Part shown: in pieces, positions 1 to 37,907 of the stretch
How positions within the stretch are numbered: the stretch's first letter is position 1
Layout of the letters: the number at the start of each line of letters is the position of its first letter
Source of the DNA: a virus
Length of the DNA stretch: 37,907 nt
Virus record (IMG/VR): IMGVR_UViG_3300012931_000046
Span: 1-37,907 of that record
Direction: 5' to 3' (one strand)
The notes under the pieces: model-generated
Seen by the model: only the letters and a program-made list of their open reading frames with translations
Told to the model about the DNA's origin: nothing
Databases searched by the model: none
Translations under genes and position numbers: made by a program

Positions 1-833
1 ACTCCATGGTCTACCCGTCCGCAGGCATCGCAGTCTCCACAGGCTCGGGCTGGGGAACATCAACAACCTACGGTTCTATTGCCATGGGATATGCTTCCTC
101 GGGCAACACACTCTCGGCCATAGGCACGGGTTCGGTAGCCATGGGTCAAGATGTTAATGCCACAACCAACGACAACGTGTTAGTCTTTGGTAGCGGACTT
201 ACGGTTTCCACCGCCAACTCGTTTAACGTTGGTTTTGGCACGGGCATCACCGTCCCAGACTTCCAAGTGGCAGCCGATTCGGTGACAGTTGACGGAGCTT
301 TATCAATTGCAGCAGCAGGAACAACGCTTTACACTCTGCCAACCACCGCTGGCTCGGCAAACCAATTCCTTGGCTACAGCTCCACAGGCACCCTTGGCTG
401 GAACTCAATCAGTTTGTCGGGCTATGTGCCCTACACCGGAGCCACCTCGGCAGTTGACTTGGGTTCACAAAATTTAACTACAACAGGAACGGGAACTTTC
501 GGCTATGTTAAGACTTCGGCTATTTTTCCGTCAACAGATTCAACAACTGCTTTGCAAATTAGAAAAGCAAATGGCACTACCTCGGTTTTGAATGTAGATA
601 CGACGAATGGAAGAGTGGGTATTGGGACAACTTCACCAACAGCAGTATTGCATCTTAAAGCAGGAACCGCCACCGCAGGAACAGCTCCGTTGAAGTTTAC
701 GAGGCAGACAGTTGCTAATTTATTGACTATATTAGAAGAAGGAGTATTGGAATATGCTGGGGATACAACCGATAGCCATTTATATTTTACTCATTATGTT
801 GGAGGAGTTCTTACCAGAGACATTATTATATAA
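1..833 (+). CDS. Tail fibre protein, C-terminal part (5' partial)
   Basis: This frame is open from the first base; bases 1-2 are the end of a codon and the first ATG at 6 is internal. The protein is Gly/Ser/Thr-rich with YadA-like head repeats (SIAMGYASSG, SVAMGQDVNA) followed by the module GRVGIGTTSPTAVLHLKAG and a short tip ending LTRDIII. Such repeats are typical of trimeric receptor-binding fibres. The first 480 or so bases are far richer in G+C than the rest of the window (38 of the first 60), which suggests a fibre tip acquired from elsewhere. The N-terminal part of the same gene is very likely at 35925-37907. No intramolecular chaperone (S74-type) domain is visible at the end. Confidence 0.85.
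   Translation, partial: SMVYPSAGIAVSTGSGWGTSTTYGSIAMGYASSGNTLSAIGTGSVAMGQDVNATTNDNVLVFGSGLTVSTANSFNVGFGTGITVPDFQVAADSVTVDGALSIAAAGTTLYTLPTTAGSANQFLGYSSTGTLGWNSISLSGYVPYTGATSAVDLGSQNLTTTGTGTFGYVKTSAIFPSTDSTTALQIRKANGTTSVLNVDTTNGRVGIGTTSPTAVLHLKAGTATAGTAPLKFTRQTVANLLTILEEGVLEYAGDTTDSHLYFTHYVGGVLTRDIII
582..628 (+). repeat. 47-bp fibre module repeat, copy 1
   Basis: These 47 bases are identical to 37347-37393. They encode SVLNVDTTNGRVGIGT within the fibre modules. The flanks are similar at the protein level (DSTTALQIRKANGTTSV against DSTTAFQIRKADKTTSV) but diverge in DNA. The repeat could allow recombination between fibre segments and could also break an assembly. Confidence 0.9.
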
Positions 834-847
834 TTAAATAAAAAACT

Positions 848-1183
848 ATGGCATTAAAAGTAAGCAAATTATTAAATAACGGAGTAACAGGAGAGTATTT
901 AAGAATAAAAGAAGTTTTAAACAGACCACTAATAAATGTTAGTGGTTGGGTCGGAGAAACTTCTATTGTAGTAGAATATTGGTTAGATGACGAATTAAGA
1001 GAGAGAGCAAAAGAGGGAGAAACTTGTGGTTTTTTACAAGAAGTCAGAAACTTCGGAACAGACCAACTATTTTCTACGATATCAGAAGCATATACATATT
1101 TAAAAACATTAGGAACTTTAATCTCCGACGGTATTATTGAGGACATCATAGACCAAGACGGAGATGAAGATGATGACGCATAA
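848..1183 (+). CDS. Hypothetical fibre-associated protein
   Basis: A 111-residue protein with a strongly acidic tail (DGDEDDDA). The N-terminus, MALKVSKLLNNGVTGEYLRI, resembles small conserved proteins often found just after phage fibre or tail genes, but no defined domain is recognised. The start at 848 is preceded by the AAAAACT sequence common at starts in this window and lies 15 nt after the fibre stop. Position suggests a fibre or tail accessory role; this is inference only. Confidence 0.75.
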   Translation: MALKVSKLLNNGVTGEYLRIKEVLNRPLINVSGWVGETSIVVEYWLDDELRERAKEGETCGFLQEVRNFGTDQLFSTISEAYTYLKTLGTLISDGIIEDIIDQDGDEDDDA

Positions 1184-1184
1184 A

Positions 1185-1460
1185 ATGGACGAAAAAAGAG
1201 CAATCATACATATTGATAAAGATACTTTGATACCACTGGGATTAGTAATTGCAGTAATCAGTGGAGTAATTACTGGAGTTATTTGGATAACAAAATTATC
1301 TTCACAAGTAGACTATCAAGATACAAGAATACAAAAGCTTGAAGCAAGTATTGATACAACTACTGTGGGGATAAATTCAATTAATACTTCTTTAGCTACG
1401 CTTTTAGAGGCAGTAAATAATATTAAAACACGGCTTGATAATGCCGATATATCACAATGA
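1185..1460 (+). CDS. Small membrane protein with C-terminal coiled coil
   Basis: About 91 residues from ATG 1185, chosen because it sits just after the upstream stop in an AAAATG context; ATG 1164 is an in-frame alternative that overlaps the previous gene. Residues of roughly 13-36 form one hydrophobic span (LGLVIAVISGVITGVIWI). The rest is heptad-like (VDYQDTRIQKLEASIDTT and on), consistent with a coiled coil. One span plus a coiled coil is seen in phage holin-associated and lysis-accessory proteins, but the true lysis cassette appears to be at 3337-4786. The role is unknown. Confidence 0.7.
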   Translation: MDEKRAIIHIDKDTLIPLGLVIAVISGVITGVIWITKLSSQVDYQDTRIQKLEASIDTTTVGINSINTSLATLLEAVNNIKTRLDNADISQ

Positions 1461-1576
1461 AAATTAAATTAAAACCGCAAACTTTAAAACAAAAATATAT
1501 TAACGGAAAGTTAAAGATAAAATTAAAACCCCAGACAAAGAACCCGCCAAAAACAAAGGGTTCAAGATATGCGTAA
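1457..1576 (+). CDS. Very basic 39-residue peptide with internal repeat
   Basis: The start ATG overlaps the previous stop (ATGA). The peptide carries the block KIKLKPQT twice, at residues of about 2-9 and 20-27, and ends KTKGSRYA. It is rich in Lys and has almost no acidic residues. Overlap with the membrane-protein gene suggests translational coupling. Possible nucleic-acid or envelope contact is a guess from charge alone. Confidence 0.5.
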   Translation: MKIKLKPQTLKQKYINGKLKIKLKPQTKNPPKTKGSRYA

Positions 1577-1580
1577 ACAC

Positions 1581-1608
1581 TTGACGAGTTGACTGGACGT
1601 TGTATAAT
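1581..1608 (+). promoter_or_regulatory. Sigma70-type promoter before 1617
   Basis: The -35 box TTGACG at 1581-1586 and a perfect -10 box TATAAT at 1603-1608 are separated by 16 nt. The start codon at 1617 lies 8 nt beyond the -10 box, so the mRNA would have almost no leader. Confidence 0.75.
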
Positions 1609-1616
1609 TAAGATGT

Positions 1617-1940
1617 ATGAAAATATATAGAAAAGAAGATAAGATTATTTTTGAAGAAGATTTTTTTCAAAAAAGAAGTAATCCTTATATGGAAGGAGAA
1701 GATGTTGGCTCTTACCCAACTTATGTTGGATTGCTTTATAAAGACAGATGGGGAAATGATAAGATAGGATTTGCTCACGTAATTGATATGGATTACAAAG
1801 ATAAATCAGACCAATGGACTGATATTGTGATTGAATATCAAGGAATTGAAAAAGATTTTAAAAAACTTTGTGAAGATTTAAAGATTGGATATGTAGATGA
1901 AAGATTATCAGACAGAAACGTGAATTTTCAAGAGGATTAG
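1617..1940 (+). CDS. Hypothetical protein with its own promoter
   Basis: A 107-residue acidic soluble protein (MKIYRKEDKIIFEEDFFQKR at the start) with aromatic and charged stretches such as YVGLLYKDRWGNDKIGFAHV and VIEYQGIEKDFKKLCEDL. No family is recognised. It sits between the fibre-linked genes and a structured RNA and has a strong-looking promoter, so it may be expressed apart from the late operon, as phage accessory (moron) genes are. There is no signal peptide or membrane span. Confidence 0.7.
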   Translation: MKIYRKEDKIIFEEDFFQKRSNPYMEGEDVGSYPTYVGLLYKDRWGNDKIGFAHVIDMDYKDKSDQWTDIVIEYQGIEKDFKKLCEDLKIGYVDERLSDRNVNFQED

Positions 1941-1954
1941 CACATTTAAAATAA

Positions 1955-2245
1955 GTTAGTGGATAGAATAGTGAAGCAAAGTAAGTTGAAAACCAGAAAT
2001 GGGGGGCGAGATGTCGCTCATCTTTAAACAGCCCTGTTCAACTAATCTGTATAGCTAAGTGCCAACAAAGAATTTGGCTTTGGTATTAACTGTGGTGGGG
2101 AAATGCCACCGAAAATCCAGGATATATTAATACCGAGATTTACAGAGGTGAAAGTCCTTTAAGTAGTCGTAGCTGGTGACCCGTATTCTTCGGGATATGG
2201 AACAATTCCTTATAAACGCTATGCTTTACTATCTTGTCCACTAAC
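1955..2245 (+). ncRNA. Large structured RNA candidate R1 (about 291 nt)
   Basis: Ends 1955-1977 and 2223-2245 can form a 23-bp closing helix with three G-U pairs and one mismatch. Inside it, perfect short helices nest: 1984-1990 with 2037-2043; 2047-2051 with 2141-2145, which encloses 2061-2065/2074-2078 and the 8-bp 2082-2089/2127-2134; within the latter 2094-2098/2106-2110; then 2180-2183/2191-2194 and 2199-2202/2206-2209. No long ORF is present. This explains almost the whole 320-nt gap. I do not recognise the family; group I intron core sequences were not found. It could be a 3' UTR of the gene at 1617, an independent RNA, or the leader of the HNH gene. Confidence 0.65.
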
Positions 2246-2260
2246 ATAAAGGAATCTAAA

Positions 2261-2494
2261 ATGGCAAGAAAACGTTTTATGACAAAACACCATTTGTTTC
2301 CTGTTTCTCGTTTTAGCCGTAAGAGAAACAAACAAACTATTACCCTTGATTGGGAACGCCATCACGAGCACTGGCACGCTTTATTTGGAAATCTATCCAT
2401 ATTTGAAGCCATTGAGGTTTTGAAGAGGATAGCCGAACACAAAGAAATAAAAGGAGGTGAGATATGCAAAATACTCTTGATACCACCGAAGTGA
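2261..2494 (+). CDS. Small HNH-type nuclease
   Basis: About 77 residues starting MARKRFMTKHHLFPVSRFSR. The His pairs in KHHLFPVSR and the later ERHHEHWHALFGN match the pattern of small phage HNH (beta-beta-alpha metal) proteins: an HH block, a linker strand, then H..WH with Asn. ATG 2261 is preferred; ATG 2234 is in frame but falls inside the 3' arm of RNA R1. It overlaps the next gene by 31 nt. It may be a homing-type nuclease or a packaging-associated nuclease; the former fits the other selfish nucleases here. Confidence 0.7.
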   Translation: MARKRFMTKHHLFPVSRFSRKRNKQTITLDWERHHEHWHALFGNLSIFEAIEVLKRIAEHKEIKGGEICKILLIPPK

Positions 2495-2631
2495 AAGCCG
2501 ACACATTTGTCTGCGATACACCTGAAAATTTCTATTTTGCTATTAAGCATTTAGAAAGATTTAAAGAAATTGCAGACGACAATGAAATGTTGCTGAAAAT
2601 CACGGCAACTTATCTGCCAAAAGATTCCTAA
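2464..2631 (+). CDS. Small acidic protein with strong Shine-Dalgarno site
   Basis: A 55-residue protein starting MQNTLDTTEVKADTFVCDTP, with a helix-like middle (HLERFKEIADDNEMLLKI). The start is well supported by AAAGGAGGTG at 2456-2465 region, the best ribosome binding site in the window, placed just upstream of ATG 2464. It overlaps the HNH gene in another frame. No family recognised. Confidence 0.6.
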   Translation: MQNTLDTTEVKADTFVCDTPENFYFAIKHLERFKEIADDNEMLLKITATYLPKDS

Positions 2632-2637
2632 ATTATA

Positions 2638-2714
2638 GGGCGACCAAACCGTGACAATTTGTCACGACTTGCCACCGCCCTTTCGGATACAATTGAACTA
2701 TCGAGGATTACTCG
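2638..2714 (+). ncRNA. Intergenic folded element R2
   Basis: GGGCG 2638-2642 pairs with CGCCC 2676-2680 and encloses a perfect 7-bp hairpin (CGTGACA 2650-2656 with TGTCACG 2660-2666). A second hairpin pairs CGAG 2702-2705 with CTCG 2711-2714. The remaining gap to 2767 contains GAAACTATGC twice (near 2738 and 2765); only the second opens a long frame. Function unknown. Confidence 0.5.
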
Positions 2715-2767
2715 GTAACTGAAACTATGCAAGATTACTAACAAATTAGGCATAATTAATCGAAACT

Positions 2768-2962
2768 ATGCAAACAAAATACTTTAAATGCGAATGCTTA
2801 GGAGGAAAGAAGACTTGCGGATATCTAGGAATATCTAATATCTCAGGTGGTTTAGAGTTTTTTTGGACAGATGATAAACGTAAAAAAGGAAAAGTAGGTG
2901 TTTATCTACAAGGTAAAAAATCAATTAAAATCTTAAAAGATTTAATTTCCAGTAATAACTAA
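2768..2962 (+). CDS. Hypothetical Cys-containing miniprotein
   Basis: 64 residues starting MQTKYFKCECLGGKKTCGYL. Three Cys near the N-terminus (CEC, then C) could bind metal, but the usual CxxC pair is absent. The rest is basic and beta-like (GKVGVYLQGKKSIKILKDL). The start follows the GAAACT motif. It is flanked on both sides by folded RNA elements. No family recognised. Confidence 0.6.
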   Translation: MQTKYFKCECLGGKKTCGYLGISNISGGLEFFWTDDKRKKGKVGVYLQGKKSIKILKDLISSNN

Positions 2963-3118
2963 TATCTGGTTGCCGAAATCCTGTCTATTGGACTAGGTGA
3001 GAGTGCCTACGCACGAAACGAGTACCTAATACGGCTCACCCCGCAAGGGGATTAGACTATCTGGGGACTTTAACCCAAAGGCTGAAAAGCAAAATAGTTT
3101 GCAGGGCGTCCCCAGATA
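2963..3118 (+). ncRNA. Intergenic structured RNA candidate R3
   Basis: A perfect 11-bp helix joins 3058-3068 with 3108-3118 and encloses a hairpin GCAAA/TTTGC. Upstream, GGTGAG 2996-3001 can pair with CTCACC 3035-3040, GTGC 3003-3006 with GCAC 3011-3014, and CCCC 3039-3042 with GGGG 3047-3050 around a GCAA tetraloop. TATCTGG at 2963-2969 repeats the 5' arm at 3058, so CCAGATA at 3112-3118 has two possible partners; one would close the whole element. No ORF of note lies inside. Confidence 0.6.
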
Positions 3119-3134
3119 ATAAAACCGTAAACCT

Positions 3135-3266
3135 ATGCAAGTAATACAAAAGTGTAAACACTGCAAAAAAGATTTTAAACAAACAAATAAAAACAACACT
3201 GTTTGTTTAAAATGTTATTTAGGCATTAAAAGATACGGAACATTAAAAAAATATAATTGTAAATGA
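3135..3266 (+). CDS. Zinc-ribbon miniprotein
   Basis: 43 residues starting MQVIQKCKHCKKDFKQTNKN with two CxxC knuckles (C7/C10 and C24/C27), the signature of a small zinc ribbon. It is lysine-rich, so nucleic acid binding is plausible. Its stop overlaps the start of the next peptide at 3263. Confidence 0.6.
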   Translation: MQVIQKCKHCKKDFKQTNKNNTVCLKCYLGIKRYGTLKKYNCK

Positions 3267-3343
3267 CAACATTAAACTTTATTATTCTACTTTTTAGCAT
3301 AATAGTAGTTATAGCGTTGTTTTATGCAACAAATTTATGGTAA
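3263..3343 (+). CDS. 26-residue single-span membrane peptide
   Basis: Starts MTTLNFIILLFSIIVVIALF and is almost entirely one hydrophobic span, ending YATNLW. It overlaps the genes on both sides (ATGA at 3263; ATGG at 3337), which supports real translation by coupling. Being directly before a peptidase, holin-like protein and lysin, it may be a small lysis factor. That role is inferred from position. Confidence 0.55.
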   Translation: MTTLNFIILLFSIIVVIALFYATNLW

Positions 3344-4155
3344 ACATTTTAGAAAAAGGTAAAGGTTGCCTTATCAAAGAACCATCAATAACAGATTATA
3401 GACTTGAAGTAATGCCAGTTAAGGCAACCGTTTTGCCGACTTCGTATTCTGTTGAAGATAAACTTAGTTCTCAAAAAGACCAGGGAGCAAGTAGTAGTTG
3501 TGTTGGACAGGGTTTTGCTTATTACTTAGAAGTTTTAAATAAAATTGAAACTGGTAACAATGTAGAACTTTCGGCAAGAGATAATTACTCAAAGATTTTC
3601 TTATCAGGAGGTGGAGCATATTTAGTAGATGCTTGTAAAAAGATTAAAAATCAAGGTTGTGTAATTGAAAAAGATGCCACAAGCTATGAAAATGGAGCAG
3701 AGCCATCTGAAAAGTTTATGCGAACAAGAGATGATATTACTTCCTCAGAACAAGACAATGGAATGACATTTTTAGCTAAGAGTTATTTTACGATGTCTTC
3801 TACAGTAGCTAACATTAAACGTGCTATTTATGAGGGTAATGGTTGTTGCGTGGCTTGCACAGGAGATAATGCAGGCTGGCAGACAGCAGATATTCAGTTG
3901 CCAAAATCGAATGATTGGGGGCATTGTGTGTTTTTAACAGGTTATGATGACACAACAAAGAAGTTTAAATTTAAAAACAGCTGGGGCAAAGAATGGAGAG
4001 ATAATGGAAGTGGATATTTGCCTTATGAATATGTAGAGAAAGGGTTTGTTTCTAATGCCTATGTTTTAGTAGATGCTTCTAACAGTTATTACACCTCGCT
4101 ACTTTCAATTATAGAAAACTTAAAAAATAAAATTAAAGAATTATTAAAAATATGA
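3337..4155 (+). CDS. Papain-like (C1 family) cysteine peptidase
   Basis: A 272-residue protein with the papain triad in order: the oxyanion Gln and nucleophile in QKDQGASSSCVGQGF (Q49, C55), the His in DWGHCVFLTGYDD (H196), and the Asn in FKFKNSWGKEW (N214). This matches peptidase family C1A; there is no obvious propeptide or signal peptide. Its first codons overlap the membrane peptide and its last codons overlap the holin-like gene (ATGA), placing it within the lysis cassette. It may cut cell-wall crosslinks or envelope proteins, or process a virion protein. A C1 peptidase in this setting is unusual. Family assignment is firm; role is inferred. Confidence 0.88.
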   Translation: MVNILEKGKGCLIKEPSITDYRLEVMPVKATVLPTSYSVEDKLSSQKDQGASSSCVGQGFAYYLEVLNKIETGNNVELSARDNYSKIFLSGGGAYLVDACKKIKNQGCVIEKDATSYENGAEPSEKFMRTRDDITSSEQDNGMTFLAKSYFTMSSTVANIKRAIYEGNGCCVACTGDNAGWQTADIQLPKSNDWGHCVFLTGYDDTTKKFKFKNSWGKEWRDNGSGYLPYEYVEKGFVSNAYVLVDASNSYYTSLLSIIENLKNKIKELLKI

Positions 4156-4352
4156 CAATCAACGAATTTTTTAAAAATTATATATTCACAACGAATTTCC
4201 TTAAAATAGTGCTATCATTTTTTGCATATTACTTAGGATATTTTGTATTTACAGATTATAAAGAATTAGCTGCTCTGATAATTGGATTTTTAGGATATTC
4301 TGTTACAATTTCAGCTGGTAGAGCTATGGGTAGAGCTATGTCAAAAAAATAA
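4152..4352 (+). CDS. Holin-like membrane protein
   Basis: 66 residues with two hydrophobic stretches, about 17-33 (KIVLSFFAYYLGYFVF) and 38-54 (LAALIIGFLGYSVTISA), and a basic end, MGRAMSKK. Size and topology fit a class II-like holin that would permeabilise the membrane for the downstream lysin. It overlaps the peptidase gene by 4 nt. The last codons are TCA AAA AAA TAA, a -1 slippery site placed exactly at the stop. Confidence 0.65.
   Translation: MTINEFFKNYIFTTNFLKIVLSFFAYYLGYFVFTDYKELAALIIGFLGYSVTISAGRAMGRAMSKK
4343..4349 (+). promoter_or_regulatory. A7 slippery heptamer at the holin stop
   Basis: Seven A residues read as A_AAA_AAA in the holin frame, immediately before TAA 4350-4352. 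A -1 slip would carry ribosomes into the lysin frame (ATA AAG GGG ATA and on). Transcriptional slippage on the A-run, or a sequence error, would look the same. Confidence 0.5.
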
Positions 4353-4786
4353 AGGGGATAGTAATTTGCTGGGGCTTAGTAGCGATAAGCGTCCTAATCG
4401 GAGTTACAATCCCGCATAATGTGTTTAGCAATGAAGATAAAGCAGTGCAAATGAAAGGAAATCAGTTTGATGTCTTATCAGATAGCTCAACAATAGACCA
4501 GATTAAACAGGCTATAACATTTATTGCTAAAAGAGAGAATTGGGGTAATTATGGATTACTCATTGATGTTTTAAATTGCGAGTCCGGATTAAAGAATTCT
4601 GCCAGAGGAAAAGCAGGAGAGATTGGTATCGGACAATTTAAACCTACAACTTGGAAATGGTTAAACGAGATTAGAGGAACAGACTTAGATATTTATTCAA
4701 TTAAAGACCAGATTTCTATGTTTGTATGGAGTATGAAGAATGGCTATGAATCACATTGGACTTGTGTTAAATTATTAAATTTTTAA
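4349..4786 (+). CDS. Lytic transglycosylase with N-terminal membrane anchor
   Basis: The domain around CESGLKNSARGKAGEIGIGQ has the catalytic Glu (ES), the small-residue turn and the GIGQ-F-PTTW block of soluble-lytic-transglycosylase (SLT/lysozyme-fold) enzymes, which cleave peptidoglycan glycan strands. The first common start in frame is GTG 4421. The frame is open back to 4334 and encodes a hydrophobic segment (GIVICWGLVAISVLIGVTIP) that would be a signal or anchor, yet it has no ATG, GTG or TTG. The frame can be entered by a -1 shift at 4343-4349, giving a holin-lysin fusion of about 211 residues. An unusual ATA or ATT start, or the short GTG form, is possible instead. Confidence 0.75.
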   Translation: MKGIVICWGLVAISVLIGVTIPHNVFSNEDKAVQMKGNQFDVLSDSSTIDQIKQAITFIAKRENWGNYGLLIDVLNCESGLKNSARGKAGEIGIGQFKPTTWKWLNEIRGTDLDIYSIKDQISMFVWSMKNGYESHWTCVKLLNF

Positions 4787-4866
4787 AACAGGCGATTTAA
4801 GCGGTTTGATGTTGAAAAGTGCTGTATTACGTTTTTTATGTTTTTTTTGCTTAAATCACCTGTTTT
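4785..4866 (+). terminator. Long stem-loop R4 after the lysis genes
   Basis: The 18-nt arms 4785-4802 and 4849-4866 pair at 17 of 18 positions around a 46-nt loop rich in T-runs. The A-tract before and T-tract after the core resemble a bidirectional intrinsic terminator, though the loop is very long. It may end lysis-cassette transcripts or be another folded leader for the HNH gene at 4884. Confidence 0.5.
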
Positions 4867-4883
4867 AGCGATAAATTGATACT

Positions 4884-5306
4884 ATGAAAGATAATTTAGA
4901 GGATTTAAAAAGGTTAATGCACAGCCTTAACCCAAAAGAAGGAGAACCTTGTGTTTATTGTGGAGCTTTATCCACTGATAAAGAACACGTTACTCCATTA
5001 TCTTGGATAGAATATACTTTGGAAATGAGAGCCTGTGGTTTTGAGATTGAAGTACCAAAAGAAGTAATTGTTCCTTCTTGCCACGAATGTAATTGTATAG
5101 CAGGAGATATTGTTTTTAAAAGTTTTAAAGAAAAAAAAGAATACATTAAAGAACATTTATATAAAAAATATAAGAAATTCTTACGTTATCCTGAATGGGA
5201 AGAAAAAGAAATAATGGAATTAGATGGAAATTTAAGAAAACAAGTTTTTATACAAAATGAAATAGTAAAATCTATTAAATTAAGATTATCAAATTTAAAA
5301 AAATAA
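4884..5306 (+). CDS. HNH-family nuclease (zinc-binding type)
   Basis: A 140-residue protein. CVYCG near residue 23 and CHECN near residue 71 form the zinc-binding CxxC pairs, and DKEHVTPLS between them supplies the HNH His motif. This matches phage HNH endonucleases that make nicks or breaks for homing. A basic, helical C-terminus (about 85-140) may contact DNA. It stands alone after stem-loop R4 and is followed closely by a zinc-ribbon miniprotein. Confidence 0.78.
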   Translation: MKDNLEDLKRLMHSLNPKEGEPCVYCGALSTDKEHVTPLSWIEYTLEMRACGFEIEVPKEVIVPSCHECNCIAGDIVFKSFKEKKEYIKEHLYKKYKKFLRYPEWEEKEIMELDGNLRKQVFIQNEIVKSIKLRLSNLKK

Positions 5307-5309
5307 ACA

Positions 5310-5474
5310 ATGAAAACAGAAACAATTTGTAAAGAGTGTAAAACTCATCGTATTATAGAAGAAAGCACTGGTATAGATTTACGCAGTTTAGAAGTGAATA
5401 CCGCAGAGATGCAAGAAACGTGCAAGTCCTGTCGGGATTGGTGCGAAGAACCTTATCAGTATCAAACTAAATAG
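5310..5474 (+). CDS. Zinc-ribbon miniprotein
   Basis: 54 residues starting MKTETICKECKTHRIIEEST with CxxC at 7/10 and a second set at C38, C41 and C45. It is 3 nt after the HNH gene, so probably co-transcribed. No specific function recognised; metal binding is inferred from Cys spacing. Confidence 0.6.
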   Translation: MKTETICKECKTHRIIEESTGIDLRSLEVNTAEMQETCKSCRDWCEEPYQYQTK

Positions 5475-5484
5475 AATTTTGCCC

Positions 5485-5560
5485 TCCTACCTGTTTATAC
5501 TTCACTTGGTTTAAAAGATTTATTCTTCCAGTGAGCAACAACTATTTTAAAAAGGTAGGA
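5485..5560 (+). ncRNA. Intergenic folded element R5
   Basis: Arms TCCTACCT 5485-5492 and AGGTAGGA 5553-5560 are perfectly complementary. Inside, 5502-5509 pairs with 5528-5534 with one bulged T. The start codon of the next gene follows at 5573, so the structure may control its translation. Confidence 0.5.
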
Positions 5561-5572
5561 AGAGAGAATTTT

Positions 5573-5950
5573 ATGAAAAAAGAATTTTTACTTATTGAAG
5601 GAACAGTTTATCCTTTTGATGTTTTAATAACAACGGCTGATGACAAGAAAGTTTTTAGTTATATTGAAAATAAAAAGAGTTATAAACTTTCTGAAAAAGA
5701 AAAAGAGGCAATGTTTTTATCAGGTAATGGAAAAACTACTCAACTAATTGGAGGACAAGTTATTATTAGATTAAAAAAGTATAAAACAAAAATAGGATTT
5801 AATTTAGACACATTAGTCCACGAAATAGAACACGCAGTCTGGTTTATTTTTTCAAAAGTAGGTATAGAACATAATGACGGAAGTGATGAAGCCTTTGCAT
5901 ATTTTCAAGCATATTTAGTTAGAGAGGCATTAGACTTTTGGGATAAATAG
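5573..5950 (+). CDS. HExxH metallopeptidase-like protein
   Basis: About 125 residues from ATG 5573, chosen over GTG 5531, which lies within the folded element R5. The motif LVHEIEHAVWFIF carries HExxH, the zinc-binding and catalytic signature of metallopeptidases, and a later acidic stretch, NDGSDEAFAYFQAYLV, could supply the third ligand. Small phage proteins with this arrangement are common but their role is undefined. There is no signal peptide. It is the last gene before the replication-control region. Confidence 0.7.
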   Translation: MKKEFLLIEGTVYPFDVLITTADDKKVFSYIENKKSYKLSEKEKEAMFLSGNGKTTQLIGGQVIIRLKKYKTKIGFNLDTLVHEIEHAVWFIFSKVGIEHNDGSDEAFAYFQAYLVREALDFWDK

Positions 5951-5969
5951 ACCTGTGGAAAACTGGCTA

Positions 5970-5998
5970 TGGACAAAGGTTCTTGATAGAATTATAAT
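5970..5998 (+). promoter_or_regulatory. Sigma70-type promoter upstream of replication genes
   Basis: TGGACA 5970-5975, a 17-nt spacer and a perfect TATAAT 5993-5998. The transcript would start near 6005 and begin with a hairpin region in which GTAG and CTAC enclose GGAA and TTCC (about 6008-6037). Confidence 0.7.
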
Positions 5999-6040
5999 GT
6001 AAGTAGAGTAGCAAGAGGAACTTGATTTCCAGACTACCTA

Positions 6041-6069
6041 TTGACAAGCGATAAATTTTAGATTATGCT
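6041..6069 (+). promoter_or_regulatory. Second promoter, before the attenuator
   Basis: TTGACA 6041-6046, a 17-nt spacer and TATGCT 6064-6069 (4 of 6 to consensus). The -35 lies in the context TATTGACAAG, which recurs at 12404 and 12617, suggesting a shared promoter class. Start would be near 6076. Confidence 0.6.
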
Positions 6070-6177
6070 TAATGTAATGTTTGGGACACATTAAGTTAAA
6101 TTTCAATTTTTCTGAATTCAGAGTAATGGAAACATTATTTTAGAAAAACACCCTGTCCCAAACAGTCGGGTGTTTTT
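6068..6177 (+). ncRNA. Probable attenuator or small RNA with self-complementary loops (R6)
   Basis: Hairpin 1 pairs 6068-6075 with 6088-6095 or, alternatively, 6075-6080 with 6088-6093, exposing TTGGGAC. Hairpin 2 pairs 6144-6153 with 6168-6177 and ends in a T-run, an intrinsic terminator, with an inner CTGT/ACAG pair and a CCCAA loop. GTTTGGGACA 6079-6088 is perfectly complementary to TGTCCCAAAC 6154-6163 in the terminator loop. It lies between a promoter and the replication operon, so it could act as a conditional terminator or as a stand-alone RNA of about 105 nt. Confidence 0.65.
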
Positions 6178-6191
6178 TGTTGATAAAAACT

Positions 6192-6263
6192 ATGAAAATA
6201 AAATATATTTGGCAAGAAATAAACGGATTTTATAAACTAATAAAAGTTGAAGTAGAAGAATGA
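6192..6263 (+). CDS. 23-residue leader peptide
   Basis: Starts after AAAAACT with MKIKYIWQEINGFYKLIKVE and ends one base before the initiator gene start at 6265. It sits just after the attenuator, as leader peptides do. Short length makes the call uncertain. Confidence 0.4.
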   Translation: MKIKYIWQEINGFYKLIKVEVEE

Positions 6264-6264
6264 T

Positions 6265-6837
6265 ATGGCTTCACCGCAAAAAGAAAATGGATTTATACCG
6301 ATTGCTACTGAAATTATCCAAGCTATGCAAAAAACATATTGGACAAGTTATGAAATAAGAATTATATTTTGTATTTTTGAAAAGACTTACGGCTGGCATA
6401 AAAAAGAAGATTGGATTGCATTATCTCAATTATCAAAAATGACAGGAATTTTACCACAGCACATTTCAAGGACTATAACTAAACTTATAAAAAGAAACAT
6501 AGTAATTAAAAACAAAGGAAAATTAAAATTTAATAAGAACTACGAACAATGGGATAAACTATTACCTAACGAGGTATTACCAAACGAGGTAATGGGTATT
6601 ACCAAACGAGGTAATAAACTATTACCTAACGAGGTAACCACAATAGATACTACAAAAGATAATATACAAAAGAAAGAAAATTTTTCTTTTAAAAGAACGA
6701 CGAACGAAACGAAACCCCGCCTGCCCCGCCTGCAACCGATAAAGAGGATAAATGACAGGTGTATTGTAGACGAACAGGGATTTTTAAAAAGGTTAGACCA
6801 TAATCCAAATAAAATAAGCAAATTATATGGAAAATAA
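6265..6837 (+). CDS. Replication initiator, lambda O-type N-terminal domain
   Basis: A 190-residue protein. Residues of about 6-95 (ENGFIPIATEIIQAMQK, then the winged-helix-like region LSQLSKMTGILPQHISRTIT and KLIKRNIVIKNKG) match the N-terminal DNA-binding domain of phage replication protein O. Lambda O binds iterons inside its own gene and recruits the helicase; here four iterons also lie inside the gene (6562-6637). Those encode repeated LPNEV blocks in the middle of the protein. The C-terminus is short and basic and overlaps the helicase gene by 11 nt. Confidence 0.82.
   Translation: MASPQKENGFIPIATEIIQAMQKTYWTSYEIRIIFCIFEKTYGWHKKEDWIALSQLSKMTGILPQHISRTITKLIKRNIVIKNKGKLKFNKNYEQWDKLLPNEVLPNEVMGITKRGNKLLPNEVTTIDTTKDNIQKKENFSFKRTTNETKPRLPRLQPIKRINDRCIVDEQGFLKRLDHNPNKISKLYGK
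6562..6637 (+). repeat. Four origin-like iterons inside the initiator gene
   Basis: The 16-bp unit TTACCAAACGAGGTAA, or TTACCTAACGAGGTAA, occurs at 6562-6577 (last base differs), 6577-6592, 6599-6614 and 6622-6637. Each has inverted ends TTACC/GGTAA. The third copy is in a different reading frame (encoding TKRGN rather than PNEV), so DNA rather than protein is conserved. An A-rich tract of about 6641-6695 follows and could be the unwinding element. Confidence 0.8.
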
Positions 6838-7771
6838 ATCAATAGAGGAATTAGAAGAAGAATTTGAGGCAATAGAGAAAGAGTGTGATGCCTCGGAACA
6901 AGAATGGCAATTCAAACAATCTTTAAGAGAATACAAAGGTGAAGACCAGATTATTAGTTTTCAAGACTGGAAGAAAAATAACAAAGATGTAAATAAAAAA
7001 GGTTTCTCTTCTGGCTTAGTAGAATTAGACGATATTACAAACGGATTTCATAAAGGAGATTTAATAACCATTACAGGAGAAACAGGACAAGGTAAAACTT
7101 CTTTTGCTCAATTTCTTACAATGGAATTTTCTGACAATAAAATAAAGAGTCTTTGGTTTTCTTACGAAATGCCAGTAAATAACTTTTTAATGAAATTTGA
7201 AGAACTCCCAGACGGATACTTGCCAAAAGTTTTAACTGAAAGAAATATTACTTGGATTGAAAGGAAAATTGTTGAGGGAATTGTAAAGTTTGGTATTGAA
7301 TGTGTGTTTATAGACCACTTACATTATTTGTTTGATTTAAGTAGTAAAGTAAATGCAAGTCTTGTAATCGGGGACATAATGCGTAATTTAAAAATAATAG
7401 CAAAGAAGTATAATATAACTATATTCATCTTAGCTCACACTGGAAAAAGTAGAGAAGATGGAAGTGTCGGATTAGATAACATAAGAGATAGCTCATTTGT
7501 GGCACAAGAGTCAGATTATGTAATCGCAGTTTGGAGAGTTAAATCACAAAAGAGTAAAGATTTAATTAGAGCAGATGGAATTGAATATACTCCTTTTTCA
7601 AAGATATTCGTTGCTAAAAATCGGTATACCGGAACAGTCGCATCAATAAATACAAGATATGTAAAAGGAAAATATATTTACGAAAGGGAAGACGGTAAAA
7701 TCCCAACGCAGAGAGAGCAACAAAAAGATATGGCAAACGATGAAATAAATGTTAATCAAATGTTCAAATGA
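6827..7771 (+). CDS. DnaB-like replicative helicase (RecA-fold core)
   Basis: A 314-residue protein. Walker A is GETGQGKTS at about residues 84-92, and Walker B is CVFIDHLHYL near 165. These are followed by FILAHTGKSREDGSVGLDNI and an arginine-containing segment SDYVIAVWR, as in SF4 helicases. An acidic coiled N-terminus of about 35 residues replaces the usual DnaB N-terminal domain. It would unwind DNA at the iteron origin with help from the upstream initiator, and no phage polymerase is seen, so the host replisome is probably used. A recombinase-like RecA-fold ATPase is the alternative. Confidence 0.82.
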   Translation: MENKSIEELEEEFEAIEKECDASEQEWQFKQSLREYKGEDQIISFQDWKKNNKDVNKKGFSSGLVELDDITNGFHKGDLITITGETGQGKTSFAQFLTMEFSDNKIKSLWFSYEMPVNNFLMKFEELPDGYLPKVLTERNITWIERKIVEGIVKFGIECVFIDHLHYLFDLSSKVNASLVIGDIMRNLKIIAKKYNITIFILAHTGKSREDGSVGLDNIRDSSFVAQESDYVIAVWRVKSQKSKDLIRADGIEYTPFSKIFVAKNRYTGTVASINTRYVKGKYIYEREDGKIPTQREQQKDMANDEINVNQMFK

Positions 7772-7929
7772 TGTCAAAAGAAAACTATCTGTTTACAAAA
7801 AAACTTTATTACAGATTGATGCTTAATTTTAAAAAGAAAGGAGATGAAAAAAACTATGAATGGGCAAAAAACGGCTGGCAAGAAATTGAAGAATTGTATA
7901 AATCCTTTGATTTTAAAAGCATATATTAA
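7768..7929 (+). CDS. Small hypothetical protein, coupled to helicase
   Basis: 53 residues starting MMSKENYLFTKKLYYRLMLN, overlapping the helicase stop by 4 nt. It is basic and aromatic with WAKNGWQEIEELYKSF. Overlap and conserved-looking composition support it as a gene. No function recognised. Confidence 0.55.
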   Translation: MMSKENYLFTKKLYYRLMLNFKKKGDEKNYEWAKNGWQEIEELYKSFDFKSIY

Positions 7930-7953
7930 AGAAACAAAAAATAAATTTTAGAT

Positions 7954-8241
7954 ATGAAACTTTTAACTCTTTGTAAGATACATAATTATACTTGTTATTG
8001 GTGTCATAAGAAATTTGATATTGAGGATTTAAGCCGAGACCATATAAAACCCAAAAATGGTAAAACAAGTCTTTCGGGAAAGTGTGTATTATCTTGCATA
8101 TTCTGCAATCAAAAAAGAGGAAATAAAGATTTTGATTATTTTAGAGAAGAATTAGTAAAAGAACGAAAAATGCAAAAAGATATATTTAATGAAAATATGG
8201 AAAGATTAGAAAAAATAGAAAAAAGATTATTAAGCAAATAA
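7954..8241 (+). CDS. HNH endonuclease
   Basis: A 95-residue protein with the full compact HNH layout: CYWCHKKF, then SRDHIKPKNG containing the catalytic DH, then CIFCNQKRGNKD with the second Cys pair and Asn. The C-terminal 35 residues form a charged helix. This is a typical free-standing phage HNH enzyme and is probably a mobile homing nuclease. It lies between the replication genes and the methyltransferase region, with only 1 nt before the next gene. Confidence 0.85.
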   Translation: MKLLTLCKIHNYTCYWCHKKFDIEDLSRDHIKPKNGKTSLSGKCVLSCIFCNQKRGNKDFDYFREELVKERKMQKDIFNENMERLEKIEKRLLSK

Positions 8242-8242
8242 T

Positions 8243-8542
8243 ATGTCATCTTTCAAAGTATTCAACATACCAATTACAGACGAGTTAAGAAATGGACAAC
8301 TATTTTGGCATCTTGGAATACATAAACCTTTTTACTACAAAGACGGAATGAGAATAGGAATAAACGAGAGAATTATTGAACACGCACAAAGGGCAGGAGT
8401 TTATGAATTTATTGTTAATGGAAAGAATATCAGAGTGCCTAAGTCTTTAAAGGAAAAGAAGAAGTTGAAAGAATATGAAGTTAAAGCCAGTCTATTCGGA
8501 AAGGAGAATGATTATATAATTTACTATTTTAAAATATGTTAG
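8243..8542 (+). CDS. Hypothetical protein ending in a repeated sequence
   Basis: A 99-residue protein, MSSFKVFNIPITDELRNGQL at the start, basic in the middle. Its last 14 or so residues (GKENDYIIYYFKIC) are encoded by the 41-bp repeat shared with the gene ending at 10578, although the two proteins are otherwise dissimilar. It overlaps the methyltransferase start by 7 nt. No family recognised. Confidence 0.65.
   Translation: MSSFKVFNIPITDELRNGQLFWHLGIHKPFYYKDGMRIGINERIIEHAQRAGVYEFIVNGKNIRVPKSLKEKKKLKEYEVKASLFGKENDYIIYYFKIC
8498..8538 (+). repeat. 41-bp direct repeat, left copy
   Basis: Identical to 10537-10577. It encodes GKENDYIIYYFKI at the end of one gene and supplies a purine-rich site and the ATG of the next. 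The two copies lie about 2.0 kb apart and enclose the methyltransferase, the LAGLIDADG nuclease and several small genes. Confidence 0.92.
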
Positions 8543-9288
8543 AAATTAAAGATATAATAAATAAAGTCCACTGTGCAGATTGTTTGGAATTTATGAAACA
8601 AATCCCTGATAAAAGTATAGACCTTGTGCTGACAGACCCGCCGTATGGGATAACAGCGTGTAAGTGGGATAATGAATTAAATTTTACTAACTTTTGGAAA
8701 GAAACAAAAAGAGTAATAAAAGAAAATGGAGCAATTTTAGTTTTTGGAACTGAACCGTTTAGTAGCAAATTGAGGATTAGTAATTTAGATATGTTTAAAT
8801 ATGATTGGATATGGCACAAGTCTATTCCAACGGGAATGATGTCGGCAAAATATATGCCAATGAAAAATCATGAGATAATATCTGTTTTTGGAAATAAAAT
8901 AAACTTTTATCCGCAAAAAGAAGAACGAAGTAAAAATACTCACAGAACAGGACAAGGTAAAATATACATAAATAATTCAGAACATAACAAAGGATTTTCT
9001 GTTATTAGGAAAGAACCGCCAGAATTAAGGAATCCAACAACTGTAAGGTATTTTCCAAATGTGGCAAGGCACAATTCCAAACACCCAACACAAAAGCCAA
9101 CTTCTCTTATGGGATACTTAATAAAAACATACAGCAACGAAAACGATACTATCCTTGACCCCTTTCTCGGCTCTGGCACAACTTGTGTGGCGGCTAAACA
9201 ATTAAAGCGTAATTATATCGGTATTGAAATTAGTCCCAAGTATTGCCAGATTGCCAAGCAACGGCTACGGCAGGATATATTGTTGTAG
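8536..9288 (+). CDS. DNA methyltransferase (DPPY class)
   Basis: A 250-residue protein with motif IV DPPYG at residues 34-38 and the AdoMet-binding motif I DPFLGSGTT at 208-216, the motif order of beta-class N6-adenine or N4-cytosine methyltransferases. It probably modifies phage DNA against host restriction. No partner restriction gene is present. Base composition changes within the gene: from about 9130 the 3' end is richer in G+C than the first two thirds. A second, AT-rich copy of the last 33 residues lies after the LAGLIDADG gene (9725-9826), suggesting that this 3' end was replaced. Confidence 0.9.
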   Translation: MLEIKDIINKVHCADCLEFMKQIPDKSIDLVLTDPPYGITACKWDNELNFTNFWKETKRVIKENGAILVFGTEPFSSKLRISNLDMFKYDWIWHKSIPTGMMSAKYMPMKNHEIISVFGNKINFYPQKEERSKNTHRTGQGKIYINNSEHNKGFSVIRKEPPELRNPTTVRYFPNVARHNSKHPTQKPTSLMGYLIKTYSNENDTILDPFLGSGTTCVAAKQLKRNYIGIEISPKYCQIAKQRLRQDILL

Positions 9289-9292
9289 GTAG

Positions 9293-9320
9293 TTGACAAC
9301 TGCACCATAGGGAGTATAAT
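9293..9320 (+). promoter_or_regulatory. Strong sigma70-type promoter for the LAGLIDADG gene
   Basis: Perfect TTGACA 9293-9298 and TATAAT 9315-9320 with a 16-nt spacer. Only 6 nt separate the -10 box from ATG 9327, so the mRNA probably starts at or next to the start codon (leaderless). Confidence 0.82.
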
Positions 9321-9326
9321 TAAAGT

Positions 9327-9725
9327 ATGAAAACAACATTTGCATATATCGCTGGCTTCATAGACGGCGAAGGTTATTTAGGATTAGCGGTCAGGAAAAA
9401 TTCTTTTAAGGCAAGGTTAATGATTTCAAACTGCAACCTTGAATTATTAAAACATATCCAAAAGATAATCGGTGGGTATATTAGTAAAAAGTCAAAACGA
9501 GATGGCTGGACACAAGGATACAATTTAACCGTAGGTTATCTTGAAACTTGGTTGCCCGAAGTCTTACCATATTTAGTCGGGAAAAAGGAGAAGGCAAAAT
9601 TACTTTTAGAAGCGACAAAACTTTTGAACGAAAGAAAAAAGAAAACAAATATGGCTGGCGATTTGAACTTAAAAAGATTGCAAGAGATAAACTTATTATT
9701 GAGAAAAAAAGAATGGTTAATTTAG
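9327..9725 (+). CDS. LAGLIDADG homing endonuclease
   Basis: A 132-residue protein. YIAGFIDGEGYLG at residues of about 7-19 is the LAGLIDADG motif with the catalytic acidic residue, followed by the expected fold (LMISNCNLELLKHIQKIIGG and a basic strand region). One motif only, so it should act as a homodimer. It lies between the intact methyltransferase and a duplicated methyltransferase tail, pointing to invasion of the methyltransferase gene close to its GSGTT motif. It has its own promoter, independent of the host gene. Confidence 0.9.
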   Translation: MKTTFAYIAGFIDGEGYLGLAVRKNSFKARLMISNCNLELLKHIQKIIGGYISKKSKRDGWTQGYNLTVGYLETWLPEVLPYLVGKKEKAKLLLEATKLLNERKKKTNMAGDLNLKRLQEINLLLRKKEWLI

Positions 9726-9826
9726 TAGCCTGTAAGCAACTTAAAAGAAACTTTATAGGAATAGAGATAAGTCAGAAATACGTTGACATAGCAAAGGGAA
9801 GATTAAGACAAGAAATACTATTTTAG
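9713..9826 (+). pseudogene. Duplicated methyltransferase C-terminal remnant
   Basis: From about 9725 this frame encodes VACKQLKRNFIGIEISQKYV and continues to RQEILF. That is 25 of 33 residues identical to the end of the methyltransferase at 8536-9288. The DNA is more diverged and more AT-rich than that copy. The frame could be translated as a 37-residue peptide from ATG 9713, overlapping the end of the LAGLIDADG gene by 13 nt. It is best read as the original 3' end displaced by homing-nuclease insertion; a second exon is the main alternative. Confidence 0.8.
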
Positions 9827-9840
9827 AGGATAAAGAAGTT

Positions 9841-9875
9841 ATTGCCTGATAAATTAGGGCAAAGAATTAAGATTA
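9841..9875 (+). repeat. 35-bp leader repeat, copy 1
   Basis: Identical to 11528-11562. It contains a hairpin (TTGCCT/GGGCAA around a loop with TGATAAATT) and lies just upstream of a start codon in both places. In the second copy it also encodes the end of the upstream gene. Confidence 0.88.
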
Positions 9876-9881
9876 ATTATT

Positions 9882-10148
9882 ATGTTATTTACTTCTAAAA
9901 TTAATCCTGTTTTATTGCTAAAACAAAATGGATATATCAAAAACGACACTGGTAATAATTTTGGATTTGTCAGATATGTAGAAAACGGGAATAGATTTCA
10001 CGCTTTAATAATGAAAAATAACGATATAGATTTACACTTTGACACAGCAAAAACTAAAAATGGGATAAAAATACATATATCTACAAAATGGGAAGGATTA
10101 AAAAGACTACGAAAAGAAATTAACAAAATTAAAAATTATCAAGTTTAA
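9882..10148 (+). CDS. Hypothetical protein
   Basis: 88 residues starting MLFTSKINPVLLLKQNGYIK, beta-like in the middle (FGFVRYVENGNRFHALIM) with a basic helical end (EGLKRLRKEINKIKNY). The leader carries the repeated hairpin module and ATTATTATG. No family recognised. Confidence 0.65.
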   Translation: MLFTSKINPVLLLKQNGYIKNDTGNNFGFVRYVENGNRFHALIMKNNDIDLHFDTAKTKNGIKIHISTKWEGLKRLRKEINKIKNYQV

Positions 10149-10167
10149 GATTATTAAATAAATTATT

Positions 10168-10350
10168 ATGAAGATAGAAACTAAAAAAACTAAGACATTA
10201 AAAAGATTTCCAGAATATGATTTAATTCCTACAAGCCATTTATTAGACAGTGTTTGGTTAAAAAAAGATAAATCAGCGGTAAAAATAGTTTTTGCAACAG
10301 GAGAAGTATTAGACTTTAGAGAACTAAAAGAAAACGAACAAAGTATTTAA
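10168..10350 (+). CDS. Hypothetical small protein, KTSC-like tail (tentative)
   Basis: 60 residues. The segment HLLDSVWLKKDKSAVKIVFA and following TGEVLDFREL resembles the beta-strand pattern of small KTSC-type proteins, but the match is loose. The leader TAAGATTATTAAATAAATTA recurs before the gene at 11577. Confidence 0.55.
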   Translation: MKIETKKTKTLKRFPEYDLIPTSHLLDSVWLKKDKSAVKIVFATGEVLDFRELKENEQSI

Positions 10351-10351
10351 C

Positions 10352-10380
10352 CTCCCAGTAAAATGGGATAAACTATGAAA
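10352..10380 (+). repeat. 29-bp hairpin start module, copy 1
   Basis: Identical to 11659-11687. It forms TCCCA-GTAAAA-TGGGA and then GATAAACT just before the ATG, so a 5-bp hairpin sits about 8 nt upstream of the start codon where a ribosome site would be expected. Confidence 0.88.
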
Positions 10381-10578
10381 ACAAAACCATATATAACATT
10401 AAGAGATAGACAATGGAAAGGTAAAGAGTGGTTTACAAGTTGGAGAAGTCAGAAGAATATCAGAAGACTAACAGACGAAGAAGCTAAACCTTTTTTAGAA
10501 GACGGAACGATTAAAGAAGTTATACCGCCAGAATATGGAAAGGAGAATGATTATATAATTTACTATTTTAAAATATGA
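10375..10578 (+). CDS. Hypothetical protein sharing the repeated C-terminus
   Basis: 67 residues starting MKTKPYITLRDRQWKGKEWF, rich in Trp, Arg and Lys. Its end, GKENDYIIYYFKI, is encoded by the 41-bp repeat also found at the end of the gene at 8243-8542. It uses hairpin start module copy 1 and overlaps the next start (ATGA). Function unknown. Confidence 0.6.
   Translation: MKTKPYITLRDRQWKGKEWFTSWRSQKNIRRLTDEEAKPFLEDGTIKEVIPPEYGKENDYIIYYFKI
10537..10577 (+). repeat. 41-bp direct repeat, right copy
   Basis: Identical to 8498-8538. Recombination between the copies would remove or duplicate the segment carrying the methyltransferase and homing nuclease. Confidence 0.92.
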
Positions 10579-10751
10579 AATATAGAAAAATTAAAAAAAA
10601 CGATAAACTACCAGAACTTCCAAAAGGTATAAAACCAATTTATATCTTAAAAGATGAAATTTATACTTATATTTTTGGAGAAATGAATGGAAAAAGATAT
10701 ACATTTACTTGGGACAGATTGTCAAAATATCCTAATAATATTAATACTTAG
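10575..10751 (+). CDS. Hypothetical small protein
   Basis: 58 residues starting MKYRKIKKNDKLPELPKGIK, with an aromatic beta-like half (IYTYIFGEMNGKRYTFTWDR). Its ATG comes from the 41-bp repeat and overlaps the previous stop. No family recognised. Confidence 0.6.
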   Translation: MKYRKIKKNDKLPELPKGIKPIYILKDEIYTYIFGEMNGKRYTFTWDRLSKYPNNINT

Positions 10752-10786
10752 AGGATAAAGAAGTTAATATAATTAAATTAAATAAT

Positions 10787-11536
10787 ATGAAACTAAATCA
10801 AATATACAATGAATTAGAAACAAGTTCGTCTAGTCAGTTTTCAAATGGAAGTGGCACTATAAATTCAAATTGGGGAGTAATGTCAGCTAATCCAACTTGG
10901 AACAGTGATACTAAAAAAGTAAATATAACAACAAAGATAGTAAAGTGGTTAGGTTTATATGTAAAAACAAAATTTACAGAAATTGAACCAGAAGTATTCT
11001 TTGACACTCTCAAAAGAAATAAAAAAGAAGTTAAAATTATAGATGGTATAGTAGATAAATATTTAATTAGTATTAAAAAAGCAGAACAGTTTGGACAAAT
11101 TGCACTTGCAGAGAAAATGAAAGACGAAATTGAAGTTGTTAAAAAAGAGGCATTAGCAGTAGTAAATGGCGTAAAAGAATATTTAACTGAACAACAAGTA
11201 GATAAGTTAATGAAGAAATCCAGTAAAAATATAGAAATAGATAATATCAAAAACTTTGTTAGACATTTACCAGAAAACTTAATTGAGAAAGTAGAGAAAT
11301 TAAAAAAAGATAATGTTTTTGATAGTTATGTAATAATGCATTACGACCCTAAAAAAGAGAATACAGAATTGACTAAAAAAGAAAAATCGAAGAAGAAAGA
11401 CCCTATACTTTTCGGCTTAATAAAAGGTTCTCGTAATTTATATTTTATAGGCGATTGGGTTGATGAATATTGTGATTTAACTTTAAAAGAAGCAGTAGCA
11501 ATAATTGAGGATAAAACTAAAAAGATTATTGCCTGA
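10787..11536 (+). CDS. Hypothetical protein
   Basis: A 249-residue, lysine- and glutamate-rich protein. The N-terminal 60 residues are Ser/Asn-rich (SSSSQFSNGSGTINSNWGVM), the middle looks helical, and the end (KDPILFGLIKGSRNLYFIGD and on) resembles an alpha/beta module. There is no recognised motif, membrane span or signal peptide. It is the largest unassigned gene of the early region and is preceded by GAGGATAAAGAAGTTA, also seen before 9841. The family is unknown to me. Confidence 0.75.
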   Translation: MKLNQIYNELETSSSSQFSNGSGTINSNWGVMSANPTWNSDTKKVNITTKIVKWLGLYVKTKFTEIEPEVFFDTLKRNKKEVKIIDGIVDKYLISIKKAEQFGQIALAEKMKDEIEVVKKEALAVVNGVKEYLTEQQVDKLMKKSSKNIEIDNIKNFVRHLPENLIEKVEKLKKDNVFDSYVIMHYDPKKENTELTKKEKSKKKDPILFGLIKGSRNLYFIGDWVDEYCDLTLKEAVAIIEDKTKKIIA

Positions 11537-11562
11537 TAAATTAGGGCAAAGAATTAAGATTA
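11528..11562 (+). repeat. 35-bp leader repeat, copy 2
   Basis: Identical to 9841-9875, spanning the last codons of the gene at 10787 and the leader of the membrane peptide at 11577. Confidence 0.88.
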
Positions 11563-11576
11563 TTAAATAAATTATT

Positions 11577-11654
11577 ATGGATAGAGAAATGTTTTTAATC
11601 GGTGTTTTTATAGGGTTTGTTATCGGAGTATTAAGCTTATTATTTAGACTTTAA
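11577..11654 (+). CDS. 25-residue single-span membrane peptide
   Basis: Starts MDREMFLIGVFIGFVIGVLS and is one hydrophobic span with a charged start and an Arg near the end. The leader contains repeated hairpin and AT-rich modules, which supports expression. Function unknown. Confidence 0.5.
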   Translation: MDREMFLIGVFIGFVIGVLSLLFRL

Positions 11655-11658
11655 CCAT

Positions 11659-11687
11659 CTCCCAGTAAAATGGGATAAACTATGAAA
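11659..11687 (+). repeat. 29-bp hairpin start module, copy 2
   Basis: Identical to 10352-10380, directly before and including the start codon at 11682. Confidence 0.88.
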
Positions 11688-11978
11688 GACTTAAAACAAA
11701 AAGTATTAGATTGGTTAAAAGAAAACGGAGTTGATATTACAGGTAAAAGAGTAAGAGTATATAATTATCGTGGAATACCAGAAGTAAGAATTTATAACGA
11801 ACCTATTGATTTTCTTAATAGCAAAAAATCAAGGAGACGCCTTAAAGAACCAGACGAATACGGCAATAATTGCACCTATGGAATACACAGCAGAAAAATA
11901 TCAACTTATACGCATATATCAGAAAGTGATTTACAAAACGAAGACGAAAAGAAATTTATTTTGGAACAATTTAAATGA
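11682..11978 (+). CDS. Hypothetical protein
   Basis: 98 residues starting MKDLKQKVLDWLKENGVDIT, with charged helices and an Arg-rich middle (RVRVYNYRGIPEVRIYNEPI). It overlaps the NinG-like gene by 4 nt, suggesting a shared operon. No family recognised. Confidence 0.65.
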   Translation: MKDLKQKVLDWLKENGVDITGKRVRVYNYRGIPEVRIYNEPIDFLNSKKSRRRLKEPDEYGNNCTYGIHSRKISTYTHISESDLQNEDEKKFILEQFK

Positions 11979-12352
11979 AACTTGAAAGGAAATCAATCAA
12001 ACAATTGAAAGACCAATGTTGGAAACTATGTAGCGAGTATATCAGAAAAAGAGAAGATAGATGTTTTACTTGCGACTCAACAGAAAATAATTGTCAGGCA
12101 GGACACTGGAAGCACGGACATACTAAATTAACTTTCTTTGAACCAGACAATATCCACCGACAATGTCGCAGATGTAATCTTTACCTTAGTGGCAATGAAG
12201 TTGAATACACTTTGCGAATGATTAAAAGATATGGTTGGGATAGAGTTGAAGAATTAGACAAGTTAAGTAAAAACGGCAAAGTCCACACAAGACAAGACAT
12301 TATTAAGTGGATTAAATATTATCAAGATAAAATTAAAGAATTAAGTTTATGA
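11975..12352 (+). CDS. ninG: NinG/Rap-like recombination endonuclease
   Basis: A 125-residue protein. CFTCDSTENNCQAGHWKHG is followed by PDNIHRQCRRCNLYLSGNEV, giving two CxxC pairs around an AGH motif. This is the pattern of phage lambda NinG (Rap), an HNH-related nuclease that acts on branched DNA in phage recombination. Lambda NinG is longer, so this is a compact relative. It could help resolve replication or packaging intermediates. Confidence 0.8.
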   Translation: MKLERKSIKQLKDQCWKLCSEYIRKREDRCFTCDSTENNCQAGHWKHGHTKLTFFEPDNIHRQCRRCNLYLSGNEVEYTLRMIKRYGWDRVEELDKLSKNGKVHTRQDIIKWIKYYQDKIKELSL

Positions 12353-12423
12353 CAAAAAGAATTAAGTTAGAATTATGGTCAGAGTGCGAAATGTTGTACA
12401 AGGTATTGACAAGCAATAAATAA
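12349..12423 (+). CDS. 24-residue peptide after the NinG-like gene
   Basis: Starts MTKRIKLELWSECEMLYKVL and overlaps the previous stop (ATGA). Its last codons contain the -35 box of the next promoter. It may be a real coupled peptide or only an open stretch. Confidence 0.35.
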   Translation: MTKRIKLELWSECEMLYKVLTSNK

Positions 12424-12434
12424 AAGATTAGTAT
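12406..12434 (+). promoter_or_regulatory. Promoter for the HTH gene
   Basis: TTGACA 12406-12411, a 17-nt spacer and TAGTAT 12429-12434 (overlapping TATAAA 12432-12437). The -35 context TATTGACAAG matches 6040 and 12617. The start codon at 12441 is 6 nt past the -10 box, again fitting a leaderless mRNA. Confidence 0.65.
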
Positions 12435-12440
12435 AAAAGT

Positions 12441-12644
12441 ATGAAACCAAAAAGAACAAAACTAAACGAAATAAACCAAAAGAAACTTGAAGCAATCTTA
12501 CTTTTTAATGCTGGATTTACTACAAGAGAGATAGGTAAAAGAGTAGGAAGAAGCCACGCTTGGGTAGCCTTAATAGTCAAAAACACCACTGTAAAAGACT
12601 TATCCACAACCTTGCCTATTGACAAGGATTTAACGCAGGAGTAA
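12441..12644 (+). CDS. Helix-turn-helix regulator
   Basis: 67 residues. KKLEAILLFNAGFTTREIGK and RVGRSHAWVALIVKN form a clear helix-turn-helix of the resolvase/HTH-28 type, in which a trihelical domain reads DNA. There is no effector domain. It has its own promoter and lies next to a second promoter and structured RNA R7, so it is a candidate control gene. Basic N-terminus (MKPKRTK) fits DNA binding. Its targets are unknown. Confidence 0.75.
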   Translation: MKPKRTKLNEINQKKLEAILLFNAGFTTREIGKRVGRSHAWVALIVKNTTVKDLSTTLPIDKDLTQE

Positions 12645-12647
12645 TAT
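12619..12647 (+). promoter_or_regulatory. Promoter for structured RNA R7
   Basis: TTGACA 12619-12624, a 17-nt spacer and TAATAT 12642-12647 (overlapping TATAAA 12645-12650). The -35 context CTATTGACAAG is identical to 6038-6048. A start near 12655 would place R7 at the 5' end of the transcript. Confidence 0.6.
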
Positions 12648-12662
12648 AAATATAGAAAGGAT

Positions 12663-12802
12663 AAAGTAATCTATTTATGGGGGGTAGCGTATAGTTAAAA
12701 ACTTAATCTATATGATTTGGAAGTATAGATGCACTAATAGCATTCCAACCGCTAAATTATTGGTGTAAACCCTTTCTTCCCCCGTCACAAGTAGATTACT
12801 TT
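12663..12802 (+). ncRNA. Structured RNA R7 with its own promoter (about 140-150 nt)
   Basis: A closing helix pairs 12663-12676 with 12789-12802 (14 bp, one G-U). Inside are a G6/C5 helix (12679-12684 with 12779-12783), TAGCG 12685-12689 with CGCTA 12750-12754, and a hairpin with TTGGAA 12717-12722/TTCCAA 12743-12748 and ATGC/GCAT. No ORF lies inside. The family is not recognised. Confidence 0.65.
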
Positions 12803-12854
12803 TAAAGGTCAGTTGCCAAAAGGCGTAAAACAATTAAAATATTAAAATAAAATT

Positions 12855-12977
12855 ATGTGGACAAAATGTGAAATATGCGATGACGAGTTTGACGATTGTG
12901 GCACAAGAAGTGATATTTGTGAAACTTGTCAAAATGACGAAGACGAAAAACAAAATAAAATAGAAAGATTAAAATAA
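12855..12977 (+). CDS. Acidic zinc-ribbon miniprotein
   Basis: 40 residues starting MWTKCEICDDEFDDCGTRSD with CxxC at 5/8 and 22/25. The end is acidic (QNDEDEKQNK). One base separates it from the next peptide. Metal binding is inferred. Confidence 0.55.
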   Translation: MWTKCEICDDEFDDCGTRSDICETCQNDEDEKQNKIERLK

Positions 12978-12978
12978 T

Positions 12979-13119
12979 ATGGACAAAAAAATAATCAGAG
13001 ATTTAAACTTTAAAGCAAAGTATGGGATATTCCCAGATACACTAAAACTAACTATTGCTTGGATATTCGTTGTTGCTCTTGTATTTGCAATAACAGCAAT
13101 GTGGTATTACGCAATTTAA
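12979..13119 (+). CDS. 46-residue membrane peptide
   Basis: A basic N-terminus (MDKKIIRDLNFKAKYG) is followed by one hydrophobic span, LTIAWIFVVALVFAITAMWY. It is probably an inner-membrane protein with the N-terminus inside. Function unknown. Confidence 0.5.
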   Translation: MDKKIIRDLNFKAKYGIFPDTLKLTIAWIFVVALVFAITAMWYYAI

Positions 13120-13122
13120 AAA

Positions 13123-13180
13123 ATAACATCAATCGCATACTCTTAATCAGTTTTATCGATGTTATCTCTGATTGAGAGTA
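13123..13180 (+). ncRNA. Interleaved-helix leader R8
   Basis: Helix A pairs ATAACATC 13123-13130 with GATGTTAT 13158-13165. Helix B pairs 13138-13150 with 13168-13180 (13 bp, one G-U). The order A5-B5-A3-B3 with only 2 nt between A3 and B3 makes them a strained pseudoknot or, more likely, alternatives. The start codon of the HTH-like gene follows at 13195. Confidence 0.6.
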
Positions 13181-13194
13181 GCCGATTAAAAACT

Positions 13195-13395
13195 ATGTTT
13201 AAAGATTATATAGGCAATGTGCTTATAAAAATAGATAAGCAAAATGTATTACACTTATGGGAAGACGGACAAGGTTGCACAGCACAGGAAATAGCAGACG
13301 AATTAAATATGAGTGTTAAGTGGGTAGAAAGTGTGATAAGCGATTATGAGGCAAAACAATTAAGAAACTATGGCGATTTTGCCGAAATAAAATGA
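13195..13395 (+). CDS. Small HTH-like protein
   Basis: 66 residues from ATG 13195, preferred because it follows AAAAACT; ATG 13159 is in frame but lies inside leader R8. GQGCTAQEIADELNMSVKWV and ESVISDY form a helix-turn-helix, with recognition helix near VKWVESVI. It probably binds DNA and may regulate nearby phage genes. It overlaps the next gene by 4 nt. Confidence 0.65.
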   Translation: MFKDYIGNVLIKIDKQNVLHLWEDGQGCTAQEIADELNMSVKWVESVISDYEAKQLRNYGDFAEIK

Positions 13396-13550
13396 GCTTT
13401 AAAAGTTTTAAAAGATTTATAGAAAATCAACATAATAAAGAAATATCTAAAACTGATTTTAAAAAGGGAGAAGATATTTTTGGATTAGTAAAAAATAATA
13501 AAATTAAAAAACAAACTTATGTCAATAAAAGCACCAAAACAACAAATTAG
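13392..13550 (+). CDS. Basic 52-residue protein overlapping the next gene
   Basis: Starts MSFKSFKRFIENQHNKEISK, rich in Lys, Phe and Asn. Its start overlaps the previous stop (ATGA), and its last 32 nt overlap the next gene in another frame. It could be real or a coupled by-product. No family recognised. Confidence 0.45.
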   Translation: MSFKSFKRFIENQHNKEISKTDFKKGEDIFGLVKNNKIKKQTYVNKSTKTTN

Positions 13551-14139
13551 AGAACAAGTAGCATCTGGAAGCTATCCTGCAAGATGTTATCAGATGATTC
13601 ATATTGGAACTATACCAAGCACTTATGAGGGTTTAACAAGAATGAGAAATGTGATAAGAATTACTTTTGAATTACCAACAGAAACAAAAGTTTTTAATGA
13701 AAAGGTAGGAGAACAGCCATTGGTAATTTCGGCTGAATATACTTTGTCTTTAGGAGATAAATCAAAGTTAAAACCAGTCCTTGAAGGTTGGAGAGGAAAG
13801 AAATTTACAGATTCTGAAATAGAAGATTTTGATATTACAAAACTTGTGGGAGTTCCTGCTATGATTAGCATAATTCACAATGAAAAAGGATACGCTGAAA
13901 TTTCAAGTATATCCAAGTTGCCAAAAGGAATGGAATGTCCAAAACAAGTAAATGAAAATCAAGTTTTAGAATATGATAATTGGAATGAAGAGTTATTTTC
14001 TAAACTTCCTATATTCTTAAGAGATAAAATTGTTCAATCAGAAGAATATAAAAAGTTAAAAGGTATTTTAAATGATGAAATTCCAGTTTTAAATGATGAT
14101 AATTCGGAAGAGATTTCAATAGAAAACATACCTTTCTGA
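13519..14139 (+). CDS. Putative ssDNA-binding protein
   Basis: A 206-residue protein. The segments GSYPARCYQMIHIGTIPSTY, RNVIRITFELPTE, ISAEYTLSLGDKSKLKPVLE and WRGKKFTDSEIEDFDI match a conserved phage family usually proposed to be a single-stranded DNA-binding OB-fold protein. The Asp/Glu-rich tail ending ISIENIPF resembles the acidic C-terminal tip with a final Phe seen in SSB proteins, which recruits partners. It would serve replication and recombination. Confidence 0.65.
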   Translation: MSIKAPKQQIREQVASGSYPARCYQMIHIGTIPSTYEGLTRMRNVIRITFELPTETKVFNEKVGEQPLVISAEYTLSLGDKSKLKPVLEGWRGKKFTDSEIEDFDITKLVGVPAMISIIHNEKGYAEISSISKLPKGMECPKQVNENQVLEYDNWNEELFSKLPIFLRDKIVQSEEYKKLKGILNDEIPVLNDDNSEEISIENIPF

Positions 14140-14140
14140 T

Positions 14141-14299
14141 ATGATAAAAATACCTAAACCTTATAAATATCCAGTAAATGAAAAAGAGATAGAAAAAGCG
14201 ATAGAATTAGATTATCTTTTAGAAGAAATTAAATCAAACGAATTTTATGAGCAACAACGAGGAAAACTTAATCTTAAAAGTTCCGTCAACAATAAGTAA
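14141..14299 (+). CDS. Small hypothetical protein
   Basis: 52 residues starting MIKIPKPYKYPVNEKEIEKA, helical and charged. It starts one base after the ssDNA-binding-like gene and overlaps the next gene by 53 nt in a different frame. No function recognised. Confidence 0.45.
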   Translation: MIKIPKPYKYPVNEKEIEKAIELDYLLEEIKSNEFYEQQRGKLNLKSSVNNK

Positions 14300-14624
14300 G
14301 ATAACTACAATGTCTGATAATGGATTGAGATTGCAAGTTGATACACAAGAGATAAACGCAGACGACGCAGGAAAGGTTATGATGTTAAAGAATAAGATTG
14401 GCTATTTCTTATTTGCCGAACAAGCTCCGAAAATAGAGGATATTGATTTACCAAAGATTGATTTAGATGATAATAAAAAAACACCAAGTGAAGAGTTAAG
14501 AGCAAGAATGTTTGTATATTTTACAAGTGAAAAAGGATTGGGCGGTAAAAAAGAAGATTTCAACAATTGGTATAAGAAACAAATATCAAAAATAGGTCAA
14601 ACGTATTTAGATAGAATCAATTAG
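14247..14624 (+). CDS. Hypothetical protein, replication or recombination region
   Basis: A 125-residue protein, with ILKVPSTISKITTMSDNGLR and VDTQEINADDAGKVMMLKNK near the N-terminus and an acidic linker before ARMFVYFTSEKGLGGKKEDF. Similar proteins are found next to phage ssDNA-binding genes, but I cannot name a domain. There is no membrane span. The neighbour upstream suggests a DNA-metabolism role. Confidence 0.65.
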   Translation: MSNNEENLILKVPSTISKITTMSDNGLRLQVDTQEINADDAGKVMMLKNKIGYFLFAEQAPKIEDIDLPKIDLDDNKKTPSEELRARMFVYFTSEKGLGGKKEDFNNWYKKQISKIGQTYLDRIN

Positions 14625-14645
14625 AAACTTATAATAATTACTAAT

Positions 14646-14996
14646 ATGCCAAAAGAACAAAACAAAGAGTGTTATTTCTGCGAAAGGAATAAAAGGCAAG
14701 AGCTTATAGATGATGGCTATACTGTTTGTCCTAATTGTAAAATCCATCTATGCGACTCCCCAAAGCAAGAAGAGAAGTGGGATATGGAGAAAGAATTGTC
14801 TAAAATAGAACCATTTAGCTGTAGATATTGTGGCGGAGGTAATGAATATAGAGTTAGAAAATTTATCCACCTCTCCAACCAGAAAATAATTGAACAGGCG
14901 ATAAGCGATATTAGAAAAAGTAAAGATAATCGGGGTGAAATGTTAGACTATGCGAAAGATGAAGACGTAGATATTCTTAATTCTCTCTTAAAATAA
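14646..14996 (+). CDS. Double zinc-ribbon protein
   Basis: A 116-residue protein with several Cys pairs: CYFC, CPNC, and CRYCGGGNE. The spacing suggests two zinc-binding sites, as in small nucleic acid-binding or adaptor proteins. The C-terminal half is helical and charged. It is followed 1 nt later by the next gene. Confidence 0.65.
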   Translation: MPKEQNKECYFCERNKRQELIDDGYTVCPNCKIHLCDSPKQEEKWDMEKELSKIEPFSCRYCGGGNEYRVRKFIHLSNQKIIEQAISDIRKSKDNRGEMLDYAKDEDVDILNSLLK

Positions 14997-14997
14997 T

Positions 14998-15432
14998 ATG
15001 ACATCTCAACAAACAAAAGTTATAGAAGGAGTAGCAAGTCCAAGTAAACTAATAATAGATTTTGATAAATTACCTCATTATTATGAGAAATTAGCAGGTG
15101 GACACGCCTTAAGAGCTTATGTAGCAAGAAAAGAAGTATTAGACTTCCTCCTCCAAAAAATCCAAGAAGCAGTATCCGAAGCCCAAAAACAATGGTGTCT
15201 TAAAAAGCCTAACATAGAAGTTTCAACAGTATATGGTTTTGAAGCAGGAGTTGAGGAAGGGAGAAGACAGAGAGAGGAGGAGATTAGAGAGTGGGCAAAA
15301 GACAACATAAAAGCTGGTGAAGAAAATCGTGATTATCAGTTAAATAATACTAAAAATAAAACTAACGCTGAGTATTATAAAGGAATAATTATGATTACAA
15401 AAGCTTTAATAGAATTTATAAATAAAAAATAA
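14998..15432 (+). CDS. Hypothetical coiled-coil-like protein
   Basis: A 144-residue protein with a hydrophilic N-terminus and long charged helices (LQKIQEAVSEAQKQWC, EEGRRQREEEIREWAKDNIK). No motif is recognised. Directly coupled to genes on both sides by spacings of 1 nt. Confidence 0.6.
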   Translation: MTSQQTKVIEGVASPSKLIIDFDKLPHYYEKLAGGHALRAYVARKEVLDFLLQKIQEAVSEAQKQWCLKKPNIEVSTVYGFEAGVEEGRRQREEEIREWAKDNIKAGEENRDYQLNNTKNKTNAEYYKGIIMITKALIEFINKK

Positions 15433-15433
15433 A

Positions 15434-15625
15434 ATGGAAGATAAAATTCTTGAAGCAATAAAAGGATATAACCGAGAAAAAGAAATACTCACTAAATCTT
15501 TACTATTTGCAGAACATTATCATTATTATACAGGTGTAATATCTACAAGATTAAGAGAAATAGACAAAGAAATGCAAAAAATATTAGAACTTTCTCCCAA
15601 GCCCAATAAGCTGGTAGGGAAATAA
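15434..15625 (+). CDS. Small helical protein
   Basis: 63 residues starting MEDKILEAIKGYNREKEILT with an aromatic, His-rich middle (LFAEHYHYYTGVIS) and a second helix. It is 1 nt after the previous stop. No family recognised. Confidence 0.55.
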   Translation: MEDKILEAIKGYNREKEILTKSLLFAEHYHYYTGVISTRLREIDKEMQKILELSPKPNKLVGK

Positions 15626-15629
15626 AAAT

Positions 15630-15854
15630 ATGAGAAAAGAATATTTTTGCGAAAAATGCGGAGAAAGAGTTAATGGAAAAGAAAAAACAAAATGGTGTCA
15701 ATTTAGTAAGGCAGCATTAAGGGTTGGATTCATTCAAAAAGAATGTATGAGAATTGTTGGAGAATCAAGAGATAAAAAATTCTGGTGGATTACTTGGACT
15801 GGTGTAAAATCTAAATACTGTTTTACAAAAGATTATATCAAAGAAATTAAATAA
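15630..15854 (+). CDS. Cys-rich small protein
   Basis: 74 residues starting MRKEYFCEKCGERVNGKEKT with CxxC at 7/10 and further Cys at about 23, 39 and 64. The end is Trp-rich (FWWITWTGVKSKYCF). It is possibly a zinc-binding protein; no closer match. Confidence 0.55.
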   Translation: MRKEYFCEKCGERVNGKEKTKWCQFSKAALRVGFIQKECMRIVGESRDKKFWWITWTGVKSKYCFTKDYIKEIK

Positions 15855-15907
15855 TTTAACCCTTATGGGAATATAATATTAAATAAATTAAATAAGAAAA
15901 AAAATAT

Positions 15908-16156
15908 ATGCCAACATTAAAAAAAATAAAGCAAGAGCCGATATACATAAGTTATTCAATAGTTAAAGAATTGTTTGAAAGATGTCCTTTTTGTGGGAAT
16001 AAGCCAAATGTCTTTCAAGTTCCTGAAACGAGGTATGGGAAAGAAAATCCCTACGGGTGGGTGGTTGAGTGCAAACAAATGGGTTGTATATTCCAAAGGA
16101 GTTCGGCAAATCAATCTTTTAAAAATTTAATGACTGACTGGAACACAAGATTTTAG
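15908..16156 (+). CDS. Lar-like restriction-alleviation family protein
   Basis: 82 residues. RCPFCGNKPNVF, then GWVVECKQMGCIF and the end MTDWNTRF follow the pattern of the Lar family: a CPFCG knuckle, a second Cys set and a terminal WN-R block. Rac-prophage Lar moderates host type I restriction. Fits functionally with the phage methyltransferase, but the assignment rests on a short motif pattern; a generic zinc ribbon is the alternative. Confidence 0.65.
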   Translation: MPTLKKIKQEPIYISYSIVKELFERCPFCGNKPNVFQVPETRYGKENPYGWVVECKQMGCIFQRSSANQSFKNLMTDWNTRF

Positions 16157-16197
16157 CCCTCTCTAAATATAAAATTTAAGGAAGTATATAAGGAATT

Positions 16198-16371
16198 ATG
16201 AAGTATCCAGATATAAATTGTAAAAATTGTAATCATAATAAATCGGGTTTTTGTGAAGTGCATAAAGAGAAAATTGAAGCTGAAGAAACAAAAACAGATT
16301 GTGGTGAATTTGATACAGACATTCTTTTCACAACAAAAGCCGTAGGTAAGGGATATTTTCCTATAGATTAA
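16198..16371 (+). CDS. Cys-containing small protein
   Basis: 57 residues starting MKYPDINCKNCNHNKSGFCE with Cys at 8, 11, 19 and 35, a plausible zinc site. GGAATTATG precedes it. Function unknown. Confidence 0.55.
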   Translation: MKYPDINCKNCNHNKSGFCEVHKEKIEAEETKTDCGEFDTDILFTTKAVGKGYFPID

Positions 16372-16412
16372 TTAAATTATCTAAATAAATAATTAGTATT
16401 TAACCCTATAAT

Positions 16413-16751
16413 ATGAGCAACACAATAAAAAAGTTTAGAGAGAAGTTTGTCGGAAATCCACCAGATTATCACGATGAAATGCACCAAAATCATAAATGTG
16501 AATATGTTGAGAAGATGTTAAACATAAAAGACATTGAGCAATTCCTCCAACAATCAGAACAAGAGATAATACAAGACTATCAAACTAACTTTGAGCAACA
16601 ACATATAGCTTCGGCGGTAGCAGTATTGAGGAATGAGATTTGTGAGAAGGTGGAAAGTATAGATATTTCATATGATAGTTGCACAGGATGTATAGCTGGA
16701 ACAGTAAAGTATAAAGAAAAAGTTTTAAAAATCATAAAAAATCAAGAATAA
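16413..16751 (+). CDS. Hypothetical protein
   Basis: 112 residues starting MSNTIKKFREKFVGNPPDYH, with a Gln-rich helical middle (IEQFLQQSEQEIIQDYQTNF) and a Cys pair near the end (DSCTGCIAG). No family recognised. The next peptide starts 1 nt after its stop. Confidence 0.6.
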   Translation: MSNTIKKFREKFVGNPPDYHDEMHQNHKCEYVEKMLNIKDIEQFLQQSEQEIIQDYQTNFEQQHIASAVAVLRNEICEKVESIDISYDSCTGCIAGTVKYKEKVLKIIKNQE

Positions 16752-16752
16752 T

Positions 16753-16857
16753 ATGAAATATTGGATTAAAGTATTTATATTTTATATAGTCGCATTAAGT
16801 TTTGTAGTTTTAGCGACATCTTTATCAGAGTATATTAGAAATTATTTATTTTATTAA
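16753..16857 (+). CDS. 34-residue membrane peptide
   Basis: Starts MKYWIKVFIFYIVALSFVVL and continues ATSLSEY; a single hydrophobic span. Closely follows the previous gene. Function unknown. Confidence 0.5.
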   Translation: MKYWIKVFIFYIVALSFVVLATSLSEYIRNYLFY

Positions 16858-16860
16858 AAG

Positions 16861-16963
16861 GTAGTCGGTTACTTTGAGGAGGTGGATTGGAGTATTCCAG
16901 TCGGCGTATGTTCACTACGCAAAAAGATTGAAACCTTACCTCCTCTTCAAAATAGCCGATTAC
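16861..16963 (+). ncRNA. Structured RNA candidate R9
   Basis: The ends 16861-16883 and 16938-16963 form a long interrupted helix (GTAGTCGG with CCGATTAC, TTTGA with TCAAAA, GAGGAGGT with ACCTCCTC). Inside are hairpins TGGA/TCCA near 16888-16899 and GCGTA/TACGC at 16904-16920. It contains a GGAGG core that could mimic or hide a ribosome site. The next gene starts at 16986. Confidence 0.6.
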
Positions 16964-16985
16964 TTAAGCAAACTAAATAAACATT

Positions 16986-17147
16986 ATGATAAACATTATA
17001 CATCACGAGGAGTTAGAAAATCATAAAATAGTTAGGGATTATTATTCAATCTCAGATGATAAACAAATTTATGGTTTTAAATTTAGCAAAGAAGAACTCA
17101 TTGAGTTGAGAGAGAAGTTGAATGAGCTTGACAAGAAGTTTTGTTAA
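16986..17147 (+). CDS. Small hypothetical protein
   Basis: 53 residues starting MINIIHHEELENHKIVRDYY, ending in a charged helix (EELIELREKLNELDKKFC). It stands between two folded elements. No family recognised. Confidence 0.5.
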   Translation: MINIIHHEELENHKIVRDYYSISDDKQIYGFKFSKEELIELREKLNELDKKFC

Positions 17148-17171
17148 ATGGTAAACTTAATATATATTAGT

Positions 17172-17222
17172 CTTGTGAACAACGATAGCACACTACTCAC
17201 AAGGCGGTGTGCTTTCATTGTT
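17172..17222 (+). ncRNA. Interleaved-helix leader R10
   Basis: Helix A pairs CTTGTGA 17172-17178 with TCACAAG 17197-17203. Helix B pairs 17178-17193 with 17207-17222 at 14 of 16 positions. There is no linker between A5 and B5, so the two cannot both be complete; B is stronger and would displace A. The HNH gene starts at 17230, 7 nt later. Confidence 0.6.
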
Positions 17223-17229
17223 AAAATAA

Positions 17230-17565
17230 ATGAATAAAAATGATATATTAAGAATAAGCAAAACTGGAAATAAAGTTTGGTTAAAGAATGGTAGTATATT
17301 AAATACAAATAAATTAAATAGGAATCTTTGGGTTACAAGAAAAAAGAAAATAAATTATGTTAATAAATATATATATTATACACCTATACCAAAAGAATTA
17401 AAAAAACAAATTCTTAAGAGAGATAATTATCAATGTCAAATTTGTGGACAAAAAGAACATATAGCAATTCACCATTTCGATGGTAGCAGGATGAATAATA
17501 CTTATTGGAATTTATTAACTGTTTGTCCTTGTTGTCATAGACTTATCCACGCAGGATATTTTTAA
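17230..17565 (+). CDS. HNH endonuclease
   Basis: A 111-residue protein. The C-terminal half has the full motif: LKKQILKRDNYQCQICGQKE, then HIAIHHFDG (catalytic HH), NTYWNLLTVCPCCHRLIHAG with the Asn, second CxxC and His. The basic N-terminal 50 residues could bind DNA. Phage HNH enzymes of this kind lie near terminase genes and may aid packaging, or act as homing nucleases. It has interleaved-helix leader R10. Confidence 0.85.
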   Translation: MNKNDILRISKTGNKVWLKNGSILNTNKLNRNLWVTRKKKINYVNKYIYYTPIPKELKKQILKRDNYQCQICGQKEHIAIHHFDGSRMNNTYWNLLTVCPCCHRLIHAGYF

Positions 17566-17585
17566 CGGATTTATAATAAAAGTAA

Positions 17586-17972
17586 ATGAACAAGAAAAAA
17601 ATCTTCTATTCATATACAGATTTCACTACTCTGCAAAGTATAGGGGCAGGATGGGTAGCTCAACTAAAAGGGTATTTACCTATTGGAGATTGGATAAAAA
17701 ACGGTTCTCTTTACTGGGTAGCATTAGGAGCAATAGGAATTAACTGGTTGCCATTTTGGTTGATAATAGTTTTTTTAGCAGTTAAGTTCTATGGAATGAT
17801 ATTTGTAAACTGGTGGATTGGTAGAAAGGCTATTAAGATTGGAGTCTACGAAGCTCAACAACAATATAACGCAAAGACAGAGCATTTATCACCATACAAT
17901 AGGGAATGTATTGCTCAATGGGAAGCAATAGGAGAAAAGTTAGGAGTAAAAAGTAAGTTTTCAAAACTGTAA
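17586..17972 (+). CDS. Membrane protein
   Basis: 128 residues with hydrophobic stretches near 38-52 (GSLYWVALGAIGINWL) and 55-73 (FWLIIVFLAVKFYGMIFVNW), followed by a basic and polar tail containing Tyr-Asn-Ala-Lys and a conserved-looking QWEAIGEKLG. It is 20 nt after the HNH gene. It could be a late membrane protein or lysis accessory; no family recognised. Confidence 0.65.
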   Translation: MNKKKIFYSYTDFTTLQSIGAGWVAQLKGYLPIGDWIKNGSLYWVALGAIGINWLPFWLIIVFLAVKFYGMIFVNWWIGRKAIKIGVYEAQQQYNAKTEHLSPYNRECIAQWEAIGEKLGVKSKFSKL

Positions 17973-17990
17973 AATTAAATAAAAATAAAT

Positions 17991-18380
17991 ATGAATAAAA
18001 CATTAGAAGAACTTTTAGAAGCAGACAGATTAGTAGCCAAGTTATATTCCAAAGAACCAACATTAAAAGACGGTAAATTTGGTTATGCTTGGAAAAGATT
18101 TTATGCGAAAAACATAACTCCAGTATTAACAGAAATGCAGGAGAAAACACAAGACGCATATATAGATAATGCCTTAGAAGACCCTAAAACCAAAGAACTC
18201 TTAAAAGACGGAGATAACTATAAATATTCTAAAGAAGGAATGAAAAATCTAACAGAACAGATTAGGACAATAACCAAAGAGTATCAAGCCAAAGAGATAG
18301 AAGTAGAACCATATATATCAAGTTCTGTCCCAGAGATGACAGACGAACAGAAAGATGTATTAACTGGACTTGTAATTTAA
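17991..18380 (+). CDS. Hypothetical protein before the terminase genes
   Basis: A 129-residue acidic, helical protein starting MNKTLEELLEADRLVAKLYS and containing RFYAKNITPVLTEMQEKTQD and DGDNYKYSKEGMKNLTEQIR. Position two genes before the terminase and helical content hint at a virion-assembly or regulatory role. No family recognised. Confidence 0.6.
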   Translation: MNKTLEELLEADRLVAKLYSKEPTLKDGKFGYAWKRFYAKNITPVLTEMQEKTQDAYIDNALEDPKTKELLKDGDNYKYSKEGMKNLTEQIRTITKEYQAKEIEVEPYISSSVPEMTDEQKDVLTGLVI

Positions 18381-18381
18381 T

Positions 18382-18558
18382 ATGATAATCCGCAAGTGTA
18401 AACAATGCGGAAAGAATATGGAGTTAGATAGTCATAGAGTTAGCCAGTTATATTGTAATGAGAAGTGCAAAAAGAAGTACAATAGTTGGAAGAATAAGTT
18501 TTTTATTAAAAGGTGTAGAGCAAAGAAAAAAGGTATAGAAATACCAATTCCAAGATAG
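18382..18558 (+). CDS. Zinc-ribbon-like basic protein
   Basis: 58 residues starting MIIRKCKQCGKNMELDSHRV with CxxC at 6/9 and a second pair near 25/29 (YCNEKCKKKY), then a very basic tail. This fits a small DNA-binding zinc ribbon. It ends just before the late promoter candidate. Confidence 0.6.
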   Translation: MIIRKCKQCGKNMELDSHRVSQLYCNEKCKKKYNSWKNKFFIKRCRAKKKGIEIPIPR

Positions 18559-18560
18559 TC

Positions 18561-18588
18561 TTGCTTTTCATATAGATACAGATATAAA
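18561..18588 (+). promoter_or_regulatory. Weak promoter candidate for the late operon
   Basis: TTGCTT 18561-18566, a 16-nt spacer and TATAAA 18583-18588, upstream of a hairpin and the terminase genes. The -35 match is poor, so an activator may be needed, or the region may simply be transcribed from upstream. Confidence 0.4.
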
Positions 18589-18590
18589 AT

Positions 18591-18658
18591 GAGTGTAATG
18601 AATACACTCGCCACAAAACTATTAACAGACACACAAAGTAATTTTTAGTGTGTTTTTT
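18591..18658 (+). terminator. Hairpin plus terminator-like element R11 before terminase
   Basis: A 7-bp hairpin pairs GAGTGTA 18591-18597 with TACACTC 18603-18609. ACACAC 18629-18634 then pairs with GTGTGT 18648-18653 and is followed by a T-run 18653-18658. The second resembles a weak intrinsic terminator directly before the terminase start, so it might separate early and late transcription if antiterminated. Confidence 0.5.
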
Positions 18659-18661
18659 ATT

Positions 18662-19126
18662 ATGGCAAGAAAGAGGAGCAATCCAAATAATGCTAATCAG
18701 TATCAATTAGACCCAAGACAGAAACTATGTTGGGATTATTATATAAACCCTAAGTCAGAAACATTTAGTAACGCCTTGAAAAGTGCATTAAAGGCAGGTT
18801 ATGAACCAAAAACAGCTAATCAGATTACAACAGAGAAATGGTTTATTGAACGGGTTAGGAGGATGAATTTATTAGGAAAAGCAGAAAGAAACCTTAATGA
18901 CATCTTAGATTTACCGCTTGAAGATAAAACAAATATAGTTTTAGACGCAAGTAAATTTATAGCAAAGACATTAGGAAAAGATGAAGGATATTCAGAAAGA
19001 ACAGAGATGACAGGAAAAGACGGAAAGGACTTAATACCGACTCCATTATTAAGCAACATACGAAAAGATGCCATTTCAAGCGACAACAGCATTAAACAGG
19101 ATACTATCACTAACGAAGAGGATTAG
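18662..19126 (+). CDS. terS: Terminase small subunit (probable)
   Basis: About 154 residues from ATG 18662; GTG 18650 is in frame but lies in the terminator stem. The N-terminal half (DPRQKLCWDYYINPKSETFS, NALKSALKAGYEPKTANQIT) has the TerS-type helix-turn-helix pattern for recognising phage DNA, followed by helices for oligomerisation and a polar tail. It overlaps the large subunit gene by 59 nt, the standard pairing. Assigned by context and pattern. Confidence 0.75.
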   Translation: MARKRSNPNNANQYQLDPRQKLCWDYYINPKSETFSNALKSALKAGYEPKTANQITTEKWFIERVRRMNLLGKAERNLNDILDLPLEDKTNIVLDASKFIAKTLGKDEGYSERTEMTGKDGKDLIPTPLLSNIRKDAISSDNSIKQDTITNEED

Positions 19127-20249
19127 AGTAGTATGTGGAGGAACGGCTGCAAGCAAGACAATAAGCATATTGCAAGATTTAATAGATTTAGCCCAAAGAG
19201 ATAAGGTAGCTACTCTTACAAGTATAGTTTCAGAAAGTATGCCACATCTTAAAAAGGGTTGTATAAGAGATTTTAAAAAGATACTTAAAGAACATAACTA
19301 CTGGAAAGAATCTAACTGGGCAGAAACAGACAAGGTATATACTTTTGAAACAGGAAGCCAGATAGAGTTCTTTGGAGCAGACCAAGCCGATAAGTTGAGA
19401 GGTGGTAGAAGAGATAGACTATTTATCAATGAATGCAATAATGTAAGTTTTCAAGCGTTTGAAGAATTAGAGGTTAGAACGAGAGAGTTTGTATTTTTAG
19501 ACTATAACCCAACAGGTGAATTCTGGGTTTACACAGACCTTATAGGCAAGAGAAGCGATAGTGAGATGATTACACTTAACTATCTTGATAACGAAGCAAT
19601 AGACGAGCAAACAAGATTATCCATAGAACAGAGAAGAAATAGAAAAGACTGGTGGCAAGTGTATGGGTTAGGAATGTTAGGAGAATTAGATGGGAAGATT
19701 TATAAGAATTGGATTATTATTGACGAACTACCAAATGACGCAAGGCTTGAATGTTATGGATTGGATTATGGATATACTAACGACCCAACTGCAATAGTTT
19801 CTATATCTAAATGGAATAATGGTTATGTCTTAGATGAGATAACTTATCAGAAAGGATTAAGCAATAAGCAGATAGCAGACATATTAAAGAATAATCCACA
19901 AGCTCCGATTATACCAGATAGTGCAGAGCCTAAGAGTAACGATGAGCTAAAAACATACGGATTGACTATAATACCAGCAGAAAAAGGAAAAGACAGTGTA
20001 AAGAATGGTATTCAGTTAGTCCAAGCACAAACTATATATATTACGAAGAGAAGCATCAACTTAATCAAAGAATATAGGAACTACTTATGGCAGGTAGATA
20101 GAGATGGAAAAGTATTAAATGTTCCAGAACACGAGTTTAGCCACGGAAATGATGCTGTAAGATATGGAATAAGTTATCTTCTTAAAAAGCCAACAATAGT
20201 TTTAAATCAATTCAAATCAAATTTAATACAAAGAAATTCAACAAGATAG
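19068..20249 (+). CDS. terL: Terminase large subunit
   Basis: A 393-residue packaging motor. Walker A is GGTAASKT (24-31), Walker B is RLFINE (117-122). The nuclease domain starts near 231 with GLDYGYTNDPTAI, giving the first metal-binding Asp, followed by IIPDSAEPKSNDEL and a late HGNDAVRYGI with the last acidic residue. It pumps DNA into the prohead and cuts it. The length is typical of short terminases of the Pfam Terminase_6/3 type. It overlaps terS. Confidence 0.93.
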   Translation: MPFQATTALNRILSLTKRIRVVCGGTAASKTISILQDLIDLAQRDKVATLTSIVSESMPHLKKGCIRDFKKILKEHNYWKESNWAETDKVYTFETGSQIEFFGADQADKLRGGRRDRLFINECNNVSFQAFEELEVRTREFVFLDYNPTGEFWVYTDLIGKRSDSEMITLNYLDNEAIDEQTRLSIEQRRNRKDWWQVYGLGMLGELDGKIYKNWIIIDELPNDARLECYGLDYGYTNDPTAIVSISKWNNGYVLDEITYQKGLSNKQIADILKNNPQAPIIPDSAEPKSNDELKTYGLTIIPAEKGKDSVKNGIQLVQAQTIYITKRSINLIKEYRNYLWQVDRDGKVLNVPEHEFSHGNDAVRYGISYLLKKPTIVLNQFKSNLIQRNSTR

Positions 20250-20268
20250 GTGGTGTCTTTAAATAAAA

Positions 20269-20541
20269 ATGGCACAAGAAAATTCGTTCGTTAATTTAAC
20301 AGGTTCAGGAGTTATAATAGCAGGTGCAGGAGTATTAAGTTCTATGTATGTTAATTCTACCTCTACCGGAATACTTAAATTTTATAACAATCTAACAGGA
20401 ACAGGAACGGTATTAGGAGGTCAAATGACACCAGCGATAGGTTTCCACAATTTAGGTAATGTTAAGTTCTCAACTGGTTGTTATATGCAATTAGTAAGTG
20501 GAACAATAGATGTAACCTTACACATTAAAAATTCTGACTAA
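20269..20541 (+). CDS. Small Gly/Thr-rich virion protein (tentative)
   Basis: 90 residues, beta-rich: MAQENSFVNLTGSGVIIAGA and GVLSSMYVNSTSTGILKFYN. It lies between terminase and portal and overlaps the portal start by 1 nt. Composition suggests a capsid decoration or fibre-like protein. No motif recognised. Confidence 0.6.
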   Translation: MAQENSFVNLTGSGVIIAGAGVLSSMYVNSTSTGILKFYNNLTGTGTVLGGQMTPAIGFHNLGNVKFSTGCYMQLVSGTIDVTLHIKNSD

Positions 20542-22355
20542 TGGAAACTATTGGAAAAATAATTAGAGATTTAGAGAAAGACTGGACAACAGGAACAGTT
20601 CAGACTTCTGAATATGTTTCTCAAAACTTCTATGAGGACTTAAATACCATAGATGCTTACTTAAATTCCATTCATATCAGTGGCAAATATGATAGTTTGG
20701 AAAGAGAAAAACCATTTTTCAATATAGTTTTAGCAGCAAGAAACATCTGGTTTAGAGCCACTGACTTAGACAGAAAGAATATCAGAGCAAAAGCTAACAA
20801 GTCTAAGGATTATTTAGCAGAGTTTTTATACACTATCTACGTTCAAAACTGGATGAATCAGACTAATTTTGGGGAGTTTCTAAATAATTGGGGTATTCAA
20901 TTAGCTTCTTACAATTCAATTATATGCAAATTTGTAGATAATTCAGATGGATTACACTCAATAGTCGTCCCGTGGAATAACATAATGTGTGATGTGATTG
21001 ACTTTGATTCTAATCCTAAAGTAGAGAAATTAGAGTTGACTCCAGCGCAATTAAGACAGAATAAAAGTTATGACCAAGACTTAGTAGAGAAGTTAATTAA
21101 GGAGCAAACAGCAAGGACTTTACCAAACAATCAACAGAAAGATTTAAAGAGTAATTTTATCAAACTATACGAGATACACGGTAATTTACCATTGTCTTAC
21201 CTTACAGGAGAAGAGAAAGATGAAACGACTTATGTCCAGCAAATGCAAGTAGTTTCTACTTCTGCAAGTAAAGAGAACGGTAAATTTGACGATTTTGTAT
21301 TATATAAGGGTAGAGAAGCAAAAGACCCATATATGCTTACTTGGTTATTTCCATCAACAGACGGGTCAATATCACTTAATGGTTCAGTAAAGAACCTATT
21401 TGAAGCACAGTGGATGATAAACACTACCCAAAAGAACATTAAGGATATATTAGACTTTACTTCCAAGATGGTGTTACAGACAGCAGATGCTACTTTGGCT
21501 AATAAGAATGTATTAAACGATTTAGAGTTGGGCCAGATTATCACTTATGACGCACAGAAAGACCCTAACGGATTACAAGTGGTTAATACTTCAGAATATG
21601 GTTATCAAAATGTAGTTTCTTTACAGAATTTAGGCAATCAATGGAAAAATCTTGCTCAAGAGATAGATTCTACTCCAGATATTATGGGAGGAACTAATAT
21701 GCCTTCTGGAACTGCTTGGAGGCAGGCTTCTATAATCCAGAAAGAAGCTTACTCTAACTTTGAGATAATGACAGAAAACAAAGGTCTTCACTTAGAGCAG
21801 ATGTTTAGAAAATATATTACTCCTTATTTGATTAAGAAAATGAATAATAAAGAAGAATTAGTCGCTACACTTGAAGACTATGGAATAGATAAGATTGAGG
21901 AAGTATATATATCTAATAAAGCAATCCAAGAATTTAACAAAAAGGCAGTTAAGGCAGTATTGAACGATACTAAATTACCTAATTTAGAGGAAGAAAAAGC
22001 TAAAATACAACAGCAATTCGCAGGGAAAGGAACAAGATTTATTAAACCATCAGAGATTTCATCTAAGACTTGGAAAGACATAATGGGAGATTTTAAGGGA
22101 GATGTTATTTATGAAATCACAGGAGAGAATACAGAGAAGCAGGCAGTGTTGGATACACTTGTAACTGTATTACAAACACTAAGCTCAAACCCAACAGTTT
22201 TACAAGATCCTAATGCTAAGATGGTATTCTCTGAAATACTTAATGAAACAGGAAAGATAAGTCCATTAAAGATTAAAGAGGCACAGACCCAATCTATCCA
22301 AAATCAACCTGCTATGGTCGGAGCAGGTAAAGAAATGAATAATTTAAAACAATAA
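20541..22355 (+). CDS. Portal protein
   Basis: A 604-residue protein, right between terminase and scaffold/capsid genes, the usual place and size for a portal of short-tailed phages. PDIMGGTNMPSGTAWRQASI, followed by helices (KGLHLEQMFRKYITPYLIKK), is the pattern of the portal stem and crown region. The dodecameric ring would admit DNA driven by TerL. The last 100 or so residues are Gln/Asn-rich. It could be misnamed only if another gene in the cluster is the portal; none fits better. Confidence 0.82.
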   Translation: METIGKIIRDLEKDWTTGTVQTSEYVSQNFYEDLNTIDAYLNSIHISGKYDSLEREKPFFNIVLAARNIWFRATDLDRKNIRAKANKSKDYLAEFLYTIYVQNWMNQTNFGEFLNNWGIQLASYNSIICKFVDNSDGLHSIVVPWNNIMCDVIDFDSNPKVEKLELTPAQLRQNKSYDQDLVEKLIKEQTARTLPNNQQKDLKSNFIKLYEIHGNLPLSYLTGEEKDETTYVQQMQVVSTSASKENGKFDDFVLYKGREAKDPYMLTWLFPSTDGSISLNGSVKNLFEAQWMINTTQKNIKDILDFTSKMVLQTADATLANKNVLNDLELGQIITYDAQKDPNGLQVVNTSEYGYQNVVSLQNLGNQWKNLAQEIDSTPDIMGGTNMPSGTAWRQASIIQKEAYSNFEIMTENKGLHLEQMFRKYITPYLIKKMNNKEELVATLEDYGIDKIEEVYISNKAIQEFNKKAVKAVLNDTKLPNLEEEKAKIQQQFAGKGTRFIKPSEISSKTWKDIMGDFKGDVIYEITGENTEKQAVLDTLVTVLQTLSSNPTVLQDPNAKMVFSEILNETGKISPLKIKEAQTQSIQNQPAMVGAGKEMNNLKQ

Positions 22356-22498
22356 TGCCACTAAAAGGAACTGTCAGTAATAGAATAAAAGAACTTTACG
22401 CTGACAATAAAAAGAAAGGTAAAGCCAAAGGAGCTAATGGAAAACCAAGAAACAAAGCTCAAATTATAGCAATAGCATTAAATTCAATTAAAAAATAA
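22355..22498 (+). CDS. Small basic protein after portal
   Basis: 47 residues starting MPLKGTVSNRIKELYADNKK, then GKAKGANGKPRNKAQIIAIA. Small basic proteins ending in an IAIAL-like helix are often found between portal and capsid genes, with unknown function. Its start overlaps the portal stop by 1 nt. Confidence 0.6.
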   Translation: MPLKGTVSNRIKELYADNKKKGKAKGANGKPRNKAQIIAIALNSIKK

Positions 22499-22499
22499 T

Positions 22500-23069
22500 A
22501 TGGTGGACGAAAAACAAACAATGCGTTTTAATAAGCAAGAGTTAGAGCTTATCAAGAACACTTTTGCAGGAAATGATAATTTATTAAGAGCAATACAAAA
22601 AGTATTCGTTCAAGTAGGGTTAAATGCAGTAGAACTATCTCTACTTGAAACTAACTTAAAGACTAAGGAAATAAAGAAACTATTTAGAAAGATATTTAAA
22701 CCAGAACTAACAGATGAAGTTCCTTATAAGCAAGCGTTTGACCTATGGCTAACAATAGACTTAAAGAACAAGATGACAGATGACGCAGTATTATTAATAA
22801 AATCTAACAAAGTATTTATAGACTACTGGGAACAACAGATAAAAGTAATAGAAAAAGCAGAATGGAGTAAAGAGCAAAAGATTAAGTTTAGTGAATTAGC
22901 AGATATAGATGAAAAACTACCAAATGATATATTTATAGATATAATGGCAAGGAATACGATATTTGCTACTTTAATGGGTAGATTAAGCCAAATAGAAGTA
23001 TTAGCAGGTATAAAAGAAGAAACCCCAGAAGAACAAGCAAAAAGATTAGAAAAAGACTCAAATAGATAA
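22500..23069 (+). CDS. Hypothetical head-region protein
   Basis: A 189-residue helical protein, MVDEKQTMRFNKQELELIKN at the start, with repeated Lys/Glu helices (LKTKEIKKLFRKIFKPEL, YWEQQIKVIEKAEWSKEQKI) and an acidic end. Located between portal and scaffold, so probably a head-assembly protein. No family recognised. Confidence 0.6.
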   Translation: MVDEKQTMRFNKQELELIKNTFAGNDNLLRAIQKVFVQVGLNAVELSLLETNLKTKEIKKLFRKIFKPELTDEVPYKQAFDLWLTIDLKNKMTDDAVLLIKSNKVFIDYWEQQIKVIEKAEWSKEQKIKFSELADIDEKLPNDIFIDIMARNTIFATLMGRLSQIEVLAGIKEETPEEQAKRLEKDSNR

Positions 23070-23079
23070 TTATTAAATG

Positions 23080-23128
23080 GGACAAAACCCGTAAAAATGA
23101 AATTAAGGACAAAACCTTATTAAAAATG
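23080..23128 (+). repeat. Imperfect tandem repeat before the scaffold gene
   Basis: GGACAAAACC recurs at 23080-23089 and 23107-23116, each followed by a spacer and TAAAAATGAAA. It fills the short gap before the scaffold start at 23137. It may be a duplicated translation-start region. Confidence 0.5.
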
Positions 23129-23136
23129 AAAACATT

Positions 23137-23709
23137 ATGGAACAAGACTTCATAAACGAGTTACAAGAACTCTCAAATCTTGAAACTGCTGGTGAAACAT
23201 TAGATGACACACAGCAATCTCGTCTAAGCGTTCTAAAGGCTTTAGATGAGGCAGAGAAAACTGCTGACAAAAAATCAAAAGATTTAGAATCGGCTCTGGC
23301 CCAAAAAGAGCATTTTAGAACTAAATTTGAAGAATCCCAAAAGATTACTAAAAAGGAAGAAACTAAAACAGAGCTACAGCAAGGTTTATCTACACTTGAT
23401 ATTATCTCTCTTACAAAGGCAGATATTAACGAGGAAGATATACCAGAAGTGCTTGAATACGCTAAATTTAAAAAGATAACAGTGCAGGAAGCATTGAAGT
23501 CGGGCGTAATCAAATCACTTTTAGCTGAAAAAATAGAACAGCGTAATACTGCAGATGCTACAAATGTAAAAACTGCAAGAAAGGCTGTTTCAAAGGTTTC
23601 TGGAGAAGAACTATTGGACAAAGCCAAAAAAGGCGAAATGCCAGACGACCCGTCTGATATTATAAAAGCCCAAATAGCGAAAGCAAAGGAAGCTAATAAG
23701 AGGAATTGA
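23137..23709 (+). CDS. Scaffolding protein (probable)
   Basis: A 190-residue, highly charged protein dominated by coiled-coil helices (LDEAEKTADKKSKDLESALA, KTELQQGLSTLDIISLT) with a basic C-terminus, KAQIAKAKEANKRN. Placement directly before the major capsid gene, length and composition are those of phage scaffolds, whose basic end binds the coat. No protease domain is visible. Confidence 0.78.
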   Translation: MEQDFINELQELSNLETAGETLDDTQQSRLSVLKALDEAEKTADKKSKDLESALAQKEHFRTKFEESQKITKKEETKTELQQGLSTLDIISLTKADINEEDIPEVLEYAKFKKITVQEALKSGVIKSLLAEKIEQRNTADATNVKTARKAVSKVSGEELLDKAKKGEMPDDPSDIIKAQIAKAKEANKRN

Positions 23710-23760
23710 TATGGTGGGTTAATTCTAATTGGTGGTTAATACTAATTAAATTAACCAAAA

Positions 23761-24627
23761 ATGACAACGACAGGTACAAATACAATAGGTTCAACAGCTT
23801 ATAGAACAAAATTTAAATCAGCTATGTTGCAAGAGGTATTAAGAAATGCCCTTGTAGCTGAAAAGATTTGTGAAGTTGATAATTCAGACAACTACACAAT
23901 CAAGAACCCTTATGGTTCAAATCCAACAGTCCAAATTACAGGATTGACTGGAACATACACAGTAGACGACTACACAATTACAGACGACACATTAACTGTA
24001 ACTGATGAGTTTAAAGCAGCAGAACACGTTTATGACTTTGAAGACGTGCTTTCTAACTATGACTTGTTTTATAACAGGACATACAACCAAATGCAGGCAG
24101 TTAGAGAGGAAATTGATAGCTTCATTCTAAACAACCTTTGTGAAGACGGAACAGGAACATATTCAACACCATCAGGAGGATTTACAACAGCCGCTAACAT
24201 TAACGTTATCCTTTCAAATTTACTTTCAAAGGTAGCAGGATATTCTGAGGTATACAAAGGATTATTCTTAGTGTTAGAGAACACAGACGTTACAGGATTG
24301 ATTCAAGCTCAAATGACTAATGGATATTCTTTTGCTGATGCAGCTTTAAACAATGGTTTGTTAACTCATCAAGCAGGAGTAGACATTTATGTCGTAAGAA
24401 CAGGAACATTTGCAAGTGAAACTGTTGGAACAAAGACTTACTCAAATTCAGGACACAGAGTATTCGGTGTCAAAAACGTTGCAACTTATGCTGCACCAAG
24501 AGGAGTAAAGTTTGAAGAGAAAGCAGTTTCAGGAAAGACTGGAATGGAATGTGTAACTTATGGATATATCGGTTTCAAATTGTGGGCCCAAAAAGCCGCT
24601 TTGATTGTTGATATTACCATAGTCTAA
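23761..24627 (+). CDS. Major capsid protein
   Basis: A 288-residue protein with an N-terminal helix (TAYRTKFKSAMLQEVLRNAL), a beta-rich core (VQITGLTGTYTVDDYTITDD), a long helix (NRTYNQMQAVREEIDSFILN) and the loop-rich end TYAAPRGVKFEEKAVSGKT. This fits the order of an HK97-fold coat protein. It follows the scaffold gene and is followed by hairpin element R12. Confidence 0.85.
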   Translation: MTTTGTNTIGSTAYRTKFKSAMLQEVLRNALVAEKICEVDNSDNYTIKNPYGSNPTVQITGLTGTYTVDDYTITDDTLTVTDEFKAAEHVYDFEDVLSNYDLFYNRTYNQMQAVREEIDSFILNNLCEDGTGTYSTPSGGFTTAANINVILSNLLSKVAGYSEVYKGLFLVLENTDVTGLIQAQMTNGYSFADAALNNGLLTHQAGVDIYVVRTGTFASETVGTKTYSNSGHRVFGVKNVATYAAPRGVKFEEKAVSGKTGMECVTYGYIGFKLWAQKAALIVDITIV

Positions 24628-24633
24628 TATTAA

Positions 24634-24707
24634 CTCTCCCTATGGGGAGAGATTGGTAACTCACTCTTACCACCAATAGTGGGTTACCGTTTTCTCCCCG
24701 TTAGGGG
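24634..24707 (+). terminator. Three-hairpin element R12 after the capsid gene
   Basis: CTCTCCC 24634-24640 pairs with GGGAGAG 24645-24651. GGTAAC 24655-24660 pairs with GTTACC 24683-24688 and encloses CCAC/GTGG (24670-24682); a GTTTTC tract follows. CCCC 24696-24699 pairs with GGGG 24704-24707. The middle hairpin with its T-rich tail could attenuate transcription after the abundant capsid message. The next start is at 24717. Confidence 0.55.
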
Positions 24708-24716
24708 TAAATAACT

Positions 24717-24917
24717 ATGCCAAAGAAAAATGAAGTAATAGGAGATACACCAGTTTCGGAAGTATCAGAAGAAACTAAACCAGAAACTATCGTGGAAACT
24801 CCTAAATCAAGAGCATATTTAGAATTTGAAGAACTTATTGGAAGATATAAGTTACAAAATCCTAAAAAGTATGCCTTAAAGGAAGTAGAATTATTAACTA
24901 AATTAAAAACACTATAA
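24717..24917 (+). CDS. Small acidic protein, capsid region
   Basis: 66 residues starting MPKKNEVIGDTPVSEVSEET, with a Pro/Glu/Thr-rich linker and a C-terminal helix (YALKEVELLTKLKTL). Overlaps the next gene by 1 nt. Probably a minor head protein; unassigned. Confidence 0.55.
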   Translation: MPKKNEVIGDTPVSEVSEETKPETIVETPKSRAYLEFEELIGRYKLQNPKKYALKEVELLTKLKTL

Positions 24918-25132
24918 TGCCAATTCCAGACGGGCTAAGCCCAAATGTAGATAGAATTAGCTTTAGAAATGGTGCTGGTAAAATAACAGGTGGTCCTGGT
25001 TATGACGACACCACAATTAAAGCTGATGTAGGAACATTATCTGCTCCATCAATTTATTTAGGTTCTGACACCAATACTCCTGGTGTGTGGGTAATGGTTG
25101 GAACAACGTGGACGAAATTAACCATAAATTGA
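24917..25132 (+). CDS. Small virion-associated protein (tentative)
   Basis: 71 residues, starting MPIPDGLSPNVDRISFRNGA. It is beta-like, Gly/Thr-rich and ends VWVMVGTTWTKLTIN. It resembles short structural or decoration proteins. Located between capsid and adaptor genes. Confidence 0.55.
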   Translation: MPIPDGLSPNVDRISFRNGAGKITGGPGYDDTTIKADVGTLSAPSIYLGSDTNTPGVWVMVGTTWTKLTIN

Positions 25133-25150
25133 TATTTTTGTCAATCAAAA

Positions 25151-25222
25151 CAAGAACAAATTAACCTCGTGGTTCTTGCTCCCCATTATCTTTACTCACG
25201 AGGTTGGGTAATTGGGGGCAAG
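25151..25222 (+). ncRNA. Multi-state leader R13 with three competing helices
   Basis: Helix A pairs AACCTCGTG 25163-25171 with CACGAGGTT 25197-25205 (9 bp, perfect). Helix B pairs 25175-25188 with 25209-25222 (13 of 14 including one G-U). Helix C pairs CAAGAAC 25151-25157 with GTTCTTG 25172-25178. A and B interleave; C conflicts with B. The membrane peptide start follows at 25233. Confidence 0.62.
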
Positions 25223-25232
25223 GATATATAAT

Positions 25233-25331
25233 ATGAGATTTTTAACCGAAGAACTAAACTTAATTCAAGTTTGTAAATTGTTAGGAGGGATAATAATAGT
25301 AATACTTTTATATCTTATATGGAAAAAATAG
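25233..25331 (+). CDS. 32-residue membrane peptide
   Basis: Starts MRFLTEELNLIQVCKLLGGI and continues IIVILLYLIWKK: one hydrophobic span with a basic end. It overlaps the next gene by 13 nt. It follows leader R13. Confidence 0.5.
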   Translation: MRFLTEELNLIQVCKLLGGIIIVILLYLIWKK

Positions 25332-25456
25332 AGAAAACAGAATTAGAGATAACAGAAGAGTTTATTGAAGAATATAAAAAGTTATGTAAGAGGTATAAGA
25401 GAGATTTTGTGCAAGGAGAGATACACATTATTAAAGTAAATTTTCCAGATGATTAG
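25319..25456 (+). CDS. Small charged protein
   Basis: 45 residues starting MEKIEKTELEITEEFIEEYK, helical, Glu/Lys-rich. It overlaps genes on both sides (13 and 8 nt). Function unknown. Confidence 0.5.
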   Translation: MEKIEKTELEITEEFIEEYKKLCKRYKRDFVQGEIHIIKVNFPDD

Positions 25457-26201
25457 TTTTTACGACTTATTACCAAACATAAAGGAAAGATTATTGATAG
25501 AAAAGCAGGCAGAGATAGTCAGAAAGATGAGAAAGACATTACCAGCAACACCTTATGATGACGGAGTGCCTCCTAAAAAGATTATAGATATTAAAATGTT
25601 AGCCGATGGCACAGTAAGAACTTATGTTGAAAATTCAGACGAACCATTAAGATTTTACACACCCCACGAGGCAGTAGATATAGTTGCAAGTTATAAAAGA
25701 CTTTTTTCTGCTTTAATCAAGAACGGAGTAATAGGGATTATAACGATAGTTTTAAATAAAAAGGTATGGATAGAGTATTTAAGAAAAACGTTTGAACTTT
25801 ATCCAATAATTTTAAAAGAAGAACATTGGTCACAACCAGTTAAGGAAATAAGAAGAATTTTAAAAATAGACGAAACATTAAAAGACGCTATATCACTAAT
25901 ACTTGAAAACGATATGGCTTACAGGTATAGAATGCAGGCTTTTTTATCAGAACTAAATCAAGATAATTTAAAAAAGAACACAATTAAAGAACTTAAAAGG
26001 ATATTAGATATATTTATTAGCAGAGAAAATGATAGAAACAAAGTATTATGGTTAAAAGTAAGAAATCTCTTATGGCTATTAAGATTTAAAGGATTGAATG
26101 AGATTAGAGAAATTCTGCTTGATTTAAAAATAGATGAGATAAAATTTTCAAAAGAGGATTTATACTGGATTAAACTAAATAAATCATTTAACTGGAATTA
26201 A
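25449..26201 (+). CDS. Hypothetical head-tail region protein
   Basis: A 250-residue helical, basic protein. Around residues 80-105 there is a moderately hydrophobic helix (LIKNGVIGIITIVLNKKVWI). Further helices such as IKELKRILDIFISRENDRNK follow. No motif recognised. It lies between capsid and adaptor genes, so a structural or connector role is possible. Confidence 0.6.
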   Translation: MISFYDLLPNIKERLLIEKQAEIVRKMRKTLPATPYDDGVPPKKIIDIKMLADGTVRTYVENSDEPLRFYTPHEAVDIVASYKRLFSALIKNGVIGIITIVLNKKVWIEYLRKTFELYPIILKEEHWSQPVKEIRRILKIDETLKDAISLILENDMAYRYRMQAFLSELNQDNLKKNTIKELKRILDIFISRENDRNKVLWLKVRNLLWLLRFKGLNEIREILLDLKIDEIKFSKEDLYWIKLNKSFNWN

Positions 26202-26216
26202 AGGTGGAGTAAAAAA

Positions 26217-26939
26217 ATGTCGCTAAATTATACAAACATAGTTTCTAAAATTCGTAGAAATACAGGTAATACCACCACAGATGACTATTCAGCAAGTGAT
26301 ATTACGATTGATATAAATCTTGCCTTAGATGAAGTATTAGCCATTATATTCAAAGCAGACGGAAGATGGCAGTTTGATGACTCTAACCACACAAATTATC
26401 CTATAATCACAACAGACCTTGTTTCAGGACAAAGGGATTATTCTTTTACAATAGATAAGGGAGGAAACCTTGTTTTAGATATTTATAAGGTAATGATTAA
26501 AAACTCATCAGGAGTATTCGTAGAGTTGGACGCAGTTGACCAGCAGGCTCGTAATTCAGAGTATAACGATATTAAAACAATGGTAGATGGACAAGACACT
26601 ACTGGAACTCCAACTAAATATGATAAGTCTGCTAATGGTATATTTTTAGACTTGATACCTAACTATAACAGCACAGGAGGATTAAAAGTTTGGATTAACA
26701 GAGAAGCTTCATATTTTACTACTTCTGATACAACTAAAAAGCCAGGATTTGCAGGCATATTCCACGAGTATATTCCTTTAAGAGTGAGTTATGAATACGC
26801 TTATATTAACGGATTAAACAACGCTACTAATCTTTATAACGAAATGATGAGAATAAGAAAAGAAATTGAAGATTATTATGGAAGACGGTCGAAAGATGAG
26901 GTTAGTATTATGAGACCAAAATTAACTAATTGTAGATAA
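26217..26939 (+). CDS. Head-tail adaptor protein (probable)
   Basis: A 240-residue protein with YTNIVSKIRRNTGNTTTDDY, SDITIDINLALDEVLAIIFK and a C-terminal Tyr-rich helix region (LRVSYEYAYINGLNNA, YNEMMRIRKEIEDYYGRRSK). This follows the layout of podovirus adaptor/stabilisation proteins (P22 gp4/gp-like), which join the portal to the tail. An AAGGTGGAG site precedes the start. Assigned by pattern and location. Confidence 0.7.
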   Translation: MSLNYTNIVSKIRRNTGNTTTDDYSASDITIDINLALDEVLAIIFKADGRWQFDDSNHTNYPIITTDLVSGQRDYSFTIDKGGNLVLDIYKVMIKNSSGVFVELDAVDQQARNSEYNDIKTMVDGQDTTGTPTKYDKSANGIFLDLIPNYNSTGGLKVWINREASYFTTSDTTKKPGFAGIFHEYIPLRVSYEYAYINGLNNATNLYNEMMRIRKEIEDYYGRRSKDEVSIMRPKLTNCR

Positions 26940-26964
26940 TAACTAAATATATATCAAGTAGATA

Positions 26965-27162
26965 ATGGCAACTTTCACTAATCAATCTAAAAATACAGTT
27001 TCAGTGTACGGAAAAAGTAAGACAGGTTATGGTTGGAATTATAATAATCCAGATATACTTTACAATGATGCAAGATATACATATAACACTTTTGGATTAC
27101 CCATTACCTACACTAATCAATCTAAAAATACAGTTTTAGTAAATAATATAACAAAACACTAA
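26965..27162 (+). CDS. Small repeat-containing protein
   Basis: 65 residues with a duplicated segment: FTNQSKNTVSV near the start and YTNQSKNTVLV near the end. The 26-nt DNA repeats at 26976-27001 and 27111-27136 are identical. Tyr/Asn-rich between. It overlaps the Gly-rich adhesin gene by 1 nt and may be a small tail component. Confidence 0.6.
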   Translation: MATFTNQSKNTVSVYGKSKTGYGWNYNNPDILYNDARYTYNTFGLPITYTNQSKNTVLVNNITKH

Positions 27163-28565
27163 TGGCAATAAATTTTCCTACATCTAAAGATACTTTAGTC
27201 AATCCACAGGGTTCAGACAATACTGTGGCAGTTGATCACGCATTACAACATAGTAATGCTAATGATGCTATTGAAGCCTTAGAAACAAAGGTGGGCATTG
27301 ACTCTTCAGCAGATACTACAAGCATTGACTACAAACTTAAAAACTCTGCTTCTGTTAATCCTGGACATAAACATAGCTTATTATCTGGAATTTCAGATGT
27401 AGCAATAACAACTCCTTCTACTGGCAATGGATTATTTTACAATGAAGCTACTGGCAAATGGGAAAATAGCGATACGACTGTTGTTGACGCCTCAAGTACT
27501 GTTAAGGGAGTTACTAAGCTATCTGTAGACCCTGAAAGTCCAACAGAGCCAATCTCAGTGGGAACTAATGATACAAGAGTTCCCACACAAGATGAGAACG
27601 ATGCTTTATCTGGAACAGGAACACCGTCAATTTCTAATAAATTTGTAACTGAAGATACTCTTGCATCCGGTAAAAGTGCAGTAGTAAATTATCAATCATT
27701 CACATCAAGCGGAACTTGGACAAAGCCATCAGAATTAAGTGGTAATGAATTAGTTTTCATTCAAGCTTGGGGAGGAGGAGGCGGAGGGGGAGGAGCATAT
27801 ACAGCAGCATCAACTTCAAGACAATGCACAGGAGGCGGTGGAGGAGGAGGAGCATATAGTGAAATAAAAATTCCAGCTTCTGAATTAAGTTCTACCGAAA
27901 CTGTAACTATTGGGGTAGGCGGAGGCGGAGGGGTTGGAGTTACTGGAGGAGGAAACACAGGAACTGATGGTGGGACAACATCTTTTGGAACACGTTTATA
28001 TGCTTATGGCGGAGGGGGAGGGTATGGATTTTATGCCTCGGGAGATCATTCTATTTATGCAAGCGGAGGGGGAGGGGGAGGGACAGTTAGTGCAGGTTCA
28101 TCAGCAAGTAGCGGAGGCGGTGGTTCAGGAGGAGAGATTATATCTGGCGCAGGAGCTACTTCCAGTGCTCTATCTGGCAATTCTATCTTTGGCGGAGGGG
28201 GAGGCGGAGCAGCATATAGTAGTTATAAGAACGGAGGTAAAAGTGTCTATGGAGGCGGGGGAGGAGGAGGATATGATTATAATGCAACAGGTGGAAATAC
28301 TCTTTATGGAGGCGGAGGGGGAGGGACAGGATCTGTTACAACTGGTGTCGGAGTTGCTGGAATTTCATATATATATAAAGGTAATGGAGGAGCAGGAGGA
28401 TATGCAACAAGTGGAAATCTTGCTAATGGTTCAGCTGGAACAGCTCCATCTGGCGGAGGGGGAGGAGGTGCTACATATGGTAATTCTGGTTCTGCATTAT
28501 CTGCAACAGGAGGAGCAGGAGCAAGAGGTGAAGTTAGAATTTGGGTAATAGGATTTAATATATAA
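27162..28565 (+). CDS. Glycine-rich tail adhesin
   Basis: A 467-residue protein. The N-terminus (NPQGSDNTVAVDHALQHSNA, NDAIEALETKVG) is typical of tail-attached fibres. From about residue 185 there are many G5-G8 runs (WGGGGGGGGAYTAA, YGGGGGYGF and more) and the end is GARGEVRIWVIGF. Such poly-Gly runs form a lattice of polyglycine II helices in phage adhesins such as S16 gp38, with variable loops binding receptors. DNA here is low-complexity GGAGG-type sequence, prone to slippage. Confidence 0.8.
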   Translation: MAINFPTSKDTLVNPQGSDNTVAVDHALQHSNANDAIEALETKVGIDSSADTTSIDYKLKNSASVNPGHKHSLLSGISDVAITTPSTGNGLFYNEATGKWENSDTTVVDASSTVKGVTKLSVDPESPTEPISVGTNDTRVPTQDENDALSGTGTPSISNKFVTEDTLASGKSAVVNYQSFTSSGTWTKPSELSGNELVFIQAWGGGGGGGGAYTAASTSRQCTGGGGGGGAYSEIKIPASELSSTETVTIGVGGGGGVGVTGGGNTGTDGGTTSFGTRLYAYGGGGGYGFYASGDHSIYASGGGGGGTVSAGSSASSGGGGSGGEIISGAGATSSALSGNSIFGGGGGGAAYSSYKNGGKSVYGGGGGGGYDYNATGGNTLYGGGGGGTGSVTTGVGVAGISYIYKGNGGAGGYATSGNLANGSAGTAPSGGGGGGATYGNSGSALSATGGAGARGEVRIWVIGFNI

Positions 28566-30037
28566 TGACATCTAAAACTATACAAATTACACGCTGGGAC
28601 AGAGGAATAAGTGATGACTATCTTAACCTTTCAGATGGGTATTTGGATTACTGCGAAAATGTAAAATTAGGCAAGAGAAGTGCAAAACAGATTTCTAACA
28701 TAACAACCGAAATTCCTATTGATACAGATGATGTTCAAGTTTTATTAAATAAATTAATAAGAATTGGAGGAAGCACATATGCTTATGGCAAAACAACAGC
28801 AACCAATTATGTAAAAGTATTTAAAATATCAACAGACGGAATAGAAAGCTTGGGAGGTTCTGGAACATACGGAGGTCAGGATAATCCACTATTTGCTTAT
28901 TATAATGGGTATATTTATTATCATAGTGGTATAGCCACATTGGGAAGAGTGGTTGTTTCTACTGATGCAAATGATAGTTCATGGGGTTCATTTTCTTCAT
29001 CATATGGGTTACTTCAAGGAGGATTAGGTTGGGGTAGTTATGTTTATTGTTATAGTGATTCTACAAATTATATTTATAGAATTGATTTAAGCGCAGGAAC
29101 AGTATCTCCTATGATTTATATCCCAATTGATCAGACAATAGTTGAGTTAGTTGATTACGGTAATTTAATTGCAATTATTTGTTCATCTATTTACGAAAAA
29201 TCAAAAATGTATTTATGGGATGGAGCAAATACTGAAACATTTTATGATGTTATAGATATAGGAAATGGTAAAGTCGCAGGTGCTGATTTATTAGATGGAG
29301 CTATTACGGTTGTGTTAGGAGATAAAACATATAGAGGATTGAAAATATTAAGATATAATGGTACACAATTCCAAACATTGGTTACTTATCAAGGCAGAGA
29401 ACAATTATCTGGGTATAGACATATAATTCCAGCTTCAAGAGTAAAAGTATATGGAAGTTATCTATACTTTATGGCATATGCTTCTCGTCCAAATAGTAGC
29501 GAAGAATATGAATATTCTATAATTAAATATGGAAGAGAAGATATTTATAATTATAATGCTCTTTCTATATGCAAAACATTAGAAGTTGGAGAAGAATCTT
29601 CTTCTATTGATTATAATGATTTTGTTATTATCAATGATGAAGTCGTTTCCACAGAAGATGATTTGAAAATTTATGCAACTATTTATACAGGTTCTAATGA
29701 AACAACGAGCATATATTCTACAATACCAGAAACATTTGAGTCTCAACCTGTTGTTATCGAAACAGGATATTACGACTTTGGTTACGGAGGGAGAAAAAAT
29801 TTAAAAACTATTGGTATAAGTTTCGATAAATTAACAACGGGACAAAGTGTTTTATTAAAGTATAAAATAGATGGAGATACTTCTTGGACATCTTTTACTT
29901 CATTTACTTCTGGAAGTTATTCAAAATTGACACCTAATATACCATTTAATTTAATAAAATTTAGAGTAGAGGGATTAGGTGGAGTAAATATAAATGGTTT
30001 AATAGCAAAAGCTGAATACTCAGCAGTAGAATTATGA
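28565..30037 (+). CDS. Tail protein, beta-propeller-like (tentative)
   Basis: A 490-residue, Tyr/Ser-rich, beta-strand protein. It starts MTSKTIQITRWDRGISDDYL and LSDGYLDYCENVKLGKRS, as do tail proteins in short-tailed phages, and has repeated strand motifs with YAYGKTT, FAYYNGYIYYHSG, YLWDGANTE and others that look like propeller blades. Size and position after the adhesin suggest a tail nozzle/hub or P22 gp10-like component. It overlaps the next gene by 4 nt. Confidence 0.6.
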   Translation: MTSKTIQITRWDRGISDDYLNLSDGYLDYCENVKLGKRSAKQISNITTEIPIDTDDVQVLLNKLIRIGGSTYAYGKTTATNYVKVFKISTDGIESLGGSGTYGGQDNPLFAYYNGYIYYHSGIATLGRVVVSTDANDSSWGSFSSSYGLLQGGLGWGSYVYCYSDSTNYIYRIDLSAGTVSPMIYIPIDQTIVELVDYGNLIAIICSSIYEKSKMYLWDGANTETFYDVIDIGNGKVAGADLLDGAITVVLGDKTYRGLKILRYNGTQFQTLVTYQGREQLSGYRHIIPASRVKVYGSYLYFMAYASRPNSSEEYEYSIIKYGREDIYNYNALSICKTLEVGEESSSIDYNDFVIINDEVVSTEDDLKIYATIYTGSNETTSIYSTIPETFESQPVVIETGYYDFGYGGRKNLKTIGISFDKLTTGQSVLLKYKIDGDTSWTSFTSFTSGSYSKLTPNIPFNLIKFRVEGLGGVNINGLIAKAEYSAVEL

Positions 30038-30306
30038 TAGAAGTAATTAATTTACCAGAGGACAATACTAAAAATGATATAAATCAACTTCGTAGAGATT
30101 TTGAAGATTTTAAAGCTTTAATGTTAAAAGATGAATATTCTACTTATAAAATATTTAGAAAAAAATGTGTATTTTTGCAATCAGTTAATTTGACAGGAGA
30201 TGATAATCCTATAGCAGACGGAACTTATACTTTTGATAAGACTACAGACACGACAATTGCTATTACGACAAAAAATGGAATTATTACAAATATATCTAAA
30301 ACATAA
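30034..30306 (+). CDS. Small structural protein
   Basis: 90 residues: an acidic helix (NTKNDINQLRRDFEDFKALM) followed by a beta-rich end with PIADGTYTFDKTTDTTIAIT. A coiled coil plus beta domain is typical of a short fibre or tail-attached spike. No specific family. Confidence 0.6.
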   Translation: MIEVINLPEDNTKNDINQLRRDFEDFKALMLKDEYSTYKIFRKKCVFLQSVNLTGDDNPIADGTYTFDKTTDTTIAITTKNGIITNISKT

Positions 30307-30307
30307 T

Positions 30308-31498
30308 ATGGCAACAAGACAGGAACAATTAAACAGTATAGCCGAACAATTAAAAGCTATTAAAAGTAAAATAGCAACAGAGGGAATCACAGACTCTTCT
30401 GGTAAAACTTTGCTTGCACCGACTATTACTGCTGATGCTCTTTCAAGAAATAATACTACTGTAAAATTACCAAATAAGATTGATAACACTTCTGAATTGG
30501 TTAATGCTCAAAATATAGGCAACGCTTCTGTGCTTGCTTCTAATCCTAAAACAACAGAGGATACTACGGGAGTTAAATCTCTCTTTGAACAATATACAGA
30601 TGCTTCTAACCAATTAAATTCAGAAAAGGCAAGCTCTGTTGATTTACAAGAACAAGCAGGAAAAATGTCTGGATATGGTCCAGGAACAGAAAAGAGATTG
30701 GCAACAGAACAAGCTAAACTCGATGCTTTAAATGCTCAACTTACAGGATTAACTAATGCAGGAACAGCAGAGCAATCATCTGCTACAAGTAGGACTGTTG
30801 GACAAGGAACTACTACTTCGCAACTTTCTTCTGAAACTTCTGCAATAGCTCGTCAAAACGCTATACAGGCTTTACGGCTTCAAGCGAGTATTCAAGCTCA
30901 ACAGGCTATAGTAAATAACAATACCAATTTACTTAACAACGCTAAGGAAACAATGAATACTTATTACTCTTTGTTGTCGCAAGACGCAGAGAACGAGTAT
31001 AACTATAAAAAGGAATTGCTAAATAGTGTTTATGATTATGCCACTTCTCAAGAACAAGCACAGTTAGAAGCTAAAGCTGAAGAAGAGGATAGATTATATA
31101 CTGAAAGTAAATCAAACCTTTCAGATGCTCAAAACTGGGCTTCTACGGCAATATCTAACGGACAGAGCGATATAGCTCAACAAATAATGAAACTTGACTC
31201 TTCTTCTGATACTTTCCAAAATGATTTAGCTGACTTAGTAGGACAAATTAAAGAAAAGGAAAAAACAACTAAGGTTGAAACAACACCTGAAGATATAAAG
31301 TCATCAATAGACCAGACACTATTAGATAATAATGCTTTTGGAAGTGATGGAAAGATTTCTTGGGAAACTTATGCCTGGATGAATGCAAATTGGATTAACA
31401 ATGGAGGAACACAAGCTGGATTTGCTGTGAACTATCCAATTACTCAATATTTAGACGAAAATAATCAAATGGAATATAGAAGTAATCTAAACCAATAA
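30308..31498 (+). CDS. Internal virion protein, coiled coil (probable)
   Basis: About 396 residues from ATG 30308, chosen because ATG 30233 overlaps the previous gene by 74 nt. It is Gln/Ala/Ser-rich with long helices (TEKRLATEQAKLDALNAQLT, ALRLQASIQAQQAIVNNNTN), like ejection or tail-core proteins of podoviruses. It overlaps the next gene by 1 nt and precedes two large internal-protein candidates. No enzymatic motif. Confidence 0.65.
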   Translation: MATRQEQLNSIAEQLKAIKSKIATEGITDSSGKTLLAPTITADALSRNNTTVKLPNKIDNTSELVNAQNIGNASVLASNPKTTEDTTGVKSLFEQYTDASNQLNSEKASSVDLQEQAGKMSGYGPGTEKRLATEQAKLDALNAQLTGLTNAGTAEQSSATSRTVGQGTTTSQLSSETSAIARQNAIQALRLQASIQAQQAIVNNNTNLLNNAKETMNTYYSLLSQDAENEYNYKKELLNSVYDYATSQEQAQLEAKAEEEDRLYTESKSNLSDAQNWASTAISNGQSDIAQQIMKLDSSSDTFQNDLADLVGQIKEKEKTTKVETTPEDIKSSIDQTLLDNNAFGSDGKISWETYAWMNANWINNGGTQAGFAVNYPITQYLDENNQMEYRSNLNQ

Positions 31499-33561
31499 TG
31501 GCAGTTAAATTAACATCATTTCCAGGTAGTAAAACAGCCAGTTCAACTGATGTTTCTTCTAATACTGGAGTTAAATTGACGACATTTCCTAAAAAAAAGA
31601 CCGTTTTATCTACAAGTGATTTAAAAATATCACAAGCACCACAAACTGAAAGTTTTGGAGGAATAAATTATGGTGAAGGAGCTCCATTAACTGGAACGGA
31701 AAGCAAGGTTTTTTCTGTATTAAACAAAATACCAGTTGTTGGAAAGGCGATACAATCTGCTTATACAACTGCTAAAGATACTGTATTGAACGCTACCAGT
31801 GCAGTTGATAAAGCTTTATTTCCTGTTGATTATACAAAAGCTCCAACTACTTCTTATGAAGAAAATCAAAAGTATATCAAAGAGAATACACCAAAACCCT
31901 TACAGCAAGCTGTAAATGCAGGTAGAGCTATTGTAGCAACGGGTAATATAGCATTTTTACCTATTACGATGCAGTTAGAGGCTGCTAAAGAAGTTCCTTT
32001 GTTAAAATATCCAGCTCAAGTTGTTAGCTACGGATTTGAAAAATTAGGAGAAGTTGGAAGTTTTCTAACTGATAAAGGGATAGAAGCATTACCAATTTCA
32101 AATGAAGCAAAGTCAACTATTAAACCACTTGGAGAAGAACTCGGAGCATTTATCGCTCAAATGGTTGGAGTCAAGGCTGTCCACGGAATAGTAAAAACTG
32201 GAGGTGCAAAAGTAGTTGAAAAATTACCAATATCTGAGAAAGCAAAGGGAAAAATTGAAACAACAGCAAAGGTTGGAGCAGGATTGGCTATGACACCTTT
32301 TTCAACAGCATATAATTTAGCTAATGCAACAATTAGGGGGAAAATTGCTAATTATTATTTACAAAACGAAAACTTAAAATCTGAAGATATAAAGCCACAA
32401 GATATGGCTGATATTATTAAAGAAACAAAAAAAGAAGTTGAAACAGAGTATAAAAAAGGCATAACTGAAGAAACTATAAAAAAAGCAGAAGAACCTGTTT
32501 ATGAACTGGCTACAAAAGAAGCAGAAAAGACTGGGGTAAAGATACCGCAAAAAGTTTCAGAAATTAAACAGAAAATTCCAAACATCACTCCAATAACTAT
32601 AAAAAATGATTCTAAGATTTCTGACTTAAATTTTAAGATAGAACAAATGAAAGAAAGTTTAGATGATAGTCCATTAAAAAATTTATCTAAATATGAATCA
32701 AAGCAATATCCTGGAACTCTTTCTGAAGAGTTTATCACAGGAAAGGGTGATGTTATTGCTCAAAATTTTAATATAGATGTTGGACAAAGTGGGATGTCTA
32801 TGAATGATTTAGGAATAGCTTATGAGCAATATGCTAAAGGGAGAGATAGTCTAAATATATTAAAGGAAGAATTAAGACAAGTGAAAGGTGAATCATTTAA
32901 GGATTATTCTCAGGAACAGATAGATAAAATTAATGAAACTTTACAAATTGCTTCAGAAAATACCAGTGGAGTTGTAAAAGAATATGGAGTTGCACAGATT
33001 GCAAAATTAGGTGATACAAAAAGTAGAGTTTATGAGAGATTACAACAAGAAACTCCAGAGTTAAATGATGAACCAAAATATGAAAAAATATCTCTAAAAG
33101 ATGACTCACAAAAGGCAGTTGAGCTTATATCAAAAAATAAACAACAAGCTTATAGGGTCGCAATGGGTGCTGAAGACATACCCGGGCAAACAAATACAGC
33201 AGTCAATATAGCACTGGCAGAACAAGCACTTAAAGAAGGTAATTATAGTCTTTATTCTCAATTAACAAAAGAAAGAAGCTTGGAGCAGACAAGAAGAGGA
33301 CAAGAAATAGTAGCAGAAAAAGGGAGTATTGAATCAAATGATACTTCAAAATATGTTAAAGAATTGCTAAGTGAAAAACTTGATAAACTTGGTAAAAAAG
33401 TTGGAAACGTTTTTGATAAGTTTACTAAAAAAAGTAATGTAAAAAAAGCAACAGAGTATATTGAAAAAGAAGTTAAAAAGGCACAAGATAAAGTAAAAGA
33501 AACAAAGAAGTTAGATTTATCAGAAGCACAAAAAATAATAGATAAAATCACTTGTAAATAA
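31498..33561 (+). CDS. Large internal virion protein, N-terminal partner
   Basis: A 687-residue protein. The N-terminus has a duplicated short block (VKLTSFPGSK, VKLTTFPKKK). A hydrophobic stretch near 145-190 (AIVATGNIAFLPITMQL and on) and alanine/glycine-rich helices (AGLAMTPFSTAYNLANATI) suggest membrane interaction during DNA ejection; the rest is Lys/Glu-rich. It ends KIIDKITCK, and after its TAA the next gene starts at once in the same frame, so the two may be halves of one ancestral polyvalent protein. Confidence 0.65.
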   Translation: MAVKLTSFPGSKTASSTDVSSNTGVKLTTFPKKKTVLSTSDLKISQAPQTESFGGINYGEGAPLTGTESKVFSVLNKIPVVGKAIQSAYTTAKDTVLNATSAVDKALFPVDYTKAPTTSYEENQKYIKENTPKPLQQAVNAGRAIVATGNIAFLPITMQLEAAKEVPLLKYPAQVVSYGFEKLGEVGSFLTDKGIEALPISNEAKSTIKPLGEELGAFIAQMVGVKAVHGIVKTGGAKVVEKLPISEKAKGKIETTAKVGAGLAMTPFSTAYNLANATIRGKIANYYLQNENLKSEDIKPQDMADIIKETKKEVETEYKKGITEETIKKAEEPVYELATKEAEKTGVKIPQKVSEIKQKIPNITPITIKNDSKISDLNFKIEQMKESLDDSPLKNLSKYESKQYPGTLSEEFITGKGDVIAQNFNIDVGQSGMSMNDLGIAYEQYAKGRDSLNILKEELRQVKGESFKDYSQEQIDKINETLQIASENTSGVVKEYGVAQIAKLGDTKSRVYERLQQETPELNDEPKYEKISLKDDSQKAVELISKNKQQAYRVAMGAEDIPGQTNTAVNIALAEQALKEGNYSLYSQLTKERSLEQTRRGQEIVAEKGSIESNDTSKYVKELLSEKLDKLGKKVGNVFDKFTKKSNVKKATEYIEKEVKKAQDKVKETKKLDLSEAQKIIDKITCK

Positions 33562-35820
33562 ATGTTTTGTATACCTAAACAATTAGTGGAAAGAATTAAG
33601 CAGTCTGCATTAAATGGAGAAATTGATATGCAAAAGTTATATGATATGACTTCTGAAGAGAGGCGTAATTTCTTTACACAGAGAGTTGGACCAGAAACGT
33701 CTAAACTGATTAACACTGAATTAGAAAAAGCAATGGTTTCAAAACAAAAGAACGCTTTGAAATCTTGGGCTGAATCAGTCTTTACACCAGAATCTAAAAA
33801 TAAACCAGTTTATAAAAATATTTTAGATAAAATAAATAATTTAGATGAACTTGGAGTTTTGAATCCAAAAACAGAAAAAGCATTTTTAGAAGATTTAGTT
33901 TCTGATAAATTAGGAGTAAATGTTAGTCCAGAAGAGGTTAAAATAATAAGTGAAAAAGCAAAAAGAATACAAGATGTCCAATCTAAACTTGGAGATGATA
34001 TAGGTAATATATCAGAAAAGTTTGATGAGAATATGGAGTTTTTTAAAGCAAAGAAAGAAATGGACGATTATCTTAAAAGTCTATCTCCAACAAGCCAGTT
34101 AAGAGTTTTAACTGGAACAATAGGTAGAGGAATGATGTTAGCTTCTTTAAAATCTCCTATACTTAACATAGGTTCAAACATTGAGATAGGCTTAACAGAA
34201 GCAATATCAAGGAGATTGGCATCGGGAGGATTAAAAGGAACTGATAATGCTTTAGCAATAGATTATGTAAAAAAGATAAATAAGATTTACCAACAGACAG
34301 GATATGATTTATCAAGAGCAGAAAATATAAATGACTTAGGTGTTTCTGGAGAAAGAGTTTTAGGAGAAACAGTACACTCGGGAGGTAAAGGAATAATAAG
34401 GAAGACAGGAAGAATAATAGAAGACACAGTATTTAAACAACTTATGGGAGCTCCAGATGTGGCTTTTTCTTCTGCTCATTTTGCAGATAGTGTTAATATA
34501 AATGCTTTAAAGTTATCAAAAGGAGATATAACAAAAGCTAAAGAGTTTATGGTTGATTCTATGAAGTTAAAACCTCAAACTTCTGAGGGAGAGATGTTAA
34601 GAACTCAAGGAATAATGGATGCACAGATGGCTACTTGGACTAATTCAAGTTGGGCTTCTAAATTATCAGAGGGAATAAGAAAACTTATAAATCAAGCTAC
34701 CGGAGATGCAAGATTAGGAGATTATTTATTACCTTTCGTAAAAACTCCGGCAAATGTTATATCAACCGGTATGGATTATGCAGGTCTTGGAGTTCCAAAA
34801 GCAATAGTTGAAGTAGTTAATGGAATAAGAGCAAAAGATTTAGGTTCAAAAGAAAGAGTTTCAAAAATATCAAGAGATTTAGTAAGAAGTGGATTAGGAT
34901 TGACTGCGTCTGTAATCATAGCTTATCAACTAAAAGATGATGATTTTGTAGGTGCTTATGACCCTAACCGTTCTCAAATAGAAGGGTTGAGAGGTTCTCC
35001 AGCAGAAAATTCTATACGAATAGGAGATAAGTGGATTTCAACAGACTGGTTCGGGCCACTATCAATTCCATTATCTTCAATAATGTATGCTCGTAAGTAC
35101 GGTAAAGCAGGCAAAGGAGAGATGGCTTTCCAATATGGTAAAGGTGTTGTTTCTCAAATAGGACAACTTCCAGGAATATCTGATTTATATGATGAAGTCA
35201 AAACTTATGCTTATAAAAAAGACCAGACTCTGCAAGAGATGACGGGAGAAGCAGAAAACTATTTAACATCTCAGTTATATTCAAGATTAGTTCCATCATT
35301 TTTATCAGATTTTGCAAAAGCTACTGATAAATATGAAAGACAATCTGTTAAAGGAGTAGAAGGATTAAAATCAAAAGTTCCAGGTCTAAGAGAAACTTTA
35401 CCAATTAAAACAAATGTTTTTGGAGAACAAGTAGAAACTCAACCAGCGTGGTCAACATTATTATTTGGCTCAAGAGTAAAAACATCAACTGAAAATGAAA
35501 CGATTAAAGAAATCAATAAAATTTCTGAATCTAATGGGAAAGGTATTAATTTCACAGACTGGGATAAAAGTAGTAGTAAAACTTTAATACAATTTAAAGA
35601 AAAAGTTGGACAAGAAAAGTTTGATAAGGCAAAGACACAATATGGAGAAGAATTAAAAAAAGAATTAGAAAGTTTATTTAAAAATCCATTATATAATAAA
35701 TTAACAGATGAGGAAAAATATAATACTATAATAGGAAAGGATACAGATGCTATGAACAAGATTTTTAAATTATATGGTTTTAAATATAAACAAGAAAATA
35801 AAACAAAAATAAATTTATGA
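33562..35820 (+). CDS. Large internal virion protein, LPD38-like
   Basis: A 752-residue protein. LSPTSQLRVLTGTIGRGMML, ASLKSPILNIGSN, DARLGDYLLPFVKTPANVI and the middle region match the layout of the large polyvalent protein-associated domain LPD38 found in giant phage internal proteins. Hydrophobic helices around 430-460 (LVRSGLGLTASVIIAYQL) could enter the membrane on ejection. It starts immediately after, and in frame with, the previous stop. Its C-terminus is charged and helical. LPD38 naming is by pattern only. Confidence 0.65.
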   Translation: MFCIPKQLVERIKQSALNGEIDMQKLYDMTSEERRNFFTQRVGPETSKLINTELEKAMVSKQKNALKSWAESVFTPESKNKPVYKNILDKINNLDELGVLNPKTEKAFLEDLVSDKLGVNVSPEEVKIISEKAKRIQDVQSKLGDDIGNISEKFDENMEFFKAKKEMDDYLKSLSPTSQLRVLTGTIGRGMMLASLKSPILNIGSNIEIGLTEAISRRLASGGLKGTDNALAIDYVKKINKIYQQTGYDLSRAENINDLGVSGERVLGETVHSGGKGIIRKTGRIIEDTVFKQLMGAPDVAFSSAHFADSVNINALKLSKGDITKAKEFMVDSMKLKPQTSEGEMLRTQGIMDAQMATWTNSSWASKLSEGIRKLINQATGDARLGDYLLPFVKTPANVISTGMDYAGLGVPKAIVEVVNGIRAKDLGSKERVSKISRDLVRSGLGLTASVIIAYQLKDDDFVGAYDPNRSQIEGLRGSPAENSIRIGDKWISTDWFGPLSIPLSSIMYARKYGKAGKGEMAFQYGKGVVSQIGQLPGISDLYDEVKTYAYKKDQTLQEMTGEAENYLTSQLYSRLVPSFLSDFAKATDKYERQSVKGVEGLKSKVPGLRETLPIKTNVFGEQVETQPAWSTLLFGSRVKTSTENETIKEINKISESNGKGINFTDWDKSSSKTLIQFKEKVGQEKFDKAKTQYGEELKKELESLFKNPLYNKLTDEEKYNTIIGKDTDAMNKIFKLYGFKYKQENKTKINL

Positions 35821-35918
35821 TAAAAGAATTATTACTCATTTATATTATATTTTTAATTTCCTCAATTGGAGTGAACGATGAAGATAATAATAAAAAAAGA
35901 ATATCAAAGAAATATTAA
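35817..35918 (+). CDS. 33-residue membrane peptide before the fibre
   Basis: Starts MIKELLLIYIIFLISSIGVN, one hydrophobic span, followed by a polar basic tail. It overlaps the previous stop by 4 nt (ATGA). Function unknown. Confidence 0.5.
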   Translation: MIKELLLIYIIFLISSIGVNDEDNNKKRISKKY

Positions 35919-35924
35919 ACAAAG

Positions 35925-37907
35925 ATGTCAATGGATAAAAAACAAAAACTATCCGAAGCAATAAAATCAGGAAAGATTATAGATGCAACAACAGCTTCTG
36001 TTTTTGTTATGACAGAAGATTTAAAAGAAGAAGTTGATAAAAAGATTTCTGATTTAAAAGTTGAAGTTAAAGAAAAGATTGAGCAAGAGCTTCCTAATTT
36101 AAAAACTATCCTAACAAAGATTAAGGGAGAAGATGGGAATGATGGAATTACTCCTACTGATGAAGAGCTTATTTCTTTGATTAAGCCTTTGATACCAGAA
36201 GTAAAAGACGGAAACGATGGCAAGGATTATATTCTAACAGAAAAAGATAAAAAGGAAATTGCCAAATCAATTAAAGTTCCAGTTATAGAAAAAATAATTG
36301 AAAAAACCATTGTAGAACAGCCTATTATTACTAACGAGATTAAAGAGGTTGCTGTAGCAGATACAGGAGAACAGATAGTTGATAAAATAAACGAATTACC
36401 TATTGAAGAAGAATACCAAATTGGTATAAAGCATATTTTGGGCTTAGAAGACTATTCGGAAGTTTCAAGATTAGCTAAAACTCCAAGAGGTTTTGGAGGC
36501 GGTAGCACAGCAAGAAACTTTTACCAGTTGAATGATACGCCTGATAATTATGTTGGACAAGCTCTCAAAGCTCTAAGAGTTAAGGCAGACGAAAGCGGTT
36601 TAGAATTTTTTACAGGTTCAGGACTTATTGACTGGGGAGAAATTGGTGGAACTATCACCGACCAAACTGACCTTACTACTTATCTATCAACCAACTACGT
36701 CCCCTACACAGGAGCTAATGCTGATGTTAATTTAGGTTCTCATAACTTATTAGTTGGTTCTACAGCCTCTCTCACAGACTTCCCTTTAGCTAAGATAATT
36801 GGCTCTGCGGGCAACACAGGACATACTTACACTGGAAATATAGGAACAATAGGTGAAGCCGTAGCCTCTGCAACAGACACAGCCACTGGTGTTGGAGGGG
36901 TGGCTTCTACTAATGGAGCTAATCAGGGTAGAGGAGTAGCTGGAGTAGGTAAAGTTTCAGCAACAGGGGATGGGGGTGCTTCAATTGGTGGATATTTTAG
37001 AGCAGAAGACACTCACGCAGGAGGAAGAAACATAGGATTATATGCTTTTGCTACTGGTGGTGCTTCAAATCACGCCCTTTATTTAGCAGGAGGAGATATA
37101 TATACCCCCCAACAACAAAACTGGACTTTATATGACAATTACGCTAACGCTTTAAGATTTAACTCTACAGGAAAAGCAGACATTTTAAATATAGTTACTA
37201 CAGATGGTGCAGAAGGAGTAACAATGAGTGGTACTTTAGGAGTTACAGGATTATCAACTCTAACTGGTGGACTTATTACCTCTTTTATTTCCCCATCAGC
37301 AGACTCCACAACAGCATTCCAAATCAGAAAGGCAGACAAGACCACTTCGGTTTTGAATGTAGATACGACGAATGGAAGAGTGGGTATTGGGACGACTGCA
37401 CCGGATAGTAAGTTGGCTGTTTATGGAAGCTCTGGGACTATTCAAATAGCAGCCGAATCTGGTAGCGATTACACTGCGTTTTTTGCAAACGGTACTTATG
37501 GTCCAGCAATACACTGGAAAGGAGCAACGCAGGGAGATTTGCGTTTCGGCTCCTCAACCGCTATTGACGGTACGGGTTTTTCAGAAAAAATGAGAATAAC
37601 AAGCGGCGGAAATGTAGGTATTGGCACAACTGCGCCGAACGCTAAGCTGGAATCTCTGGCAACCACTGAGCAGTTAAGATTAAGCTATGATTCTACACAC
37701 TATACTTCATTTACTATTGCTTCTAATGGTAATTTATCGTTAGGAGGAACAACTGGCAGACTTTTGCTTGGTGGAGCAACCGACGACGGCACGTCTGCTT
37801 TGCAGGTGAATGGAAGCATAAATGCTGGTTGGGGAAATACGGTTACGGGAACTAATGCTATGGCTTTTGGAGAAAGCTCAACCGCCTCAGGAAATTACTC
37901 AACCGCC
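35925..37907 (+). CDS. Tail fibre protein, N-terminal part (3' partial)
   Basis: At least 661 residues from ATG 35925 (ATG 35931 is an in-frame alternative), still open at the window end. It begins with a Lys/Glu-rich helical stalk (about 1-65), a short collagen-like GEDGNDG and DGNDG stretch, then a second charged helical part and a GGGSTARNF hinge. From about residue 240 there are beta-rich repeat modules, including two VGIGTTAP blocks, ending in an AFGESSTASGNYSTA repeat. It matches the fragment at 1-833 in repeat type. The frame ends on a complete codon at 37907 while the start fragment begins with two bases of a codon, so a direct join would not be in frame. Confidence 0.85.
   Translation, partial: MSMDKKQKLSEAIKSGKIIDATTASVFVMTEDLKEEVDKKISDLKVEVKEKIEQELPNLKTILTKIKGEDGNDGITPTDEELISLIKPLIPEVKDGNDGKDYILTEKDKKEIAKSIKVPVIEKIIEKTIVEQPIITNEIKEVAVADTGEQIVDKINELPIEEEYQIGIKHILGLEDYSEVSRLAKTPRGFGGGSTARNFYQLNDTPDNYVGQALKALRVKADESGLEFFTGSGLIDWGEIGGTITDQTDLTTYLSTNYVPYTGANADVNLGSHNLLVGSTASLTDFPLAKIIGSAGNTGHTYTGNIGTIGEAVASATDTATGVGGVASTNGANQGRGVAGVGKVSATGDGGASIGGYFRAEDTHAGGRNIGLYAFATGGASNHALYLAGGDIYTPQQQNWTLYDNYANALRFNSTGKADILNIVTTDGAEGVTMSGTLGVTGLSTLTGGLITSFISPSADSTTAFQIRKADKTTSVLNVDTTNGRVGIGTTAPDSKLAVYGSSGTIQIAAESGSDYTAFFANGTYGPAIHWKGATQGDLRFGSSTAIDGTGFSEKMRITSGGNVGIGTTAPNAKLESLATTEQLRLSYDSTHYTSFTIASNGNLSLGGTTGRLLLGGATDDGTSALQVNGSINAGWGNTVTGTNAMAFGESSTASGNYSTA
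37347..37393 (+). repeat. 47-bp fibre module repeat, copy 2
   Basis: Identical to 582-628, within the module encoding SVLNVDTTNGRVGIGT. Exact DNA identity between GC-rich and AT-rich fibre parts suggests recent recombination or duplication. Confidence 0.9.

What the first reader, a model, noticed from the sequence alone, without database searches (positions are those of the whole stretch)
1955..2245. Large multi-helix RNA closed by a 23-bp helix next to an HNH gene
The 291-nt stretch has a 23-bp closing helix and at least seven nested perfect helices, with no significant ORF. I could not match it to a known class. It lies between a promoter-driven orphan gene and a small HNH nuclease, so it may be a new phage noncoding RNA, or a mobile element whose ends are the inverted repeat.
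Basis: seen in the sequence. Interest (0 to 1): 0.72.

Follow-up and report, generated by a model that had tools for sequence, protein, structure and literature searches.

The report
Helix-closed RNA before a phage gene
A 291-base stretch between two phage genes very probably folds, as RNA, into a structure closed by a long helix just before the next gene's start; no relative of this RNA was found, but the phage's relatives carry many unlike-sequence elements of the same build at gene starts, so it is most likely a processing or leader element of the phage messenger RNA.

Summary
The stretch 1955-2245 is really there: 12 bp + one A/C mismatch + 11 bp (3 G-U pairs) close a 243-nt interior. The closing helix is far beyond chance; the interior alone is not (z about -1). 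It matches no Rfam family, and blastn, a single-sequence covariance model and DNA patterns found no homologue, so covariation cannot be tested. The HNH label of the next gene rests on a motif only; that gene's distant relatives lack the RNA.

The context is new. In about 100 loci of phages related through the terminase, intergenic DNA holds 59 long closing helices against 3-4 in shuffles. Their non-Watson-Crick pairs are G-U rather than A-C on the coding strand (117:51; a control set 17:20), so pairing is kept at the RNA level. 46% end within 40 nt upstream of an ATG (random 14%). This RNA, 15 nt before an ATG with a Shine-Dalgarno sequence, fits that class. I read it as a structured intergenic mRNA element, most likely of the RNase III-site kind with an unusually large interior. 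The leader reading is supported for the class; RNase III is inferred. Mobile element, intron and HEARO readings are not supported.

The parts
1955..1978 (+). 5' arm of the closing helix (12 bp, unpaired A1967, 11 bp)
2222..2245 (+). 3' arm of the closing helix (11 bp, unpaired C2233, 12 bp)
1979..2221 (+). interior, predicted multi-branched: 1984-1990/2037-2043, 2003-2007/2031-2035, 2061-2065/2074-2078, 2080-2089/2127-2136, 2093-2098/2106-2111, 2144-2148/2156-2160 (loop UGAAAGU), and a possible UUCG hairpin 2181-2200 (only about 10% in the ensemble)
   Evidence: alone not more stable than shuffles (z -1.05)
2246..2260 (+). 15-nt spacer with Shine-Dalgarno-like AAAGGA (2248-2253) before the next start codon
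   Evidence: sequence
2261..2494 (+). 77-aa protein with an HNH-like motif (assignment weak)
1617..1940 (+). upstream 107-aa orphan gene
1581..1608 (+). strong sigma70-like promoter (TTGACG-16-TATAAT, 11/12) that would read through the orphan gene, the RNA and the HNH-like gene
2963..3118 (+). another structured intergenic stretch ending 16 nt before the ATG at 3135
   Evidence: z -2.5
12663..12802 (+). element of the same kind, about 140 nt, helix-closed (20 bp, 2 mismatches)
16859..16965 (+). element of the same kind, 107 nt, closing helix 13 bp + 1x1 + 10 bp, ending 20 nt before the ATG at 16986

Best explanation
The stretch is an intergenic RNA element inside a phage polycistronic mRNA. 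The transcript from the promoter at 1581-1608 runs through it. The long closing helix forms, walls off a folded interior, and ends 15 nt before the start codon of the next gene. It belongs to a class of helix-closed elements, alike in build and not in sequence, that this phage group keeps between genes, often directly upstream of start codons. The most likely mechanism is processing and insulation: the roughly two-turn closing helix is cut by a host double-strand RNase of the RNase III type, freeing the downstream message with a clean 5' end and releasing the interior. Shown: the helix, its strand preference, the class, and its position at gene starts. Inferred: transcription, cleavage, and the effect on stability or translation of the downstream gene.
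For: Closing helix beyond every shuffle; whole element z -5.4 on the + strand, -2.7 on the other. Related phages: 59 long closing helices in 66 kb of intergenic DNA against 3-4 in dinucleotide shuffles, found with a strand-neutral score; G-U 117 versus A-C 51 on the coding strand, per-helix sign test p 1e-4; control bacterial loci show no bias (17:20). 46% of helices end within 40 nt of an ATG of an ORF of 40 aa or more, against 14% for random intergenic positions; 34% against 7% at 5-25 nt. Interiors of the class are structured on average (mean z -1.09, s.e. 0.26, n=30). A stricter scan (20 bp or more, at most one mismatch) gives 17 helices in 127 kb, 0 in shuffles. One position of this phage (25133-25318) keeps overlapping inverted repeats in relatives L002 and L005 with different sequence. 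[quoted passage not shown]
Against: No homologue, so no covariation for this RNA itself. No transcript or cleavage data. T7 sites are 60-nt hairpins, not 291-nt multi-branched structures. The interior alone is not significantly stable. The control set for the class is small, and some class members are clearly other things (a tRNA-Leu, tRNA-like RNAs, terminator-like hairpins).
Confidence: 0.42

Rival explanations
1. A free-standing phage noncoding RNA: the closing helix is the maturation stem (as in rRNA precursors) and the 243-nt interior is the functional product.
For: Large multi-branched predicted fold on one strand; some class members in related phages are clearly RNA products, for example tRNA-like RNAs with extended acceptor-like stems.
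Against: Interior z only -1.05; no homologue by blastn, covariance model or patterns; not a member of the tRNA-like family by a descriptor test.
Confidence: 0.27
2. A cis-regulatory leader (translational operator or riboswitch) of the gene at 2261: the fold changes on binding a protein or ligand and opens or shuts the ribosome-binding site.
For: Position 15 nt before the start codon with the Shine-Dalgarno sequence just outside the helix; many class members sit at start codons. T4 gene 32 has a pseudoknot operator 67 nt upstream of its start codon (PMC3014915).
Against: The Shine-Dalgarno sequence is unpaired in the local fold of 1940-2260; no conserved aptamer is visible, as sequences differ between the elements.
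Confidence: 0.15
3. A DNA mobile element (MITE-like) whose ends are the inverted repeat.
For: Exact 4-bp direct repeat ATAA on both sides (1951-1954, 2246-2249); chance about 0.7%.
Against: No second copy in the window or in any collection searched; 12 other elements of the class show no evident flanking repeat; the class shows RNA-level pairing selection on the coding strand.
Confidence: 0.05
4. A group I/II intron remnant or an IscB/HEARO-type omega RNA served by the HNH-like protein.
For: Size and neighbourhood of an HNH-like gene.
Against: No Rfam match at E<=10 over 1940-2260; the protein is 77 aa, whereas HEARO ORFs carry RuvC plus HNH (PMC9755519); protein relatives occur in other surroundings without the RNA.
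Confidence: 0.03
5. A chance inverted repeat in AT-rich intergenic DNA.
For: Interior not significant; no homologue found.
Against: Score never reached in 100 shuffles; class enrichment about 15-fold.
Confidence: 0.05

Closest known systems
RNase III processing sites of phage T7 early mRNA (for example R1.1)
   Same: Intergenic, upstream of a gene, long imperfect helix on the mRNA strand
   Different: R1.1 is a 60-nt RNA; here the helix closes 243 nt of predicted multi-branched RNA; cleavage not tested
T4/T2/RB69 gene 32 leader pseudoknot
   Same: Structured RNA in a phage mRNA leader
   Different: That is a compact pseudoknot 67 nt upstream that binds gp32; here a large helix-closed element 15 nt upstream, with no known ligand
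ROOL and GOLLD phage RNAs
   Same: Large structured phage RNAs
   Different: Much longer, conserved families with Rfam models, often near tRNA islands; no match here and no tRNA in the window
HEARO / omega RNA of IscB and IsrB
   Same: About 300 nt, upstream of an ORF with an HNH motif
   Different: No Rfam match; partner protein far too small and without RuvC

Membership tests
RNase III processing site of phage mRNA | about 20 bp or more of RNA helix on the transcribed strand | tested here: met
   23 bp with one mismatch; three G-U and one A-C on the coding strand
RNase III processing site of phage mRNA | intergenic, in a polycistronic transcript | tested here: inconclusive
   lies between two genes of one strand with a promoter-like site upstream; no transcript data
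RNase III processing site of phage mRNA | cleaved by RNase III | not testable with these tools
   needs in vitro cleavage or 5'-end mapping
HEARO / omega RNA | match to the RNA model | tested here: not met
   cmscan at E<=10 gave nothing
HEARO / omega RNA | adjacent ORF with RuvC and HNH domains | tested here: not met
   77-aa protein, no RuvC
Group I or group II intron | match to Rfam intron models | tested here: not met
   divergent introns could still be missed
MITE-like element | more than one copy with the same ends | tested here: not met
MITE-like element | target-site duplication | tested here: inconclusive
   ATAA on both sides, chance about 0.7%; not evident in the other elements
tRNA-like RNA family of related phages (L105, L109, L139) | GGCGGAAnAGGUAGACGC and GCRRGG-UGACUA...CAAAU-CCYYGC pairing | tested here: not met
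   window has GGUGA...CAAUUCC with 2 flanking pairs only, as several chance sites do
Helix-closed intergenic elements of this phage group (defined here) | long closing helix, span 60-420, in intergenic DNA, coding-strand G-U, end near a start codon | tested here: met

The most novel reading that the evidence does not exclude
This phage group punctuates its mRNAs with dozens of sequence-unrelated, helix-closed, internally folded RNA elements at gene starts, a general post-transcriptional system of which the 291-nt element is the largest seen in this window; some of the elements have become stable RNAs in their own right, such as tRNA-like RNAs.
Probability: 0.3. Interest if true: 0.72.

Novelty: new variant of a known kind. 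Interest (0 to 1): 0.48.

Why it matters
If the class reading holds, RNA structure conserved in build and position but not in sequence marks gene starts across a group of uncultivated phages. Family-by-family RNA searches that rely on sequence homology would miss it. It makes a question testable: do these phages cut or cap their messages at such helices, and does the host's RNase III do it?

Tried and rejected
Rfam at gathering and at E<=10: nothing. blastn of the RNA in 50,697 phage and 72,556 plasmid records, in 50 related phage records and in 380 genomes of the phylum of a Woesebacteria bin: nothing beyond short matches (the two best read). Single-sequence covariance model R1 over the fetched loci: nothing. 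Patterns around GGTGAAAGTCC and GTCGTAGC in viral contigs: the matches look like chance matches in coding DNA. A 19-nt motif shared with a helix-closed element of phage L030 looked promising, but a viral scan found it otherwise only outside such elements, so I treat it as chance. A central position of the mismatch in the closing helices looked striking at first but was not significant in an unbiased scan (7 of 15, expected 5.3). Membership in the tRNA-like family was tested and rejected. HNH relatives did not lead to the RNA. Structure prediction of the HNH-like protein was too poor to use.

Full report
What was checked. The window is an uncultivated virus record of 37,907 bases with phage terminase and portal-like genes; the genes around the finding all read on the + strand. 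The stretch 1955-2245 lies between a 107-aa orphan gene (1617-1940) and a 77-aa gene (2261-2494) with an HNH-like motif. The closing helix is 12 bp, one A/C mismatch, then 11 bp, with three G-U pairs. Under one scoring scheme it reaches 47; the best in each of 100 dinucleotide shuffles of the whole window was at most 40. The whole element folds to -94.3 kcal/mol, z -5.4, and the reverse complement only to -70.7.

No known family. Rfam gives nothing at gathering thresholds over the window and nothing at E<=10 over 1940-2260. No tRNA or tmRNA is present. blastn found no relative among phages, plasmids, related phage records or 380 genomes of one bacterial phylum. A covariance model built from the single sequence found nothing in the fetched loci.

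The HNH neighbour. The small protein has no Pfam or NCBIfam match above cut-off; PHROG 3467, of unknown function, is a weak hit. Two distant relatives in related phages sit in other surroundings, and the covariance model finds nothing there. The association with the RNA looks incidental, apart from the RNA lying in that gene's leader.

The class. Because the window holds further helix-closed intergenic stretches (12663-12802, 16859-16965, and structured gaps at 2632-2767, 2963-3134, 24628-24716, 25133-25318), I asked whether this is a habit of the phage group. About 100 loci of related phages (terminase identity about 60-76%, plus further pieces of the same records and a few genome-bin contigs) were split into genes and intergenic segments. 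With a score that treats G-U and A-C alike, 59 long-range closing helices appear in 66 kb of intergenic DNA, against 3-4 in shuffles. On the coding strand the imperfect pairs are G-U 117 times and A-C 51 times. Per helix, 35 lean to G-U and 9 to A-C (p 1e-4). Genome loci from Dysgonomonas and others give 13 helices with 17 G-U and 20 A-C. Selection for pairing thus acts on the sense RNA in the phage group. The helices end within 40 nt upstream of an ATG in 46% of cases against 14% for random intergenic positions. Their interiors are on average more stable than shuffles (mean z -1.09, s.e. 0.26). A stricter scan gave 17 helices in 127 kb, none in shuffles, 2 in 44 kb of control. The element of this finding has the same build: it ends 15 nt before an ATG, with AAAGGA in between.

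Mechanism. A long helix on the mRNA strand, placed between genes and just before a start codon, is what RNase III sites of phage T7 look like (R1.1 lies between genes 1.0 and 1.1, PMC6121014; [quoted passage not shown] I therefore hold processing/insulation of the message as most likely. The large folded interior is the main departure, and it leaves room for a released functional RNA or a regulated leader, as the gene 32 pseudoknot of T4-like phages is (PMC3014915). Cleavage, transcription and any effect on the downstream gene are inferred.

Rejected readings. The mobile-element idea has one point in favour, an exact ATAA on both sides (chance about 0.7%), but no second copy, no evident repeats at other elements, and the RNA-level bias of the class against it. 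Intron and HEARO readings fail on Rfam and on the partner protein (HEARO ORFs carry RuvC and HNH, PMC9755519). The possible likeness to a tRNA-like family found on the way was tested and is at chance level.

Limits. Gene calls are simple ORFs; the control set is small and mixed; the class includes unlike things, among them a tRNA-Leu and terminator-like hairpins. The statement about this single RNA leans on the class, not on its own conservation.

Noticed in passing
L139:738-932 (-), L105:13030-13218 (-), L109:4781-5009 (+), probably L014:1098-1246 (+) and L016: A family of 150-230-nt tRNA-like RNAs in related phages and a likely prophage: long closing helix, tRNA-Leu-like D-arm TGGCGGAAnAGGTAGACGC, and GCRRGG-UGACUA...CAAAU-CCYYGC with two compensated pairs in the first three members. 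ARAGORN finds no tRNA there, and Rfam found nothing in L105 and L109 (L139 and L014 not scanned). It looks like a tRNA T-arm split by an inserted stem.
   Followed up: partly
L046:7262-7530 (+), L037:815-1052 (+): Helix-closed RNAs of about 255 and 240 nt that contain an ordinary-looking T-arm (GCAGGTTCGAATCCTGC; GCAAGTTCGACTCTTGC) but are not recognised as tRNAs by ARAGORN.
   Followed up: partly
window 25133-25318; L002 about 9075-9190; L005 about 11370-11450: Overlapping inverted repeats b-c-b'-c' (AACCTCGTG / CACGAGGTT and others) at the same place before a small gene downstream of the capsid-like gene, with different sequences in relatives; the two helices exclude each other or form a pseudoknot.
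   Followed up: partly
window 17170-17222: CTTGTGA..GCACAC..TCACAAG..GTGTGC, the same overlapping-repeat arrangement, directly before the gene at 17230.
   Followed up: no
window 24634-24707: A very stable long hairpin directly after the gene at 23761-24627, probably the capsid gene (z -6.4).
   Followed up: no
window 9327-9725: A protein containing AYIAGFIDGEGYLGLAV, which looks like a LAGLIDADG homing endonuclease.
   Followed up: no
window 3337-4155: A papain-family cysteine protease (Pfam Peptidase_C1, E 1e-8) next to a lytic transglycosylase-like gene; it seems unusual for a phage.
   Followed up: no
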